Shown piece by piece: positions 1 to 64,000 of a stretch of 64,000 nucleotides of DNA; within the stretch, counting starts at the first letter, position 1, and every line of letters starts with the position of its first letter. The translations under genes and the position numbers were made by a program. The stretch comes from Natronorubrum sulfidifaciens JCM 14089. GTDB lineage: Archaea > Halobacteriota > Halobacteria > Halobacteriales > Natrialbaceae. The notes below the pieces were generated by a model. That model was not told the origin of the DNA and did not search any database. It saw only the letters and a list, made by a program, of their open reading frames with translations. The stretch covers positions 287,645-351,644 of the forward strand of contig NZ_AOHX01000026.1 of assembly GCF_000337735.1 (NCBI RefSeq), in the 5' to 3' direction.

Positions 1-8
1 GGGATTGA

Positions 9-27
9 GCAAACGCGAAGCGTTTGC
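9..27 (-). terminator. Hairpin downstream of tRNA-Ala
   Basis: The bases gcaaacgc (9-16) and gcgtttgc (20-27) pair perfectly around a 3-nt loop. Read on the minus strand, the hairpin lies about 46 nt beyond the tRNA 3' end. No T-run follows, so a terminator role is only a guess. The rest of 1-73 shows no gene. Confidence 0.25.
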
Positions 28-73
28 GATGTTCGGCGAGTCACGACTGAACGAGCGAAGCGATGTGAAGGAG

Positions 74-145
74 TGGACTCGCCGGGATTTGAACCCGGGG
101 CCTCTTCCTTGCGAAGGAAGCGATCTGCCACTGATCTACGAGCCC
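74..145 (-). tRNA. tRNA-Ala, anticodon CGC
   Basis: The minus strand folds into a complete 72-nt cloverleaf. The acceptor arm is GGGCTCG/CGAGTCC, with one G-U pair and an unpaired A as discriminator. The T arm is CCGGG-TTCAAAT-CCCGG. The anticodon arm is CTTCC-TTCGCAA-GGAAG, which places CGC at positions 34-36 and so reads the Ala codon GCG. No CCA is encoded, which is usual in haloarchaea, and I see no intron. A TATA-like stretch lies about 27 nt upstream. Confidence 0.95.
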
Positions 146-165
146 TCGAGCATTCATACCCGGGG

Positions 166-177
166 TTTGTATTTGTA
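166..177 (-). promoter_or_regulatory. TATA-like box of tRNA-Ala
   Basis: The minus strand reads tacaaatacaaa here, in an otherwise GC-rich gap and centred about 27 nt upstream of the tRNA 5' end. That is the spacing expected for an archaeal TATA box. No BRE was verified. Confidence 0.45.
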
Positions 178-213
178 GCTTGTGTTTCGAAGACGGCGGC
201 AGCGGCTGCCATA

Positions 214-879
214 TTACACACCAGCGCGAGCCACCGCGAGAACGCGAGCACGCCCCGCGACCAATCCGAGGACGAACCCGGTAAAGTGGGCCAGCAGCGC
301 AACCCCGGGGGCCGCAGTCGCCAGGGTGACGGCCGTTGCGAGCGCGATGACGATAACGACGGCCAGCCACTGGGGAATCTCGACGACCGAGAGGAGGCCA
401 CTCGAGAGCCGGTTCGAGGCGACGAGATAGCCGAGGAGTGCGAAAACGGCCCCGCTGGCTCCGAGGACACCACTGGTGCCGGCGACGCCGATCAGCGGGA
501 CCGTGGCCGCGGCGTTCGTCAGGAGGATCTGCGAGAGCCCGGCGATCGCCCCCGTCACAAGGAAGAAGAGATGAAAGCGCAGCCGCGTCGTCGCTCGAGC
601 GACCGGCCAGCCGAAGACGACCAACGCGAGGCTGTTCGAGAGCAGGTGGCCGAGGCTGCCGTGGGCGTAGACGCTGGTGACGATCGTCCACGGGTTCGCC
701 GACAGCGGCGGCGTGAGGACGAACAGGCCGGCCATGAGACCGAGACTGAGCAACGCCGTCAGCTGTTGGAGGACGAAGACGAGGGCGAAGACGACCAGCA
801 GGTCGTAGATGGGGCTGCTCGAGCCGTCGGTGGTCGGGCCGGTTCTGTGTCCCGACCGCGAACGCGCGCGATTCGCCAT
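214..879 (-). CDS. Rhomboid family intramembrane serine protease
   Basis: This 221-residue polytopic membrane protein is predicted to cleave transmembrane substrates within the bilayer. The rhomboid signatures are present: HGSLGHLLSN (His73, His78, Asn82) in TM2, GASGAVF with the catalytic Ser142, and LAHFTGF with the partner His198. About six helices follow a polar 22-residue N terminus. The open frame continues upstream to 1137, but that part is arginine-rich and unlike any rhomboid N terminus, so ATG 879 is chosen. It is a single gene with no obvious operon partner. The family is certain; the substrate is unknown. Confidence 0.9.
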   Translation of the reverse strand: MANRARSRSGHRTGPTTDGSSSPIYDLLVVFALVFVLQQLTALLSLGLMAGLFVLTPPLSANPWTIVTSVYAHGSLGHLLSNSLALVVFGWPVARATTRLRFHLFFLVTGAIAGLSQILLTNAAATVPLIGVAGTSGVLGASGAVFALLGYLVASNRLSSGLLSVVEIPQWLAVVIVIALATAVTLATAAPGVALLAHFTGFVLGLVAGRARVLAVARAGV

Positions 880-969
880 AGCGGAGTATCGGCGGCGAGA
901 ACTAAAAGCCCTCACGGCAACGCGAGGGTCTGAAGCCGATCGAACGCCGTCGCTCCGGGACGATGTGAA

Positions 970-1004
970 GAAAACGGTGTAAAACGGATTCCGATCGCGA
1001 TCGG
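970..1004 (-). terminator. Probable terminator of tuf-rpsJ
   Basis: Four bases after the rpsJ stop the minus strand enters a perfect 14-nt palindrome, ccgatcgcgatcgg (991-1004). It is followed by a T-rich stretch with runs of four T (ccgttttacaccgttttctt). Archaeal termination is mainly at T-tracts, so the T-rich part is the better evidence. Confidence 0.4.
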
Positions 1005-1007
1005 CCG

Positions 1008-1316
1008 TTAGTCTTCGAGGACGATCTCGATGGAGACGTCGTTTGGCACCTGAATGCGCATGAGCTGGCGGAGTGCGCGTTCGTCGGCGTCCAGATCGAT
1101 CAGGCGCTTGTGGACGCGCATCTCCCAGTGCTCCCACGTGGCGGTGCCCTCGCCGTCAGGCGACTTCCGGGTCGGCACCTCGAGGGTCTTCGTCGGCAGC
1201 GGGATCGGACCGCTCAGGTTGACGCCGGTGTTGTTCGCGATCTCACGGACGTCGTCGCAGATGTTGTCGAGGTCATCTGGACTCGTGCCCGCGAGTCGAA
1301 CGCGTGCCTGCTGCAT
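1008..1316 (-). CDS. rpsJ: 30S ribosomal protein S10 (uS10)
   Basis: At 102 residues this is the standard archaeal uS10 of the 30S subunit head. The N terminus [17 protein letters not shown], the central [19 protein letters not shown] loop and the C-terminal [17 protein letters not shown] are all typical. The start codon directly abuts the stop codon of tuf with no spacer, so the two genes are cotranscribed and probably translationally coupled. The tuf-rpsJ pairing is conserved across archaea. Nothing is unusual. Confidence 0.98.
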
Positions 1317-2579
1317 TTATTTGTCGTGGACCTCGAGAACCTTCCCGGCCGCGATGGTCTGACCCATGTCGCGGATGGCGAAGCTCCCGAGTTCGGGGAT
1401 TTCGCTGGATGGCTCGATGCTGAGGGGCTTTTGTGGTCGGATGGTGACCACAGCAGCGTCACCCGACTGGATGAAGTCGGGGTTCTCCTCGGCGACCTCG
1501 CCGCTTGCGGGGTCCATCTTCTTGTCGATCGACTCGATCGTACAGGCGACCTGAGCCGTGTGGGCGTGGAAGACCGGCGTGTAGCCAGCCGTGATCACGG
1601 ATGGGTGCTGCATGACGACGACCTGGGCCTGGAACGTCTCGGCGACGCTTGGTGGGTCGTCGGCTGGGCCACAGACGTCACCACGGCGGATGTCGTCCTT
1701 ACCGATGCCGCGGACGTTGAATCCAACGTTGTCACCGGGCTCGGCTTTTGGCACCTCTTCGTGGTGCATCTCGATCGTCTTCACTTCGCCACCGACGTCC
1801 GATGGCTGGAAGGAGACGTTGTCGCCGATGTTCATGACACCGGTCTCGATACGTCCGACTGGGACGGTACCGATGCCGGAGATCGTGTAGACGTCCTGAA
1901 TTGGGAGTCGGAGCGGTGCGTCCGTTGGTGGCTGTGGTGCTGGCAGGTTGTTGAGTGCCTCGAGCAGGGTCTCGCCGTCGTACCACGGCGTGTTGTCGGA
2001 GGCCTCGGCGATGTTGTCGCCTTCGAACGCCGAGATCGGGATGAACGAGGCGTCCTCGGTGTTGAACTGGACCTGCTTGAGCAGCTGCGTGACTTCTTCG
2101 ACGACGTCGTCGTAGGTCGACTCCTTGTAGTCGACAACGTCCATCTTGTTGACGCCGATGATGAGTTCGTCGATACCGAGGGTACGAGCCAGGAAGACGT
2201 GCTCCTGGGTCTGGGGCGCGACACCGTCGTCAGCGGCGACGACGAGGACGGCGTTGTCCGCCTGGGATGCGCCCGTGATCATGTTCTTCACGAAGTCGCG
2301 GTGGCCAGGACAGTCGACGATGGTGAAGTCGTACTCGTCGGTGGTGAACTCCTGGTGGGCGATGTCGATGGTGACACCACGCTCTCGCTCTTCGGCGAGG
2401 TTGTCCATGACGTAGGCGAACTCGAATCCGCCCTTGCCTTTCTCTTCTGCTTCTTCGCGGTGCTGTTCGATGACGTGCTCTGGTACGCTTCCCGTCTCGT
2501 AGAGGAGGCGTCCCACGAGCGTGCTTTTCCCGTGGTCAACGTGGCCGATGACGGCCAGGTTCTGGTGTTGTTCGCTCAT
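1317..2579 (-). CDS. tuf: Translation elongation factor EF-1 alpha (aEF1A)
   Basis: This 420-residue GTPase delivers aminoacyl-tRNA to the ribosome. G1 is GHVDHGKST (residues 12-20), G3 is DCPGH and G4 is NKMD; the C-terminal two beta-barrel domains (from [18 protein letters not shown] onward) are complete. The length matches haloarchaeal aEF1A. A TATA-like box 25-32 nt upstream of the ATG implies a nearly leaderless mRNA. It is the first gene of the tuf-rpsJ unit and lies downstream of hom on the same strand, separated by about 690 nt. Confidence 0.98.
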
Positions 2580-2603
2580 TGTTGTAGCTCACGCGCAGAG
2601 GCG

Positions 2604-2611
2604 CTTATATC
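2604..2611 (-). promoter_or_regulatory. TATA box of tuf
   Basis: The minus strand reads gatataag, 25-32 nt before the tuf ATG, within a short AT-richer patch. This position suits transcription starting at or a few bases before the start codon, as is common in haloarchaea. Confidence 0.55.
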
Positions 2612-3271
2612 GGTCTCTTTTGCTCGTTGCGGTTAAAACCATTTCGAAAGCGTATTCTGTCGACCCCGACGCCTTCTTGCGGTTTGTCTAGTATTCACAC
2701 GGCACAAGACGTTCAATCGACGGAAACGATACGCCAAACCGAGCGACTTCAGGGCGAAAGCCGTCGGGTAGCACTACCCCGCGCCCACTCGAGGCGATAC
2801 ATATCAATGTGGGGGAGAAGTCGGCGCTCACGCGTACGGCTTTCGAGAAACCGCGGGTCCCGGGTGATATAGTGCCAACTGAACCGATTGACACACGCAT
2901 CGCACGGCGAACGGGTCACGTCGTTCCGCGCTCGCCAGTTTGCGGTTCTCGCTCACGTCGTTCGCTCACGGGTCGTTCCTCCCCGTTCGCGTATCCGCGG
3001 TTCTCGCTCACGTCGTTCGCTCCGACCCGCGCACGCTCCGAACCGCGCACACTCCGACGGTCGCGTCGACCCGCGCTCCCGTCGTGCGATGCGGTGTGGA
3101 GTGACGTTCAGTGGCGCCTATACGAACTGCGAGAGTCATGAGGAGTATCGTTTGCGTGCAGAGTTCCCCGCCGAAGAACCGAGAGCCACCACCGAAGGTC
3201 GGGTCTTGGAGTCTCCGGATGGAGAGGATACGTTCTATGAAAAGTGTACGATGGGGCGCGTCGGGCAGAGA
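2612..3271 (-). other. Intergenic region between hom and tuf, no gene recognised
   Basis: About 660 nt separate the tuf promoter from the hom stop codon. Both strands have only short open stretches rich in Arg/Ser, with no recognisable protein. A 70-codon minus frame (2688-2900) has no features of a real gene. The central part (2890-3090) is low-complexity tcgttcgctc-type sequence containing the direct repeat listed separately. I see no RNA gene. Confidence 0.5.
2942..3022. repeat. 26-nt exact direct repeat pair
   Basis: Positions 2942-2967 and 2997-3022 are identical over 26 nt (beginning gcggttctcgctcacg), with 29 nt between them. Weaker cousins of the motif (gggtcacgtcgttc) lie just upstream. 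This type of tcgttcgctcac-rich sequence is common between haloarchaeal genes. No function can be read from it. Confidence 0.7.
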
Positions 3272-4219
3272 CTACAGCGGTGGGAGCCGGCCAACGTCCG
3301 AGAGCACTGCCGTCGCCGTCTCCGGGCCGCCAGCACCGCGACCGCTCGAGTGCAGCGAGCCGGCGTTTCGCGTCTCGATCTGGACGATGTTTCGCGTGCC
3401 GGTGACGGCAAGCGGGCCGTTTTCGGGGACGAGTCGCGGGCCGACGCGGACGCCGTCGCGGGTCGCCTCGCCGATGAGCCGAATCGTGCGGCCGTCTTCG
3501 GCGGCGAGATCGAGTGCGCTGCCGGGGATGTTCTGGATGCCTTCGACCGTGGCGTCCTCGAGCGAGAAGCCACCATCAGCGAGGACGTTCGCGAGGATGA
3601 CGAACTTGAGTGCGGCGTCGGTGCCGTCGACGTCGAAGGTCGGGTCGGCCTCAGCCACACCGAGGTCCTGGGCCTCCGCAAGGACGTGTTCGTAGTCGAG
3701 GCCTTCGGCGGCCATCCGCGTCAGGATGAAGTTCGCAGTCCCGTTCAGAACGCCGCGGGCCGCGGTGACAGCCTGTGGCGTCGAGTCTTCGATGGTCGAC
3801 AACACTGGGATTGCGCCGCCGACGGTGGCCTCGAAGCGAATCGAGCCCGCGCTATCGGCTTCGAGCGCGCGGAGTTCTTCGTAGCGTTCGGCGACAGGGC
3901 CTTTGTTGGCCAACACGACGTGACGGTCGGCCTCGAGTGCGCGTGTGACGTGCGAGAAGCCGGGTTCGGCGTCGTCCAGCGTGGTCGGGGTCGCTTCGAC
4001 GAGGACGTCGTAGTCGGCGTCGAAGACGTCGTCGGGCTCACTCGAGCCGAGTGCTTCGTCGCCGGCTTTTCGCTCGAGCGCGCCGGCGATGTCGATTCCG
4101 TCGTCATCGACTGTGGCGGTCGTCGAGTCAGCGAGTGCAACGACGTCGTGTCCGTACTCGCCGGCGAGGTCGGCGACCGAGCGGCCGACGTCTCCGGCAC
4201 CGAGAATTGCGAGTTTCAT
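3272..4219 (-). CDS. hom: Homoserine dehydrogenase
   Basis: This NAD(P)-dependent enzyme reduces aspartate semialdehyde to homoserine in the threonine/methionine branch. It has 315 residues. The N-terminal Rossmann fingerprint is LAILGAGDVG; the nucleotide-domain VLANKGPVAE and the catalytic-domain GVLNGTANFILTRM and ADPTFDVDGTDAALK segments are diagnostic. It is the short form without its own ACT domain. The start overlaps the stop of the upstream ACT-domain gene by 4 nt (ATGA). That gene probably supplies the missing amino-acid sensing as a separate subunit. Confidence 0.95.
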   Translation of the reverse strand: MKLAILGAGDVGRSVADLAGEYGHDVVALADSTTATVDDDGIDIAGALERKAGDEALGSSEPDDVFDADYDVLVEATPTTLDDAEPGFSHVTRALEADRHVVLANKGPVAERYEELRALEADSAGSIRFEATVGGAIPVLSTIEDSTPQAVTAARGVLNGTANFILTRMAAEGLDYEHVLAEAQDLGVAEADPTFDVDGTDAALKFVILANVLADGGFSLEDATVEGIQNIPGSALDLAAEDGRTIRLIGEATRDGVRVGPRLVPENGPLAVTGTRNIVQIETRNAGSLHSSGRGAGGPETATAVLSDVGRLPPL

Positions 4220-4776
4220 GCGGAATCACCTCCAAGGAGTGGTTCGACGACAGTCAGTTCCTTCTCCGAGCCGATCGCACGGATCGCTTCGAGTGCGGCA
4301 TCGGAGCGACCGGAATCGATCGCGAGTCGGATTCGAGCGCTCGAGACGGCGTCCGTGCCGTCGGGTGCAGCAAGCGAGAGATCGCGAACGACCGCGTCGG
4401 CTTCGTCTTCGATCCGCGAGAGTGTGTTCGAGAGGTCGCGTTCGACGAGATTGCCAACCAGCACGACGCTGATCTCCTCGCCGTAGTGTTCGGCACCGGC
4501 CTGAATGACGTTGACACCGGCGTCACGAAGCGCATCGACGATGCCGTCGAATCGGTCCGGCGGGCTTTCGAGATCGACCTCGACGGGAATGTGCCCTCGA
4601 GGGGTGATGTTCCCGCGCTCGTGGTGGATACTCAACAGATTGCCACCGTTGTTGGCGATCGGCGAGAGTGCACGAAGGAGTTCGCCGGGTTCATCGACCA
4701 GTTCGAGACGAACAGTGTAGGCGCGAACGCCGCCATCTGTTTCCGCCTCGTCCTCGTCGACGGGGTCGTCACTCAC
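4216..4776 (-). CDS. ACT-domain amino-acid-binding regulator of homoserine dehydrogenase
   Basis: This 186-residue protein has an N-terminal ACT domain (YTVRLELVDEPGELLRALSPIANNGGNLLSIHHERG). Its C-terminal half resembles a second regulatory module. The gene overlaps hom by 4 nt. In archaea such a stand-alone ACT protein is thought to give feedback control to the ACT-less dehydrogenase; that role is inference. The start chosen is GTG 4776, because a GGAGG lies 8 nt before it. The alternative GTG at 4785 sits on top of that Shine-Dalgarno. Confidence 0.85.
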   Translation of the reverse strand: MSDDPVDEDEAETDGGVRAYTVRLELVDEPGELLRALSPIANNGGNLLSIHHERGNITPRGHIPVEVDLESPPDRFDGIVDALRDAGVNVIQAGAEHYGEEISVVLVGNLVERDLSNTLSRIEDEADAVVRDLSLAAPDGTDAVSSARIRLAIDSGRSDAALEAIRAIGSEKELTVVEPLLGGDSA

Positions 4777-4784
4777 TGCCGCCA

Positions 4785-4789
4785 CCTCC
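4785..4789 (-). promoter_or_regulatory. Shine-Dalgarno deciding the ACT-gene start
   Basis: The minus strand reads aggaggtg, with GGAGG 8 nt upstream of GTG 4776. This favours that start over the in-frame GTG at 4785, which overlaps the motif. Confidence 0.5.
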
Positions 4790-5010
4790 TGCGTTCAGGC
4801 GTCCACGCGTCATCATGGTCTATGACTCTGTAGTGGGAGCGTAAAAGGATATAGGACTTCCCAAAGCGCACCAGCCACGTTACCGTTCCACAGTCGTTCG
4901 GCGGGTCACGGACGCCGAGAGCTGCGCCGGAGCCGTGGTGGCGGACGGACCGCTGTCCGTCGGTTCCAACGAAGTCACGACCCGTCAGCAAATCGGGACA
5001 ACGGCCCGTC

Positions 5011-5394
5011 TCAGAGGTGGTCTTTGCCCGGGTTCGACGAGCCCCAGTCACCGCGCCCGCCTTCAGTCCGGTCGATACCCATGATCGACTCGGCCTGATC
5101 GGGGCCGCCGAGACTCTCGCGGGCATCGGGCACGCGAACCGTGATGTCGTCGATTTCGGGCCACGTGAGCAGTTCAGCCTCGATGTTGCTCGTCGTGATG
5201 TTGCTCACCGAACATCCCTTGCAGCCGCCACCGAGTTCGATAATCACTTCACCGGTTTCCGGATCAGCCGCACGGACGGCGCTCGTCCCGCCGTGCATCT
5301 GGATGATCGGCATCTCGCGGCTGAGCCAGTTTTCGACCCGCTCGTGGAGTGATGGCTCGGCGTCGGCGTGGGATCTGGCGTCGGAATCCGTCAT
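5011..5394 (-). CDS. NifU C-terminal domain iron-sulfur scaffold protein
   Basis: This 127-residue protein has a NifU C-terminal (NFU) domain at about residues 15-95. Its thioredoxin-like CxxC is in GGGCKGCSVS (Cys58, Cys61), the motif that bridges a 4Fe-4S cluster between two protomers. It probably carries or delivers Fe-S clusters to target enzymes. The acidic, disordered C-terminal tail (GGPDQ to KDHL) is variable in haloarchaea. It has no close operon partner; an intergenic gap of about 235 nt precedes the ACT gene on the same strand. Confidence 0.9.
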   Translation of the reverse strand: MTDSDARSHADAEPSLHERVENWLSREMPIIQMHGGTSAVRAADPETGEVIIELGGGCKGCSVSNITTSNIEAELLTWPEIDDITVRVPDARESLGGPDQAESIMGIDRTEGGRGDWGSSNPGKDHL

Positions 5395-5491
5395 TGTTCG
5401 AACTAGGAACTCGAGCGGTCAATAAGGTTTTGACGGCTGCTACCGACCATCACGGTCGTTCCTGAACGTTTCTGGAGGACACGCCAGCCTG

Positions 5492-6871
5492 TCAGCGCTC
5501 GTCGACACCGCGGCGGCGACGCAGCCACTCGAGGGTCATGGCCCCACCGGCGAGTCCAACAGCCCCAGCGAGGCCGGTGAAGCCGGGGATCGAATCGGTG
5601 GAGTCCGCGTTCGATGCCGTCTCGGAGGGGTCGGTCCGGAAGGTGTACAACGCCCCCACAGTGTCCGTGTTCGGGATCAGTGGTGTACTGCTCGCGATGA
5701 ACGTGTCGCCAGGGTCGGCGACACGAGCGGTCCAAAACCCCGCAGTGTCGGCGTCGTGCCAATGCATGCGTTCTTTGGGTGCGGCAGGATCGCTCACGTC
5801 GTGGACTTTGACACCGCCTTGATACCACGACGAGTAGAGCCGATCGTCACGCAACTCGAAGTTGTGCGCCGTCGTCCACTGCCCGCCGTAGTAGGATGCG
5901 TCATCGGCCGCGGGCGCGTCGATCGTCGCCCGAAACTCGAGGGCGGTCGGATCGCTGGCGTCGTAGAGATCGATTCCACCCGGTCCATCCGGGGCGTCAC
6001 CACCCGTGTCCCACGCCTCCCGACCGACCGCGAGCAGGTCGCCACTGTCGTCTATAGCCGAGTAGTGATCGTTTCCCGGCAGCCCCATCTGGGCGTCCTC
6101 GTTTCCACGCTCGAGTTGGGTCTCGAGGTCGGTCTCTCGCACCCGCGAGCGCATTGTAGGATCGGTCGGGTCGCTGACGTCGAGCAGGTAGGTGCCGGCG
6201 TTCCAGTGGGCGAGGACGGCGATATCGTCGGCGACTGTGACGTCGTGGAGGTATCTGGCGAGCCAGTAGACGTCGGCCCACTCGGGTTCGTACTCGAGCA
6301 ACGACCAGCGGCCGATCTCGGTCGGCTCGTCGCCGACGTCGAAGATCACGAGCGAGTGAGCATCAGGGGTGTTTTCGACGACGTAGAGCAGGTCGTCCTC
6401 GAGAACGCAGTTGTGGATGTGAAAGCCGGTCTCGTAATGGCTGACGACGACTGGATCAGCAGGATCGCTCACGTCGTAGATCACGAAGCCGTGAAAGACA
6501 TCTGCGGACGTGCTGTTCGCCGGGCCGACGACAGCGAGCCGATCGCCGTCGACGCTCACATCGAGGATCTCAGTCATACGAGTGCCGTCGACCTCGAGAG
6601 CGAGTCGCTCAGCGAGGATGGCGGGATCGGCAGGGTCGCTGATGTCGACAGTCACGAAGCCAGTGGTGGCGGCGAGATACGCCGTCTCGCCGTCGTCGCC
6701 GACGACCGCTTCGGCAGCGCCGTCGACCTCGACACGGCCGAGTGGCTCACCGTCGGGACTGGACTCGAGTGCAGTCGACGCGCCGGACGCTGTCGACGCG
6801 ACGACCGACTGTGGGAGGGCCACGGCGGCTCCGGCGACACCGCCCGTTCGAAGGAACGCTCTCCGCTGCAT
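5492..6871 (-). CDS. Exported LVIVD-repeat beta-propeller protein with PGF-CTERM anchor
   Basis: This 459-residue secreted protein has a twin-arginine signal (MQRRAFLRTGGVAGAAVALP) and repeated blades ending in DISDPADP, YDVSDPADP, DVSDPTDP, YDASDP and HDVSDPAAP, the hallmark of the LVIVD family. The C terminus has an IPGFTGLAGAVGLAGG helix followed by an Arg cluster. This fits archaeal PGF-CTERM sorting, in which archaeosortase ArtA cuts and lipid-anchors the protein. The frame is open up to 6928, but ATG 6871 puts the Tat motif at the N terminus. Molecular function is unknown; a cell-surface role is inferred. Confidence 0.85.
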   Translation of the reverse strand: MQRRAFLRTGGVAGAAVALPQSVVASTASGASTALESSPDGEPLGRVEVDGAAEAVVGDDGETAYLAATTGFVTVDISDPADPAILAERLALEVDGTRMTEILDVSVDGDRLAVVGPANSTSADVFHGFVIYDVSDPADPVVVSHYETGFHIHNCVLEDDLLYVVENTPDAHSLVIFDVGDEPTEIGRWSLLEYEPEWADVYWLARYLHDVTVADDIAVLAHWNAGTYLLDVSDPTDPTMRSRVRETDLETQLERGNEDAQMGLPGNDHYSAIDDSGDLLAVGREAWDTGGDAPDGPGGIDLYDASDPTALEFRATIDAPAADDASYYGGQWTTAHNFELRDDRLYSSWYQGGVKVHDVSDPAAPKERMHWHDADTAGFWTARVADPGDTFIASSTPLIPNTDTVGALYTFRTDPSETASNADSTDSIPGFTGLAGAVGLAGGAMTLEWLRRRRGVDER

Positions 6872-6952
6872 ACGGAACCCAGCGTCCGACCGGTCAAATA
6901 ACGCGTGGTCGGTAGCACGCAGTGACACGACGGCGCGGAGACGACGGCGTCG

Positions 6953-7924
6953 TTACAGTCGCTTGCGATCGCCCGTGCCGCCGGTCAGAGCGCTTGCGAT
7001 CGCGCCCTCGAGGACGACGTCGTCGCCGAGGTCGGTGACACGGATCTCGGGCATGTTTGTCATCACCATCTCCGAGACGCGCTCGCGGATGGCGTCGACG
7101 ACCAGCTCCTCGTTGTGCAGGGCAACGGCCCCGCCGAAGGAGACCACGATCGGTGCAAAGGAGTGGATCACGTTCGTGACACCGATCGCGTTCCAGTGGG
7201 CGAGTTGGTCGATGACGTAATCGGCCAACTCGTCCTCGCCGGCAAAGTCGAAGACGTCTTTGGCCGAAAAGTCGGGGCTCTCGAGCGGAATGTCGGTCGA
7301 GATCGTCGGGTCGTCTTCGGCGAGCAGTCGCGCGTAGTTCGGGATCGCGTTACCCGAACAGTAGGCTTCCCAGTGACCGTCGTGGCCACAGCCACAGGTC
7401 AGTCGCCCGCGCGGATCGACGACGTAGTGACCGACCTCACCAGCGTTGCCGTCCCAGCCGTCCATCACGACGCCGTCACAGCAGACGCCGGCACCGATTC
7501 CCGAGGAAATCGTGATGTAGACCATGTCGTCGGGGTTGCGGTCGGCGTGGAACCGTTCGCCAATGACGCCAGCCGTGGTGTCGTTGTGGAGATACACGTC
7601 GTCGCTGTCGATCAGTTTCTCGATCGGGCCCGTCAGCGGGATACGATCGATCGAATCGGGCAGGTTTGCCGGGTCGATCACGGCCCCTTCCGCGAGATCG
7701 AACGGGCCGATGGAGCCGATTCCGGCCGCCGCGATCTCCTCGGGAGTGATTCCCGCATTGCCACACGCACTCCGAACCGTGCGAAGCACACCCTCCGTGA
7801 CATCGATCCCCGTCGGGCCGCGTGGGGTAGGACGGCGGTCTATACCGACCGTCGTCCCATCGTTCGTCGCGACGGCGGCCCGAACGTTCGTCGCGCCGAG
7901 ATCGACGCCCGCGTAGTAGTCCAT
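6953..7924 (-). CDS. ROK-family sugar kinase (probable glucokinase)
   Basis: This 323-residue protein carries the ROK phosphate-binding signature GVDLGATNVRAAV at the N terminus, the central ISSGIGAGVCCDG and GNAGEVGH motifs and the zinc site CGCGHDGHWEAYCSG. In the zinc site the usual third cysteine is histidine. ROK kinases phosphorylate glucose or related sugars with ATP, and glucokinase is the likely role in a haloarchaeon. The specificity cannot be read from sequence. It is a single gene, preceded by an AT-richer gap and followed on the same strand by the LVIVD gene. Confidence 0.88.
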   Translation of the reverse strand: MDYYAGVDLGATNVRAAVATNDGTTVGIDRRPTPRGPTGIDVTEGVLRTVRSACGNAGITPEEIAAAGIGSIGPFDLAEGAVIDPANLPDSIDRIPLTGPIEKLIDSDDVYLHNDTTAGVIGERFHADRNPDDMVYITISSGIGAGVCCDGVVMDGWDGNAGEVGHYVVDPRGRLTCGCGHDGHWEAYCSGNAIPNYARLLAEDDPTISTDIPLESPDFSAKDVFDFAGEDELADYVIDQLAHWNAIGVTNVIHSFAPIVVSFGGAVALHNEELVVDAIRERVSEMVMTNMPEIRVTDLGDDVVLEGAIASALTGGTGDRKRL

Positions 7925-8092
7925 CTTGTCCTAACGACGACCGTCACCGTACTTAACTACACAGATCGTACTCGGCAACGAGTAACCGTTCCGATAGATA
8001 AGCGATCCTGAGACACTGCGCTCGACAGTTCGCACGAATCGGTCCGAAAAGACGTCTGTTCGCGACTTCTTACTGGCTTCTGTCGGACAGGA

Positions 8093-8557
8093 TTACTCCA
8101 TCACGTCGAGGTCACGGAAGTACGTGACCGGACACGGTGCTTGCAGGATGATCTCCTGTGAAACCGAGCCGAGGACGGCTTTTTCCGCGGGCGAGCGTCG
8201 TCGGCCGCCGACAACCATTCGGTCAGCATCGACGTCGATCGCCATGTCGACGACCTTGCTGCTGACCTCTCCGAGTGCCCCTCGAACCTCGTACTCGACG
8301 CCGGCATCGGCGAAGATCTCCTCGAGGTCGCCGACCGGTGCGCGTCGGGCAGCGACTTCGTCGGGGTCGACGTCGTCGACACGGGCGTCGAAGCCGAGGT
8401 CGTCGTGGATGTCTTCGTACTCGTCTTCTGTGAAGGCGTGGCCGATCACGACCTTCGCATCGAGTGGTTCTGCGATCTCGAGGACGGTGTCTGCGAGTTC
8501 CTCTGCGCGTACGGTATCCATCGGCCCGACTGCAAGCAGTATCGTATCGATCGCCAT
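8093..8557 (-). CDS. Universal stress protein (UspA family)
   Basis: This 154-residue single UspA domain begins AIDTILLAVGPMDTVRAEEL. The nucleotide-loop segment reads GGRRRSPAEKAVLGS, so the usual G-x2-G-x9-G-S motif has Arg in place of the second Gly. The frame is open upstream to 8626, but the family alignment starts at ATG 8557. It is a close paralogue of the next gene (8759-9214) on the same strand, with about 200 nt between them. Both retain the APCPV strand. Function beyond stress response is unknown. Confidence 0.88.
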   Translation of the reverse strand: MAIDTILLAVGPMDTVRAEELADTVLEIAEPLDAKVVIGHAFTEDEYEDIHDDLGFDARVDDVDPDEVAARRAPVGDLEEIFADAGVEYEVRGALGEVSSKVVDMAIDVDADRMVVGGRRRSPAEKAVLGSVSQEIILQAPCPVTYFRDLDVME

Positions 8558-8682
8558 GTCAGCACAGTGGTAGTGCCACCTGCTTAAGTATTCTTGTCGA
8601 CACAGTATTCCGACGATAGTCGCCACGGGCTATCCGTGAGTGTCCCGAAACGGGTCGAGACGCAGGACCGAACGAACGCCGT

Positions 8683-8758
8683 CTCGTAGGGGTTGCTGTC
8701 GTCAGTGACCGCCGATCGCCAGCCACGGATCGGCGGGACATCGGGACACCAGTCCCTA
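8683..8758 (-). repeat. Stop-abutting structured 3'-UTR repeat, copy 1
   Basis: This copy begins on the base after the TGA of the minus-strand UspA gene (8759-9214) and runs downstream of it. It shares gacgacagca and the inner stem ccgccgat/atcggcgg (8 bp, 12-nt loop) with the copies at 10081, 44842 and 45172. It is the only minus-strand copy and follows a minus-strand gene. Confidence 0.65.
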
Positions 8759-9214
8759 TCACGCGTCGTTTCTGACGAACGTCACTGGACACGGTGCCGA
8801 CAGGAGGACTTCCTGTGCCGTCGAGCCGAAGACCGCTTTCCCGGTCGGCGAGCGCCGTCGGCCGCCGACGACGACCCGGTCCGCGTCGACACTGGTCGCG
8901 AGGTCGATTATCGTCGGCCCGTGTTCACCGATCGCGCCGCTGATCTCGTAGTCGATGTCGTGGTCGTCGAACACCGCAGCGAGATCGTGGATCGTCGAAT
9001 GTCGTCGTGCGACATCGTTGGGGTCGATCTCGTCGTCTCCGGCGGCGAAGTCGAGTCGGGAGACCACCTCGTCGTACTCATCGCTCGTAAAGACGTGGGC
9101 AAGCGAAACAGTCGCGTCGGCCGGTTTGGCGACCTCGACGACAGCCTCGGCCAGTTCGTCGAGTCGATCAGCGTCACCGGGACCAACAGCGAGGAGCACA
9201 GTATCAAGCGGCAT
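8759..9214 (-). CDS. Universal stress protein (UspA family)
   Basis: This 151-residue UspA-domain protein is colinear with its downstream neighbour at 8093-8557 and clearly a tandem duplicate ([20 protein letters not shown] shared). It also has Arg for the second Gly of the nucleotide loop ([15 protein letters not shown]), so both members of the pair share an altered binding loop. It starts at ATG 9214 ([12 protein letters not shown]). The structured repeat follows immediately after its TGA. Confidence 0.88.
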
Positions 9215-9339
9215 AGCCCGACTATCCTCGGCAGCCTACTTAACTTCTGGACGTCCTGTCAAATCGGTGTCTGCTGTGCAGCTGGACGCCTCGAGATCCG
9301 GTCCCGAGTGCTTTTCCACCCGGTCGCCGACCATCGTGT

Positions 9340-10080
9340 ATGGACGGACCCGACCTCGAGGGACAGACGGTGCTCGTGACGGGCAGTGCGAAAGGCGTCG
9401 GCCGCGAACTGCTGTTAGCGACGGCCGACTGCGGCGCGAAGACGGCCGTACACTACCACTCGAGTGCGGATGCAGCCGATGAGGTGGCCGCGAAAGCAAC
9501 AGCACGCGGCGCGAGCGACTCGATGACGGTTCAGGGTGACGTCACCGATCCCGAACGCGTCGACGACCTCTTTGCGGCCGTCGAGTCGGAACTCGGGAGC
9601 GTCGACGTGCTCGTCAACAACGTCGGTGATTTCGCGCCCGCCCACTGGGCCGACCTCGAGTTCGAGACGTGGAACCGAGTGCTCGAGACCAATTTCAACG
9701 GCACGTATCTCTGTTCGAAACGCGCGCTGCCGGCGATGCGCGAGGAATCGTACGGCCGGATCGTCAACATCGGCTACGCCTCGAGCGAGCAGGGGCTGGT
9801 CAGCCCGAAGAACTTCCCCTATTTCGTCGCGAAAGCAGGCGTGTTGATGTTCACGCGGATGCTCGCGGCCGACACGCAAGACGACGGGATCACCGTCAAC
9901 GCCATCTCGCCGTACGTCGTCGAAAACTCCGACGAGTTCCCCGCTGACCTCCCTCGAGGGCGGCCTGCGAGCTTCGAGGACCTGACCGCCCCGCTGTATT
10001 TCTTCCTCGATCCGGATAGTGGGTACATCAGTGGCGAAAACGTGGAGGTCGACGGCGGCTGGCTCCCCGAGACGGTCTGA
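9340..10080 (+). CDS. Short-chain dehydrogenase/reductase (SDR)
   Basis: This 246-residue classical SDR has the cofactor motif TGSAKGVG at residues 14-21, NNVG, a YFVAK catalytic Tyr/Lys pair, and the C-terminal SGENVEVDGGW typical of 3-oxoacyl-ACP-reductase-like members. It is expected to be an NAD(P)-dependent oxidoreductase in the cytoplasm. The substrate is not predictable. The stop codon is followed at once by a copy of the structured repeat. The last codons (acggtctga) resemble the repeat's own 5' arm (acggtctgc). Confidence 0.88.
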   Translation: MDGPDLEGQTVLVTGSAKGVGRELLLATADCGAKTAVHYHSSADAADEVAAKATARGASDSMTVQGDVTDPERVDDLFAAVESELGSVDVLVNNVGDFAPAHWADLEFETWNRVLETNFNGTYLCSKRALPAMREESYGRIVNIGYASSEQGLVSPKNFPYFVAKAGVLMFTRMLAADTQDDGITVNAISPYVVENSDEFPADLPRGRPASFEDLTAPLYFFLDPDSGYISGENVEVDGGWLPETV

Positions 10081-10164
10081 TACGGTCTGCTGTAACGAGT
10101 TACCGCCGATCACCAGCGGCGGGGTCGGTAATCGGCGGTCAGTGACGACAGCAGCCCGTATGAG
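10081..10164 (+). repeat. Stop-abutting structured 3'-UTR repeat, copy 2
   Basis: This 84-nt element starts on the base after the SDR stop. Its inner stem accgccgat (10102-10110)/atcggcggt (10131-10139) is 9 bp and perfect. The outer arms ggtctgctgt/acagcagccc pair with one mismatch. It aligns without gaps to the copy at 44842 with 72 of 84 identities by my count. Confidence 0.75.
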
Positions 10165-10218
10165 TCGGCATCACTCGTTTGGCAGCGGGTTGAAACCTCG
10201 GTGCGACCAACGTCGTGT

Positions 10219-10911
10219 ATGGTGCTTCCGATCGCGATGGAGTGGCGACACCTGTTGTTTGCCAACTGGCCAGTCGATCCCGACGTCGTCGCGACACGGC
10301 TTCCAGCGGGGCTCACAGTCGATACGTACGACGGTCGGGCGTGGCTCTCGGTCGTGCCGTACCTGAACATCGACGTCCGCCCGCGCGGGGTTCCCGGCGG
10401 TGTTGGGTTCGAACTGCCCGAACTCAACCTCCGGACGTACGTCACCCGGGATGGCGAGCCCGGGATTTACTTCTTCAGTCTCGACGCCGAGGGGGGCCTC
10501 GGCGTCCTCGGTGCGCGCCTCTTTCATCACTTGCCGTACTACTACGCCGACATCGACATGACCGTCGCCGACGGCGAGATCGTGTTCGAGAGCGACCGCC
10601 GGCATCCGGGCGCGTTCCCGGCCAGATTTTCGGGCACGTACACGCCAGTCGGCGAGTCGTTCGGTCCCGAGCCGGACTCGCTCGCGGCGTTTCTCACCGA
10701 GCGCTATCGCTACTACACGACGGGCCGTGACGGGGCGATTCGCTACGCCGACATCGACCACGAGCCGTGGTCGCTCCGGGAGGCGTCGGTGACGATCGAG
10801 ACGAACACGCTCTTCGAGGCCAACGGGTTCGAACCGCCCGCGGGATCGCCGATCTGTTACTACAGCCACGGCGTCGACATCACGTCCTCGAGAAACCGGC
10901 GCTGGCGATAA
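10219..10911 (+). CDS. DUF2071 (YqjF-like) family protein
   Basis: This 230-residue protein has the DUF2071 layout. It opens with MEWRHLLFANWPVDPDVV and LPAGLTVDTYDGRAWLSVVP, followed by NLRTYVTRDGEPGIYFFSLDAE and a FHHLPYYYADI segment. The family has an acetoacetate-decarboxylase-like fold with no established reaction. ATG 10219 is preferred to GTG 10201. The gene opens a plus-strand run of five to six genes (10.2-13.9 kb) with moderate spacers, which may be partly cotranscribed. Confidence 0.8.
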   Translation: MVLPIAMEWRHLLFANWPVDPDVVATRLPAGLTVDTYDGRAWLSVVPYLNIDVRPRGVPGGVGFELPELNLRTYVTRDGEPGIYFFSLDAEGGLGVLGARLFHHLPYYYADIDMTVADGEIVFESDRRHPGAFPARFSGTYTPVGESFGPEPDSLAAFLTERYRYYTTGRDGAIRYADIDHEPWSLREASVTIETNTLFEANGFEPPAGSPICYYSHGVDITSSRNRRWR

Positions 10912-10986
10912 GCAGCGGAGAAGCCGCGCGGAGACGCCGTGCGAGGAACGATCAATATACCCTGCGTGCGTCCGTTGGCTCGAGCA

Positions 10987-11451
10987 ATGACGTCGACTGG
11001 AACGATCCGTGCGATCCACGTTGCGGCCGAACAGGGCGCGCCGATGGAACCGCGTGAGTCAGTGCGGGCGGTCGCCGGCCGCGGCCTCGAGGGCGACCGC
11101 TACTTCGACACCGAAGGAACCTTCGCCGACCGGGCGGGCAGCGACTGCACGCTGATCGAACGCGAGGCACTCGAGGGAGTCGAACGCGACTACGACATCG
11201 CCCTCGAGGACGGCATCCATCGCCGGAATCTCACGACCGAGGGAGTCGCGCTGAACCACCTCGTCGGCGAGCGGTTCCGGGTCGGTGACCTCGTCTGTGA
11301 AGGGACCGAGCTCTGTGAGCCGTGTTCGTATCTCGAGGCCCACCTCGAGCGAGAGGGCGTTCGTGAGGCGCTCGTCCATCGCGGCGGGCTTCGTGCACGG
11401 GTCCTCGAGAGTGGCGTTATCCGTCCGGGAGCGACTATCGAACGAGTGTAA
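10987..11451 (+). CDS. MOSC domain protein
   Basis: This 154-residue protein is a stand-alone MOSC domain. It has GRGLEGDRYFDTEGTF near the N terminus, the NLTTEGVALNHLVGERFRVGDLVCEG core and the conserved cysteine segment ELCEPCSYLEAHL. MOSC domains take sulfur or handle molybdenum-cofactor substrates, and this single-domain type resembles YiiM-like detoxifying reductases or sulfur carriers. A precise role is not assignable. It starts at ATG 10987, 75 nt after the DUF2071 gene. Confidence 0.85.
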   Translation: MTSTGTIRAIHVAAEQGAPMEPRESVRAVAGRGLEGDRYFDTEGTFADRAGSDCTLIEREALEGVERDYDIALEDGIHRRNLTTEGVALNHLVGERFRVGDLVCEGTELCEPCSYLEAHLEREGVREALVHRGGLRARVLESGVIRPGATIERV

Positions 11452-11539
11452 CTTATCGGCGACCAGCCGGATATGTTCGGTGAGCCAATTCGGGAGACGA
11501 ACCTAAACATACATTCCTGCGAGCGCTAAGAGTCACAGC

Positions 11540-12337
11540 ATGAACGAGCCGGGAGTCCAATCGCTGATGGATCAAGAGACGCTCGACCAGCGGGTCCGAA
11601 ACGGCGACACTCCGGAGTGGGTCGCCGATCACTGGGCGTCGTTTCAGGAGGGATTGCTCGGTGAGCGAAACGAGAGTCCGTTCCCGTGTTACTTCGGCGT
11701 CGAGTCGGTTCAGCAGGGTGAGCCGCTGTACACTGCCGTCCCCTCGATGAGCGACGCCGACGCGCTGTTGACGCTACGGGATCGAATCCTCGAGTACCTC
11801 GACGTCTATCAGGACCACTCCGATCGGGCCTCGATGGTCACGTTCTTCAAGCCGCCCGAAGCGCCGCTCTCAGAGCGGGAGTATCACGAGACGCTGTGGC
11901 ACATCCTCCAGACGCTGCACTTACACGATCCCGAGCCGTGGCCCGAGGACATCCCAACCGATCCGGACGACCCCCACTGGGAGTTCAGCCTCGGCGGCGA
12001 GCCCATGTTCCCGACCTGCCGAGCGCCGTTTTACGACCAGCGAAAGAGCCGCTACTGTCCCATCGGCCTCGAGATTACGTTTCAGCCCCGAGCGCTGTTC
12101 GAGAACCTCGGTGTGACGGCCGACACCGACGCCGGCCAGCGCGCCCGAGAGGTCATTCAGGATCGTATCGAGGAGTACGACGGCGTCTGTCCACACGCCG
12201 ATATCGGCGACTGGGGTGTCGAGGGCGACCGCGAGTGGCACCAGTACATGCTCTCGTCGGACGACGAACAGGCTCCTGATGAGTGTCCGATGACGGTCAC
12301 GCGAGCGCACCCGAAACCCGCCGCGCGACTCCCATGA
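11540..12337 (+). CDS. YqcI/YcgG family protein
   Basis: This 265-residue protein carries the segments that define the family: [71 protein letters not shown] and a final [13 protein letters not shown]. The biochemical function of the family is unknown. The haem-pocket-like spacing of His/Cys is suggestive but unproven. Its TGA overlaps the ATG of the following cysteine hydrolase by 4 nt, so the two are probably translationally coupled. Confidence 0.85.
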
Positions 12338-12894
12338 GCGACGTGGCTCATACGCTCGAGGACGCTGTCCTCGTCCTGATCGACTTCCAGACGGGGTTCG
12401 ACGCCGACCGCTGGGGCACGCGGAACAACCCCGACGCCGAAGCGAACGCAGCGCGCCTGCTCGAGCGCTGGCGCGAGACGACTCGCCCGATCGTCCACGT
12501 GCGTCACGACTCGACCGAACCCGATTCGCCGTTGCGCGGCGACGAACCCGGCTTCGCGTTCAAACCCGAGACGGCCCCGCTCGAGGGCGAAGCGACGTTC
12601 GTCAAATCGGTCAACGGCGCGTTCATCGACACGGGACTCGAAGAGTGGCTCCGCGAGCGCGACCTCGAGCAGCTGGTGCTTGCCGGGTTGACGACGGATC
12701 ACTGTGTCTCGACGACTACTCGTATGGCCGAAAACCGTGGCTTCGACGTGACGGTCGTCGCCGACGCGACCGCGACGTTCGACCGTAGCTTCGACGGCGA
12801 GCGCTTCGACGCGGAGACGGTCCACCGAACCGCGCTGGCCCACCTCGAGGGCGAGTTCGCGACGGTGATGACGACAGCCGACCTGCTCGAGTGA
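12334..12894 (+). CDS. Cysteine hydrolase, isochorismatase-like
   Basis: This 186-residue protein has the Asp-Lys-Cys triad of the isochorismatase-like superfamily: Asp17 in LIDFQTGF, Lys in [10 protein letters not shown] and the nucleophile in [15 protein letters not shown]. Such enzymes hydrolyse nicotinamide, N-carbamoyl compounds or isochorismate. The substrate is open. It starts at ATG 12334, inside the stop codon of the YqcI/YcgG gene. The coaD gene follows 48 nt later. Confidence 0.88.
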
Positions 12895-12942
12895 CTGCCG
12901 ATCGGGAACACCGTTATGGACGGACCCGTCCTCGAGTGAGTC

Positions 12943-13410
12943 ATGCGAGTGGTAGTCGCCGGAACATTCGGGCCGATCCACGACGGGCATCGAACCCTGT
13001 TCGAGCACGCGCTGCGCTTCGGCGAGGATGGCGTCGTCGTCGCGCTGACGAGCGACGACCTCGCCGTCGAAACGCGCCACGAGCCACGTCCGATTCCGAC
13101 TTTTGCTGAGCGCGTGCAGGCAGTGACCGACGAGATCGACGCCATCGACGACTGGGATCGGGACGTCGAGATCCGCGAACTCACCAGCGAACACGGCATC
13201 GCCGCCGAGGACCCTGCGATCGACGCGCTGGTCGTCTCACCCGAGACGGCACCCGAACTCGAGGAGATCAACGCACGCCGCCGAGAGCGCGGTCTCGAGC
13301 CGCTGTCGGGAATCGTCGCGCCGTACGTCCTCGCCGACGACGGCGAACGGATCTCCTCGACCCGGATCGTCAACGGCGAGATCGACGAACACGGCACCGT
13401 CCGCGAGTGA
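12943..13410 (+). CDS. coaD: Phosphopantetheine adenylyltransferase (archaeal type)
   Basis: This 155-residue nucleotidyltransferase transfers AMP to 4'-phosphopantetheine in coenzyme A synthesis. Class signatures are the N-terminal GTFGPIHDGHRTLF (HxGH) and the C-terminal ISSTRIVNG. The archaeal subfamily lacks close similarity to bacterial CoaD but has the same fold. It starts at ATG 12943, shortly after the cysteine hydrolase gene, which suggests shared transcription. Confidence 0.93.
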   Translation: MRVVVAGTFGPIHDGHRTLFEHALRFGEDGVVVALTSDDLAVETRHEPRPIPTFAERVQAVTDEIDAIDDWDRDVEIRELTSEHGIAAEDPAIDALVVSPETAPELEEINARRRERGLEPLSGIVAPYVLADDGERISSTRIVNGEIDEHGTVRE

Positions 13411-13498
13411 GACTGTGAGCACGGCGATGTGCAACGCCACTCCTCGAAACTGGGTGATGACACAATAGTAATGCGTACAGAGATTGTCTGTCGAGCTA

Positions 13499-13906
13499 AT
13501 GAGTTCGGACCGACGGCCGTTGTTGTTCGTGCTGTTTGGCAGTGCGTTGCTCGTCACGCTGGTGATCCATCTCTCGTTCGTCCCGCGATACTTCCCCGAG
13601 GAGGTGTTCATGACCGGCTTGGCACTCGTCGCCGGCTGGGTGACCTACGCGCTCGTCTTCTATGCGGCCGGGCGACTCCGCTCGAACCCACAGGAGTTGC
13701 CGAGCATGCGAACTGCCGATATCGGGATCGCGCTCTTTCTCGTCTCGCTGTTGCTCGGGGCCGCACTCGACGCGTTCGGCTTCACACCGGAGGCGATCCT
13801 CGAGGCATACGTCGTGCCCGCGCTCGGGATCTACGTCGGCCTCGCGCTGTTGGGCTGGTCGATCGGTCGCCGGACGGAAGCGATCAATGCGATCGTTCGA
13901 CGGTAG
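13499..13906 (+). CDS. Haloarchaeal four-helix membrane protein, function unknown
   Basis: This 135-residue protein has four hydrophobic segments (roughly residues 7-24, 36-56, 72-89 and 101-121) joined by short polar loops, with an Arg-rich C terminus (SIGRRTEAINAIVRR). I do not recognise the family. The start is taken as ATG 13499; a TTG at 13484 is also in frame. It ends one base before the stop of the convergent UspA gene. Confidence 0.7.
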   Translation: MSSDRRPLLFVLFGSALLVTLVIHLSFVPRYFPEEVFMTGLALVAGWVTYALVFYAAGRLRSNPQELPSMRTADIGIALFLVSLLLGAALDAFGFTPEAILEAYVVPALGIYVGLALLGWSIGRRTEAINAIVRR

Positions 13907-13907
13907 G

Positions 13908-14351
13908 TCACGGCGATTCGTCGTCGGCGTTGGCCACGAACACGGGGATCTCACCGAATCGAATAACGTGATCGGTCACGCTCCCCAGTGCCATCCGCTG
14001 GACGCCGCCGCGGCCGCGGGTTGCCATCACGACGAGATCGACGCCGACCTCGTCGGCGTACTCGAGGAGTTCGTGTTCGGGCGGGCCCTCGAGGACCGTC
14101 CCGGTCACGTCGAGACCCGCCGCGTCGGCGCGCTCGACGATCGAATCGACGTGCGCTTGGGCGCGACCCCGCATCGCCTCTTCGGCGCTTGCGGCGTCGC
14201 CGGGGAGCCGTAGGTCACCGAGTGGCCCGGTATCGGCGACACAGACGACGTGGACCGCAGCGTCGTGAATTGTTGCGAGTTCGATGGCCGTCTCGGCGGC
14301 CGCCTCGGCGTGGTCGCTGCCGTCGGTCGGAATCAGAATCGTCTCGAACAT
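13908..14351 (-). CDS. Universal stress protein (UspA family)
   Basis: This 147-residue UspA domain begins MFETILIPTDGSDHAEAAAE. It keeps the full ATP-type loop MATRGRGGVQRMALGSVTDHV (G-x2-G-x9-G-S), unlike the pair at 8.1-9.2 kb. The frame extends upstream to 14405 but family similarity starts at ATG 14351. It is convergent with the membrane protein gene, leaving a single base between the two stop codons. Confidence 0.92.
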   Translation of the reverse strand: MFETILIPTDGSDHAEAAAETAIELATIHDAAVHVVCVADTGPLGDLRLPGDAASAEEAMRGRAQAHVDSIVERADAAGLDVTGTVLEGPPEHELLEYADEVGVDLVVMATRGRGGVQRMALGSVTDHVIRFGEIPVFVANADDESP

Positions 14352-14462
14352 CGTACGGCCGACTACAGCGAGAGTCGTCAAATCCCTGCCGAATGGGGTC
14401 GCCACAGACCGTCGCGGCGGCGACCTCGACAGCGAAGGCGAACACCGACGGCTCGAGCGCTG

Positions 14463-15707
14463 TTACAGGAAGCTGTCGAGACTGAGCCGTTCTTTGGCGA
14501 ACTTCGCCAGCATCGGGATGTCACTTGGCTCGAACAGTCTCGCGATCGCCGGGATGTTCCCCCGATTTGCGTTCGCGAGCGTGTCGTTGTCGAGGCGACG
14601 AAGGTCGGCCATGAACTGGTCGTATCGCTCGTTGGGGGCGAGATAGAGCAGTTGCGTCATCAACAGCCGTTTTCGCTGGTTCGGCGCGACGTCACGATGC
14701 CAGAGGGTGTCGTACACCTCGAGGTTTTCGGCGGTCGGCTCGAGGTTGCCGTGTTTGAGACAGCTGTCGACCGTCGCGGCCGCTGCGCGCCCCGACTGCA
14801 TACACTTCTTGATTCCCTCGCCCCAGAGTGGATCGATCGTCGGAACGGTGTCGCCGATCGCCATGAATCGGTCGGTGTGCATCGTCTCCGGCAGCTGGAT
14901 GTGGGCCGAGCCACGGTGTTGTTTCCCCTCGAGTCGCGTGGCGTTTCGGAAGCGCGGGTCCGTCTCGACCCAATAGGAGAGATAATCGTCGATCGAGAAG
15001 TCGTCACGTGCGTACTGGTCGTGGCTGCTGTTTTGAATGTAACAGAGGCCGACCTTGGCGGTGTCACCACCGGTGTGGAAGATCCACGAGTAGCCACCGG
15101 GAGCAATGTTGTGGTCCAGTCGCAGCATCATCGCATCGGTGAGGTCTGCAAAGCCCGGGCGGTCGATGTCGATGCCCTCGAACTCGTACTCGATACCGAT
15201 CGCGTGGTTCTTTCGTTTGAGATCGACGACGCCGAGTTTCTTCGCGAGCGGCGCGGCCGGCCCCGTCGCGTCAATGATGATCTCGCCGTAGACTTCCTCG
15301 TCGCCGTTGTACGTGACGCCGACGATCTCACCGTTTTCCATGATCGGTGCGGTGACACGCGCGTCGAATCGGTACTCCGCGCCATCGGCGCGGCTGTCCT
15401 CAACGAGGAACCGTTTGAAATCGGCGAACTCGAGGACGGCACCGGGCTGTTCGTTGACGTAGTGGTTCGTCGGCGACTCGAGGACGACGCTGTCGGTGTA
15501 CTGCATCACGACATCGTCCGGAATCCCGAACGAGGCCATCATGGAGGGGAACGTGCCAGCAGTCGATTTGTTGCTCTGGCGCGGGAACTCGTCTTCGGAC
15601 TCGGTCTCGAGGACCACGACGTCGTAGCCTCGAGCAGCGAGGTCACGTGCACACTGGCCGCCGGCCGGCCCGGCACCAGCAATGACCACATCGTAGCGGT
15701 TGTTCAT
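14463..15707 (-). CDS. Geranylgeranyl-reductase-family FAD oxidoreductase
   Basis: This 414-residue flavoprotein has an N-terminal FAD motif DVVIAGAGPAGGQCARDL, a substrate-domain PGGYSWIF and the second FAD motif MAIGDTVPTIDPLWGEGI. The family saturates the isoprenoid chains of archaeal membrane lipids or related polyprenyl compounds. It could be a digeranylgeranylglycerophospholipid reductase paralogue, but haloarchaea have several members and this one is divergent. It is transcribed alone, with a 160-nt gap upstream. Confidence 0.8.
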   Translation of the reverse strand: MNNRYDVVIAGAGPAGGQCARDLAARGYDVVVLETESEDEFPRQSNKSTAGTFPSMMASFGIPDDVVMQYTDSVVLESPTNHYVNEQPGAVLEFADFKRFLVEDSRADGAEYRFDARVTAPIMENGEIVGVTYNGDEEVYGEIIIDATGPAAPLAKKLGVVDLKRKNHAIGIEYEFEGIDIDRPGFADLTDAMMLRLDHNIAPGGYSWIFHTGGDTAKVGLCYIQNSSHDQYARDDFSIDDYLSYWVETDPRFRNATRLEGKQHRGSAHIQLPETMHTDRFMAIGDTVPTIDPLWGEGIKKCMQSGRAAAATVDSCLKHGNLEPTAENLEVYDTLWHRDVAPNQRKRLLMTQLLYLAPNERYDQFMADLRRLDNDTLANANRGNIPAIARLFEPSDIPMLAKFAKERLSLDSFL

Positions 15708-15868
15708 AACCCTGTGACTATTTCGGAACCATATTAGTTTATTCAGTCACGACGGCGTGTGAGTGGACGAACATGTGCGGTGGTTTGTATATAATTCCCG
15801 CCGTTCGGCGGCTCCGAGACCCGTTACTGGGTGTTTGAATACGCTACCGCCAGTTGTGATGTCATGTC

Positions 15869-16285
15869 TTATCGCACGATCGTGACGGGAACTGGAGCCC
15901 GGCGAACGATCCGTTCTGCGACGCTGCCGAGGAGTACCCGCGAGACACCGGCTCGGCCGTGGCTGCCGACGACGAGGCGGTCGACGGCGTGGTCGTCGGC
16001 GTACTCGACGATCGACGCGGCAGGGTGGCCGACCAGCAGTTCGGTCTCGACCTCGCAGTCGCGTTCTGCCGCGCGCTCGTGGGCCTCGTCGAACAGGGCG
16101 GTCGCCCGCTCCCGACGGCGCTCACGCATCGCCTTCCGCCCGAGGTGTGCGAACTCGCCGTACTCGCTGCTGGAGAGATCGAGCACATGAACGGCGATGA
16201 TGTCGTCCGTGGGATGGGTCTCGAGTGCGTACTCGAGAGCGTTCCACCCCGGCTCCGAATCGTCGAGCGCGACCACCAGCACCAT
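15869..16285 (-). CDS. Universal stress protein (UspA family)
   Basis: This 138-residue UspA domain begins MVLVVALDDSEPGWNALEYAL and has a complete nucleotide loop VGSHGRAGVSRVLLGSVAERIV. The start is ATG 16285. It is divergent from the NrfD-like gene, whose ATG lies 138 nt away, so a shared regulatory gap is possible. Confidence 0.9.
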   Translation of the reverse strand: MVLVVALDDSEPGWNALEYALETHPTDDIIAVHVLDLSSSEYGEFAHLGRKAMRERRRERATALFDEAHERAAERDCEVETELLVGHPAASIVEYADDHAVDRLVVGSHGRAGVSRVLLGSVAERIVRRAPVPVTIVR

Positions 16286-16423
16286 ACACGCCAGTAGCGG
16301 CGGTGGCCACTTCAGTCTCGTCCTCGACACACAGCTGCCACGACGGTCTCGCTCGGGCGGCTTGCATGGCCAACGGGTGCTGTAAGGAACGTGGACTGAG
16401 TATGCTAGTGATAGCCTACCACA

Positions 16424-17767
16424 ATGAGTACGAAAACACCACAAAAGGCCGACATTCTGCGACCCATACAGAACACGTCAAAGACGTACTTCGTACTGGT
16501 CGCAGTTGCCGGAGCGCTCTTTGGGCTCTTTCTGCTCGGCTGGCTCTATCAACTGTATCAGGGGATGGTCGTAACCGGGTTGTCGGACTGGGGGACCGGA
16601 GGTGGGGTGACGTGGGGGCTGTACATCGGTGCGTTCATCTGGTGGGTCGGCATCGCCCACGGCGGAATCATCCTCTCGGCCGCCGTTCGGCTGCTCGGCA
16701 TGGAGCGGTATATGCCGGTCGCCCGGCTGGCCGAACTGTTGACGATCGCCGGCCTCTCCGCGGCGGGGTTCTATATTATCATCCATCTGGGCCGACCCGA
16801 TCGAATGGTGACGAGCGTGCTCACACACTACCATATCACGGTCCACAACTCGCCGCTGGTGTGGGACGTGACCGTCATCACGGCGTATTTTGTGTTGACC
16901 GCGACGTATCTCTCGCTGACGCTCCGGTACGATATCACGCGACTGCGCGGTGAGTTGCCCGACCGTCTCGACCCGTTCTACAGGTTCATGACGATCGGCT
17001 ACTCAGAGAACGAGGACGAAGTCGTCGAGCGCATGGTCTGGTGGCTCGCACTCGCCATCATCATCATGGCGCCGCTGTTGCTCCACGGCGGCGTTATCCC
17101 GTGGCTGTTCGCCCTGATCCCGTCGATGCCCGGCTGGTTCGGGGCCGTTCAGGGCCCGCAGTTCCTGACGATCGCGCTCACCTCTGCAATCAGCGGCGTG
17201 ATCTTGCTCTCGTATGGCTTCCGGTGGGCCTACGACTGGGACCACATCATCACCGACGACATCTTCCGCGGACTCACGCTCTGGCTCGGCTTCTTCTCGA
17301 TGCTGTTTCTGTGGCTGCAGCTCCAGCAGATGGTTACCGGCTCGTTCGCCGCACCCATCGAACTGGCGGCCGTCTGGGAGGCGAACTTCGCGAACGTACT
17401 CTACCTCTTTGCGATCGGCCTCGTCCTCGTGACGCTCGCCTACATCTTCGCACAGGCGATCCGCCCCGCACTGTTCAGTAAGAAACGAGCCGTCGTCGCC
17501 AGTCTCGCGATCCTCACTGCAACCCTCACCGAAAAGATCCTCTTCGTCGTCGACGGCCTGCTTCACCCGACGTTCGAGATCTACGCTGCAACACCCGGCG
17601 TGTACGTGCCGAGTCTGATCGAGATCATGTCCGTCATCGGAACGATCAGCATGGTGATCCTGTTTTTCCTCACGGTCGCCAAGGTCGTTCCCGTCGTGGA
17701 GTTACACGCGATCGAGCACTTACAACAGGACCATGAGGGCGAACATGGACCCTCGAGCGACGACTAA
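16424..17767 (+). CDS. NrfD/PsrC-type membrane subunit, orphan
   Basis: This 447-residue protein with about ten transmembrane helices belongs to the NrfD (PsrC) family, the quinone-binding membrane anchors of molybdenum or cytochrome redox complexes. Typical segments are WGLYIGAFIWWVGIAHGG, FYIIIHLGRPDR and HNSPLVWDV. Partner genes for an Fe-S protein and a catalytic subunit normally sit beside it, but none occurs here. The neighbours are a UspA gene and a TIM-like gene. It must work with subunits encoded elsewhere, or do something else. Confidence 0.87.
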   Translation: MSTKTPQKADILRPIQNTSKTYFVLVAVAGALFGLFLLGWLYQLYQGMVVTGLSDWGTGGGVTWGLYIGAFIWWVGIAHGGIILSAAVRLLGMERYMPVARLAELLTIAGLSAAGFYIIIHLGRPDRMVTSVLTHYHITVHNSPLVWDVTVITAYFVLTATYLSLTLRYDITRLRGELPDRLDPFYRFMTIGYSENEDEVVERMVWWLALAIIIMAPLLLHGGVIPWLFALIPSMPGWFGAVQGPQFLTIALTSAISGVILLSYGFRWAYDWDHIITDDIFRGLTLWLGFFSMLFLWLQLQQMVTGSFAAPIELAAVWEANFANVLYLFAIGLVLVTLAYIFAQAIRPALFSKKRAVVASLAILTATLTEKILFVVDGLLHPTFEIYAATPGVYVPSLIEIMSVIGTISMVILFFLTVAKVVPVVELHAIEHLQQDHEGEHGPSSDD

Positions 17768-17769
17768 CC

Positions 17770-18468
17770 CTAGCCTCGAGTCTCCTCGCTCGCGTCGACA
17801 ACGCCACGTGTGATCGACTCCAACCACGCTGCTCGATCCGGTGCCTCGAGCGCTGCCGAGGCAGCCCCGGCCGCATCGACGCCACACGCGAAGGCCTGCT
17901 CAACGTCCGCGGCCGTCCGGATGCCACCGCCGACGAACACCCTCGTGTGCGGGTTCTCGGCGTCGACCATGTCGACGAAGGCCGCGATTCGCTCGGGATG
18001 TGTTCGGACCATCCCCGACTCGCTGGCGATGTCGTCGGGGCGCTCGAACAGCAGGCAGTCGGGATCGAAGGTGAGCGCGGCCCGGCCCTGTTCGCGGCTG
18101 TTGACACAGACGATCGACTCGAGGCCGCGGTCGGCACAACGATCGACCGCGCGGGCGACATCGGCGAAGGTGGCCTCGTTCTGTGGATGGTTGATGAAGA
18201 CGCCGTCAGCGCCGGCGGCGGCGACCGCCTCGTACGTCGGCTCCCCCATCACGGCGTTCTCAGCGAGCGTCGCGGCCTGCGCGACCACTGGGAGCGCCGT
18301 TCGCTCGGCGACGAGTCGGAGATCCGTGAGCTGTGGGGCAACGACGAATCGACACCCCGTCTCGTCTCGGACGCGCTCGATCGTCCGGGCGAGCGCGAGC
18401 CCCTCCTCGCCGATCGTTTCCGTAGCCGTCTTGAAATTGATCAGGAAGTACGGATACTCGAGTGCCAT
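17770..18468 (-). CDS. Triosephosphate-isomerase-like protein
   Basis: This 232-residue TIM-barrel protein retains the catalytic trio of triosephosphate isomerase: Lys in INFKTAT, His in FINHPQN and Glu in LLFERPDD. It has the phosphate-loop segment FVGGGIRTAADVEQAF. The flanking sequence departs from the main haloarchaeal TpiA as I know it (NLKAYP, LLNHSEN, VAVEPPELIG), so it may be a paralogue with another sugar-phosphate substrate. A 49-residue gene ends 9 nt upstream on the same strand. Convergent with the NrfD-like gene. Confidence 0.75.
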   Translation of the reverse strand: MALEYPYFLINFKTATETIGEEGLALARTIERVRDETGCRFVVAPQLTDLRLVAERTALPVVAQAATLAENAVMGEPTYEAVAAAGADGVFINHPQNEATFADVARAVDRCADRGLESIVCVNSREQGRAALTFDPDCLLFERPDDIASESGMVRTHPERIAAFVDMVDAENPHTRVFVGGGIRTAADVEQAFACGVDAAGAASAALEAPDRAAWLESITRGVVDASEETRG

Positions 18469-18477
18469 CCGCCGCGG

Positions 18478-18627
18478 TCACTCGGAGTAGCCTTCCTGAA
18501 GAAACGCGCCTTCGGTCTCGTAGATCGAGACCAGTTCCTCGAGGAACTCCGCGTAGGTTTCGTCCTCCTCGCAGTGGTTGTCGAGTCGTTCTTTCAGGTC
18601 GTCGCTGATCTCGATTGTGTGGGTCAT
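18478..18627 (-). CDS. Small DUF7557-like protein upstream of the TIM-like gene
   Basis: This 49-residue reading frame starts MTHTIEISDDLKERLDNH and ends AFLQEGYSE. An N-terminal beta-strand followed by two amphipathic acidic helices resembles short ribbon-helix-helix or antitoxin-like haloarchaeal proteins, and I believe it matches the DUF7557 type. Nine bases separate its stop from the TIM-like start, so the two are one transcript. DNA binding or protein binding is possible but unproven. Confidence 0.7.
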   Translation of the reverse strand: MTHTIEISDDLKERLDNHCEEDETYAEFLEELVSIYETEGAFLQEGYSE

Positions 18628-18807
18628 GGCTGTCACGAAGCAGTTGCTTCGGTCGTACTATCGCCGGCCGTCATCAAATAGGTCGGGGCAGGAAAACTGA
18701 CTCAGATGAGAGCGATGACGTCTGGTCAACGCCCACCATCGCCGACGACGTCTCGGCCGGCATGGGACGGGCTGGACGTTATCCGAGTCGTCGTGAAAGC
18801 AGACGGT

Positions 18808-19047
18808 ATGGACACGACACTGACTGACGACGATGTCGGCAAAACGGTCGTCGACGCAGCGGGGAAAGAACTCGGCATCGTCGCGAAAGTCGACGACAAT
18901 CGCGCTGCCGTCGATCCGAACCCTTCGATCGCAGAACAGGTGCTCGCGTCGCTGGGTATCGAGGGCGAAGACGAAGAAGACTACGTCGTCACGGAGTCGA
19001 TGCTCGAGTCGATCGGCGACGAGATCGTTCTTCGGGGAACGATCTGA
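18808..19047 (+). CDS. PRC-barrel-like small protein
   Basis: This 79-residue protein begins MDTTLTDDDVGKTVVDAAGKELGIVAKVDDNRAAVDP, which fits the five-strand PRC-barrel pattern (G-K-x-V-x-D-x2-G-x2-I-G). The acidic C-terminal half ends in GDEIVLRGTI. Proteins like this occur in RNA-processing and photosynthetic contexts, but the stand-alone haloarchaeal type has no known role. ATG 18808 is chosen over upstream starts because the earlier part is low-complexity. Confidence 0.7.
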   Translation: MDTTLTDDDVGKTVVDAAGKELGIVAKVDDNRAAVDPNPSIAEQVLASLGIEGEDEEDYVVTESMLESIGDEIVLRGTI

Positions 19048-19051
19048 GCCG

Positions 19052-19066
19052 GCCAGCACTGCTGGC
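19052..19066 (+). terminator. Hairpin after the PRC-barrel gene
   Basis: Four bases after the TGA, gccagc-act-gctggc forms a 6-bp perfect stem with a 3-nt loop. No T-run follows, so it may be an mRNA 3'-end structure rather than a true terminator. Confidence 0.35.
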
Positions 19067-19127
19067 AGTGGTCCTCACGACGGTGCCAACCGCAACTCGC
19101 TAATGAGAGCGGGTCCCATGACTGTGC

Positions 19128-20189
19128 ATGAACGTCACGCCAGGACCAACGGCGGTGCCACCGGCAGTCAGGGAGGCGATGGCAGACCCGCAGCCGAATC
19201 CGGATATCGAAGCCGCATTCGCGGATCGCTACGCCGATGTCTGTGCGAAACTCGAGACGATCTACGACACGTCCCACGACGTCGTCGTCCCCGGCGGCGA
19301 AGGCATCCTCGGCCTCGAGGCGGCGATCGCCTCGCTGGTCGCACCCGGCGACCGCGTGCTCTGCATTTCCAACGGCCTCTACGGCGACGGCTTCGCCGAC
19401 TTCGTCGAATCCTACGACGGCGAAGCCGACCTCGTTTCCGTGCCATACGACGAGCCCTACGACCTCGAGGCCATCGCAGCAGCGCTCGAGGCGGCCGACG
19501 ACGGCGAGCCGTACACGCTGGCGACGATGGTCCACTGCGAGACGCCGACGGGGACGCTCAACGATCTCGAGCCCGTGCTTGACCTGCTCGACGACCACGA
19601 CGTGGTGAGCGTCGTCGACGCCGTCTCCTCGCTTGGCGGGACGCCGGTGCCGACCGACCGAATCGACGTCTGTCTCGGTGCGTCACAGAAGTGTTTCAGC
19701 GCCCCACCGGGGCTGACGACGGCGGCGATCAGCGACCGCGCGTGGACCGCGATGGACGCCCGCGAACCGTCGTCGCTCTATACGAACTTCCTCCCGTGGC
19801 GAGACGTCTCCGAGGGGTTCCCGTACACGCATCTGAGCGCGAACGTCGCCGCACTCGACGTGGCACTCGACCTGCTTCTCGAGGAGGGCCTCGAGGACGT
19901 CTACGCGCGCCACGAAACGGCCGCCGAACGCTGTCGCGAGCGCGGGGCCGACCTCGGCCTCGAGTGCTATCCCGACCCCGAACGGTGTTCGCCGACCGTG
20001 ACGGCGTTTCGGCTGCCGGGCGAGGCGAAACGGGTCCAACAGCGAGTCGCCGACGAGGAGGACGTCGTGCTGGCGACCGGCCTCGGTGACATGGCCGACG
20101 ACATCCTTCGAGTCGGGCATATGGGGTACAACGCCGACCTCGAGACGGTCGACCGAGCGATGGACGCCCTCGAGAGCGTCCTCGAATAG
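19128..20189 (+). CDS. Class V aminotransferase, alanine-glyoxylate type
   Basis: This 353-residue PLP enzyme belongs to the serine-pyruvate/alanine-glyoxylate aminotransferase group. It opens with MNVTPGPTAVPPAVREAM, has GGEGILGLEAAI and the cofactor aspartate in SVVDAVSSLGG, and forms the Schiff base on Lys in CLGASQKCFSAPPGL. A final LRVGHMGY motif is also typical. It probably converts glyoxylate or a related oxo-acid. It has no operon partner; an FKBP gene follows about 70 nt downstream. Confidence 0.88.
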   Translation: MNVTPGPTAVPPAVREAMADPQPNPDIEAAFADRYADVCAKLETIYDTSHDVVVPGGEGILGLEAAIASLVAPGDRVLCISNGLYGDGFADFVESYDGEADLVSVPYDEPYDLEAIAAALEAADDGEPYTLATMVHCETPTGTLNDLEPVLDLLDDHDVVSVVDAVSSLGGTPVPTDRIDVCLGASQKCFSAPPGLTTAAISDRAWTAMDAREPSSLYTNFLPWRDVSEGFPYTHLSANVAALDVALDLLLEEGLEDVYARHETAAERCRERGADLGLECYPDPERCSPTVTAFRLPGEAKRVQQRVADEEDVVLATGLGDMADDILRVGHMGYNADLETVDRAMDALESVLE

Positions 20190-20258
20190 CCGACACTGGC
20201 CGATCCAGTCGGCTGCCTCGACGATGATTTTTTACTGTGTCGTGTCACACGTGTTCAT

Positions 20259-20792
20259 ATGGCAAAAGAAGGGCAGATCGCGGTGATCCATTACACTGCC
20301 CGGCTCGTCGACGGCCCCGAGTCGGGAGCGATCGTCGATACGACGGATGTCGACGTCGCACAGCGCGAAAGCATCTATCACAACCATCGAGACTACAAAC
20401 CACTCGAGTTCCGCGTCGGCGACGGCGGCGTTGCACCGGTGCTCGAGGACGCCGTGACGGACCTCGAGACGGGTGAGACACGAACCGAAGTCGCCGAGCC
20501 CGAACGGGCTTTCGGCGAGTACGACGAGGATGACGTCCACGAACTCGACACAGAGGCCGTCGAAGAGTTGGTCGGTGAGGTGCCCACAGAAGACAGCCTC
20601 GTGACGACTGCAGACAACCGGACGGGATGGGTAACGGCCGTCGATGACAACCGCGTCGTGCTCGATTTCAACCACGAACTCGCGGGCGAACGCCTCGAGG
20701 TCGAGGTCAGACTGCTCGACGTGTACGGCGAGCCGGGCGACGACAGCCCGAAAACGTGGGAGAAAAAGTACGGGAAACGACAGTCGGACTGA
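20259..20792 (+). CDS. FKBP-type peptidyl-prolyl isomerase, SlyD-like
   Basis: This 177-residue protein has an FKBP core split by an insert-in-flap chaperone domain, as in SlyD and archaeal FKBP26. Core strands are IAVIHYTARLVDG, LEFRVGDGGVAPVLEDAVTDLETGE and VTAVDDNRVVLDFNHELAGERLEVEVRL. It assists folding through Pro-bond isomerisation in the cytoplasm. Its TGA is immediately followed by the stop codon of the convergent sulfite-oxidase-type gene, so the 3' ends must overlap. Confidence 0.92.
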   Translation: MAKEGQIAVIHYTARLVDGPESGAIVDTTDVDVAQRESIYHNHRDYKPLEFRVGDGGVAPVLEDAVTDLETGETRTEVAEPERAFGEYDEDDVHELDTEAVEELVGEVPTEDSLVTTADNRTGWVTAVDDNRVVLDFNHELAGERLEVEVRLLDVYGEPGDDSPKTWEKKYGKRQSD

Positions 20793-22262
20793 CTACTCTT
20801 CGACGGTCACATCGACGCCATGGGGTTCGTAGGCGTTGAGGCAGTAGCCGCCCATTTCGTAGGGGAAGCTGTCGTCTTCGACGGTAATCTGGCCGTCGTC
20901 GATGTCCGAGATGTCCCGTGGCTGTGAGCGACCGTGTTCGTCGGTGGCTCGAGAGACGAGCGTGTAGTCGCCGGGCTCTTCGGGGTCCCACATGTAGCGG
21001 AACTGTCGCCAGGCGTAAGGACCGTTGTCCTCGCCGAAGAACTCCGCGTTCTCCCAGGTCTCGCCACCGTCGTCGGAGATTTCGACCTCCGTGACCTCGT
21101 CGTCACCAGCCCAAGCGACGCCGATGACCTCGATCATGCCGTCTTCATCCCGTGGCGAAACGGTGTCGTCGATGCCGGGGTAGCCGATCAACGATTTGAC
21201 GGTTTGGTCGTAGATGTACGGCGGAACCTCCATCTCCCCGCTGTCTTCCATATCCATCTGTTCTCGCGTATCGAACTCGTCGATGGACTCGACGCGGATC
21301 GACTCCTGACCCTCGGCGAGGATGCGGTAGGAGTTGTGCTGCCAGTGGAGGTAGTTCTCGTAGTCGTCGGTCTCGTACTCCTCGAAGAACAGTTCTTCGT
21401 CGTCGCCCATCATCATCCGTTCCATGACCTCGATCTCCGAGAGCCATTTGACGTTGTTGTTGCCGTACCAGCCCGGGACGACGACACGAACGGGATGGCC
21501 GTGTTCGGCGGTCATCTCCTCGCCGTTCATCTCGTAGGCGAGGATGCAGTCTTCCATGACCTTCTGCATCGGAATCGACCGAGCGAAGACGCGCTCGCCT
21601 TCGGGGTGGTCGTCGCCGGCGAACATAACCCACATCCCGTCGCTCGTGTCGGCTCCGTACTCTTCTAAGACCTCACTGAGCGGCGCACCGGTCCACTCGG
21701 CGTTGCCGACTGCACCGTAAATCCACGGGTTGCCGCCGATTTCCGGGTCGAAGTACGATCGGCCGTTACCGGAACACTGCATCACGTGGGTGACTGTCTC
21801 CGTCGAGAACTCCTCGCGGAGTTCTGCCATCGTGAGTTCCGTCTCCTCGTCGACGAGTCCGCCGAGTGAGATTTCCCACTCGTCTTCGTCGATCCGTGGG
21901 GCCAGATAGTGGTTTCGGATGTAGTGTTCTTCGGACGGTGTGATGTACTCGGTGTACGTCTCTCGTTCGGCGGCTTCCGCGTTCTCCGGGTCCGCCGAGT
22001 GGATCAGCAAGCCAGGGAACTTCTCCTCTAAGTACTCTCGGTCACCGGGTTCGGGGTCGCCGTCGGCGTCGTCGTCCGACTCGCCGTCGTCGTCGGCCTC
22101 TTCCTCACCGGCACAGCCAGCAAGCGCGACGGTCGCTGCGGTCCCGGTTGCCAGCATAAACCGTCGCCGATCGAGAAACCGTCGGCGGCGGTCGTCTCTC
22201 GTTGATTGGTCGGCCTGTTCGTCTCGAGTTCGGTCGGTTGTGTGTTCTGATGACATAATCAC
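20793..22262 (-). CDS. Sulfite-oxidase-family molybdopterin enzyme, exported lipoprotein
   Basis: This 489-residue protein has an N-terminal twin-arginine/lipobox region (RRRFMLATGTAATVALAGC), so it is folded in the cytoplasm, exported by Tat and lipid-anchored. The molybdenum-binding core spans about residues 110-300, with the metal-ligand Cys in HVMQCSGNGRSYF and VRVVVPGWYGNNNVKW. A Mo-cofactor dimerisation domain is at the C terminus (EVIGVAWAGDDEVTEVEISDDGGETW). The halocyanin gene directly upstream overlaps it by 4 nt and is the obvious electron acceptor. The substrate could be sulfite or another oxyanion. Confidence 0.9.
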   Translation of the reverse strand: MIMSSEHTTDRTRDEQADQSTRDDRRRRFLDRRRFMLATGTAATVALAGCAGEEEADDDGESDDDADGDPEPGDREYLEEKFPGLLIHSADPENAEAAERETYTEYITPSEEHYIRNHYLAPRIDEDEWEISLGGLVDEETELTMAELREEFSTETVTHVMQCSGNGRSYFDPEIGGNPWIYGAVGNAEWTGAPLSEVLEEYGADTSDGMWVMFAGDDHPEGERVFARSIPMQKVMEDCILAYEMNGEEMTAEHGHPVRVVVPGWYGNNNVKWLSEIEVMERMMMGDDEELFFEEYETDDYENYLHWQHNSYRILAEGQESIRVESIDEFDTREQMDMEDSGEMEVPPYIYDQTVKSLIGYPGIDDTVSPRDEDGMIEVIGVAWAGDDEVTEVEISDDGGETWENAEFFGEDNGPYAWRQFRYMWDPEEPGDYTLVSRATDEHGRSQPRDISDIDDGQITVEDDSFPYEMGGYCLNAYEPHGVDVTVEE

Positions 22263-22723
22263 TCTTCGACGTATATTTCTCCAGCCATCTGTGGGGTGTG
22301 TGGTGTACAGACGTACACGTACTCCCCCGCGACTTCGAACGTGTGCTCGAATTCGCCCCCCTCCTCTACGACCGCGTTGTGGTTGTCCCCGTCATAGGAG
22401 GTGAACGGCTCCGCTCCTTCCGGGTTTTCACACGCGTTGTCTGCGTCCGGATGCGACGTGACGTTGTGTCCGGGGCTGTCGAAGTACCACGTCACAGTGT
22501 CTCCCACCGCGATCGTGAGCTCTTCAGGGTCGAATTCCCAGTCGCCGTCCGGTCCAGCGATCACTTCGTGTTCGTCCGACTGTTCGTCGTCCGTCTCGTC
22601 GTTCTCGGTGGAGTCGTCATCCGACGCGTCAGCATCATCGTTGAGACAGCCCGAGAGTGCAATCCCACTGATGGCACCTGCGTATTTCAGATATCCACGA
22701 CGACTGCGTGTCTCTTCAGCCAT
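22259..22723 (-). CDS. Halocyanin-type blue copper lipoprotein
   Basis: This 154-residue lipoprotein has a signal with lipobox LSGC and a long Asp/Glu linker, then a plastocyanin-fold domain (about residues 52-154). The type 1 copper ligands are visible: His in SPGHNVTSH and the Cys, His and Met of YVCTPHTPQM. It is a membrane-anchored one-electron carrier outside the cell membrane. Its stop overlaps the start of the molybdopterin enzyme (ATGA), which argues that the two form one redox pair. Confidence 0.93.
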   Translation of the reverse strand: MAEETRSRRGYLKYAGAISGIALSGCLNDDADASDDDSTENDETDDEQSDEHEVIAGPDGDWEFDPEELTIAVGDTVTWYFDSPGHNVTSHPDADNACENPEGAEPFTSYDGDNHNAVVEEGGEFEHTFEVAGEYVYVCTPHTPQMAGEIYVEE

Positions 22724-22963
22724 CTACATGATCTATGGTGTCAGTTCACAAAGTAGCCGAGATAGCAGCCAGATATTCCGGTATATAACCCCAAAATATT
22801 GTACAACGCAGTAATTGAAACCACATTCGGCTAGTATACCAGTGAATATTACTGATATCCAGGACGGAGAATCTCTCGCCCAGTCCGAAAAGACAGCGAG
22901 AAACGGCTCGATCTCGTCGGGTGTCCCTCGAGCAGGAATAAAAGAGTGAGTTGGCGGGCCGGA

Positions 22964-23767
22964 TCAGTCGAGTGACTGCTCGCGCCAGGTCGTCCAGTCG
23001 TACAGTCGCTCGAGTTCGCCACCCTGCTGGCGGATGGCGACGGCGGTGTTGAAGAGGAACGCGGCGACCAGTGTCGTCCCGACGATCCAGGTCGCGTCGG
23101 CGAGGGCGCCGTAGCCGGCGAGATAGCCCGTCACCAGATCGACGAAGACGATCCCGGCGACACAGAGGATCGCCGGCAACAGGTGGCGAGTGAGCGCGGC
23201 GAGCGTCGTCCCCTCGTGGACACGGACGGCCTGAACGGCATAGAGGAGCGCCCATGCGGAGGTGAGCACCCAGCCAGCCGCGACGACCGGACGCGTCCAG
23301 TCGGCACCGGCGAGGAACGTTCCCCACCACGCGGCGACGAAGACGGCGATGACGGCGTAATCAGCCCACGCGGGGAGCAGTCTCGAGCGACCGTTCCCGG
23401 TCCGTTCGGCGTGGTACATCGCGCGGATCGCCAGCGCGAAAAAGAGGATGAAAAACAACATGGCACCCTCGACGAACACGGCGAGCCAGTCGGCCTCGAG
23501 CAACAGCGTCCCGACACCGGCGACCGCGTAGACGATCGCTGCACCGATCCCGGCGAAAAGATACCACTGTGCGTCGCTGACATCGGCCGCGAGGATGTCA
23601 CGGACGTAGACGAACGTGTAATACAACAACACGACTGCAGCGATCCCGATCACGAGGTACGCGAACAGGTGGCCGATCGCGACCGTCGTTTCGGGATCGC
23701 TCGCATCGAACGTGATCGTCGGGGCGAAGAGACGCATGGGTACGGGTGACTGGACACTGGGATCCAT
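22964..23767 (-). CDS. Seven-helix membrane protein, function unknown
   Basis: This 267-residue protein has seven strongly hydrophobic segments, starting with VAIGHLFAYLVIGIAAVVLLYYTFVYV-type sequence (positions about 23680-23600) and ending near LVAAFLFNTAVAIRQQGG. It has no opsin-like lysine in the last helix and no enzyme motif that I can see. The start is ATG 23767 (MDPSVQSP) or ATG 23737. It is flanked by the halocyanin gene (same strand, 240-nt AT-richer gap) and a divergent aminotransferase gene. Confidence 0.7.
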   Translation of the reverse strand: MDPSVQSPVPMRLFAPTITFDASDPETTVAIGHLFAYLVIGIAAVVLLYYTFVYVRDILAADVSDAQWYLFAGIGAAIVYAVAGVGTLLLEADWLAVFVEGAMLFFILFFALAIRAMYHAERTGNGRSRLLPAWADYAVIAVFVAAWWGTFLAGADWTRPVVAAGWVLTSAWALLYAVQAVRVHEGTTLAALTRHLLPAILCVAGIVFVDLVTGYLAGYGALADATWIVGTTLVAAFLFNTAVAIRQQGGELERLYDWTTWREQSLD

Positions 23768-23866
23768 AAAACCTATCACCAAATTACCGCCGTTCGGGAA
23801 CAGAACCAAACAGCTCACTGACTGCTGTCCGACAGTATAACCCGTCGGCCCACTAACGGGTAGCCA

Positions 23867-24989
23867 ATGACGCCTCTGGAACTGCGCGAGACGATCCCCG
23901 CACTCGAGACCGGCACGTACCTAAACTGGGGTGCTGGCGGCCCGAGCCCACGTCGTGTCGTCGACGCAGCCGAATCGTGTCTCGAGACCCACGAGTACGA
24001 GTCGCCAACGACCGGGGGGGATGTACCCCGCCGCGTTCGACGTGTACGACGACGCGCGAACGGCCGTCGCCGGGCTGCTCGGTGCCGAACCGACCGACAT
24101 CGCCCTCACGGAGAGCACGACGGACGGGATCAACCGCGTCGCCACGGCGATCGACTGGGACGAGACCGATGTCGTCGTCCGGACCGACCTCGAGCACTCC
24201 TCGGGCATCCTCCCGTGGCAGCGCCTCGAGCGCGAGTACGGCGTCGACGTCCGGGTCCTCGAGACCGAAGCCGGACGACTCGATCTCGAGGACGTGCACG
24301 CAGCGGCGGATGGGGCAACGCTGTTCTGTGTGAGTTCGCTCACCTGGACCCACGGCACTCGGCTCCCGGTCGCGGACATCGTCGACATCGCCCACGACGC
24401 CGGGGCACTCGTGCTCGTCGACGCCGTCCAAGCACCCGGACAGGTCCCGATCGACGTCCGGCAGTGGGGAGCCGACTTCGTCGTCGGCTCGGGCCACAAG
24501 TGGCTGGTCGGCCCGTTCGGCTCCGGCTTTCTGTACGTGCGAGCCGGCCTCGAGGACGAGCACGAACTCGTCCCCGCCGCGATCGGCTACCGGAGCGTCG
24601 TCGACGCCAACGCCGATGAGTATCGCTACGAGGCCGGCGCTCGCCGGTTCGAGGTCGGAACGGCGAGTCCCGTGGCCCACGCTGGCCTGCTCGAGGCGAT
24701 CGACTGTCTCGAGGAGATCGGCCTCGAGTCGATCACGGACCGAATCGAGACGCTCACCGAGCAGCTGAAAGCCGGCGTTCCCGACGAGCAGTTGCTGAGC
24801 CCGCGAGCGTACGAGTCGGGACTCGTGACGGTCGCCGTCGACGACCCGGAGGCAACCGTCGAGCGACTCGCCGAGCAGAACATCGTCGTCCGGACGCTCC
24901 CTGGCCCCGACGCGATTCGGGCGTCGGTCCACGCGTACAACACCCACGAGGAGATCGAGACGCTACTCGAGGCGCTCCGGATGGCCTGA
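23867..24989 (+). pseudogene. Class V aminotransferase with a G7 frameshift
   Basis: Two frames together encode one class V PLP enzyme (cysteine-desulfurase/epimerase-like). Residues 1-50 (MTPLELRETIPALETGTYLNWG...) start at ATG 23867. From GGMYPAAFDVYDDA on, the protein continues in the +2 frame to 24989, including ESTTDGINRVA, LVDAVQAPG and the PLP-lysine SGHKWLVGPFG. The break falls at seven consecutive G (24014-24020). Removing one G restores a single 373-residue protein. The rest shows no decay, so it may be a sequencing error, a very recent mutation, or slippage at the tract. Confidence 0.85.
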
Positions 24990-25052
24990 GACACCTCCCG
25001 GCCGCTGGGAACAGTGGGGAAGCGGTAAGTGATCTTGCGGTGACGATATCGT

Positions 25053-25886
25053 ATGTTCGAACGCATTCTCGTTCCGACCGACGGCAGCGGCCCGGCGAAC
25101 GCCGCACTCGAGTACGCCGGCGCGATCGCTGCCGCGGAGAATCTGACCGTCCATATCCTGCACGTGATCGACCCGGATTCGGGACCGGACGAGACGGACG
25201 AGCCGATCGCGGACGGGCGCGAGTGGGCAGGCGAAACCGGTAGCCCAGTCATCGATGAGGTCCATACCGGCGAGCCGCGGGAGGCGATCCTCGAGTACGC
25301 CGCGACCCACGACGTCGACGCGATCGTCATGGGTACACGGGGCCGACGCGGCGTCGGTCGGCTCCTGCTCGGCAGCGTGACCGAAGCGGTCGTCCGGGAC
25401 GCTCCCGTCCCCGTCCTCGTCGTTCGGGGAGCCGCGGAGGTCAGGCGAGAGTATCCGCTCGAGACGATCGTCGTCCCGATCGACGGCAGCAGTCACGCCG
25501 ATGCCGCCCTCGATGAGGCGCTTTCGATTGCGAAAGAGCTGGATGCGACCATTCATCTGCTCTCGGTGGTCGACGTCGCCCCCGTTGGCATAGACGAGCG
25601 CGACGATATCCGACTCGAGCAGTTCGAACAGTACGCAGAGTCGGTCCTCGATGAAGGGGTAAAACGGGCCGAACAGCTGGGTGTCGATGCCGAGCGGACG
25701 GTCCAACACGGCTCGGCGCACCGACGGATTCGGACCTATACGGACGACGTCGACGCCGACCTCGTCGTGATGGGGACACATGGCCGACGCGGACTCGACC
25801 GACTCTTGCTCGGCAGCGTCACGGAACGTGTGTTGCGGACGGCGACGACGCCGGTGTTGACGGTCCATACCGACGAGACGGAGTGA
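25053..25886 (+). CDS. Tandem two-domain universal stress protein
   Basis: This 277-residue protein has two UspA domains in a row: residues 1-130 (MFERILVPTDGSGPANAALEYA to VLVVRG) and 138-277 (TIVVPIDGSSHADAALDEAL to VLTVHTDETE). Both keep the full nucleotide loops, MGTRGRRGVGRLLLGS and MGTHGRRGLDRLLLGS. It is predicted to fold as a pseudo-dimer and bind ATP. It lies 63 nt downstream of the broken aminotransferase gene. Confidence 0.93.
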   Translation: MFERILVPTDGSGPANAALEYAGAIAAAENLTVHILHVIDPDSGPDETDEPIADGREWAGETGSPVIDEVHTGEPREAILEYAATHDVDAIVMGTRGRRGVGRLLLGSVTEAVVRDAPVPVLVVRGAAEVRREYPLETIVVPIDGSSHADAALDEALSIAKELDATIHLLSVVDVAPVGIDERDDIRLEQFEQYAESVLDEGVKRAEQLGVDAERTVQHGSAHRRIRTYTDDVDADLVVMGTHGRRGLDRLLLGSVTERVLRTATTPVLTVHTDETE

Positions 25887-25902
25887 GACGGGCTGCTGTC
25901 GG
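25887..25902 (+). repeat. Possible 5' remnant of the stop-abutting repeat
   Basis: Directly after the TGA of the double UspA gene the sequence reads gacgggctgctgtcgg. It matches the 5' arm of the repeat copies (gacggtctgctg at 45172). The 3' arm with gacgacagcag is missing, so this is a truncated or chance copy. Confidence 0.3.
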
Positions 25903-25988
25903 TATGCCAAGCGGACGCAGCCGTCCACGTCCCCGGCCGCCATCGTGACGATCACGTCGAGTTCTACGCCGATGACCGGTGGACGGCG

Positions 25989-26495
25989 TTACTCGCCATC
26001 GATCGACGGTTGCGCGTCCGTGACCGCTTCGACCATCGTCTGTCGCTCCTCGAAGTACGCCGGCGCGTCGTGGTCGGCTTCGAAGTGGACCACCCGTTCT
26101 AACGCCGCGTCGGCGTCATCGACCGACGACTGTAACTCTGCGGCGAGGTCGGTGTAGCCCGCGGCCAACTCCTGAAAGAGTTCCATCCGCGTCTGTTTGG
26201 CCTCGACGAGCAGCTGTTTCTCTTTGACCTCCCGCTCGAGGGCTTCGAAGGCGTCGATATCGGGATCGCCGCTGTCTGGTCCAGCCGGTGTCGACGGGCT
26301 GTCGGGGCCCTCGACTGTTTCCGTGTGTGCCTCGAGTTGGCCGCGGAGTTCAGCCATCTCCGTATCGATCTCGGAGAGCAGGTCGTCGGCTTCGGCACGC
26401 ATCGTCTCGACGCGTCCGGAGAGGAGTCCAGCCTGAGTCTGACAGTAGTCGACGAACTCGTCGACCGACAGCCCGGCTCCAGTGTCGTCGCTCAT
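25989..26495 (-). CDS. Coiled-coil protein, function unknown
   Basis: This 168-residue acidic protein has two long helical stretches, about residues 10-60 (VDYCQTQAGLLSGRVETMRAEADDLLSEID) and 85-150 (DAFEALEREVKEKQLLVEAKQTRMELFQELAAGYTDLAAEL). A Pro/Gly-rich hinge (GPDSPSTPAGPDSGDPD) separates them. The pattern predicts an antiparallel coiled coil. No domain name is recognised. It starts at ATG 26495 and is divergent from uvrA. Confidence 0.75.
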   Translation of the reverse strand: MSDDTGAGLSVDEFVDYCQTQAGLLSGRVETMRAEADDLLSEIDTEMAELRGQLEAHTETVEGPDSPSTPAGPDSGDPDIDAFEALEREVKEKQLLVEAKQTRMELFQELAAGYTDLAAELQSSVDDADAALERVVHFEADHDAPAYFEERQTMVEAVTDAQPSIDGE

Positions 26496-26671
26496 AGCTC
26501 CCCATTGGGGCTTCCAGCCGAAGTCAGTTTGGACCGCGTCGGTCAACCGCTGTTAGCACACACCGTGCTATTTGCCTTTCAGACTCGTTAAGTTCGTTCG
26601 GCCACTGATGCATCCATAATGAACCGAGCAGCGAGTCCGCAACCGATGTCGCGACCAGCCACCACCAACCC

Positions 26672-29635
<2,964 letters not shown>

Positions 29636-29695
29636 GCGGTCCCCGGCACGGCCGTCGGTTCACTGCGGATCGTCTACAGGCGGAGCAGGCCGAGT

Positions 29696-29717
29696 GCCTC
29701 GGGGCTTGACCCCGAGG
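29696..29717 (+). repeat. Left-end hairpin of the IS element
   Basis: Perfect stem cctcgggg/ccccgagg around cttga, 32 nt inside the inferred left end. It is identical to the hairpin at 31685-31706. Such imperfect or perfect subterminal hairpins are what IS200-type TnpA proteins recognise. Confidence 0.75.
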
Positions 29718-29736
29718 GTGAAGGCCGTAAGCCACG

Positions 29737-30137
29737 CTAAACGTGTTCCGTTCGCTCGATATACTGCTCAATCGTGTCGGTTGAAACATTGCCTGCCGTG
29801 CCCACGTAGTACGATTCCTCCCAAAACCCACCACCCACAGGTACTCCTCCAAGAACGACTCATGTTGTTCCCACATATCCCGTGCCGTGATGCTCTTGAC
29901 CGTTCGCACAATCTCACTCGGAGCGTGTCGTTCGAGAAACTTCGTCTCTCGTGATCCCGAAAATCTCCGATTTTCGGACGACGACAGTATCTCGTAGCTG
30001 TACTCGTCGCACACGTCGCGGAAACTCGCTTCCAGCGACTCCTCGATTGGTTAGGGGATGGCGTGGCAGTACTTCGGACACCACACGAAGTGGTAGTTGA
30101 CGTTGTACACCGTGTGGTTCGACCGCTTCTCGCCCAT
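29737..30137 (-). pseudogene. tnpA: Inactivated IS200-type transposase tnpA
   Basis: Read on the minus strand the gene starts MGEKRSNHTVYNVNYHFVWCPKYCHAIP and ends VSTDTIEQYIERTEHV, both typical of haloarchaeal Y1 (HUH) transposases. Three lesions are present. There is an in-frame TAA at codon 29 (30051-30053). A segment at 29944-29985, where the HUH motif should be, has been replaced by unrelated sequence. One G is missing near LWGGGFW, which shifts the frame before the C terminus. It cannot make an active transposase. Confidence 0.85.
29944..29985 (+). repeat. 42-nt copy of the tnpB 3' end inside tnpA
   Basis: It matches 31541-31582 over 42 nt with two mismatches, in the same orientation. 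It includes the palindromic part cgaaaatct-cgattttcg. It replaces the part of tnpA that would encode the HUH motif. Confidence 0.85.
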
Positions 30138-30190
30138 GTCGAACCCACTCCACCGATACAGTTAAGTATATCCAAAGGATATACATAGAT

Positions 30191-30346
30191 ATGGCGAATC
30201 GCTTTGAAATCGACGGCGAGGAAGTTCTCGACGGCGAGGTCAAGCCGTTCGGGAACAGCGCCCACGTCACCGTCCCCAAACGCTGGCGGGGAGCTGACGT
30301 GAAGGTCGTCCGAACCTCAGAACCCACCGAACAAGACGAAGAATGA
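30191..30346 (+). CDS. DUF2080 transposon-associated protein
   Basis: This 51-residue protein has an AbrB/SpoVT-like core (GEVKPFGNSAHVTVPKRWRGADVKVV) seen in the DUF2080 proteins that accompany haloarchaeal tnpB genes. Its TGA overlaps the tnpB ATG by 4 nt, so the two are translationally coupled. An AT-rich patch (gtatatccaaaggatatac) about 20 nt upstream of the ATG is a likely promoter. It may bind DNA or RNA and regulate the element; this has not been shown. Confidence 0.85.
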   Translation: MANRFEIDGEEVLDGEVKPFGNSAHVTVPKRWRGADVKVVRTSEPTEQDEE

Positions 30347-31551
30347 CCGACGAACAGGCTCTCGTCAAGACGCTGGACTTCCAACTCGACATCCAGAGTG
30401 ACAACGAGAGCCTGTTGTACGACGCCACCCTCGAAGCCCGCTCGGTGTACAACGAAACCATCCGCCTCGCCAAGCAAGGCGTGGATTGGAATGCGATTCC
30501 CGACCACGTGGCCGACGACGCCAACCTCGTGAAGAACACGACACAGCGTGTCGTCGCCAAGGCACTCGGAGCGATGGAGAACTACTACGAGTACGACGAC
30601 TTCGGCCAACCGAGTCACACCAAGGACGGCCCGTACCCGCTTCGAGCCAATTACGAGGAAGGGTACAACCTGTCTCTCACCGACGACGGTGACGTGGCGT
30701 TCCGAATCAGCGCGAAACCGTACAATCACGTCAAGGGTGTCCTCAAAGGAAGTAACGCCCACCTCGACATTCTCAAGACCGCACTCGAAAGTGATGAGTG
30801 GAAGATCGGGACGGCGGAAGCCCTGTTCCACGGCGGGAGCGCCGAGTTGCACGTCAACGTCACTAACACCGAGCAGACTGTTCGAGACAAGCAGGACTCA
30901 CGGACGGTTATCGGTGTGGACGTGAACGAGGACAACGTGTCCCTCACCGCACTCTCCGAGGATGGCGTCGAAGGCACGCTCGTTATCGACTTCCCCGAAA
31001 TCAAGTTCGAGCGCCACCGCTACTTCACGATGCGAAAGCGCGTGCAGAACGCGAGGAAGGACAGCATCCACGACACGTTGGAAGGGCGTGAGGAACGGTT
31101 CGTCCGTGACCGACTCCACAAAGTGAGCCGTCACATCGTGGAGTGGAGTCAGCAGTTTGAGAAGCCGTGCATCGTCTTTGAAGACCTCAAAGAGATGCAC
31201 GACAGTATCGACTACGGCACGCGGATGAACCGACGCTTGCACCACCTCCCGTTCCGTGCCCTCCAGTTCTATACGTCCTACAAGGCATCGTTCGACGGAG
31301 TTCCGACCGCGTGGATTAACCCCGAGTACACCAGTCAGAGGTGTCCGATGTGCGGACATACGGAGCGAGCGAACCGCAACAAGAAGCGGTTCAAGTGTCG
31401 GTCGTGTTCCCATCAAGACCACAGCGACCGTGGTGCAAGCGTCAATATCGCCGTGAAAGGCATCAAGAAGCATCAAGATTGGAATGTGCCTGCTCTCAAC
31501 AGCCTTCCAGTTGTTCGGAAGGTGTCGACCGAGAGACGGAGTCTCTCGTGA
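30343..31551 (+). CDS. tnpB: TnpB (IS1341-type) RNA-guided nuclease
   Basis: This 402-residue protein is an intact TnpB. The RuvC acidic residues are in GVDVNEDN (Asp193), FEDLKEM (Glu280) and DRGASVN (Asp362). A zinc ribbon CPMC...CRSC sits between the second and third. TnpB proteins cut DNA guided by an RNA from the element's right end and help retain the element after excision. All key residues are present, so nuclease activity is plausible although the partner tnpA is dead. Its last codons form part of the 42-nt repeat. Confidence 0.93.
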   Translation: MTDEQALVKTLDFQLDIQSDNESLLYDATLEARSVYNETIRLAKQGVDWNAIPDHVADDANLVKNTTQRVVAKALGAMENYYEYDDFGQPSHTKDGPYPLRANYEEGYNLSLTDDGDVAFRISAKPYNHVKGVLKGSNAHLDILKTALESDEWKIGTAEALFHGGSAELHVNVTNTEQTVRDKQDSRTVIGVDVNEDNVSLTALSEDGVEGTLVIDFPEIKFERHRYFTMRKRVQNARKDSIHDTLEGREERFVRDRLHKVSRHIVEWSQQFEKPCIVFEDLKEMHDSIDYGTRMNRRLHHLPFRALQFYTSYKASFDGVPTAWINPEYTSQRCPMCGHTERANRNKKRFKCRSCSHQDHSDRGASVNIAVKGIKKHQDWNVPALNSLPVVRKVSTERRSLS

Positions 31552-31582
31552 TCACGAAAATCTTCGATTTTCGGACGACGAC
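31541..31582 (+). repeat. 42-nt repeat at the tnpB 3' end
   Basis: It covers the last three tnpB codons, the stop and an 8-bp stem-loop (cgaaaatc/gattttcg). A second copy lies at 29944-29985 inside the tnpA remnant. Confidence 0.85.
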
Positions 31583-31684
31583 GGCAGGCATCGGGGGCCG
31601 TGGACGCCCCGACCGTGACCCACCCGACCGTTCGAGGCTATCAGGCCGATGGTCGGATGGGAGTGTCCGACTAACCCACGGGAA

Positions 31685-31706
31685 GCCTCGGGGCTTGACC
31701 CCGAGG
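31685..31706 (+). repeat. Right-end hairpin of the IS element
   Basis: This 22-nt hairpin is identical to 29696-29717. It ends 8 nt before the inferred right boundary (cggttcac). Confidence 0.75.
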
Positions 31707-31714
31707 CGGTTCAC

Positions 31715-31885
31715 AGGCTGCGGTTTCGTTCTCGGCTCGTTGATGAGCAGTGGCACGACCACCCCCACTCCGATGAGGATTGCCAACCGAACGACCGGAT
31801 TCGCCGTGACGCCCAGTGAAACGTACCAGATGAAGATGCCGAGCCCCATGAACATGGTCACGGTTTGTGTGGCTTTTTCACCCAT
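31715..31885 (-). pseudogene. Small membrane protein gene truncated by the IS element
   Basis: From ATG 31885 the minus strand encodes about 57 residues with two hydrophobic helices: MGEKATQTVTMFMGLGIFIWYVSLGV... and VVRLAILIGVGVVVPLLINE. After KPQP the frame enters the IS right end and runs on to 31496 through element sequence (RLGVKPRGFPWVSRTL...), giving a 129-residue hybrid. The native 3' end is not visible on the other side of the element. Function unknown. It is probably non-functional, although the membrane part may still be made. Confidence 0.65.
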
Positions 31886-32062
31886 AGACGCTCTCTTACG
31901 TCCGATCGCTGATAACGTCGCGGGCTACACTGGACATCCGCCGCTCGAGACGGCGGACGTGGCGTCGGTTGCGAGTCGAGTCACGCCTCGAGGCGGATGC
32001 TGATCGACCGTTCGGGGAGCGATCCGAACCGTTAACGGCGGCTGGTCGCAAAACACAGCCCA

Positions 32063-32479
32063 ATGAACAGCCGAAAACGGGTCGTTCGCCACGGACTCAC
32101 CGGTGGTGGCTTCGGCACACTCCTGCTGGCGGCTAGCTTCCTCGTTCTCGGAACGCCGACGAATGCGGCCACGGTCGCGCTGGTGGCGTGGCTCGTCGTC
32201 GTCGGCGGCTCGATGGTCGCCGCCGGCACACGAGAGCGCGTCTCGGTCGGGTCGGTGACCCTCGAGTGGCCCCGTGTGGCCGCCGTCGCGATCGCGTTGC
32301 TCGCCGTCGGCTGGGCCACCATCAGCGCCGTGGGACTGCTCGAGGGCGACGGCATCACCGGGCTCGGAACGCTCGAGATCGCCATCACCGCCCTCGTCGT
32401 GGGCTACTTCGCGTGGTTCGCCCGCGAGTGCTGGGTCGGCGGCGCGTTGCTCGGAGCTGAAACGTTCGCTGTCGACTGA
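32063..32479 (+). CDS. Haloarchaeal four-helix membrane protein, function unknown
   Basis: This 138-residue protein has hydrophobic segments at about residues 15-31, 36-54, 70-92 and 103-119. A short basic N terminus (MNSRKRVVRHGL) suggests N-in topology. I recognise no domain. It is divergent from the truncated membrane gene. The following gene starts about 100 nt downstream. Confidence 0.7.
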   Translation: MNSRKRVVRHGLTGGGFGTLLLAASFLVLGTPTNAATVALVAWLVVVGGSMVAAGTRERVSVGSVTLEWPRVAAVAIALLAVGWATISAVGLLEGDGITGLGTLEIAITALVVGYFAWFARECWVGGALLGAETFAVD

Positions 32480-32581
32480 GACGGATCCTGTCCTGAAGCT
32501 GACGGACAGGCGTCCGCACGAGACTGTCATCGGTCCGTGGTCGGCCATACAGCCAAGGCGAATGCGGACCAAGTGGTTCCT

Positions 32582-32959
32582 ATGCAAGAGGACACCAATC
32601 ACGAGCAGTCCGAGGCGTCGACGCCGACACGGATTGCGGAGGACCCGACGGACTCGTTCGATCTCGAGCACCCGGAACGCGTCGAGGTGGGTGTCACCCG
32701 CGGCGAGACTGACCTCGAGTTCGGGCCACCGCGGGACTACCCCGACCGAGCGGACGTCTCAGTTCGACCCGAAGACGACGGAAGCCATCGGCTCGTGGTG
32801 AGTATCGACGCGATGGCTGGCGATCACGGGACGGGGCACGCAGATGTGACGCTGACGCCGGCAGAAGCGCGGGCGCTTCGGGATCACCTCGACGAGACCG
32901 TTCGCTGGATGACCGAAGCCGACGAAGCAGCAGAACCTACGCAGGAAGACGAGCGCTAA
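32582..32959 (+). CDS. Acidic hypothetical protein
   Basis: This 125-residue soluble protein has a disordered acidic N terminus (MQEDTNHEQSEASTPTRIAED). A compact C-terminal half follows: RLVVSIDAMAGDHGTGHADVTLTPAEARALRDHLDETVRWM, i.e. a beta-hairpin and a helix. The ATLTPAEAR-type helix resembles many small haloarchaeal proteins of unknown role. ATG 32582 is chosen; an upstream start at 32537 adds non-conserved residues. Function not known. Confidence 0.65.
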   Translation: MQEDTNHEQSEASTPTRIAEDPTDSFDLEHPERVEVGVTRGETDLEFGPPRDYPDRADVSVRPEDDGSHRLVVSIDAMAGDHGTGHADVTLTPAEARALRDHLDETVRWMTEADEAAEPTQEDER

Positions 32960-32967
32960 GCAGCGTC

Positions 32968-33372
32968 TTACTCCGGACTCGGCGTCTCCGCACGCGAGAG
33001 GTACGACGTCAGATCAGAGGTCGTGAGCATTCCGATGACGCCCTCGTCCTCGTCGACGACGGGCGTGTGGTGGAAGCCGTGTTCGACCATCACGTCCGCA
33101 GCGTCACGGATATCGTCCTGTGCGGTGACCGTGATCACGTCCCGAGTCATGTACGTCGAGACCGGCGTCTGATCTTTGGGCTTGCGTTCGGCGACGATCT
33201 GAACGAAGTCCGTCGTCGTCAGAATGCCCGCAAGTTGGTTGTCCTCGTCGACGACCATCACCGAGCCGATGTCCTCCTCGAGCATCAGCTTCCCGGCGTC
33301 CTCGACGAGCGTGTCCGGTGAGACCGTATGTACCGACGAAGACATGATTCGCGCAACGAAAATATCGTCCAT
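32968..33372 (-). CDS. CBS-domain-pair protein
   Basis: This 134-residue protein consists of two CBS motifs: VARIMSSSVHTVSPDTLVEDAGKLMLEEDIGSVMVVDEDNQLAGILTTTDFV and YMTRDVITVTAQDDIRDAADVMVEHGFHHTPVVDEDEGVIGMLTTSDL. The pair folds into one Bateman module that binds adenosine nucleotides and signals energy state. No effector domain is attached. It is divergent from the helicase-nuclease operon, with 113 nt between the start codons, so a shared control region is possible. Confidence 0.92.
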   Translation of the reverse strand: MDDIFVARIMSSSVHTVSPDTLVEDAGKLMLEEDIGSVMVVDEDNQLAGILTTTDFVQIVAERKPKDQTPVSTYMTRDVITVTAQDDIRDAADVMVEHGFHHTPVVDEDEGVIGMLTTSDLTSYLSRAETPSPE

Positions 33373-33444
33373 AACTAGTTGTTCGACGTATACGTGATAA
33401 GGATTGTCAATGCGGCAGGGGCTCGAGCCGACAGCCGCCGCAGG

Positions 33445-33452
33445 TTTAAATA
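33445..33452 (+). promoter_or_regulatory. TATA box of the helicase-nuclease operon
   Basis: tttaaata lies 34-41 nt before the ATG at 33486, in a GC-rich surround. The spacing predicts a start site about 5-10 nt before the first codon. Confidence 0.55.
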
Positions 33453-33485
33453 CCAACTCGGCCATACTGAGGGACAGATCAACTG

Positions 33486-35720
33486 ATGGCGTCTCCTCCA
33501 GCCCCGCTCGAGGGCACCTGCAAACTCCTTTCCGAGCCTGCGCCCAGCGATGCCCTTTTCGAGCGGATCGCGTCCGAATACGCCGCCCTCGCCGACGAGT
33601 ACGGCCCTCGGAACGTCCTCGTCTTGAAACGACACCCGACGGGTCTCGAGTCACTGACCGGCGCCCTTTCCGGAGTCGACGCGACCAGCGGCACCCCGCG
33701 CTCGCCACGTGTCGAGTCGTTGCCCGAACACGCCTCGAAAGTGCTCGAAGAGTACGATCCGACGCTGGATCGCCTCGAGTACGAAGAGCGGATCGAGCTC
33801 ATCTCGCTGGTGATCGACGGCGCCAGCCGCGACGTGCCGGAGTATCTCGAGCGCGCGGCGAGCCACGAGAGCTTCGCCCGCGACGTCGGGCAACTGCTGC
33901 TCGAGGCGACCCGCCAACGGCTTCGCCGCGATGAGTTCGAGGCCGAGCCACACGACTGTCTGGCCTTTCTCTACGCGATGAACGATCGGTTCCACGCCGA
34001 ACTCGAGGCTCGAGGCTACGTCGAGCGGGCAGACGTGATCCCGCGGACCGTCGACGTGCTCGAGGCGGACGCTGACGGGCTACAAACCAGAGTCACCGAC
34101 TCGGTCGATGCCGTTCTCGCCGTCGAATTCGAAGAGTTTCGGCGGCTCGACCGGCGCTATCTCGGGGCGCTCACCCACGATGCGGAACTCGTTTGTCTGG
34201 GCGAGCGCCATGCCAGCGTCGAGCGCACGCGTGTCGAATCCGGCCGCATCGAGGACCACGTCGGCGACGGCCTCGCGGTGGAGGTGCTCGAGACAGGGCC
34301 CGAAGACGGCGAGAACAGCGAGCCGCCACACCGGGAGATAACGCGGTTTCTGGCGACGGGAAGATCACCGTCGGCAGCGGGAGCGGATGAAGCCACCGAG
34401 CAGGCACCGAGTCGGGCACGCCGAATCCGCGCTCGAACCGCACGTGGACAGGTCAAACGCGTCGCCACCGAGATCCAGGCCCTCCGAGGTCGCCACGACT
34501 GGACGTACGACGACGTCGCCGTCGCAGTGCCACGGATCGAACGCGTGCCCGAAACCAGAGCCCAGCTTCGCGAGGCCGGGATCCCAACGGCGACGATCGG
34601 CACCCCCTCGCTTGCGGAGGATCCTGCCGTCAACGAACTGTACGCGTTCGTGACGCTGCAGTGTGCCCTCGAGCGTGGCTCCGGGCGACGCGACCTGTTC
34701 GACACAACCACGTCCGATCGAGACGCGGGCGATCCGCTCGACGTCTCGCTCGATCGACTGCAGGCTCGCGTCGAAGAGTTCTCGCCCGACCTACTCGAGT
34801 CGTGTGCCGGCTCGAGCGTCTCCCGATCGCTCGAGCGGTGGCTCCACCGGACGGATCTGAAAGGCCGCATCGCCCGCGACGAGGCGTGGGTCGACGCACG
34901 CGAACAGTACGAAGGCGTCCGTCGGGTGCTCGAGATCGCCCGGTTCGTCGAGGAGACGGATCTCGTCGGGCCGGACTGGCAGGGGCTGCGACGGATGCTC
35001 CGACGAACGATCCAGTACGACGCCCCCTACGTCCACGCCGTCGACACACAACCGCCAACCGGCGGCGTCACGGTCTGTGCCGTCGACGACCTGAAATACG
35101 ATTCGCGAGAGGCCGTCTTCGTGCTTGATCTGACCGACGACAGCTACCCCGGCGAGCAGTTTCTCACCCAGCTGTTCCCGACGGCGTGGCTGCGCGAGAT
35201 GCCAACGTATCCGGCCGTCACCGATCCTACCAGAGCGGAGCTGACGGCGACGTTTTCCACCGTCGCGCCCGAGGACGTCGGCGACCCCTTCGAAACGTAC
35301 CACGCCCAGCGCTCTCGGCGACGGCTCGCCCTCGCCTCTCGAGCCGCCCGCACGCAGCTCTACTGCTGTTCGTACGAACGCGGCGCTGGCGGCCTGCGTC
35401 GAACGTACGACGAGTCGCGTTACCTGCACCTGCTCGACTCGACGCCCGGCCTTGAGCTGACGAGCGTCGACGACGAGCCGACGGCGGCGATCCACGGCGA
35501 GACAAACGCCCTCGAGGCGCTGCTCGCCCAGCCCCACGGCGAACTCGAGCGAATCCTCCGGGAGGCGAGTACGGGCGGCGAGGCCGACCTCGGAACGACC
35601 GAGGAGCTGTTCGAGGAGATCGCGGTCGTCCTCGAGGCGGGCGACATCGACGACGACCTCGCCGAAGCAGTGCGATCGCAGTTCGAGTTCGCTGCAGGAG
35701 AAGTGATTCGCAATGAGTGA
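33486..35720 (+). CDS. AddB/RecC-like degenerate helicase subunit
   Basis: This 744-residue protein resembles the second RecA-like half of SF1A helicases. It has a VKRVATEIQALRGRHDWTYDDVAVAVPR strand, a LREAGIPTATIGTPSLAEDPAVNELYAFV motif IV-like part, VTVCAVDDLKYDSREAVFVLDLTDDSYPG (motif V-like) and RRRLALASRAARTQLYCCSYERG (motif VI-like). Where Walker A should be, the sequence (SEPAPSDALFERI) has no GKT/S, so it is not an ATPase. AddB and RecC subunits have the same inactivated state. It overlaps the next gene by 8 nt (ATGAGTGA). Confidence 0.72.
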   Translation: MASPPAPLEGTCKLLSEPAPSDALFERIASEYAALADEYGPRNVLVLKRHPTGLESLTGALSGVDATSGTPRSPRVESLPEHASKVLEEYDPTLDRLEYEERIELISLVIDGASRDVPEYLERAASHESFARDVGQLLLEATRQRLRRDEFEAEPHDCLAFLYAMNDRFHAELEARGYVERADVIPRTVDVLEADADGLQTRVTDSVDAVLAVEFEEFRRLDRRYLGALTHDAELVCLGERHASVERTRVESGRIEDHVGDGLAVEVLETGPEDGENSEPPHREITRFLATGRSPSAAGADEATEQAPSRARRIRARTARGQVKRVATEIQALRGRHDWTYDDVAVAVPRIERVPETRAQLREAGIPTATIGTPSLAEDPAVNELYAFVTLQCALERGSGRRDLFDTTTSDRDAGDPLDVSLDRLQARVEEFSPDLLESCAGSSVSRSLERWLHRTDLKGRIARDEAWVDAREQYEGVRRVLEIARFVEETDLVGPDWQGLRRMLRRTIQYDAPYVHAVDTQPPTGGVTVCAVDDLKYDSREAVFVLDLTDDSYPGEQFLTQLFPTAWLREMPTYPAVTDPTRAELTATFSTVAPEDVGDPFETYHAQRSRRRLALASRAARTQLYCCSYERGAGGLRRTYDESRYLHLLDSTPGLELTSVDDEPTAAIHGETNALEALLAQPHGELERILREASTGGEADLGTTEELFEEIAVVLEAGDIDDDLAEAVRSQFEFAAGEVIRNE

Positions 35721-36756
35721 GCACGCCCGCGACGGCAAGGCCGACGCGATGGAACTGACGGTCGACGGCCTCGAGACGTATCTCCACTGTCCGCGCCGGT
35801 ACGAGTTCGCCCACGACCACGGCCTCGCTGGCAGCGACGACGACACCACAATCGACGACCGCGTTGCTCTCTTGCGGACGGCGATCTGTGACGGGCTTCG
35901 ACGTGGCGATCCCGACCGTGAGGCCCTCGAAGACGCCATCAAAACGCGACTCGAGACGCTGTGGGACGGCCACGACGAGCCGTTTCACTCGCTGGCCCAG
36001 CGACGCCACGAACGGCGAGTGCTCGAGGCGACCGCGACAGCGTACGTCGACCGCGTCGGCGTCGACCACGCGGCCGGGATCGAACGACTGGCGTCGGAGG
36101 CGACCGAGGGAGCCGTGATCGGGCCGGGGCTTTCGCTCTCGAGTACGGTATCGGTTCCAGAAACGGACGAAACGACGGTGTCGATCGACGCGAGCGTCGA
36201 CTACGTCTACGCCGATGGCTCCGCGATCGTCGGCGTCCAGTTCGTCCCGACGCTCAGATCGCTCGGCCTGCTGCGCTACCGATCGGAGTGGGAGGGGGCC
36301 GTCGCCGAACAGTTTACCGACCACTTCGACCCCGACGCGGACGTCTTCGAGCCGACGTTCGTCGGCGCACTGTTCGAAACCGCCGTCGTCATCGACGGGC
36401 TTCGCAACCACTGCCGGCGGTTGGGCCTCGAGGACCGAACCTGCCGGTACGTCCGGATTCCGCTCGCTGACCGCTCGCAGACGGCGGTCAACTGGGCTCG
36501 CAAAACCGTCCAGACGAGCCTCGAGGTCGCAGATCTGACCGACGTCTACATCGACCACCACACGTTTGGCATGACACACGAACACCGCAATCGAACCGTC
36601 GACGATCGGCTGGCGACTGTCGCCGGCCGCCTGGCCACAGGCGCGTTCGATCCGACCGACCGCTGGGATTCGATTTCGAACCACGCCTGTCCGGACTGTT
36701 CGTACACGGTCTGCTGTCAGGAGTACATCGCCCAGGAGGTGCGGTTCGATGGGTGA
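35713..36756 (+). CDS. PD-(D/E)XK nuclease-fold protein with four-cysteine cluster, active site degenerate
   Basis: This 347-residue protein has the Cas4/AddB-type iron-sulfur staple: Cys26 in YLHCPRRYEF and Cys326, Cys329, Cys334 and Cys335 in CPDCSYTVCC. The central nuclease strand SIDASVDYVYADG keeps the Asp, but the following E-x-K position reads GVQFVPT, so catalytic residues are lost. A structural or DNA-binding role, as in RecC, is inferred. It overlaps both neighbours by 8 nt and is clearly one unit with them. Confidence 0.72.
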   Translation: MSEHARDGKADAMELTVDGLETYLHCPRRYEFAHDHGLAGSDDDTTIDDRVALLRTAICDGLRRGDPDREALEDAIKTRLETLWDGHDEPFHSLAQRRHERRVLEATATAYVDRVGVDHAAGIERLASEATEGAVIGPGLSLSSTVSVPETDETTVSIDASVDYVYADGSAIVGVQFVPTLRSLGLLRYRSEWEGAVAEQFTDHFDPDADVFEPTFVGALFETAVVIDGLRNHCRRLGLEDRTCRYVRIPLADRSQTAVNWARKTVQTSLEVADLTDVYIDHHTFGMTHEHRNRTVDDRLATVAGRLATGAFDPTDRWDSISNHACPDCSYTVCCQEYIAQEVRFDG

Positions 36757-39700
36757 ACACCGAGCGCAGGCCGTCGACGAGCCGAAAGGGAACCAACAGG
36801 CCGTCATCGACAGCCGGGCAGCCTGTACCTCCGTCGACGCCGGCGCGGGAACCGGGAAGACGACGACGATGCTCATGCGGATCGAGCACGCGATCGAACG
36901 CGGCGACGTCGATCCCGACGACATTCTGGTGTTGACGTTCGCAAACGAAGCCGCCGGCAGCATCCGTGATGCGGTCGCCGAGCGCCTCGACCCTGAGGCC
37001 GCCGCGGCGATCGACGTCTACACCTATCACTCGTTTTGTTACCGGCTGGTCCGGGAGTACGCCTACTACCTCGGCTACTCGCCCGAGTTCGACGTGATCA
37101 CAGAACGCACACGCCGGCGGATCGTCGGCCGGCTGCTCGCCGAAAACGACTACGACTTCGCGGCCGCATCAGTGCGTGGCGACGGCACACCCGAGGAGTT
37201 CGCCGCCGACGTCGACCGGTTCATCCAGTCGATGAGCCAGGAAGACATCACCCCCGACGAGCTACAGACACAGCTGCCAGCTGTCCGCACCCTCGAGCTC
37301 TGTAACGAGTTCGTCCTCCGGCTCGAGCGCCGAGCGAGCGCCGACCTTTCCTTCGACAACGAGGCGCTGCGCTACTTCAACAGCGACGACCACCTCGAGG
37401 CGACCACCGAGTCACTGGTCGGCTACGGCAAGCTCCTCGAGTTCTGTCGCGAGCAGATCGCCGAAGCGCCGGCGACGTTCCGCGAAGACGACGTCGTCCG
37501 CGACGTCGAGCGCTATCTCCGGGTGCTCCAGGGCTGTGTGACGAACACGATCGACGTGCTCGATCTCGAGGATCCGACGACCAAGCAGCTGCCACGTGCC
37601 CTGTTCGGCAACGAGATCTGGCGGACAGCGACGAATCGGATCGAACAGAGCCCGTTCGGGCGGCTGAAACACTACATCGAGTTCCTGCGTCTTGCACGCC
37701 ACTACACTGACGTGTACGCCGACTATCACGACCACCTCGAGCACGAGCGGACGCTCGATTTCGACGAACTGGTGCGAACGGCGACGGAACTGCTCGACGA
37801 TCCCGCGATCGCCGACGAGATCACGAGCCAGTGGACCGACGTCTACTGCGACGAGTTTCAGGATACCGACGAGACGCAGTTCGCGCTCATCACCGAGCTC
37901 ACCGATGGTCCCGACAGGCCCGACTTGCTGGCTATTGGTGACAAGGATCAAGCGATTTACGGCTGGCGGGGCACCGATCGGGAAGGGCTTGACAGGCTCG
38001 CCGACGCCTACGACGACCACGAGGCGATCGAACTCGAGCTCAACTTCCGCTCGCGACAGGAGATCCTCGATCTAACGAATCACTGTGAGTACGGCCCCCA
38101 ATCGACGAAAACGCTGCGTGAGGACGGACGCACGCCCGGCGAGTACGCGACTGACGACGAGGACAGCACTGGAACGGAACGCCAGCCACCGGATCGTGTC
38201 GTCAAAATCGAAAGCGACGAAATCGACCGCTCGACGGCCGAACAGGTCGCGACGACCGTCTCGAGGCTGCTCAACGACGACGCGGAAAACGTCCCCCAAC
38301 GGACACTTGAGGACATCGCGGTCATCGTGCGGACGAACCGCCACGCACAGGCGGTCGCCGACGAACTGCGAGACCGCCAGATCCCCTACGAGATTTCGGG
38401 CTCGCCACGCGGCGAGATCCAGCCTGGGGTCCGGACGCTGCTGTCGTATCTGCGCGTGCTCGTCGATTCCGATGCCGACGCCCACCTCCGGCGTGTGCTG
38501 CTCTACCGGTACCGACTCGCCGAAGCTGATCTCGCGACGCTCCAGCGACGGGAGGGGACGCTGTACGATGCCGTGATGAGGATCGATCCAGCGATCCTCG
38601 AGTCCCCCGACCGACTCGAGCGAGCGCGCGACCACCTCGAGGCACTCGAAACGCTCCGTGACGTCTATCCACTGACCGGCTTTTTCAGCCGCTTCCGTGA
38701 ACTGACGCGACTCGAGTGGTTCCTGACGAGCGAGGAGCGTGAGGAACTCGAGCGCGTCGAGCGCTTCGTCGAGGCGTATACCGCCGACTCGGTGATCGAG
38801 ACGCTGACGCCACGGTTTGTCGACGCACTGGAGGGAACGCTCGAGGGGACCGGCACCGACCGGACGCGGGGCACGCAGTCGACCGATTCGGTCGACGTGA
38901 TGACGGTCCACCAGGCTAAAGGCCTCGAGTTCGACACCGTCCTCGTCCCCTACCTCTCCGACGAGGAGTGGTGTGTCGAGCGCGATTACGCCGAGCGCGC
39001 CCAGTACCGCCTGCTCGCGGCGGCGCTCGACGACGGGATCGAGTCGCCGCTGTGTGCCGACCTCGCGACCGAGACGGTCGGCGAGGAGTGGCGAGTACTG
39101 CACGTCGCGCTCACCCGCGCCGAGAACCACCTGTTCGTCTTCGGCTCCGAGTACGACTACGACGGCGAGGAGGGCGAACTCGCGGCGTCGACCGCAGAGG
39201 CGTGTCTGGCAAGCGAGATCGAGTGGTCGGTCACAGGCGAACGGATGAACCTCTGGACGTCGCTGCGGGCGAGTTTCGATCGCGTACAGGAGACGTATCC
39301 CGAAACCGTCGTCGACCGAACCGACGAGATCGCGCTGTCGGCCGCCCGCAGTCCGGGAACCATCACCTACTACGCCGGCTACGACGACCGCCCGCACGAA
39401 CCCCTCGAGACGCGCGAGGCGATCGACACGGTCCACAGACTCGGCCGGTTGCTTCGCGAGGGAACGTTGCTGCCGGCGGCCGACGCGGCGAGTTTCGGCG
39501 GCCTCGAGCGCGAACTCGAGGGGATGGCGCAACCGGTGCCGAGCAGTCGCTGGGCGTCTGCGCTGACGACCGAGACGGTTCGGTTCCCCGTCGAGACGCT
39601 CTCGAACGCAACCGAGCTGCCGGTTGCGATGCGACACAGCTACACGGCGATGGAAACGTACGACACCTGTCCGCGAAAGCATTACCTCGAGCACGTCGTG

Positions 39701-40393
39701 CGGGCGACTGACGATCCGCTGGCGTCGATGCCCAGTGTCGGGACGGGCTCGCGACTCGTCGGCACGCTCTTTCACGACATCGCCGAGGAAGCGTTCTACC
39801 GGGAGTACCGAACCATAAAAGAGTGGCAGACGGCCGCCATCCGACAGCTGACCGCGCGTGATCTGCTCGAGCACCGCGAGGCCGTGGTCGCCTGCATCAG
39901 GCGCTACTTCGAGGCGAGTGCTCCCGCGTTCGACGACCCGGTCGCTGACTGGGAGCCAGTCGCCGCGGAACTGCCGTTCAGTCTCGAGGACATCGACGGC
40001 GTCACCGGCAGCCTCGTGGGCTACATCGACTCGATCCGACGGACACCCGACGGCGACCTCGCCGTCCTCGATTACAAGGCAACGGCCGAGCGGATCGACC
40101 CCACCGACGCCACCCAGCTAGCGCTGTACGCCCGCGCCTGCGAGCAACGCTTCGACGAACCACTCTCGGTCGTCGGCTACGTCTACGTCGGCGACGTCGA
40201 CGGGCCGCGCGTCGACCTCATCGAACCCGACGACCTCCCGTCGTGGTCGGCCGTCCGCGAGACGCTTATCGCAGTCGACGATCCGTCGCTCGAGGAGACG
40301 ACGCCCGGCGAGCACTGCCAGTACTGTCCGCATCGGTCGCTTGGCTGCGGCCCCGAGGAGGACACCGAACTACCGATCTCGAGCGACGACTGA
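36749..40393 (+). CDS. UvrD/AddA-like helicase with C-terminal PD-(D/E)XK nuclease
   Basis: This 1214-residue protein has a complete SF1A helicase: Walker A DAGAGTGKTTT (Lys37), Walker B DEFQD (368-372), GDKDQAIYGWRG (about 397), LNFRS, VHQAKGLEF (about 719) and HVALTRAENHL (about 785). The C-terminal nuclease has GYIDSI (about 1090) and LDYK (about 1107), with the four-cysteine staple CPRKHYLEH (about 973) and HCQYCPHRSLGC (about 1189-1200). The layout equals AddA/RecB, so DNA-end unwinding and resection is expected. It is the last gene of a three-gene overlapping operon. Confidence 0.88.
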   Translation: MGEHRAQAVDEPKGNQQAVIDSRAACTSVDAGAGTGKTTTMLMRIEHAIERGDVDPDDILVLTFANEAAGSIRDAVAERLDPEAAAAIDVYTYHSFCYRLVREYAYYLGYSPEFDVITERTRRRIVGRLLAENDYDFAAASVRGDGTPEEFAADVDRFIQSMSQEDITPDELQTQLPAVRTLELCNEFVLRLERRASADLSFDNEALRYFNSDDHLEATTESLVGYGKLLEFCREQIAEAPATFREDDVVRDVERYLRVLQGCVTNTIDVLDLEDPTTKQLPRALFGNEIWRTATNRIEQSPFGRLKHYIEFLRLARHYTDVYADYHDHLEHERTLDFDELVRTATELLDDPAIADEITSQWTDVYCDEFQDTDETQFALITELTDGPDRPDLLAIGDKDQAIYGWRGTDREGLDRLADAYDDHEAIELELNFRSRQEILDLTNHCEYGPQSTKTLREDGRTPGEYATDDEDSTGTERQPPDRVVKIESDEIDRSTAEQVATTVSRLLNDDAENVPQRTLEDIAVIVRTNRHAQAVADELRDRQIPYEISGSPRGEIQPGVRTLLSYLRVLVDSDADAHLRRVLLYRYRLAEADLATLQRREGTLYDAVMRIDPAILESPDRLERARDHLEALETLRDVYPLTGFFSRFRELTRLEWFLTSEEREELERVERFVEAYTADSVIETLTPRFVDALEGTLEGTGTDRTRGTQSTDSVDVMTVHQAKGLEFDTVLVPYLSDEEWCVERDYAERAQYRLLAAALDDGIESPLCADLATETVGEEWRVLHVALTRAENHLFVFGSEYDYDGEEGELAASTAEACLASEIEWSVTGERMNLWTSLRASFDRVQETYPETVVDRTDEIALSAARSPGTITYYAGYDDRPHEPLETREAIDTVHRLGRLLREGTLLPAADAASFGGLERELEGMAQPVPSSRWASALTTETVRFPVETLSNATELPVAMRHSYTAMETYDTCPRKHYLEHVVRATDDPLASMPSVGTGSRLVGTLFHDIAEEAFYREYRTIKEWQTAAIRQLTARDLLEHREAVVACIRRYFEASAPAFDDPVADWEPVAAELPFSLEDIDGVTGSLVGYIDSIRRTPDGDLAVLDYKATAERIDPTDATQLALYARACEQRFDEPLSVVGYVYVGDVDGPRVDLIEPDDLPSWSAVRETLIAVDDPSLEETTPGEHCQYCPHRSLGCGPEEDTELPISSDD

Positions 40394-40443
40394 CCGCGCT
40401 CGAGAGCGAACATCCTTATCCCACCGCGAGCGAACGCTGGGAT

Positions 40444-40953
40444 ATGCGCGAGACGACGCTGTGTTTTCCGATGCGGGAGGGACGCGACGCCGGGACGGAG
40501 GTGCTCTTGATCGAGAAGCGACGCGGCCTCGGCGAAGGGTGGTACAACGGCCCCGGCGGGAAACTCGAGGCCGGCGAAACCCCACGCGAGTGTGCCGTCC
40601 GCGAGACGCGCGAGGAGGTCGGCCTCGAGGTCGAAGCCAGTGCGCTCGAGAAAGCGGGCGAACTCAGCTTTCTGCTCGACGGCGAGAAACACACGTTCTG
40701 TCACGTCTACCGTACGCGGTCATTTGCAGGCGAGGCGACTGCCTCGGCCGAAGCGTATCCCGAGTGGGTCGCGATCGACGAGGTACCGTACGAACAGATG
40801 TGGGACGACGACCACCTCTGGCTTCCGGGCGTCCTCGAGGGCGAGACGGTCGCCGGCGAGTTCCGATTCGAGGGCGGGCGGCCACTGGACGAGGCTGACT
40901 TCGTCGGGCACGACCTCGAGTGGAACGTTTCGTTTGCCGCCGATCGTGAGTAG
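40444..40953 (+). CDS. Nudix hydrolase, MTH1-like
   Basis: This 169-residue protein contains a full Nudix box (GGKLEAGETPRECAVRETREEVGLEV). The preceding LLIEKRRGLGEGWYNGPGGK is typical of the MTH1/8-oxo-dGTP diphosphatase type, so sanitising oxidised nucleotides is likely. ATG 40444 lies 50 nt after the helicase-nuclease stop, on the same strand. It may be transcribed with that operon, which would join nucleotide clean-up and DNA repair, but the spacing does not prove it. Confidence 0.9.
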   Translation: MRETTLCFPMREGRDAGTEVLLIEKRRGLGEGWYNGPGGKLEAGETPRECAVRETREEVGLEVEASALEKAGELSFLLDGEKHTFCHVYRTRSFAGEATASAEAYPEWVAIDEVPYEQMWDDDHLWLPGVLEGETVAGEFRFEGGRPLDEADFVGHDLEWNVSFAADRE

Positions 40954-41099
40954 AAGGTGGGGCTTCGGTGGACGGTCTTGAGAGAGGTTATCAAGCTTCA
41001 ATGATCAGTACAGGTGGAGGCGTTATCAGAGCGGCTATCTACACCTCTCTGATGAACATTAGGAACTATACACTAAACAGACAGAATTGGTTCAGCAAA

Positions 41100-41810
41100 C
41101 TAATACAGTAGTTCGCCTGATTCGTCCCACTCACAGTATCTTATACTGGCGGGACTTGTTTCTACAAAGGGTTCTTTTTCACCAAATTCATCAACAATGT
41201 AAAGCGTGGGACTGACGCTCTCATGTACTTCCCATTCTTCTTCAACAATCTTCTTCTCTGAATGGTATTCAATCTCAGCACTATAGAACCCGTATTTCGG
41301 TTCTTCTACTAGCGTAGCATCCTGTTCAGCTGAAACCTCAAAGTCATCGTCAATGAGAACCTCGCTATCAAATGTCTCACTATATGGTTCAAATGTGATG
41401 TGAACCGAGACAAAAATATCCGTCCCAGACAGATTACCTAGCGGAATCGACCGACCGGCCGTTGGAATTGCTTCTTCAATCCTGAGACGTGTCGTTCCGT
41501 TACTGGCCTTGATCACGGGTTGGTAGTAGCGACCGCCATAGGTCCCATACTCAGGGGCACTATATTTGAGATAAGACGATTCGGGGTCCATGATGTCCGT
41601 CAGGTAGAGGTCTCCATCTGTCTCGTATGACCCGTCTTCGAGAGCGGTTGTCACCTCTTTTTCCACTTCCTCAGGAACGTTATCCATAGGAATTATCATT
41701 GAGGTGCATTCTTCGTACTCGAGTCGTCTGGTTGAACGTACGTTGTCGAAACAGCCAGCGAAACTGGCCGAGGTAACTCCAGCAGAAGCGAGTAGCGCAC
41801 GGCGGTTCAT
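41100..41810 (-). CDS. Haloarchaeal lipoprotein, function unknown
   Basis: This 236-residue protein has an N-terminal signal MNRRALLASAGVTSASFAGC with lipobox FAGC and no Arg-Arg/Phe Tat motif beyond NRR. The mature part is beta-rich and has an extra pair of Cys. No known domain is recognised. The DNA is clearly AT-richer than its neighbours, and codon use differs (ttt, tat and aat are common), which suggests recent acquisition. ATG 41810 is chosen because it puts the signal at the N terminus; the frame is open to 41921. Confidence 0.7.
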   Translation of the reverse strand: MNRRALLASAGVTSASFAGCFDNVRSTRRLEYEECTSMIIPMDNVPEEVEKEVTTALEDGSYETDGDLYLTDIMDPESSYLKYSAPEYGTYGGRYYQPVIKASNGTTRLRIEEAIPTAGRSIPLGNLSGTDIFVSVHITFEPYSETFDSEVLIDDDFEVSAEQDATLVEEPKYGFYSAEIEYHSEKKIVEEEWEVHESVSPTLYIVDEFGEKEPFVETSPASIRYCEWDESGELLY

Positions 41811-42031
41811 GTCTGGTGGGACGAAATTACTATATATATCCTTTCTGTCCGAATCTTGTGCTGTTCGCGCCATCTGTTCAGCACGACTTCGCCACCATAA
41901 TTGATAGCTGTCAGAAGACACTGCGTTGGGTTCACACCAGTAGTTGCCCGGTCAGTATAGGTGAAGGTGCAACCGGTCTCAATGGATACTACAGGAGTGT
42001 ATTATCGGTCGGTAGAACAAATAAATATAAA

Positions 42032-42053
42032 AGTATTACCGTACAGTAATACT
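42032..42053 (+). promoter_or_regulatory. Palindrome in front of the 41-residue gene
   Basis: agtattac (42032-42039) and gtaatact (42046-42053) are exact inverted repeats with a 6-nt spacer. They end 5 nt before the ATG. An AT-rich aaataaatataaaa lies just upstream as a TATA candidate. The palindrome would therefore cover a leaderless start site, as an operator does. Confidence 0.5.
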
Positions 42054-42058
42054 AACTA

Positions 42059-42184
42059 ATGATAGATATGGTTGAGATGATGACTGGCATACTCAATGCC
42101 CTCACATATCTCGGGGCTTTTGGCGGCCTCATGTATATTGCTGACCGAATGGGAGTATCGCTCCGCATTTCGGACGAAAAGTAG
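42059..42184 (+). CDS. 41-residue membrane-associated small protein
   Basis: The frame starts MIDMVEMMTGILNALTYLGAFGG and ends MGVSLRISDEK. One hydrophobic helix (about residues 9-28) is followed by a short charged tail. The small size, single-helix design and palindrome upstream are consistent with a toxin-like or regulatory small protein, but no family is recognised. It lies in the AT-richer patch (40954-42250). Confidence 0.5.
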   Translation: MIDMVEMMTGILNALTYLGAFGGLMYIADRMGVSLRISDEK

Positions 42185-42256
42185 TGTATCAGAACAGACG
42201 GCTGTTGAACCGCTGGTCGACAGGTCGAAACGTGAAAACGAACCTCAAACCTCGAG

Positions 42257-43228
42257 TTAGGGTTTGAGAACGACTTTCCCGGAGCTCTTGCGATCCTCGA
42301 TGTACTGGTGGGCCTCGGCTGCGTCCTCGAGGGCGAACGACTCGCCGACGATGACCTCGAGGTCGCCGGTCGTCAGCCCCTCGGTGAGTTCGGGGACGGC
42401 CTTCATGATCCGACTCGGGTCGTGGGTGGCGGCCTGACCGAGGTGAAAGCCCGAAACGGACTTGTTCTCGAACAGCAGGCGGCGGTTTTCGGCTGCGGCT
42501 GGAACGCCGCTGGCGACGCCGTAGGTGACCATGCGGCCGAAGTGGGCCATCGCGTCGAGACTGCGTTCGAAGACGTCGTCGCCGACGCTCTCCAAGACGA
42601 GGTCGACGCCCTCGCCGTCTGTTTCGTCGTCGACGACCTCGCGGAAGTCGGTCTCGGTGTAGTTGATCGGATGGTCGCAGCCCAACTCGGCGGCGAGATC
42701 GAGTTTCTCCTGTGTGCTCGCGGTACCGAATACCTCCGCGCCGTGGTTCGAAGCGAGTTGGACCGCGGCCGTGCCGACCCCGCCCGCAGCGGCCTGGATC
42801 AGGACCGACTCGTCTTCCTCGAGGCCGCCCCACTCGAACAGACAGCTGTGGGCGGTGAGAAACTGGACGGGGAAGCCGGCGGCTTCCTCGAAGCTCATCC
42901 CCTCGGGAATCGGGAAGAGCATCTGTGCGTTCGCGGTCGCGTACTCGGCGTAGCCGCCGCCGTTGAGCATCGCGACGACGCGGTCGCCCTCGTCCAGGTC
43001 GACGTCCTCTCCGGTCGCGTCGATCGTGCCCGCAGCCTCCATGCCGGGACGATACGGTGCGTCGGGACCGCCGGGATAGACGCCGCGGCGTTGCATGATG
43101 TCCGCGAAGTTGATCCCCGCCGCTTCGACCTCGAGGCGGACCTCGCCCGGACCCGGTTCCGGAAGCTCGGCGTCGATGAGCTCGAGTTGATCACTGTCGC
43201 CGTAGTCAGCTACCTGGATCGCTTTCAT
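42257..43228 (-). CDS. Zinc-independent quinone oxidoreductase (MDR family)
   Basis: This 323-residue medium-chain dehydrogenase/reductase begins MKAIQVADYGDSDQLELI. It has the NADPH motif AAAGGVGTAAVQLA, the preceding LTAHSCLFEWGGLEEDESVLIQ and a GMEAAGTI core, but no zinc-ligand cysteines. It belongs to the NADPH:quinone reductase/zeta-crystallin subgroup. The substrate is unknown. ATG 43228 is chosen; 43234 and 43255 are in-frame alternatives. It is divergent from proS with about 130 nt between. Confidence 0.9.
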   Translation of the reverse strand: MKAIQVADYGDSDQLELIDAELPEPGPGEVRLEVEAAGINFADIMQRRGVYPGGPDAPYRPGMEAAGTIDATGEDVDLDEGDRVVAMLNGGGYAEYATANAQMLFPIPEGMSFEEAAGFPVQFLTAHSCLFEWGGLEEDESVLIQAAAGGVGTAAVQLASNHGAEVFGTASTQEKLDLAAELGCDHPINYTETDFREVVDDETDGEGVDLVLESVGDDVFERSLDAMAHFGRMVTYGVASGVPAAAENRRLLFENKSVSGFHLGQAATHDPSRIMKAVPELTEGLTTGDLEVIVGESFALEDAAEAHQYIEDRKSSGKVVLKP

Positions 43229-43359
43229 GCCCATCTCTGTGTCACACACCTGCATAAAGCTCCGAGAACCGGAGTGAACTGACGGGCCGTTCTCGCCCCG
43301 TTTTCAGGGTGGATCTGCCTTCGCATGGTTTAAGCCCGCGCTGACTGCATGTCGAATCA

Positions 43360-44841
43360 ATGAGCGACGAGAGTCAAGAACTCGGCATCACCGAGTCGAA
43401 ATCGCACAAGCCCGGCGACTGGTACGCCGAAGTCGTCCAGAAGGCAGGTCTCGCGGATTACGCCCCGATGGGCGGCTTCATCGTCACGAAACCGCGCGGC
43501 TACGCGCTGTGGGAGGGCATTCAGGACGCCCTCGACAGCGAGTTCAAAGCGACCGGCGTCGACAACGTCTACTTCCCGATGTTCATCCCCGAGAGCTTCT
43601 TGGAGCGCGAGAAGGACATCGTCGAAGGATTCGACCCCGAGGTCGCGTGGGTGACCCACGGCGGCCACGACGAACTCGAGGAGCGACTCGCCGTCCGACC
43701 GACCAGCGAGTCGATCATCGCACCGTTCATGGCCGACTGGACCCGCAGCCACCGCGACCTGCCCCTGCGACTCAACCAGTGGTGTTCGGTCGTTCGCTGG
43801 GAGGCGACGGAGACGAAGCCGTTCTTCCGGACGAAGGAGTTCATGTGGCAGGAAGGCCACACCGCCCACGCATCCGACGAAAGCGCGTGGGAGGAGGTCT
43901 GGACCCGACTCGGCCAGTACGAGAACCTCTACGAGGACGTGCTGGCGATTCCGGTCCTGCGCGGTAAGAAGCCCGAACACGACAAGTTCCCCGGAGCCGA
44001 CACCACGACGACGGTCGAGGCACTGATGCCCGATGGCAAGTCCGTTCAGGGAGCGACGAGCCACAACCTCGGCCAGAGCTTCGCCGAGGCCTTTGACATT
44101 ACGTTCGCCGACGAAGACGAGGACGAGCGAACGGCCTACACCACCTCGTGGGGGCTGTCCTGGCGAGCGATCGGCGCGCTCATCATGACCCACTCAGACG
44201 ATCAGGGGCTCGTGCTCCCGCCGACGATCGCGCCCACGCAGGTCGTTATCGTCCCCATCTGGCAGGAGGACACCAAAGACGACGTCCTCGAGTACTCCGC
44301 GGACATCGCCGATGACCTCGAGGCGGCCGGCTTCAGCGTCGAACTCGACGATCGGGACGAGCGCAACCCCGGTTTCAAGTTCAACGAACACGAGTTAAAC
44401 GGCGTACCGTTGCGTCTCGAGATCGGCCCCTACGAGGTCGAAGACGAGGAGGTCACGCTGGTTCACCGGCCGGACAACGAGGAGTCCGTCGAGGACCGCG
44501 ACGAGATCGTCGACGCCGTCGACGAGCATCTGGACGAGGTCTTCGACAAACTGTACGACGCGGCCGAGACAAACCTCGAGGAGAACGTCCGCGAAGCGTA
44601 CAGTCCGGAGGAGATCCTCGGCACGATCGGCAAACACGGCGGCTACGTGAAGACGTCGTGGTGTGGCGACGAGGCCTGCGAGGAAGCCATCAAAGAGAAG
44701 ATCGCCGCCGAAATCGTCATGCAGCCGCTCGAGGACGAAGGCGGGACGACGGCCGGCGAGGTTCCCGAACCCGACCACGACGAGTGTGGCGTCTGTGGCG
44801 ACCCCGCAGACGAGATCGCATACTTCGCGAAGTCCTACTGA
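43360..44841 (+). CDS. proS: Prolyl-tRNA synthetase, archaeal/eukaryotic type
   Basis: This 493-residue class II synthetase charges tRNA-Pro. Visible are the N-terminal KPGDWYAEVVQKAGLADYAPMGGF, motif 2 RWEATETKPFFRTKEFMWQEGHTAH, motif 3 near the SWGLSWRAIGAL stretch and the anticodon domain (TQVVIVPI). It has the C-terminal zinc-binding extension CGDEACEE...CGVCGDP, and ends in the conserved Tyr. Its TGA is followed at once by a structured-repeat copy. Confidence 0.97.
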   Translation: MSDESQELGITESKSHKPGDWYAEVVQKAGLADYAPMGGFIVTKPRGYALWEGIQDALDSEFKATGVDNVYFPMFIPESFLEREKDIVEGFDPEVAWVTHGGHDELEERLAVRPTSESIIAPFMADWTRSHRDLPLRLNQWCSVVRWEATETKPFFRTKEFMWQEGHTAHASDESAWEEVWTRLGQYENLYEDVLAIPVLRGKKPEHDKFPGADTTTTVEALMPDGKSVQGATSHNLGQSFAEAFDITFADEDEDERTAYTTSWGLSWRAIGALIMTHSDDQGLVLPPTIAPTQVVIVPIWQEDTKDDVLEYSADIADDLEAAGFSVELDDRDERNPGFKFNEHELNGVPLRLEIGPYEVEDEEVTLVHRPDNEESVEDRDEIVDAVDEHLDEVFDKLYDAAETNLEENVREAYSPEEILGTIGKHGGYVKTSWCGDEACEEAIKEKIAAEIVMQPLEDEGGTTAGEVPEPDHDECGVCGDPADEIAYFAKSY

Positions 44842-44925
44842 GATGGACTGCTGTACCGATTTACCGCCGACCACCAGCGGCGGGGTCGGTGATCGGCAGT
44901 AAGCGACGACAGCAGTCCGGATGAG
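44842..44925 (+). repeat. Stop-abutting structured 3'-UTR repeat, copy 3
   Basis: It starts on the base after the proS stop. Outer arms ggactgctgt (44845-44854) and acagcagtcc (44909-44918) pair perfectly over 10 bp; the inner arms pair with one mismatch. It is gap-free against the 10081 copy over 84 nt. Confidence 0.78.
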
Positions 44926-45424
44926 ACCGTCGAAACGGTATCGGCGGCCCGATCAACCGGCGATTTTCGAGGAGAGATCGTACCCTGACACTGGATTGTG
45001 ACGTCGACGGAGTTCGTGGCAGGGAGTAACAGGCAGACCTAATTCTTTAACCACATACTGCTTATGGCTGGCAACATAATGAATAACCGTGGTGTTCACT
45101 CTGGTGGGTGAGCACTACGTGCCTCTGACACTTCTGCCCACACCGGGCAGTCATTTCCGTTCGATCAGTGAGACGGTCTGCTGCCCCAATGTCCCGCCGA
45201 GTACCGACCTGTCCTGGTACTCGGTGGTCAGTGACGACAGCAGTCCGTATGCTGCCGTCGGCTCGAGCAGCGAGCGCTGAGGCCGACTGTCGAGTGGCGT
45301 CTGACGGACGGTATATTATTTACTATCATTAAGGACCATATGCCTTATATTCGATTATATGTGTCTATAATACACTTAGTCATTATGGATCAACCTCTTA
45401 TAGGTGTTTTCGCTACTTGTGCGT
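44926..45424 (+). other. Intergenic region proS-gltB, no clear gene
   Basis: This 500-nt gap holds a second structured-repeat copy (45172) and AT-rich sequence before gltB (45310-45420, with ttatatgtgtctataatacac) that must contain the gltB promoter. One micro-frame, ATG 45064 to TGA 45111 (MAGNIMNNRGVHSGG), continues in frame for 19 more codons to a second TGA at 45169-45171, exactly where the repeat begins. I do not call it a gene, but note it as a finding. Confidence 0.5.
45172..45254 (+). repeat. Stop-abutting structured 3'-UTR repeat, copy 4
   Basis: It starts after TGA 45169-45171 and ends in cagtccgtatgctg. The inner stem 45194-45205/45216-45227 is 12 bp with one G-T wobble and a 10-nt loop. 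The five loop-proximal pairs (gtacc/ggtac) differ from other copies yet still pair. Confidence 0.75.
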
Positions 45425-49969
<4,545 letters not shown>

Positions 49970-50022
49970 GATAGGCTGCGGTTCCGATCACGGGCGGCGG
50001 GATCGATGACGACAGCAGTTCG
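49970..50022 (+). repeat. Stop-abutting structured 3'-UTR repeat, copy 5 (shortened)
   Basis: It begins on the base after the gltB stop. The 5' arm ggctgcggt and the 3' block gatgacgacagcag are recognisable, but the inner stem is reduced to cgatc/gatcg and the element is about 30 nt shorter than the full copies. Confidence 0.55.
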
Positions 50023-50034
50023 TCTGCCCTCGAC

Positions 50035-50511
50035 TCACTCCGCTCGGTCGTCACCGTTCATATACGACGCCCCATAGGCGATCAGCGCGCAGTTGAGCGA
50101 GATTAGCGCGATGACCAACAGGCGTGTCGTGTTCCGACCACCGTCGCCGCTGGTGACCACAACCACCAGTGCGCCGACCCCGACGACTGCCAGTCCGACC
50201 GCCAGCAGGCGGTCGAGCCGCGGGTCGTAATCGAACGAGACCGCTTCCTGAACCCACTCATCGTGGCGGTTCCGTCGCTCACGATATCGTTCGGCTTTGG
50301 GGTCGTCGTCGGAAACCGGATGAAGACCGAACGTTCGGAGTCCGTCGAGTCCCGTCCGCGCCTTCGCGATCGTCCCGCACGTGAACGCGACGAACAACAG
50401 GACGACGACGGCAATACCGGAACCGAGCGCGGCTGCCGGGACCAGAAGCACCACCGCAAGGATCGCGAGTAGCGCCGCGATCCGTTCGGCTCGAGTCGGG
50501 ACGGGGTCCAC
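50035..50511 (-). CDS. Haloarchaeal membrane protein, function unknown
   Basis: This 158-residue protein has four predicted helices in two pairs (about residues 9-26, 28-49, 104-121 and 128-149). A basic loop DDDPKAERYRERRNRHDEW lies between them. The start is GTG 50511 (MDPVPTRAERI...). I do not recognise the family. It is convergent with gltB, ending 13 nt after the repeat copy. Confidence 0.65.
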   Translation of the reverse strand: MDPVPTRAERIAALLAILAVVLLVPAAALGSGIAVVVLLFVAFTCGTIAKARTGLDGLRTFGLHPVSDDDPKAERYRERRNRHDEWVQEAVSFDYDPRLDRLLAVGLAVVGVGALVVVVTSGDGGRNTTRLLVIALISLNCALIAYGASYMNGDDRAE

Positions 50512-50569
50512 GTTACGGCCGTGTTTCCTGTTGCTCGAATCGGAACCGGAATTCGGCCGCTTGACACCG

Positions 50570-51166
50570 TTACTCGCGACCGAGCGTGTGGAACTCGTCG
50601 TTTGGCCGCATCTCCGCGAACATCGCGAGTCGGTTGCTCAGGTTGTAAAAGGCCGTGACGGCCGCGATGTCCCAGATCGCCTCCTCGCTGAAGCCAGCCT
50701 CGCGCAGCGCCTCGAGGTCGGCCGGTTCGACCGCGGTCGGGTTCTCGGTCAGTGTCACGGCGACGTCGAGCATCGTCCGGTGGGCGTCGTTGATGTCCGC
50801 CGTCCGGTAGTTGGCGACGAGTTGGTCGGCCAGCAGCGGATCGTCGGCATAGATCCGGACGAGCGCACCGTGGGCGACGTTACAGTAGTAACAGTGGTTG
50901 ACGCCGGAGACGGCGACGACGATCATCTCGATCTCCTCGCGCTCTAAGGCGGCGTCCTCGACGAGGGCGTCGTGATACTGGAAGAAGGCGCGGAAGTGGG
51001 AGGGCTTGTACGCCATCGCCGAGAACACGTTCGGCGTGAAGCCAGCGCGGTCGGTCTCTGCGGCGATTCGCTCCTGTAGATCCTCGGGGAGGTCGTCGAA
51101 CGCCGGGACGGGGAATCGGGCCATCGCGTCGTCGCTGAGTTCTACCTTGGTGTCGGAGTTACTCAT
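50570..51166 (-). CDS. AhpD-like peroxidase-related protein
   Basis: This 198-residue protein belongs to the carboxymuconolactone decarboxylase/AhpD superfamily, in the peroxidase-related type with the redox motif NHCYYCNVAHG (C-x2-C, downstream His). It probably reduces peroxides through these cysteines or takes part in thiol chemistry. The preceding EREEIEMIVVAVSGVNHCYYC helix is typical. The start is ATG 51166. The DUF123 gene lies 44 nt upstream on the same strand. Confidence 0.9.
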   Translation of the reverse strand: MSNSDTKVELSDDAMARFPVPAFDDLPEDLQERIAAETDRAGFTPNVFSAMAYKPSHFRAFFQYHDALVEDAALEREEIEMIVVAVSGVNHCYYCNVAHGALVRIYADDPLLADQLVANYRTADINDAHRTMLDVAVTLTENPTAVEPADLEALREAGFSEEAIWDIAAVTAFYNLSNRLAMFAEMRPNDEFHTLGRE

Positions 51167-51210
51167 GGCTACCGATTCACACGCATCCGTAATAACTCAG
51201 GGGCCCGAGT

Positions 51211-51627
51211 TCACCACTCCTCGTCGACGAGCCCACCGGCGTCGACTGCCGCCTCGAGGACGGCGTCTCTGCCCGGCGTCTCGAGCAGGTGGGCCGCACA
51301 ATCACAGTCCGAGGCCCCGAACTCGGGGACGTGATCGCCCGGAAGCGACGTCGCCAGCTCACACTCCCGGTCGGCGTCGGGGAACGTGACCACGCGCTCG
51401 AGGGTCGTCGTCGGATGACCGAGCAGGTAATCGATATGCCAGTGGCGGGTCTCGCGCTCGCCGGTTGCGAGTTCGCGGTGGCGGTCTACGCGGGCAAAGC
51501 CACCCGGGCCGAAGGCGCTGCCGACGTAGGCGTAGGTGCCGACAGCAAAGGGACACGTACCCAGCGCGCCGACCTCGATGGTCGTCGTCCGAGACACGTC
51601 GACGACGAGAACGTATGTGCCACCCAT
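51211..51627 (-). CDS. DUF123 GIY-YIG-fold protein
   Basis: This 138-residue protein has the DUF123 pattern: YVLVVDVSRTTTIEVGALG, VGTYAYVGSAFGPGGFARVDRHRE (a GIY-YIG-like strand with Arg), HWHIDYLLGH, and a cysteine motif FGASDCDCAAHLLETPG. DUF123 often sits next to endonuclease III and may be a nuclease or helper. No such partner is adjacent. ATG 51627 is chosen because the frame upstream overlaps another gene. Confidence 0.88.
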   Translation of the reverse strand: MGGTYVLVVDVSRTTTIEVGALGTCPFAVGTYAYVGSAFGPGGFARVDRHRELATGERETRHWHIDYLLGHPTTTLERVVTFPDADRECELATSLPGDHVPEFGASDCDCAAHLLETPGRDAVLEAAVDAGGLVDEEW

Positions 51628-51697
51628 ACCGGTGGTCAACGGCGAGGTGATAAAAACGAACGTGGTTCGTGCCGACGCGAGTCGTGATCGCGTGGTG

Positions 51698-52681
51698 TTA
51701 CTGCCGTCCGTGCAGTTCAGCGGAGTCCGATACGGTGGAACGTCCGTCGACGTCGACGGCAGAACCGAGCACGAGCAGTCCCTGTGGAGGGTCGTACTCG
51801 TAGGCGATCCATTGGGGGAGAGACTGTGCCCCAGTGAGTTTCCGAACGCTGAGCTGTCTGTGCCTGACAGCCGACTCGAGGTGGTCGGCCAGCCGAAGAT
51901 CGACGATCCCGTCGGCGAACGCATTGCTGGAGTCCGATCCAATATCGGCGACCGTGCCGGCGATGATCGGCACGTATCGCGCCTTGCACACCGACGCTCG
52001 CAGCTCCGCCACGAAGGCGTGGCGATGGTTGGCCTCAAACTCGGCCAGTGAATCGATGGTCACCAGCCCCGTCTCGGTCATCTCGAGATCGTCTAGTGTC
52101 TCGTTCAGGCCGGACAGGATCGGCTCGGTGGCGGTCGGCTCCTCGAGCGTGACGATCGAGTCGGCAGCGGTCTCGCCGACGAACTCGATCCACCTGTTTC
52201 GTCGCTCGAGGAATGTCTCGCGGTCTTCGAGCCGATGGGTGAAACAGTCGATCACCCGGAGTCGCTCGTCCTCAAGGGCAGGCAAGACGTTCCACCCCGC
52301 TTCAAAAAAGCGCTCGAGGACCGCCGTCGGTGGCGTCGTCGCGGTGAGGATGGCGGCGGGTTCGCCGCGCTCGAGCGCGCGCCAGACGAGTTCGGTGAGG
52401 AGTTCGCGCCACCGGGTGCCTGCCTCGCCGACGAGTGTGAGAAACGAATTCGACGGGACACCGGTGGGAACGAGCGAGTCGAGCGGTTCGACGCCCGTCG
52501 CGATGCGCTTGTACGCGCTCGGCTCGGCCATCGTCGTGTCGTCGCCTACGGCGTCGTGACAGGCCGTCGAACAGACGTAGCCGTCGTCGGTCTCCACCGG
52601 ATCGTTCGGGATCGGGTAGTGACAGTGATCACACTCGAGCGGATAGTCACCGGGTCGATCCGATCGCTTGGATGGTGACAT
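51698..52681 (-). CDS. RecA-fold (RadA/KaiC-like) protein with zinc finger and broken P-loop
   Basis: This 327-residue protein has an N-terminal zinc finger CDHCHYPIPNDP...YVCSTACHDAV (residues about 17-45), then a RecA-like domain. It has GVEPLDSLVPTGVP, a P-loop remnant FLTLVGEAGTRWRELL, and a Walker-B-like GLVTIDSLAEF. The key Lys of the P-loop is absent, so ATP hydrolysis is doubtful. Such haloarchaeal proteins are often signalling or gas-vesicle/circadian-like regulators. The function is not known. Confidence 0.78.
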   Translation of the reverse strand: MSPSKRSDRPGDYPLECDHCHYPIPNDPVETDDGYVCSTACHDAVGDDTTMAEPSAYKRIATGVEPLDSLVPTGVPSNSFLTLVGEAGTRWRELLTELVWRALERGEPAAILTATTPPTAVLERFFEAGWNVLPALEDERLRVIDCFTHRLEDRETFLERRNRWIEFVGETAADSIVTLEEPTATEPILSGLNETLDDLEMTETGLVTIDSLAEFEANHRHAFVAELRASVCKARYVPIIAGTVADIGSDSSNAFADGIVDLRLADHLESAVRHRQLSVRKLTGAQSLPQWIAYEYDPPQGLLVLGSAVDVDGRSTVSDSAELHGRQ

Positions 52682-52937
52682 GAGTAGCGGGAGTACGACG
52701 GACGGGGGAAAAGAACCAGTCCTGTGAGAGCGGGACTGTCATCGCTGGTGATACTGGTGGACAGCCGGCACACGGAGAGCGGCCGACAACAGCCCGTGCT
52801 GCCGCGGCGCGGGTGCACCGACGACCAGACACTCCTCATACTGTCGGACAGAACGGTTCGAAGGTCGGTCGCCGACAGTCGGTCGATCGTTCGGACAACA
52901 GGAAAAACACATGGCATATGGGTGAGTGAGAGCACGT

Positions 52938-53999
52938 ATGTTCGAGAAGTCGACGTGGATTCGTCTGCCGCGAAACGTCGTCGTCGGTCACGGGGTCATC
53001 GATCAGGTCGTCGACGTCATCGACGACCTCCAATTGCAGGGTCGGCCGCTGTTCGTGACCAGCCCGACGCCACGGGAGGTCGCCGCGGAGCCGATCGTCA
53101 CGGCGTTCGAAGCCACCGGCGTCGAGCCCGCCGTCGTCACGATCGAGAAAGCAACGTTCGACGCCGTCGAGCGAGTGATCGAGACCGCCAACGCCGAGGA
53201 CGTCTCCTATCTCGTCGGCATCGGCGGCGGGAAAGCCATCGACATCGCCAAGATGGCGAGCTATCACCTCGAGATGGGCTTTTGTTCGGTACCGACGGCG
53301 GCCAGTCACGACGGCATCGTCAGTAATCGCGGCTCCGTCCCGGATGGGGACACCCGTCACAGCGTCGCCGCTGAGCCACCGCTTGCGGTCATCGCCGACA
53401 CCGAAATCTTGGCCAACGCGCCGTGGGAACTCACAACGGCGGGCTGTGCCGACATTATTTCGAACTACACCGCCGTGATGGACTGGCGACTCGCCCACCG
53501 GTTGAAAAACGTCGAGTACTCCGAGTACGCCGCCGCCCTCGCGGAGATGACCGCCGAAATCCTCGTCGACAACGCCGACCTCATCCGCCCCGGTCTCGAG
53601 GAGTCGGCCTGGGTCGTCACGAAAGCGCTCATGTCGTCGGGCGTCGCGATGAGCATCGCCGGCTCCTCCCGGCCAGCGAGCGGTGCGGAACACCTCTTCT
53701 CGCACCAACTCGATCGGCTTGCGCCCGACGCGGCCTTACACGGCCATCAGGTCGGTGTCGGCTCGATCATGACTGCGTACTTACACGGCGGCGAACGCGG
53801 CATCTGGCGAGACATTCGGAACGCACTCGCGAGTATCGACGCGCCGACGACTGCGGACGGGCTTGGCATCGACGACAAGACCGTTATCGAAGCGCTGACC
53901 ACCTGTCACGAAATCCGTGATCGGTACACGATCCTCGGTGACGGCATGGACGAGCGTGCCGCACGCGAGGTCGCGACGAAGACCGGCGTCATCGACTGA
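52938..53999 (+). CDS. egsA: sn-Glycerol-1-phosphate dehydrogenase
   Basis: This 353-residue NAD(P)-dependent enzyme reduces dihydroxyacetone phosphate to sn-glycerol-1-phosphate, setting the archaeal lipid backbone chirality. Cofactor motif is GIGGGKAIDIAKMAS, substrate signature SVPTAASHDGIVSNR. The zinc-binding Asp and His residues lie in CADIISNY, GAEHLFSHQL and LHGHQVGVG. It starts at ATG 52938 (MFEKSTWIRLP). It is monocistronic in the window and convergent with the S9 peptidase gene. Confidence 0.96.
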   Translation: MFEKSTWIRLPRNVVVGHGVIDQVVDVIDDLQLQGRPLFVTSPTPREVAAEPIVTAFEATGVEPAVVTIEKATFDAVERVIETANAEDVSYLVGIGGGKAIDIAKMASYHLEMGFCSVPTAASHDGIVSNRGSVPDGDTRHSVAAEPPLAVIADTEILANAPWELTTAGCADIISNYTAVMDWRLAHRLKNVEYSEYAAALAEMTAEILVDNADLIRPGLEESAWVVTKALMSSGVAMSIAGSSRPASGAEHLFSHQLDRLAPDAALHGHQVGVGSIMTAYLHGGERGIWRDIRNALASIDAPTTADGLGIDDKTVIEALTTCHEIRDRYTILGDGMDERAAREVATKTGVID

Positions 54000-54057
54000 G
54001 CCTACCGTCTGTCTGGTGTCGATGCCGAATCGGCGATTCGGGGCCACGCCGTGGCGT

Positions 54058-55986
54058 TCAGACGTGGTCGTCGAGGAAGTCCGCAATCGCTGAGTAGGCC
54101 TCGAGCCGGTTCTCGAGTTTCGAGAAGCCGTGTCCTTCGTCGTCGAAAATCAGCTTTCGGACCGGGACACCCTGTTCGGCGGCCTTCTCGGCGATCTGTT
54201 CGGCCTCGCCGACTGGCACACGGGGGTCGTTTTCGCCGTGAAGAACGAACAGCGGGGCCTCGATCTGCTCGATATTGTTCGTCGGCGAGATTTCTTCCAG
54301 GAATTCGCGGTCGTCGGCGAGGCTGCCGTACTCGGCCTCGCGCAGTTCACGCCGCCAGTCGCCGGTGTTCTCGAGGAACGTGACGAAGTTGGCGATGCCG
54401 ACGACGTCGATGCCGGCCGCCCACAGGTCGGGATACTCGGTGAGCGCCGCGAGTACCATGAACCCGCCGTAGGAGCCGCCCTTGGCGGCGATTCGGTCAG
54501 GATCGACAGCCGGGTGGTCGTGGAGCCACTCGACGCAGGCCTCGATATCGGCCACCGAATCCATCCGCTTTTCGACGTCATCGAGGGCGGCGTAGTCAGC
54601 CCCGTAGCCCGCCGAGCCGCGGACGTTCGGCTCGAAGTAGGCGTAGCCTCGATCGACGAAGTACTGTTTGACACTCGAGAACGACGGCCGACGCTGACTC
54701 TCGGGCCCGCCGTGGATATCGACGATGACGGGCGTCTGGCCGTCCTCGGCGTCGTCGGGAAGTGTGAGGAAGGCGGGGACCTCGAGGCCATCGAAGCTCT
54801 CGACGTGGACGAGTTCGGAGTCGTCGAACGACGCGCGTGGAATGCCCGCCGTTGGGGCGTCGGTCCAGCGCTCGACCTCGCCGCTTTCGATGTCGACCAC
54901 GAACACGTTCGTGTTGACCGTATCGCCAGTGGTAGAGAGCGCGAAACGCTCTGCATCGGGGTCGAAGCTCACGCCGCCGGAGATCCCACCCGGCAGATCG
55001 GGTTCGGGGAACGTCTCGAACTCGGTCGGGTCGTCGGCGTCGAACTCGCCAACAGTGAGTTCGGTGTAGCCTTCGACGTTTCGCGAGTAGACGAACCGGC
55101 CCGTCTCGTCGTCCAGTGCGATGCCGTCGATGTTCCACCCGTCTCCATCGGCAACGGTCTCGAGCACACCGGTCTCGCGGGTCGCTTTCCTCCCCGCTCG
55201 AGTCTCCGGGGCGCTTTGTGCCCCGCCTTCGAGATCGAGATACGCCAGATACAGCGTGTCGGCGTCGCCCTCGTCCGTGACGAGATAGATACCCTCGCCG
55301 TCGGGGGCCCAACTGGCGCTCCCGTAGCGGACGTCGCCTTCGTGTGGCGTGAGGTGCTCGAGTTCAGGCTCGTCGGCCTCGAGGTCGAGCACGTACAGAT
55401 CCTGATCGAAGTTCGAGTAGGCTTGTGAGACCAGCAGGCGGGAGTCGTCGGGACTCCAGCCCGACAGCGAGAGCCAGCCGTCACCCTCACAGACGAGCGT
55501 TGCTTCGTCGCCAATCTCGTCGCGGCCCTGCACGTAGATGTCGAAGACGGACTCGTCACGACGGTTCGACGCGAACGCGAAGCGCTCGCCGTCGTGGCTC
55601 CAGCCGCCCCAGCGGTGTTTGGCGCGAGCGATGCGAGCGCGAGGCTCGTTGTGGCCCCCCGAGCCACAACGTTGTTTGGCGTCGGGCATCGCCGTCAGGT
55701 TCTCGATGACGCCCGTCTCGGCGTCCAGCCGGAACAGTTGGGCGCGCTCGTTGCCACCCTCGTCCATCCCGAAGATCAGTTCGGGACGCTCGGGCGCCCA
55801 CGAGGCGAACGTCACGCGCTCGTCGTAAAACGTCCGCTGCTCGGGCCACGCGCGGGGGGCCTCGAGCGTCCAGACCTGCGCGGTGCCGGTCGTATCCATC
55901 AGAAACGACAGCCGTTCGCCGTCGGGCCCAAACGATGCGCCGTAGGCGCTGCGGATGTTGAGATACCGGGCGATCTCGTAGCTCAT
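54058..55986 (-). CDS. S9 family peptidase (prolyl-oligopeptidase/acylaminoacyl-peptidase type)
   Basis: This 642-residue protein has an N-terminal beta-propeller (WD-like blades such as WAPDGEGIYLVTDEGD and WSHDGERFAFASNRRD) and a C-terminal alpha/beta hydrolase. The triad is Ser in KGGSYGGFMVLAAL, Asp in GENDPRVPVGEAEQ and His in DEGHGFSKLENR. It is likely a cytoplasmic oligopeptidase, since no signal peptide is seen. The start is ATG 55986 (MSYEIARYLNIRSAYG). Confidence 0.93.
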   Translation of the reverse strand: MSYEIARYLNIRSAYGASFGPDGERLSFLMDTTGTAQVWTLEAPRAWPEQRTFYDERVTFASWAPERPELIFGMDEGGNERAQLFRLDAETGVIENLTAMPDAKQRCGSGGHNEPRARIARAKHRWGGWSHDGERFAFASNRRDESVFDIYVQGRDEIGDEATLVCEGDGWLSLSGWSPDDSRLLVSQAYSNFDQDLYVLDLEADEPELEHLTPHEGDVRYGSASWAPDGEGIYLVTDEGDADTLYLAYLDLEGGAQSAPETRAGRKATRETGVLETVADGDGWNIDGIALDDETGRFVYSRNVEGYTELTVGEFDADDPTEFETFPEPDLPGGISGGVSFDPDAERFALSTTGDTVNTNVFVVDIESGEVERWTDAPTAGIPRASFDDSELVHVESFDGLEVPAFLTLPDDAEDGQTPVIVDIHGGPESQRRPSFSSVKQYFVDRGYAYFEPNVRGSAGYGADYAALDDVEKRMDSVADIEACVEWLHDHPAVDPDRIAAKGGSYGGFMVLAALTEYPDLWAAGIDVVGIANFVTFLENTGDWRRELREAEYGSLADDREFLEEISPTNNIEQIEAPLFVLHGENDPRVPVGEAEQIAEKAAEQGVPVRKLIFDDEGHGFSKLENRLEAYSAIADFLDDHV

Positions 55987-56201
55987 ACACGCAGCTAGCC
56001 GCTCGAGGGCGTAGTCGTTTGGGTTACGGAACCGTGACAACAGCGGCGGCTATCGAAAGTAGGCTGGCCATACAGCGTCCAGTGTACGCACGTCGCCAGC
56101 ATAGCGCGGTCCGAGAGCGCGCACGGCTGATAACACGCGCGCTCGAGAAGCGGGGCAAAGGTACTGCGTAACAAAACTCGTCGAGACGAATCGCTCGAGT
56201 A

Positions 56202-56864
56202 ATGCAAGAGCAGGGTGGGCGCACCGACGAGGGGACATCGACCACAGCGATCCTCGTCACGATCCTCGTCGTCCTCGTCGCGTTCGGGCTGACGGTCGCA
56301 GTCGTCGGCACTGGCTTCTCGAGCGGCGAGTCCGAGATCGACGACGGGAGTGATTCGACCGACATCGGAACCGACGCAGACAGCGGGTCCGGCGACGAGC
56401 AGTCAACCGAGACGGCGGATGACGACGAGCGCGAGGAGACAGCCGATGACGAGAGTGAGCGCGACGAGAGCGATGACGATGGGAACGACGACAGCAGTGG
56501 CGACATCGAAGACGAGGATGACGACGGAGTCGAGGAAGGGGCGAGTGATGTCGAGGCTGACGACGACAGCGACGAGACGGACGAGGCTGATGACGATGTG
56601 GACGAGGCTGACGACGACAACGATGAGACGGACGACGACAACGACGAGGCTGACGACGACAGCGACGAAACGGACGATACTGATGACGATGTGGGCGAGG
56701 CTGACGACGACACTGACGGCGACGAGGACGAAAGCGACGTGGATGTAGAAGATGAAACCGACGGTGACGACGATGTCGACGAGGAGGACGACGACGATGA
56801 CGGCGACTTCATCGAGCAGATTTCCGAGTTCATCACCGAAACGGCCTCCATCGGCGACGACTAG
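56202..56864 (+). CDS. Hyperacidic single-helix membrane protein
   Basis: This 220-residue protein has one N-terminal transmembrane helix (about residues 16-37, ILVTILVVLVAFGLTVAVVG). An extracellular or cytoplasmic tail of some 160 residues, nearly all Asp, Glu, Ser, Thr and Gly, follows with imperfect repeats of the type DETDDDNDEADDDSD. A short helical C terminus (FIEQISEFITETASIG) closes it. The tail is encoded by tandemly repeated DNA. The function is unknown; a surface polyanion or cation buffer are possibilities. Confidence 0.65.
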   Translation: MQEQGGRTDEGTSTTAILVTILVVLVAFGLTVAVVGTGFSSGESEIDDGSDSTDIGTDADSGSGDEQSTETADDDEREETADDESERDESDDDGNDDSSGDIEDEDDDGVEEGASDVEADDDSDETDEADDDVDEADDDNDETDDDNDEADDDSDETDDTDDDVGEADDDTDGDEDESDVDVEDETDGDDDVDEEDDDDDGDFIEQISEFITETASIGDD

Positions 56865-56950
56865 CGCTCGGTGACGAGACAGCTGACACTCGCGATGAGT
56901 AACTCGAGAAAAGAAGTGATTTTTTATCCTGTCACTACGTCGCGCGTCAT

Positions 56951-58012
56951 ATGCGACTCGCGTTCGTCTCGTTCGAGACGGTTTTTCACCGCGACAGCGA
57001 GACGAACCACCGGTTCCAGACTGTCCTCGAGTTGCTGGCTGCCCACGGACACGACGTCCACTGCTACTGTGCCAAGTTCTGGGCCGACGACGCGTCGACC
57101 CTCGAGCGAGAGGGGATCACGTACCATGCGGTTGTCACTGGTCTCGAGGCCAGCAAGTCGTTTCTCGCCCGGCTACCGTTCGTCCTCGCTGCATCGAACT
57201 CCGACATCGTCCACGTAAACGCACACTCTCCGGCAGTGGTCCTCGCGGCCAGCGTCGGGGCGACGCTTGCGCGTGTCCCCATGCTCACCGAGTGGGACGG
57301 CGACGGCGGGATCGACGACGATCGGTGGACGCGGCTGGCGGCGAAACGGGGCGCTCGAATCCTCACGCCGTCGGCACTCGTCGCCACGTGGCTCAGAGAG
57401 CGCGGGGCCGACGGCGACCGCGTCGAGACGGTCCCGAACCCGATCGACCTCGAGCGCATTCAGGACGTGCCGCCGGGCGAGCAGGTCGACGTGATCTACG
57501 CCCGCCGGCTCGACGAGGGGGCAAACCTCGAGAGCCTGTTGCTCGCACTGGCGGAGCTTCGAGGTCGAGACTGGCGAACGACCGTCATCGGTGACGGCCC
57601 CGAACGGGCGATGTACGAGCGCCTCGCGAGTGATCTCCGGATCGACGATCGAGTTTCGTTCGTCGGCGACTGCTCGCTCGAGGAACGCATCGCCGCCTAC
57701 CGTGGCGCACACGTTTTCGCACAGACGGCCGAACACTGCGTGTTCCCGACGGAGATGCTGTGGGCGCTGGCATCGGGCTGTGTCGGCATCGTCGAGTACC
57801 ACGTCGACTCGAGCGCCCACGAACTCGTCGAAGGGTGGGATCGGGGCTTTCGAACGACGAGCGAGGCAGAACTCGCCGACGCCATCCTCTCGGCCGGCGA
57901 CCTCGAGCATTGCACGTTCGACGACCGGTTTGCCGACTACGACCGCTCGGCCGTCGCCGAGGCGTATCTCGAGCAGTACCGAACGCTCGAGGAAGCGTAC
58001 GGCCTGTTGTAG
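56951..58012 (+). CDS. Glycosyltransferase family 4-type
   Basis: This 353-residue protein is a GT-B glycosyltransferase. The N-terminal half starts MRLAFVSFETVFHRDSETNHRFQTV and has DIVHVNAHSPAVVL; the C-terminal half has VDVIYARRLDEGANLESLLLALAEL, VIGDGPERAMYERLA and a GxxxE-like HCVFPTEMLWALASGCVGIVEY. It transfers a sugar from a nucleotide donor to a lipid or protein acceptor. The sugar and acceptor are not predictable, and no glycan cluster surrounds it. Confidence 0.88.
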   Translation: MRLAFVSFETVFHRDSETNHRFQTVLELLAAHGHDVHCYCAKFWADDASTLEREGITYHAVVTGLEASKSFLARLPFVLAASNSDIVHVNAHSPAVVLAASVGATLARVPMLTEWDGDGGIDDDRWTRLAAKRGARILTPSALVATWLRERGADGDRVETVPNPIDLERIQDVPPGEQVDVIYARRLDEGANLESLLLALAELRGRDWRTTVIGDGPERAMYERLASDLRIDDRVSFVGDCSLEERIAAYRGAHVFAQTAEHCVFPTEMLWALASGCVGIVEYHVDSSAHELVEGWDRGFRTTSEAELADAILSAGDLEHCTFDDRFADYDRSAVAEAYLEQYRTLEEAYGLL

Positions 58013-58091
58013 GCAGTCTCCACACCGACGCGAACGGCGAGGACGGCGCTGGTGGGGATGGCTATATATCCGTCCACGAGACAGTTCGAGT

Positions 58092-58502
58092 ATGAGTGAC
58101 GACTGTGAGTTCTGTCGGATCGTCGCCGGCGACCTGCCGGTTCACGTCCTCTATGAGGACGAGCAGACGTGTGCGTTTCTCGACCGCAACCCGGCAGTAA
58201 CGGGACACACGCTCGTCGTCCCACGCAGCCACGAAGAAGACGCGCTGACGATCGACGAACCGACCGCGAGCGCGGTCTTCGAGACGGTTCGGACCGTCGC
58301 GAAGGCACTCGAGGCGGCGCTCGAGCCCGACGGATTCAGCGTCTTTCACACCAGCGGGCCGCTAGTCGGGGCCGTCGACCACGCCCACGTCCATCTCGTT
58401 CCGCGAAGCGAGGCCGATGACGTGGCGCTGTCGCTGACGCGGGGCGAGCTGACTGACAGTGAGGCGACACAGCTAGCGAGCCGTATTCGCTCGGCGCTCT
58501 GA
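58092..58502 (+). CDS. HIT-family nucleotide hydrolase
   Basis: This 136-residue protein carries the HIT motif HAHVHLVPR and the N-terminal zinc-type CEFCRIVAGDLP, with LDRNPAVTGHTLVVPRSH. It probably hydrolyses dinucleoside polyphosphates or nucleotide adducts, like Hint/Fhit proteins. It starts at ATG 58092, 79 nt after the glycosyltransferase, and is convergent with trpB. Confidence 0.95.
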   Translation: MSDDCEFCRIVAGDLPVHVLYEDEQTCAFLDRNPAVTGHTLVVPRSHEEDALTIDEPTASAVFETVRTVAKALEAALEPDGFSVFHTSGPLVGAVDHAHVHLVPRSEADDVALSLTRGELTDSEATQLASRIRSAL

Positions 58503-58536
58503 AAACGGAAGCCGACTCGAGCGGCGGCCGATACCG

Positions 58537-59688
58537 TTAGAGATCGAACTTCGACGCCGCGGTTTCCATGTCCTTGTCGCCGCGTCCGGAGAGGTTCACG
58601 AGGATCGTCTCGTGCTCACCCGCTTCGGCGAGTTGGATCGCCCGCGCGATGCCGTGGCTGGACTCGAGGGCTGGGATGATTCCCTCGGTCTCGCTGAGTT
58701 CGCGGAAGGCAGCGAGGGCTTCCTCGTCGGTGACGCCCGTGTACTCACAGCGGCCGATAGCCTTGTACATAGCGTGTTCGGGGCCGACACCGGGGTAGTC
58801 GAGCCCAGCCGAAACGGAGTGGACCTCGACGTCGTCGTCGATCACGCGCGTTTTCATCCCGTGGATGACGTCGTCTTTCCCTTTCGCGAGCGGGGCCGCG
58901 TGGCGACTCGAGTCAGCGCCTTTGCCGCCGCCTTCGGCACCGTAGAAGTCGACGTCGTCGTCGCGGAACGCATGGAAAAGACCGATCGCGTTCGAGCCGC
59001 CGCCGACGCAGGCGACGGCCGCGTCGGGGAGATCGCCAGTTCGCTCTTGGAACTGTTCGCGGGCCTCCCGACCGATGACGCTCTGGAAGTCCCGAACCAT
59101 CCGCGGGAACGGGTCGGGGCCGACGACGCTACCCACGAGGTAGTGGGTGTCGTCGACGTTTTTGGCGAAGTCCTCGAGCGCCGCGTCGACGGCGTCGGCG
59201 AGGCCTTCGTCGCCGCGGGTCACTTCGTTGACCTCGGCACCCATCAGCCGCATCCGGAAGACGTTCATCTCCTGACGGGCGACGTCTTTCGCGCCCATAT
59301 AAATCTCCGTCTCGAGGTCGAGCAACGCGCCGACCATCGCGGTTGCGGTGCCGTGTTGGCCGGCCCCAGTTTCGGCGATGATCCGGTCGCGGCCGCTCTG
59401 TTTGGCCAGCAGGGCCTGGCCGAGTGCGTTGTTGATCTTGTGGGCCCCGCCGTGGAGCAGGTCCTCTCGCTTGAGGTAGATGTCGGCTCCGTACCGGTCG
59501 CTCAACGTGCTTGCATAGTACAGCGGCGTCGGCCGGCCGGCGAACGTCTCGAGGAGCTCACGAAGCTCCGCGCGGAAGGCGTCGGTGTCGGCGACCTCGT
59601 CGTAGGCAGTTGCGAGTTGCTCGAGTGGTTCCTGCAGGGGGTCGGGAACGTGGCGTCCACCGTACCCATCGAACGCGCCATTGGACAT
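58537..59688 (-). CDS. trpB: Tryptophan synthase beta subunit
   Basis: This 383-residue PLP enzyme joins indole and serine. The TrpB1-type signature LKREDLLHGGAHKINNALGQALLAKQ contains the PLP lysine. ETGAGQHGTATAM, GGGSNAIGLFHAF and GPEHAMYKAIGR follow. No trpA or trpC is adjacent, although these genes are commonly clustered. The start is ATG 59688; a longer frame to 59826 is non-conserved. It lies 82 nt downstream of pstB on the same strand. Confidence 0.95.
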   Translation of the reverse strand: MSNGAFDGYGGRHVPDPLQEPLEQLATAYDEVADTDAFRAELRELLETFAGRPTPLYYASTLSDRYGADIYLKREDLLHGGAHKINNALGQALLAKQSGRDRIIAETGAGQHGTATAMVGALLDLETEIYMGAKDVARQEMNVFRMRLMGAEVNEVTRGDEGLADAVDAALEDFAKNVDDTHYLVGSVVGPDPFPRMVRDFQSVIGREAREQFQERTGDLPDAAVACVGGGSNAIGLFHAFRDDDVDFYGAEGGGKGADSSRHAAPLAKGKDDVIHGMKTRVIDDDVEVHSVSAGLDYPGVGPEHAMYKAIGRCEYTGVTDEEALAAFRELSETEGIIPALESSHGIARAIQLAEAGEHETILVNLSGRGDKDMETAASKFDL

Positions 59689-59770
59689 ATGTCGGCCACT
59701 CGCACCCGGACGGTAAATATATTCTGTCACCGGCCCGGCTGTCGAACGCGACGACGACAGGCGCGTCGTG

Positions 59771-60607
59771 CTATCGCTCGGCTGCGACTGTGGTCGCAGC
59801 GGCTGTCGACTCCGACTCGTCATCATCGTCGTCCCCGACCACGGTATGTCCCGAGACGAACTCCGCAGTGCGTTCGTGCTGTGGGTTTTCGAAGAACGAC
59901 CGGGTGTCGTTCGTCTCGATGCAGTCGCCGAGATAGAGGAAGACGACCTCGTCGGCGAGCCGTTTGGCTTGATCCATGCTGTGGGTAACCATGATGATCG
60001 TATACTCGTCTTTGAGGGACTCGAGGGTCTCCTCGACCGTTTCGGCGGAAACGGGATCGAGCGCCGACGTCACCTCGTCACAGAGCAGGATGTCGGGTTC
60101 GACGGCCAGCGAGCGGGCGAGACAGAGCCGCTGGATCTGGCCGGTCGATAGCTCTGCGCCGGGGGCGTCGAGTCGGTCTTCGACCTCGCTCCAGAGGTTG
60201 ACCTTCCGCAGGTAGTGTTCGACCCGATCATCGAGGTCGGCTTTCGACTCGTAGTCGCCGTGGATCTGCAGCCCATAGGCGACGTTCTCGTAGATCGATA
60301 GCGGCAGCGCGGTCGGCGTCTGCGGGACGTAGCCGATCCGTCTGCGAAGCTCCGGTACCGGCTCGTCGGTGTTGTAGACCGACTGCTCGCCCAATAGGAC
60401 GTCGCCCGAAATCTCGACGTTGGGTTGGATCTCGTGAAGTCGGTTCAGCGATTTGAGCAGCGTCGATTTCCCACAGCCCGAGGGACCGATGATGGCCGTC
60501 AGCTGATTCGCTGGGAACTCGACCGAGACGCCTTTCAGCGCCTCGACTTCGCGGTTTCCGGTGTACGTTACGGTGAGATTCTCGGTAGTGAGTGCAGTGT
60601 CTGTCAT
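59771..60607 (-). CDS. pstB: Phosphate ABC transporter ATP-binding protein
   Basis: This 278-residue ATPase drives phosphate import. Walker A is GPSGCGKSTLLKSLNR, Walker B ILLCDEVTSALDP and the signature ELSTGQIQRLCLARSLA; PstB-specific SIYENVAYGLQIHGDYESK is present. Two positions differ from the norm: LSTGQ for LSGGQ, and DEVT for DEPT. It overlaps pstA by 4 nt. An acidic 20-residue C-terminal tail follows. No phoU gene follows it here. Confidence 0.95.
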   Translation of the reverse strand: MTDTALTTENLTVTYTGNREVEALKGVSVEFPANQLTAIIGPSGCGKSTLLKSLNRLHEIQPNVEISGDVLLGEQSVYNTDEPVPELRRRIGYVPQTPTALPLSIYENVAYGLQIHGDYESKADLDDRVEHYLRKVNLWSEVEDRLDAPGAELSTGQIQRLCLARSLAVEPDILLCDEVTSALDPVSAETVEETLESLKDEYTIIMVTHSMDQAKRLADEVVFLYLGDCIETNDTRSFFENPQHERTAEFVSGHTVVGDDDDDESESTAAATTVAAER

Positions 60608-61476
60608 GAGTGGCGACCTCCTGGTGCGTAGCGTGCGTAGCGTCCGGCAAGCAGTTTCGAGACGATGATCAACGCGAGTACGGCGACGATAAGGACGAAC
60701 GACGCTGCGTAGGCGTGTGAGCGGACCTCGGCGTTGAACGACATCGCCTGATCGAAGATGAGCACTGGGAGCGTCGTCGCCCCTTCGAAGAGGCCACCCG
60801 GCATATTCGTACTTCGACCAGTGGTGAACAACACCGTCGCAGCGTCACCGATGCCGCGGGCGAAGCCCATGATGATCCCGGCGATGATCCCCGGCAGCGC
60901 CGCGCGGAACGTCATCAGCGCGGCCTCGAATCGCGTCCCGCCGAGGCCGTAAGTCGCCTCTTTGACCGCCTCAGGAGCCGACCGCAACGCCTCGTCGGTG
61001 TAGCGGGTCATGATCGGGTACTGGAAGATCGCGATCGCGACGATCCCGAAGAACAGACTCGTTCGAGCACCGATCGCGATGATGATCGTCAGAACGAACA
61101 CACCGTAGACGATCGGTGGCGTCCCCCAGAGCACGTTCAAGAACATGTTCACGACGTCCGAGAACCGCTCGCTCGAGTAATCGCTCTGGAGATAGATCGC
61201 CGTGGAGACGGCGAGCACTGCCGAGACGACCGTCGCCGGAACGACGATGAACAGACTCCCGAGGACGGCATGGAGGAAGCCGCCGTCGCCCTCGAGCATG
61301 TATCGGGAGCCCGGCGGCGTGATCGCGATCGCGGGGTCGGTCAGGAAGACGCGCCCGCCACGGTAGATCGTCACGGCGACGACCAGCACCATCACGGCGA
61401 CGACGAGGGCGGCAGCGCCACGAGCAAGCAGGCCGAAGAGTCGCTGTTTGGCGTATCGGTCCATCAGTACTGCCAC
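60604..61476 (-). CDS. pstA: Phosphate ABC transporter permease
   Basis: This 290-residue membrane protein has six helices and the cytoplasmic EAA-type loop LRSAPEAVKEATYGLGGTRFEAALMTFRAALPGIIAG that contacts PstB. It overlaps pstC by 13 nt and pstB by 4 nt, which implies tight translational coupling in the pstSCAB operon. The start is taken at 61476 (MAVLMDRYAKQR); MDRYAKQ at 61464 is also possible. Confidence 0.94.
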   Translation of the reverse strand: MAVLMDRYAKQRLFGLLARGAAALVVAVMVLVVAVTIYRGGRVFLTDPAIAITPPGSRYMLEGDGGFLHAVLGSLFIVVPATVVSAVLAVSTAIYLQSDYSSERFSDVVNMFLNVLWGTPPIVYGVFVLTIIIAIGARTSLFFGIVAIAIFQYPIMTRYTDEALRSAPEAVKEATYGLGGTRFEAALMTFRAALPGIIAGIIMGFARGIGDAATVLFTTGRSTNMPGGLFEGATTLPVLIFDQAMSFNAEVRSHAYAASFVLIVAVLALIIVSKLLAGRYARYAPGGRHS

Positions 61477-62393
61477 CTCCGCTGGAGGCGGCGGCGGACG
61501 AGCATCGCCGTGAAGTTGAACAGCCAGACGACGACCACGAGCATGAGGCCGACGAAGATCAGCGCCGACTGGGTCAGCGGCAGGCTCATCAGCTCACCGA
61601 AATCGTTGACGATCAGCGTCGGCAGCGTCTGGCCCGTCGCAAACGGCGAACTCGGCAGGTGGGTCTGGCCGCCGATCAGCATCGCAGGCACGATCGTCGC
61701 GCCGAAGACGCGACCGAAGCCGAGCAACACGGCCGAGAAGATGCCGGGGCCCGCAGCCCGCAACAGCACCGACCGGATCGTCTCCCACTTCGTCGCGCCG
61801 ACGCCGAGCGAGGACTCCCGAAGCTCGTCGGGCAAGGCCTCGAGGGATTCGACCGACAGCGAGATCATGAAGGGAGTGACGACGATCGCCATCACGAGAC
61901 TGACTGTGAAGATGCCAAGACCGGTCGCACTCGAGCCGACGGCCGGCGCGAGGTAGTCGCCGACGAAGGGGACGACGACGATCAGCGCGACCAGTCCGAA
62001 GATCACGCTCGGGATCGCCGCGAGCACGTCGATAAACGACGAGACGAGCGTCTTCGCCCGTCCCTCGGCGTACTCGGCGATGTAGATCGCCGCAAGGATC
62101 GCGATCGGGGTGCCCATCGCCATCGTGAGTGCGGTGACGTAGATCGTGCCGACGATCGCCGGCAGGAAGCCAAACTCGTTCTGTGCGGGGTCCCAGTTCG
62201 AGGACGTCAGCGCCTGCACCAGCGAATACTCTGACAGCAGCGGCAGCGACTGGTAGAGCAGCGCCAGCACGATCAGGGCAAACAGCGCGATGGCGAAGTA
62301 GCCAGCCCCCTGCAACCAGCGGCTGCTCAGGCGTTCGATCAGGAGCCGCCGATCGAGTCGCCGTTGACTCCTAGACTCCGTCGACCCTGCCAT
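61464..62393 (-). CDS. pstC: Phosphate ABC transporter permease
   Basis: This 309-residue membrane protein pairs with PstA to form the channel. It has a long amphipathic N terminus (about 35 residues) and six helices. The EAA loop is SLEALPDELRESSLGVGATKWETIRSVLLRAAGPGI. Its start is 7 nt after the pstS stop. Confidence 0.94.
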   Translation of the reverse strand: MAGSTESRSQRRLDRRLLIERLSSRWLQGAGYFAIALFALIVLALLYQSLPLLSEYSLVQALTSSNWDPAQNEFGFLPAIVGTIYVTALTMAMGTPIAILAAIYIAEYAEGRAKTLVSSFIDVLAAIPSVIFGLVALIVVVPFVGDYLAPAVGSSATGLGIFTVSLVMAIVVTPFMISLSVESLEALPDELRESSLGVGATKWETIRSVLLRAAGPGIFSAVLLGFGRVFGATIVPAMLIGGQTHLPSSPFATGQTLPTLIVNDFGELMSLPLTQSALIFVGLMLVVVVWLFNFTAMLVRRRLQRRWQY

Positions 62394-62400
62394 CGTTCAG

Positions 62401-63381
62401 TTATGGCCCCTCGGCCAGGTCGTCCTGTGCCTCTTCGAGTGTGTCCGCCTCGAGCGGAACGTAGCCGTTGTCTCGGACGTACTCTTGACCCTCGGTTAGT
62501 ACCCACTCGACGAAGTCGTGGGCTTCCTCGTCGAACGCGCCGTCGGAAGCGAGGAACATCTCGCGTGCCGGCGGGGCCGGATACTGACCCTCCTCGACGG
62601 CGGCGAGGAACTCCTCTCGGGTGTCATAGAAGTCCTCATCCTCGGAAATCGTCCCGTCACCGTCGTGATCGAGTGGCACCGGGCGAATGTCGCCCTCGAG
62701 CTCGCCGCTCTCGAGAGCGTAGACGTAGTTGATGTTGTTCAGCGAGATGGCCGTCTCGTTGGAGCCGACGGCTTCGGCGACCGGCTGGTCGCCGTTGTGG
62801 TTGCCATCCGAGAGATCCTCGAGTTCGCTCTGCGTGTAGGCGTCGTCCTCGCCGCCGAGGAAATCACCCCACTGCTTGTAGGCTGCGGAGGCGTCCGAGC
62901 GCCCGTAGACGGTGATCTCCTCGTCGACGTCCGCGTCGACGACCTCGCCCCAGTTCGTGACCTCTTTCGTGAAGATGGCCTCGAGGTCCTCGCGGCTCAG
63001 GCCGTCTTCCTGGAGTTCCTCGAGGACGGGGTTGTCGGCGTTGACCGTCGCGACGACGGTATCGATGAGCATGGGGACAGCGAACAGTCCCTGGTCGATC
63101 TCCTCCGGTTCGGGTTCGCGACCCATCATCGCGATGTCGACCTGACCGTTTAAAACGTCGGAGACGCCGACACCAGTGCCGCCGCCGGAGATATCGAACG
63201 AGGTGTCCGTGTCGTCTCCGTAGCGGTCCGCCCAGACTTCGACCATCGGCAGTGGGCCGACCCCACCCGAGATACGAACCGAAGAGCCGCCGCCGAGAAC
63301 AGACGAACAGCCCGCAAGCGAGACAACCGAGCCAACTCCGGCAAGCTGTAGCGCAGAACGACGCGAATAGGTGCGTTCCAT
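62401..63381 (-). CDS. pstS: Phosphate ABC transporter substrate-binding lipoprotein
   Basis: This 326-residue protein binds phosphate outside the cell and hands it to PstCA. The signal MERTYSRRSALQLAGVGS has an Arg-Arg pair and a lipobox LAGC. The PBP fold shows VRISGGVGPLPMVEVWADRYG, DISGGGTGVGVSDVLNGQVDIAMMGR and VTNWGEVV. The gene starts the pstSCAB operon. ATG 63381 is chosen, as the frame to 63495 lacks signal-like sequence. Confidence 0.93.
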   Translation of the reverse strand: MERTYSRRSALQLAGVGSVVSLAGCSSVLGGGSSVRISGGVGPLPMVEVWADRYGDDTDTSFDISGGGTGVGVSDVLNGQVDIAMMGREPEPEEIDQGLFAVPMLIDTVVATVNADNPVLEELQEDGLSREDLEAIFTKEVTNWGEVVDADVDEEITVYGRSDASAAYKQWGDFLGGEDDAYTQSELEDLSDGNHNGDQPVAEAVGSNETAISLNNINYVYALESGELEGDIRPVPLDHDGDGTISEDEDFYDTREEFLAAVEEGQYPAPPAREMFLASDGAFDEEAHDFVEWVLTEGQEYVRDNGYVPLEADTLEEAQDDLAEGP

Positions 63382-63700
63382 GAGTATTACCCCGTATTCG
63401 CTAGGGACTTGTACTCTCTTGCTCCGCTGCAATTCTTTGGTGTACAACCCGAAAGCAGCAAACCTCTCGTATTCATGCGTGTATTCGACACACACAGACT
63501 GGGCTCGAGGGAGGACTCCCGGATATCAGGCCCGACAACCGCTCTCCACCGGGATAAGATCGGTTCTGTGTAGTGTCGACGCCGGACGAGTGACACCACT
63601 CGAGTGACGAGCAAGCTGGCAATCGCTGAGCCGTTCGATTTCGCGGTGACGAGACAACGACGACGCCGATCGAAAATATTGCCGTGTTCTTCGACGGTGA
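63382..63700 (-). other. Intergenic region upstream of pstS
   Basis: This 319-nt gap must hold the pstS promoter. I see no convincing TATA box, P-box or RNA gene; only short non-significant frames occur on both strands. Confidence 0.45.
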
Positions 63701-64000
63701 CTAAAACAGTATCACGAGCAGCGCAAGCGAGAACGCACTGACGGCGAGAAACGAGACCAGTACGGCGAGTGCAGGCGTGAGGCCGGTGTTGCGGAGTTCA
63801 GTGAGTCGGATTTCGGTGCCAAGTCCGACGAACGCGAGGAGGAACAGCCAGTTGTAGGCGTTCTCGATCGCGGTCTGTTGGGCCGGCGAGAACGCCCCCG
63901 CACTCGCGAGGACGACGAGTGCAATAAAGCCGAGCACGAACTTCGGGAACTCCGCCCACAGCAGCCCGACGGACGGGCGGCCCCCCTCTCCCTGCTGGGC
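63701..64000 (-). CDS. YeiH/UPF0324-type membrane transporter, partial
   Basis: This is the C-terminal 99 residues of a membrane protein; the frame is open to the window edge and continues outside. LLWAEFPKFVLGFIALVVLASAG, NWLFLLAFVGLGTEIRLTELRNTG and ALAVLVSFLAVSAFSLALLVILF match the end of the YeiH family of putative sulfate exporters. A 5'-truncated view prevents further statements. Confidence 0.85.
   Translation of the reverse strand, partial: AQQGEGGRPSVGLLWAEFPKFVLGFIALVVLASAGAFSPAQQTAIENAYNWLFLLAFVGLGTEIRLTELRNTGLTPALAVLVSFLAVSAFSLALLVILF

Follow-up and report, generated by a model that had tools for sequence, protein, structure and literature searches.

Three overlapping genes and their promoter

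The stretch of DNA analysed here (the window; 64,000 nucleotides, from the 3.46-Mb genome of Natronorubrum sulfidifaciens) contains three genes, here called A, B, and C, all on the plus strand, and each overlap between them is 8 bp. They raise two questions, namely whether a haloarchaeon builds an enzyme of the AddAB/RecBC type from a divided partner subunit, and whether such an enzyme serves repair or defence. We consider it probable that the three genes encode a three-subunit ATP-dependent helicase-nuclease of this type, which processes DNA ends and for which repair is the likeliest role in Natrialbaceae. The underlying homology and architecture, a split AddB plus a helicase-nuclease, can be assigned with high confidence. 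The first-pass annotation of this DNA gave gene lengths of 744, 347, and 1214 aa, and the list of open reading frames agrees with them to the base (Table 1). Among relatives, gene A overlaps gene B, and gene B overlaps gene C, mostly by 8 or 4 bp.

In the upstream regions of 40 loci, a box resembling TTTAARTA was found 5' of gene A in most Natrialbaceae, and in relatives it is followed by a conserved block, CATACTCGGTGACGTA, which reads catactgagggacaga in the window. This block looks specific to the gene A promoter; as a mark of a larger regulon it was rejected, since the other matches in four genomes apparently arose by chance.

Table 1. Positions of the genes, promoter element, and active-site motifs in the window
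Feature	Position	Strand	Basis
Archaeal TATA box, TTTAAATA, 41 bp 5' of the start codon of gene A	33445..33452	+	sequence
Gene A (P0001, 744 aa), AddB-like inactive SF1 helicase part	33486..35720	+	ORF, profile, model, hhalign
Gene B (P0002, 347 aa), AddB-like nuclease part, catalytic acid gone	35713..36756	+	Pfam, model, hhalign
Lost active site of gene B, IVGVQF, aa 172-177 (sister clade, xxDYKx)	36226..36243	+	alignment
Gene C (P0003, 1214 aa), SF1A helicase plus PD-(D/E)XK nuclease, motifs intact	36749..40393	+	Pfam, alignment
Walker A of gene C, GAGTGKT, aa 32-38	36842..36862	+	A33, G34, G36, K37, and T38 at least 95% conserved
Walker B (motif II) of gene C, DEFQD, aa 368-372	37850..37864	+	sequence, alignment
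Catalytic D-Y-K of the gene C nuclease, aa 1108-1110	40070..40078	+	at least 95% conserved

Genes A and B correspond to one AddB in two parts

A Pfam search of gene A gave no match. As the first-pass annotation had stated, the protein lacks a Walker A motif, and the motif was absent from every N-terminus of the family that could be read (among 77 sequences, some had starts called short); the sequence AVEFEEF (aa 212-218) probably stands in the position of motif II. When a profile made from an alignment of 64 A sequences was compared with the PDB, the best match was Bacillus subtilis AddB (3u44_B, E=6e-9), followed by UvrD1, PcrA, and AdnA. The predicted structure of gene A (pLDDT 83.4) was also searched against the PDB. 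The fold matches were UvrD, AddB, AdnAB, and RecB; ranked by E-value, UvrD-type helicases came first, and the top query-normalised TM-score (TMq) among the matches listed was that of AddB (4cej_B, 0.60), with UvrD at about 0.5 and RecC at 0.44-0.45. Gene B has a partial match to the Pfam family PDDEXK_1 (E=3.8e-8), and the three best PDB matches of its model (pLDDT 91.3) were all AddB (E from 2.3e-4 to 5.6e-4; top, 4cej_B), with modest superposition scores (TMq under 0.4). The nuclease fold class predicted for gene B is well supported, and its assignment to AddB rests on fold, profile, and gene context combined. The fold comparison that the first-pass annotation had called for thus led from gene A to the UvrD/AddB/AdnAB/RecB group, with the highest TM-score for AddB, and from gene B to the AddB nuclease.

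The same annotation had equated A and B together with one RecC/AddB subunit in two pieces. Against a profile built from the single-chain AddB proteins of methanogens (L219, L221, and L222), hhalign placed gene A at positions 50-796 (E=2.6e-13, 615 columns) and gene B at positions 706-892 (E=1.2e-4); A and B are collinear with one full-length AddB and meet near the boundary between its helicase and nuclease parts. The idea of a split subunit is thus supported, but RecC fits less well than AddB and gene B is active in a sister clade (see below), which makes AddB, and not RecC, the nearest relative. Beyond the haloarchaea, 247 genomes of the phylum gave just weak partial matches to gene A, in proteins of the size of UvrD, AddA, or AddB. 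The closest named relative found was Natronorubrum bangense, with 97% identity over gene A.

In the hhalign alignment, gene B reads V-Q-F opposite the D-Y-K of AddB. The second catalytic acid is missing from gene B of the window where relatives have D-Y-K, and the earlier statement that this nuclease site is lost, with IVGVQF in its place, was borne out. The catalytic lysine is also gone in most members of the window's clade and is kept in two (L051 and L110). Gene B retains H119, D163, and four cysteines (C26, C326, C329, and C335). The cysteines probably hold an Fe-S cluster, and residual metal binding by gene B may be possible because H119 and D163 are kept. The dN/dS ratios of A, B, and C were below 1 in every pair tried (0.10-0.45 for gene B between members that lack the site), and therefore the genes are maintained. 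On the strength of these ratios and of the retained cysteines, H119, and D163, we rejected the reading of gene B as a decaying pseudogene.

A probable single loss of the gene B active site

Gene A is present in 49 of the 57 good-quality genomes of the window's family, Natrialbaceae, and in 50 of 61 overall. The loci examined comprised roughly 80 retrieved by their genomic place and a further 79 drawn from a collection of named genomes. The order A-B-C was constant in every complete haloarchaeal locus among them (about 150), and the exceptions were truncated or broken loci (for example, L083, L084, L169, L170, L204, L207, and L214); the co-conservation proposed as a check on the first-pass annotation was therefore observed. 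The catalytic acid of gene B is gone in 99 loci, including the window (dead-B), and another 57 loci, which belong to a sister clade, have an intact D-x-K (active-B; for example, RTDDGLHIFDYKRN). Both figures refer to loci, and some genomes enter twice, having been fetched from both collections. In a tree of A and C, from which B was left out, dead-B and active-B loci split on one branch (SH-aLRT 100) with one state change. When archaeal AddA, UvrD-Cas4-like, and UvrD proteins were added, the two were monophyletic sister groups with support of 98-99. An active nuclease is the common state of AddB-type nucleases; because of this, one loss of the site at the base of the dead-B clade, to which the window belongs, would be the simplest reading of these sequences.

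Different neighbourhoods of the two clades

The dead-B loci of Natrialbaceae share their neighbours, as was to be checked after the first-pass annotation, and these surroundings are conserved and of housekeeping type: a CBS pair, a Nudix-like gene, an alcohol dehydrogenase, a prolyl-tRNA synthetase, a glutamate-synthase-like protein of 1.5 thousand residues, and UvrA in some. Some of the more distant dead-B loci have a second fixed neighbourhood, with a SurE-like protein and a methyltransferase (the CBS, Nudix, SurE, and glutamate-synthase names were read off the sequence). The active-B loci are sparse, spread over many families, and in at least one case on a plasmid. They lie among Mrr-type, Eco57I-type methylase, DUF234/DUF4143 ATPase, PglZ, and metallophosphoesterase/SMC-like genes; that is, the active-B clade sits in defence islands.

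In 12 distinct genomes (eight loci plus further named genomes), an Argonaute gene and a PLD-like gene are directly 5' of gene A. The Argonaute has 883-895 aa (PADLOC pAgo, 1081 bits) and its PLD-like partner about 706 aa. A gap of 5 bp separates the PLD-like gene from gene A at five of these eight loci; at the remaining three, gene A has a called start that lies further in. In the 12 genomes, all of the active-B clade, Argonaute, PLD, A, B, and C form a tight five-gene operon. Of 145 haloarchaeal genomes, 6 have a close copy, at least 84% identical to this Argonaute, and each time it lies beside an active-B set of A, B, and C, although these six genomes are not independent because the cassette appears mobile. 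In the window's own genome, a search for the Argonaute of the active-B clade gave no match.

The Argonaute-PLD pair matches the APAP defence system as described in PMC11442185, which also mentions a helicase-encoding gene near some ago-agaP operons. The sister A-B-C set directly 3' of such a pair agrees with that arrangement; the accessible text speaks of a helicase gene, however, and not of a three-gene set resembling a split AddAB. Argonaute guides are known to be produced with the help of RecBCD, and for TtAgo co-precipitation with AddAB is on record (PMC10269773).

The neighbours of the active-B clade favour a role in defence. For the dead-B clade, the fixed location and near-universal presence favour repair, to which we would give an even chance. 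An alternative possibility could be that the operon of the window is an anti-virus or anti-plasmid nuclease that became fixed and still degrades invading linear DNA, rather than a repair enzyme. Its ancestry is shared with a defence-island system, whose present members are accompanied by Argonaute, PLD, Mrr, methylase, and ATPase genes, and RecBCD of Escherichia coli also destroys phage DNA. However, defence genes are usually patchy, and the dead-B loci of Natrialbaceae are near-universal and lie in a conserved housekeeping neighbourhood; thus, we regard this alternative as rather improbable.

Gene C as helicase and nuclease

Gene C matches the Pfam families UvrD-helicase (1.6e-53), UvrD_C (8.8e-30), and PDDEXK_1 (6.5e-25). 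Its nuclease also has D1094, Q1123, Y1127, and cysteines 974, 1190, 1193, and 1200, and the helicase and nuclease residues are kept across relatives in the alignment. These matches and intact motifs agree with the first description of gene C as an SF1A helicase with a PD-(D/E)XK nuclease, both predicted to be active.

Among the NCBIfam models, gene C matched PcrA, RecB, and AddA, all far below the cut-off; for addA_Gpos the score was 137 bits with a cut-off of 708, which by itself is weak evidence since the haloarchaeal AddA of L085 is also below that cut-off. In the tree, gene C forms a clade of its own, separate from archaeal AddA and from presumed UvrD-Cas4 proteins, and its C-terminal nuclease cysteines are missing from the archaeal AddAs examined. 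On these comparisons, gene C does not appear to be an AddA orthologue. Its identification as a UvrD-Cas4 fusion was likewise unsupported by the tree, in which it falls outside the UvrD-Cas4 clade (the references, L216-L218, were judged by size, cysteines, and context, and not by the list of PMC5704561). Gene C resembles UvrD-Cas4 in that an SF1 helicase is fused to a Cas4-like nuclease with four cysteines, but it differs in forming a separate clade and in being always accompanied by A and B.

That A, B, and C form no single complex, gene C being a stand-alone UvrD-Cas4-like fusion and A-B a DNA-binding pair of its own that shares no more than the transcript, is highly improbable: gene C is indeed about as similar to presumed UvrD-Cas4 fusions as it is to AddA (best score, 124 bits for each) and the UvrD-Cas4 proteins of PMC5704561 occur stand-alone or in varied contexts, but the three genes are together in every complete locus with fixed order and overlapping ends, gene C is apart from the presumed UvrD-Cas4 clade, and A plus B correspond to a known partner, AddB.

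Comparison with known enzymes and a proposed mechanism

The A-B-C set resembles AddAB in several respects. A partner with an inactive helicase and a nuclease precedes the helicase-nuclease, as in the order addB-addA; gene B carries the Fe-S cysteines of the AddB type; and both A and B match AddB in fold and profile. However, the helicase part and nuclease of AddB are one chain and its nuclease is active, whereas here they are two genes in every complete locus, and in the window's clade the site is lost with the cysteines kept. Furthermore, gene A is without Walker A, and gene C, apparently no AddA orthologue, has four cysteines of its own. The likeness to RecBCD lies in a partner predicted to be inactive as both helicase and nuclease and in a lone nuclease within the RecB-like subunit. 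In contrast to RecBCD, the counterpart of the single-chain RecC is A plus B, AddB is closer to both, and the nuclease site was lost within the haloarchaea; no RecD-like gene was found in the operon. Mycobacterial AdnAB also combines UvrD-like motors with RecB-like nucleases, and by sequence gene A matches AdnA and gene C matches AdnB. Both AdnAB subunits are, however, single chains of motor and nuclease; here only gene C is so built, and gene A has no nuclease domain. To make AdnAB nuclease-dead, the nuclease domains of both subunits must be changed (PMC13309787).

We are fairly confident that A, B, and C assemble as one enzyme, for which their linkage in an operon is indirect evidence. In such an enzyme, A and B would jointly provide a scaffold like that of AddB or RecC, opening the duplex at a DNA end and guiding the single strands. 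Gene C would be the only motor, expected as an SF1A helicase to move 3'-5' along one strand from the duplex end, while A and B would keep hold of the second strand. As the only nuclease in the window's version, gene C would also be required to trim the strands fed to it, in the manner of RecB. Gene B may then have become a strand-holder that does not cut, probably stabilised by the Fe-S cluster. RecC is a precedent for an inactivated partner, and its nuclease domain forms a hoop for single-stranded DNA (PMC1185551). In the dead-B clade, the enzyme could act on double-strand ends, such as those from breaks under repair, collapsed forks, or foreign linear DNA, beside Mre11-Rad50 and HerA-NurA; the active-B form would serve defence islands, often in one operon with Argonaute. 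Tentatively, and with less likelihood than not in our estimation, haloarchaea may have repeated an AddAB-to-RecBC transition independently: the split-AddB enzyme with two active nucleases would be a dedicated partner of an Argonaute in defence islands, both making its guides and degrading DNA, and in the housekeeping dead-B sister the second nuclease would have been switched off and put to new use as a RecC-like strand sensor, possibly a reader of Chi-like sites.

Four features make this system unusual: an AddB divided over two genes, a gene C of separate descent, the apparent single loss of the gene B site, and the sister clade linked with Argonaute. With it, archaea have a RecBC-type candidate for the processing of DNA ends, one open to knock-out tests in culturable Natrialbaceae. 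Moreover, a single small family holds the active form in one clade and the inactive form in its sister, which amounts to a natural experiment on the loss of a second nuclease. The Argonaute-PLD-A-B-C operon brings into one unit a connection for which the known cases lie at separate loci, namely the loading by Argonautes of guides made with RecBCD and the co-precipitation of TtAgo with AddAB (PMC10269773); whether a dedicated helicase-nuclease generates guides can thus be tested directly.

Other end-processing systems in archaea

The first-pass annotation regarded a RecBC-like complex as unexpected in archaea. This was too strong, since two-gene addB-addA sets with a single-chain AddB are present in the methanogens L219, L221, and L222, and the haloarchaeon L085 has a pair encoding a 1018-aa AddB and a 1211-aa AddA (addA_alphas, E 1e-106); in all four, addB precedes addA. 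We also considered whether A-B-C replaces HerA-NurA, and rejected this: NurA was found in 60 of the 61 genomes of the window's family, and in the window's genome it adjoins a HerA-like gene. A Rad50-like gene is present there as well; therefore, A-B-C adds to the other end-processing systems and does not replace them. A review states that HerA-NurA is absent from Haloferax volcanii (PMC7776575); the NurA model nonetheless scores in that species.

Argonaute-linked operon and other loci with active B

In the five-gene operon of a relative (locus L060), genes for Argonaute and a PLD-like protein precede A (the AddB-like inactive helicase part), B (the AddB-like nuclease part, here active, with the D-x-K site intact) and C (the helicase-nuclease). 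Equivalents of this operon were found at L062, L063, L066, L069, L071, L078, L079, L199, L200, L206 and L210, and 5 bp separate the PLD-like gene from A in five of the eight loci measured. The pairing of Argonaute with the AddAB-like enzyme in this operon is a natural one.

Immediately 5' of another active-B set lie metallophosphoesterase and SMC-like genes (L058:2346-6513), possibly a Mre11-Rad50-type pair. At L083:4704-6326, A and active B are present with a C frame of merely ~530-540 aa, apparently a broken copy.

Upstream region of A

Since Natronorubrum bangense, the closest named relative found (L137), has ~123 bp in its place, the TnpB segment looks like a recent insertion. The promoter block CATACTCGGTGACGTA, apparently found at the A promoter alone, has diverged to catactgagggacaga in the window.

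Coordinates of the features
Feature	Position	Remark
HerA-like and NurA genes	G000:C38:27473-31152	adjoining; genome of the window
Segment of ~2.08 kb	window 29634-31711	flanked by UvrA and the upstream sequence of A
Lone TnpB gene	window 30343-31551	inside the segment
Block CATACTCGGTGACGTA	window 33467-33482	between TATA box and A start; kept in many Natrialbaceae
Argonaute, PLD-like, A, B (active), C	L060:1378-12669	

Other end-processing genes

Haloferax volcanii, said to be without HerA-NurA (review PMC7776575), was also matched by the NurA model. Another haloarchaeon has an addB-addA pair of the ordinary two-gene kind (L085:4022-10706). Proteins like those of L085 in size and match (1212-1215 aa) occur in about ten further haloarchaeal genomes, two of which (G133 and G134) have the three-gene form alongside them.

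Follow-up and report, generated by a model that had tools for sequence, protein, structure and literature searches.

A mobile, MITE-like foldback repeat of Halobacteriales that duplicates a 3-bp target and is often inserted at stop codons

The short intergenic repeats of the window (the whole 64-kb stretch of DNA that was analyzed) very probably belong to a non-autonomous, MITE-like foldback family moved in trans by a putative enzyme. The unit is ~80 bp long (~86 bp counting both target trinucleotides) and duplicates 3 bp of its target, as shown by the matched TSA trinucleotides (TGA or TCA) that border its copies and by an empty site. Relatives of the element are common across Halobacteriales. 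The first-pass annotation of the window had offered three readings of the repeats: transcript 3'-end elements, sRNA precursors and non-autonomous mobile units. The last agrees with the 3-bp duplication, the empty site and the near-identical dispersed copies, and nothing in the analysis supports an sRNA precursor. The 3'-end reading survives in part, as the repeats do lie after stop codons, but that position is a consequence of the insertion target, and copies are found in either orientation. The family offers a natural experiment, as many genes have received a strong hairpin precisely on their stop codon and can be compared with orthologues that lack it. The experiment comes from archaea, in which termination and the processing of 3' ends are little understood.

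Six copies were recognizable in the window (Table 1), comprising all five that had been annotated plus one at 4941-5013(-). The annotated gap-free alignment of the copies at 10081 and 44842 (72 identities over 84 nt) was reproduced exactly. Our coordinates differ slightly because the real element ends include the flanking TSA; the earlier boundaries had captured the copies and overlooked both the coincidence with stop codons and the matched flanking trinucleotides. Covariance-model E-values on the 64-kb window were 3e-20, 1e-16, 2e-12, 1e-9 and 2e-6, which are somewhat flattered because copies 10078 and 44839 are among the 33 model sequences. The window copies are not due to chance. The internally deleted copy is weak by itself (E 0.3), and it has the correct 5' end and the stop-codon position.

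Table 1 Copies of the element and an isolated element end in the window
Feature	Position	Strand	Observations
Full copy, both duplicated TGA	44839..44924	+	Covariance-model E 1e-16
Second copy of the cluster	45169..45252	+	Inner stem differs (GAGTACC/GGTACTC); right TSA mutated to TGC
Best window copy	10078..10163	+	Covariance-model E 3e-20; duplicate TGA 10161-10163
Shortened copy	8684..8761	-	Gene 8759-9214(-) stops at TGA 8759-8761 (minus); the far end has become CGA by mutation
Sixth copy, degenerate, absent from the first-pass annotation	4941..5013	-	Covariance-model E 2e-6
Internally deleted copy, 61 nt, degenerate	49967..50027	+	TGA 49967-49969 serves as stop codon for the long ORF that ends at 49969
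Isolated element end TGAGACGGGCTGCTGT	25884..25899	+	Pattern match; overlaps the stop codon of ORF 25053-25886

Five of the six window copies have the stop-codon position. A prolyl-tRNA synthetase-like gene (proS, 43360-44841) has its stop codon at TGA 44839-44841, an SDR-like gene (9340-10080) at TGA 10078-10080 and ORF 5011-5394(-) at TGA 5011-5013 (minus). The copy at 45169-45252 is off any stop codon and is missing from the relative aligned. For the shortened copy at 8684-8761(-), some relatives show partial matches to either side. In genus relatives the proS stop is retained without the element, and the downstream flank is too diverged to give a base-exact empty site. The isolated end at 25884-25899, the other half of which is not recognizable, is a probable remnant.

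The genome of origin contains many more copies. BLAST with one copy as query gave 44 matches, independently of any covariance model, and 22 of these were used to build a first model. This model gave 147 matches in the same genome including reverse-strand duplicates, which reduced to 102 distinct copies from the searched loci and stretches; all own-genome statistics below rest on these 102. They span 61-113 nt, and the element is multicopy with no transposase gene inside. The covariance-model search that had been proposed as a check thus returned ~100 further copies at home, and it also found copies across Halobacteriales: the first model matched at least 33 of 61 genomes, own included, and a second model at least 47 of 146 genomes from a sample of the whole order, the matches being spread over several families. 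One copy is plasmid-borne (in Haloarcula). Phage records contained no copies, and the viral contigs tested gave 16 chance end matches and no element. An Rfam search of the window returned no family matching the element, its sole match being a tRNA. No earlier description of the family was found in the literature searched; the element, an intergenic repeat dominant in a whole archaeal order, appears undescribed there.

Target duplication was assessed from the trinucleotides at the two ends. Among the own-genome copies, 67 carry one of the two trinucleotides (TGA or TCA) at each end, and in 64 of them the ends are the same (35 TGA, 29 TCA, 3 mixed; p ~3e-16, binomial by hand). In other genomes, where copies were drawn from the best-scoring matches and located by their inner ends only, disregarding the TSA, the trinucleotides agreed in 42 of 42 and 31 of 31 cases (73/73 in total). 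Five pairs of copies at least 95% identical differ in their TSA, each copy being matched at its two ends. As near-identical copies carry either TGA or TCA, the trinucleotide belongs to the target and not to the element. The empty site corresponds to the copy at 10078: N. bangense JCM 10635 (G007; name inferred) has a single TGA at the end of the same SDR gene, with ~93% identity in both flanks. Movement has been recent in a genome of another family (G133), since the arms of twelve copies retrieved there show no differences at the positions compared, with the same bodies at separate sites. The target logo is palindromic but weak (CGWC-TSA-GWCG) and is also seen at non-stop sites.

Two loci are more complex. 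At the stop of the SDR gene, a relative (L212/L217, G002:C1 ~517100-517240) has a partial duplication of the gene 3' end, and the left flank of the window copy matches there twice. In L308 100-265 (G005:C14) two elements of different subfamilies abut with one TGA in common; one element seems to have inserted at a TGA duplicated by the other.

The TGA lies exactly on a predicted stop in 48 of the 102 own-genome copies, stops being called in the flanks of element loci by a simple gene caller for which the window served as training sequence. Gene neighbors were convergent for 31 copies, tandem for 53 and divergent for 11. Half of the copies with an intact duplication are at stops (32/64, 50%), versus expectations of 6% if all accessible TSA sites are equal and 18% if sites are weighted by the preference learned at non-stop sites (p = 7e-9). 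The other genomes gave 13 stop-codon copies among 20 real elements (21 candidates) and 18 among 31; G005 was left out of these rates, as its loci were trimmed close to the elements. RefSeq annotation places a CDS stop on the TGA of the element in Haloarcula sinaiiensis and for one N. bangense copy, and a further three annotated copies of N. bangense lie close to genes without being on a stop. In Natronolimnohabitans innermongolicus, the same stop codon of proS is occupied by a copy that belongs to a different subfamily. Overall, roughly one copy in two lies away from stops. The preference arises in part because the CGWC-TSA-GWCG target resembles haloarchaeal gene ends (GAC-TGA), and the excess beyond target preference may reflect selection against insertions elsewhere. 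As the duplication preserves the stop codon, insertion there does no coding damage.

Complete copies are mostly 84-86 nt. The structure was derived from 33 copies, all 86 nt long and taken from several genera, that were aligned without gaps; its layout is TSA, outer stem, 9x9 internal loop, 13-bp inner stem, ~10-nt loop and the mirror half. The outer stem, which is also the terminal inverted repeat (TIR), is KACGG-N-YTNCTGT (columns 4-16 with 71-83) and has 93.4% of its cells paired, with columns 9/78 mismatched in 22 of 29 copies. The inner stem is formed by columns 26-38/49-61. The two strands of the conserved 9x9 internal loop are unlike one another, which gives the element polarity. Overall, 93.0% of cells are paired in the named structure versus 80.4% upon shuffling. 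Double-sided changes occur at 13 pairs, and the covariation score of 0.341 (shuffled, 0.142) was reached in none of 500 shuffles. Slid structures scored far lower, a control that is somewhat favorable because the structure was proposed from the same sequences. Single-copy folding gave z-scores of ~-5 for the complete copies of the window, -9 for one copy from G133 and -2.4 for the shortened 8684 copy. Many subfamilies exist. One copy (L021 1454-1566, G000:C43:185962-186074) has grown to 113 nt and contains about five tandem GGTCAGT units in its right internal loop.

Relative to the ends of the element, the central loop is found either way round. In G133, copies with matching arms and otherwise the same sequence have the loop in one orientation in 3 cases and in the other in 9; both orientations are also present in G021, G005 and G026, and one own-genome subfamily splits 15 versus 5. 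Template switching within a palindrome can yield loop inversion together with compensated stems (PMC8794818), and hairpin-dependent mobilization could be an alternative source of both. The covariation is therefore not proof of RNA function, since either process could give the same pattern.

This bears on the possibility that the repeats are functional 3'-UTR RNAs (terminators, processing signals or stability hairpins) maintained by selection, their similarity being due to shared function. The position directly after stops, the very stable fold (z ~-5 to -9 in complete copies) and the strong covariation fit such a reading, as does a report, cited in PMC12306157, that E. coli REPs no more than 15 nt from a stop stall ribosomes. 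However, RNA selection was set aside as the sole source of the covariation because template switching accounts for stem compensation and loop flips without it. The matched TSA on both sides, the empty site, the presence of identical copies in different genes, the occurrence of both orientations at stops and the half of copies that are off stops also argue against a functional RNA, which we consider very improbable. An RNA-only (terminator or sRNA) origin is not supported, whereas a secondary RNA effect following insertion may occur; by analogy, the stalling at E. coli REPs suggests that these hairpins could have an effect.

Among the known repeat systems, bacterial REP/REPIN sequences with TnpA-REP resemble the element in being dispersed imperfect intergenic hairpins, often just past stops (PMC2817692, PMC3116915, PMC8266576). 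REP units are ~20-40 bp (PMC3733652), whereas the present element is ~80 bp with a 3-bp target duplication. Single-stranded mobility of the hairpins through a Y1 (HUH) transposase such as TnpA-REP would fit the dispersed imperfect palindromes after genes, the conserved mismatch at columns 9/78 with the internal loop, and the stem compensation and loop flips. However, a target duplication is not expected of Y1 elements, whereas the one seen here is almost invariant and varies with the target base, making this route improbable. Haloarchaeal PATEs are likewise transposase-free and palindromic, but they lack TIRs and target duplications, both present here, and are related to IS605-type transposons (PMC3119063). 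The element is not a REP, a PATE or a known Rfam RNA. The short mobile repeats SMR-A/B of Haloquadratum are similar in size (80-110 bp) and in having prominent TIRs; their TIRs are unrelated to known transposons and their mobilizer is not known (PMC3119063). For the present element, no related transposon was found in the own-genome loci, the PF01609 loci or G133. That the element is an SMR is nevertheless decidedly improbable, as SMRs are reported to lack target duplication and to reside within other mobile elements, mostly PATE/IS605 elements in the case of SMR-A (PMC3119063), whereas here 3 bp are duplicated and the TSA targets lie at gene ends and in intergenic regions.

The element behaves like prokaryotic MITEs, such as those of Haloquadratum (PMC3119063): these are short, non-coding and multicopy, with TIRs and a constant target duplication, and each of these features was found here. 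The element differs in its conserved, compensated inner stem (plain MITEs need no conserved inner stems), its internal loop, its two loop orientations, its strong stop-codon location and the lack of a parent transposon in the loci searched. It is classed only as MITE-like because shared transposon ends were not found in a non-exhaustive search. No autonomous transposon with the ends of the element was found in the own-genome loci, the PF01609 loci or G133. In the own loci, inverted end pairs at 130-3200 bp were just pairs of MITE ends or weak matches. All 30 PF01609 (IS4/IS5-type) loci examined in nine genomes have other TIRs, and PF00665 and PF13586 transposases were absent from six element-bearing genomes; no PF01609/PF13586 transposase with matching ends, as an IS5-group (IS1031-type) origin would require, was thus seen. 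In G133 (2 contigs, 99% complete, dozens of copies, many of them identical) no inverted pair at IS distance was found using the TIR pattern with at most one mismatch, a search that ends sharing fewer bases would escape. The first-pass annotation would have been refuted by matches to a known IS or MITE end; the ends of the element agree with none of the ISs examined. A 916-bp autonomous candidate in G005 was really two separate elements flanking an unrelated stretch.

The element could still be an ordinary MITE, an internally deleted derivative of a known IS whose transposase was missed, and we rate this as having nearly an even chance. It is a sub-case of the MITE-like reading, one completion of the best explanation, so the confidences given here overlap and are not exclusive. 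Short TIRs and a duplication of constant length are classic for DDE elements, and a 3-bp target with a palindromic center occurs in some IS5-group elements. Set against this are the searches above. As the transposase families they covered were PF01609, PF00665 and PF13586, a parent IS of an ordinary kind that shares only short ends may yet exist, for example among the IS630, IS6, IS66, IS1595 or ISH types. A more speculative and rather unlikely completion is a parentless system in which an unlinked or chromosomal recombinase would recognize the folded hairpin and insert it with a 3-bp stagger, delivering it preferentially to stop codons across Halobacteriales. Hairpin recognition would then account for the compensation in the stems, the fixed mismatch, the conservation of the internal loop and the loop flips.

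For the MITE-like family as a whole, we propose that a putative transposase acting in trans would make a 3-nt staggered cut at TSA. Insertions at stops would be enriched since the target is like Asp-stop gene ends and insertion there would be harmless to coding. A folded intermediate, through hairpin-dependent mobilization or template switching during replication, would produce the compensated stems and flipped loops. The inserted element would place a stable hairpin 1-2 nt past the stop codon, where it may affect termination or mRNA stability. Through the missing mobilizer and the inversions of the loop, the mechanism is open to direct test.

The window also contains an intergenic block (~45040-45150), located after proS and before the next long ORF, with a promoter-like box and a near-invariant core GTGGTGTTCACTCTGGTGGGTGAGCACTACGTGCCTCTGACA, followed within the genus by a CTGCCC..GGGCAG hairpin. 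The block has no Rfam match and resembles a small RNA or leader gene that is so far undescribed. It is kept downstream of proS in 9 of 9 genus relatives and in 15 named Natrialbaceae loci.
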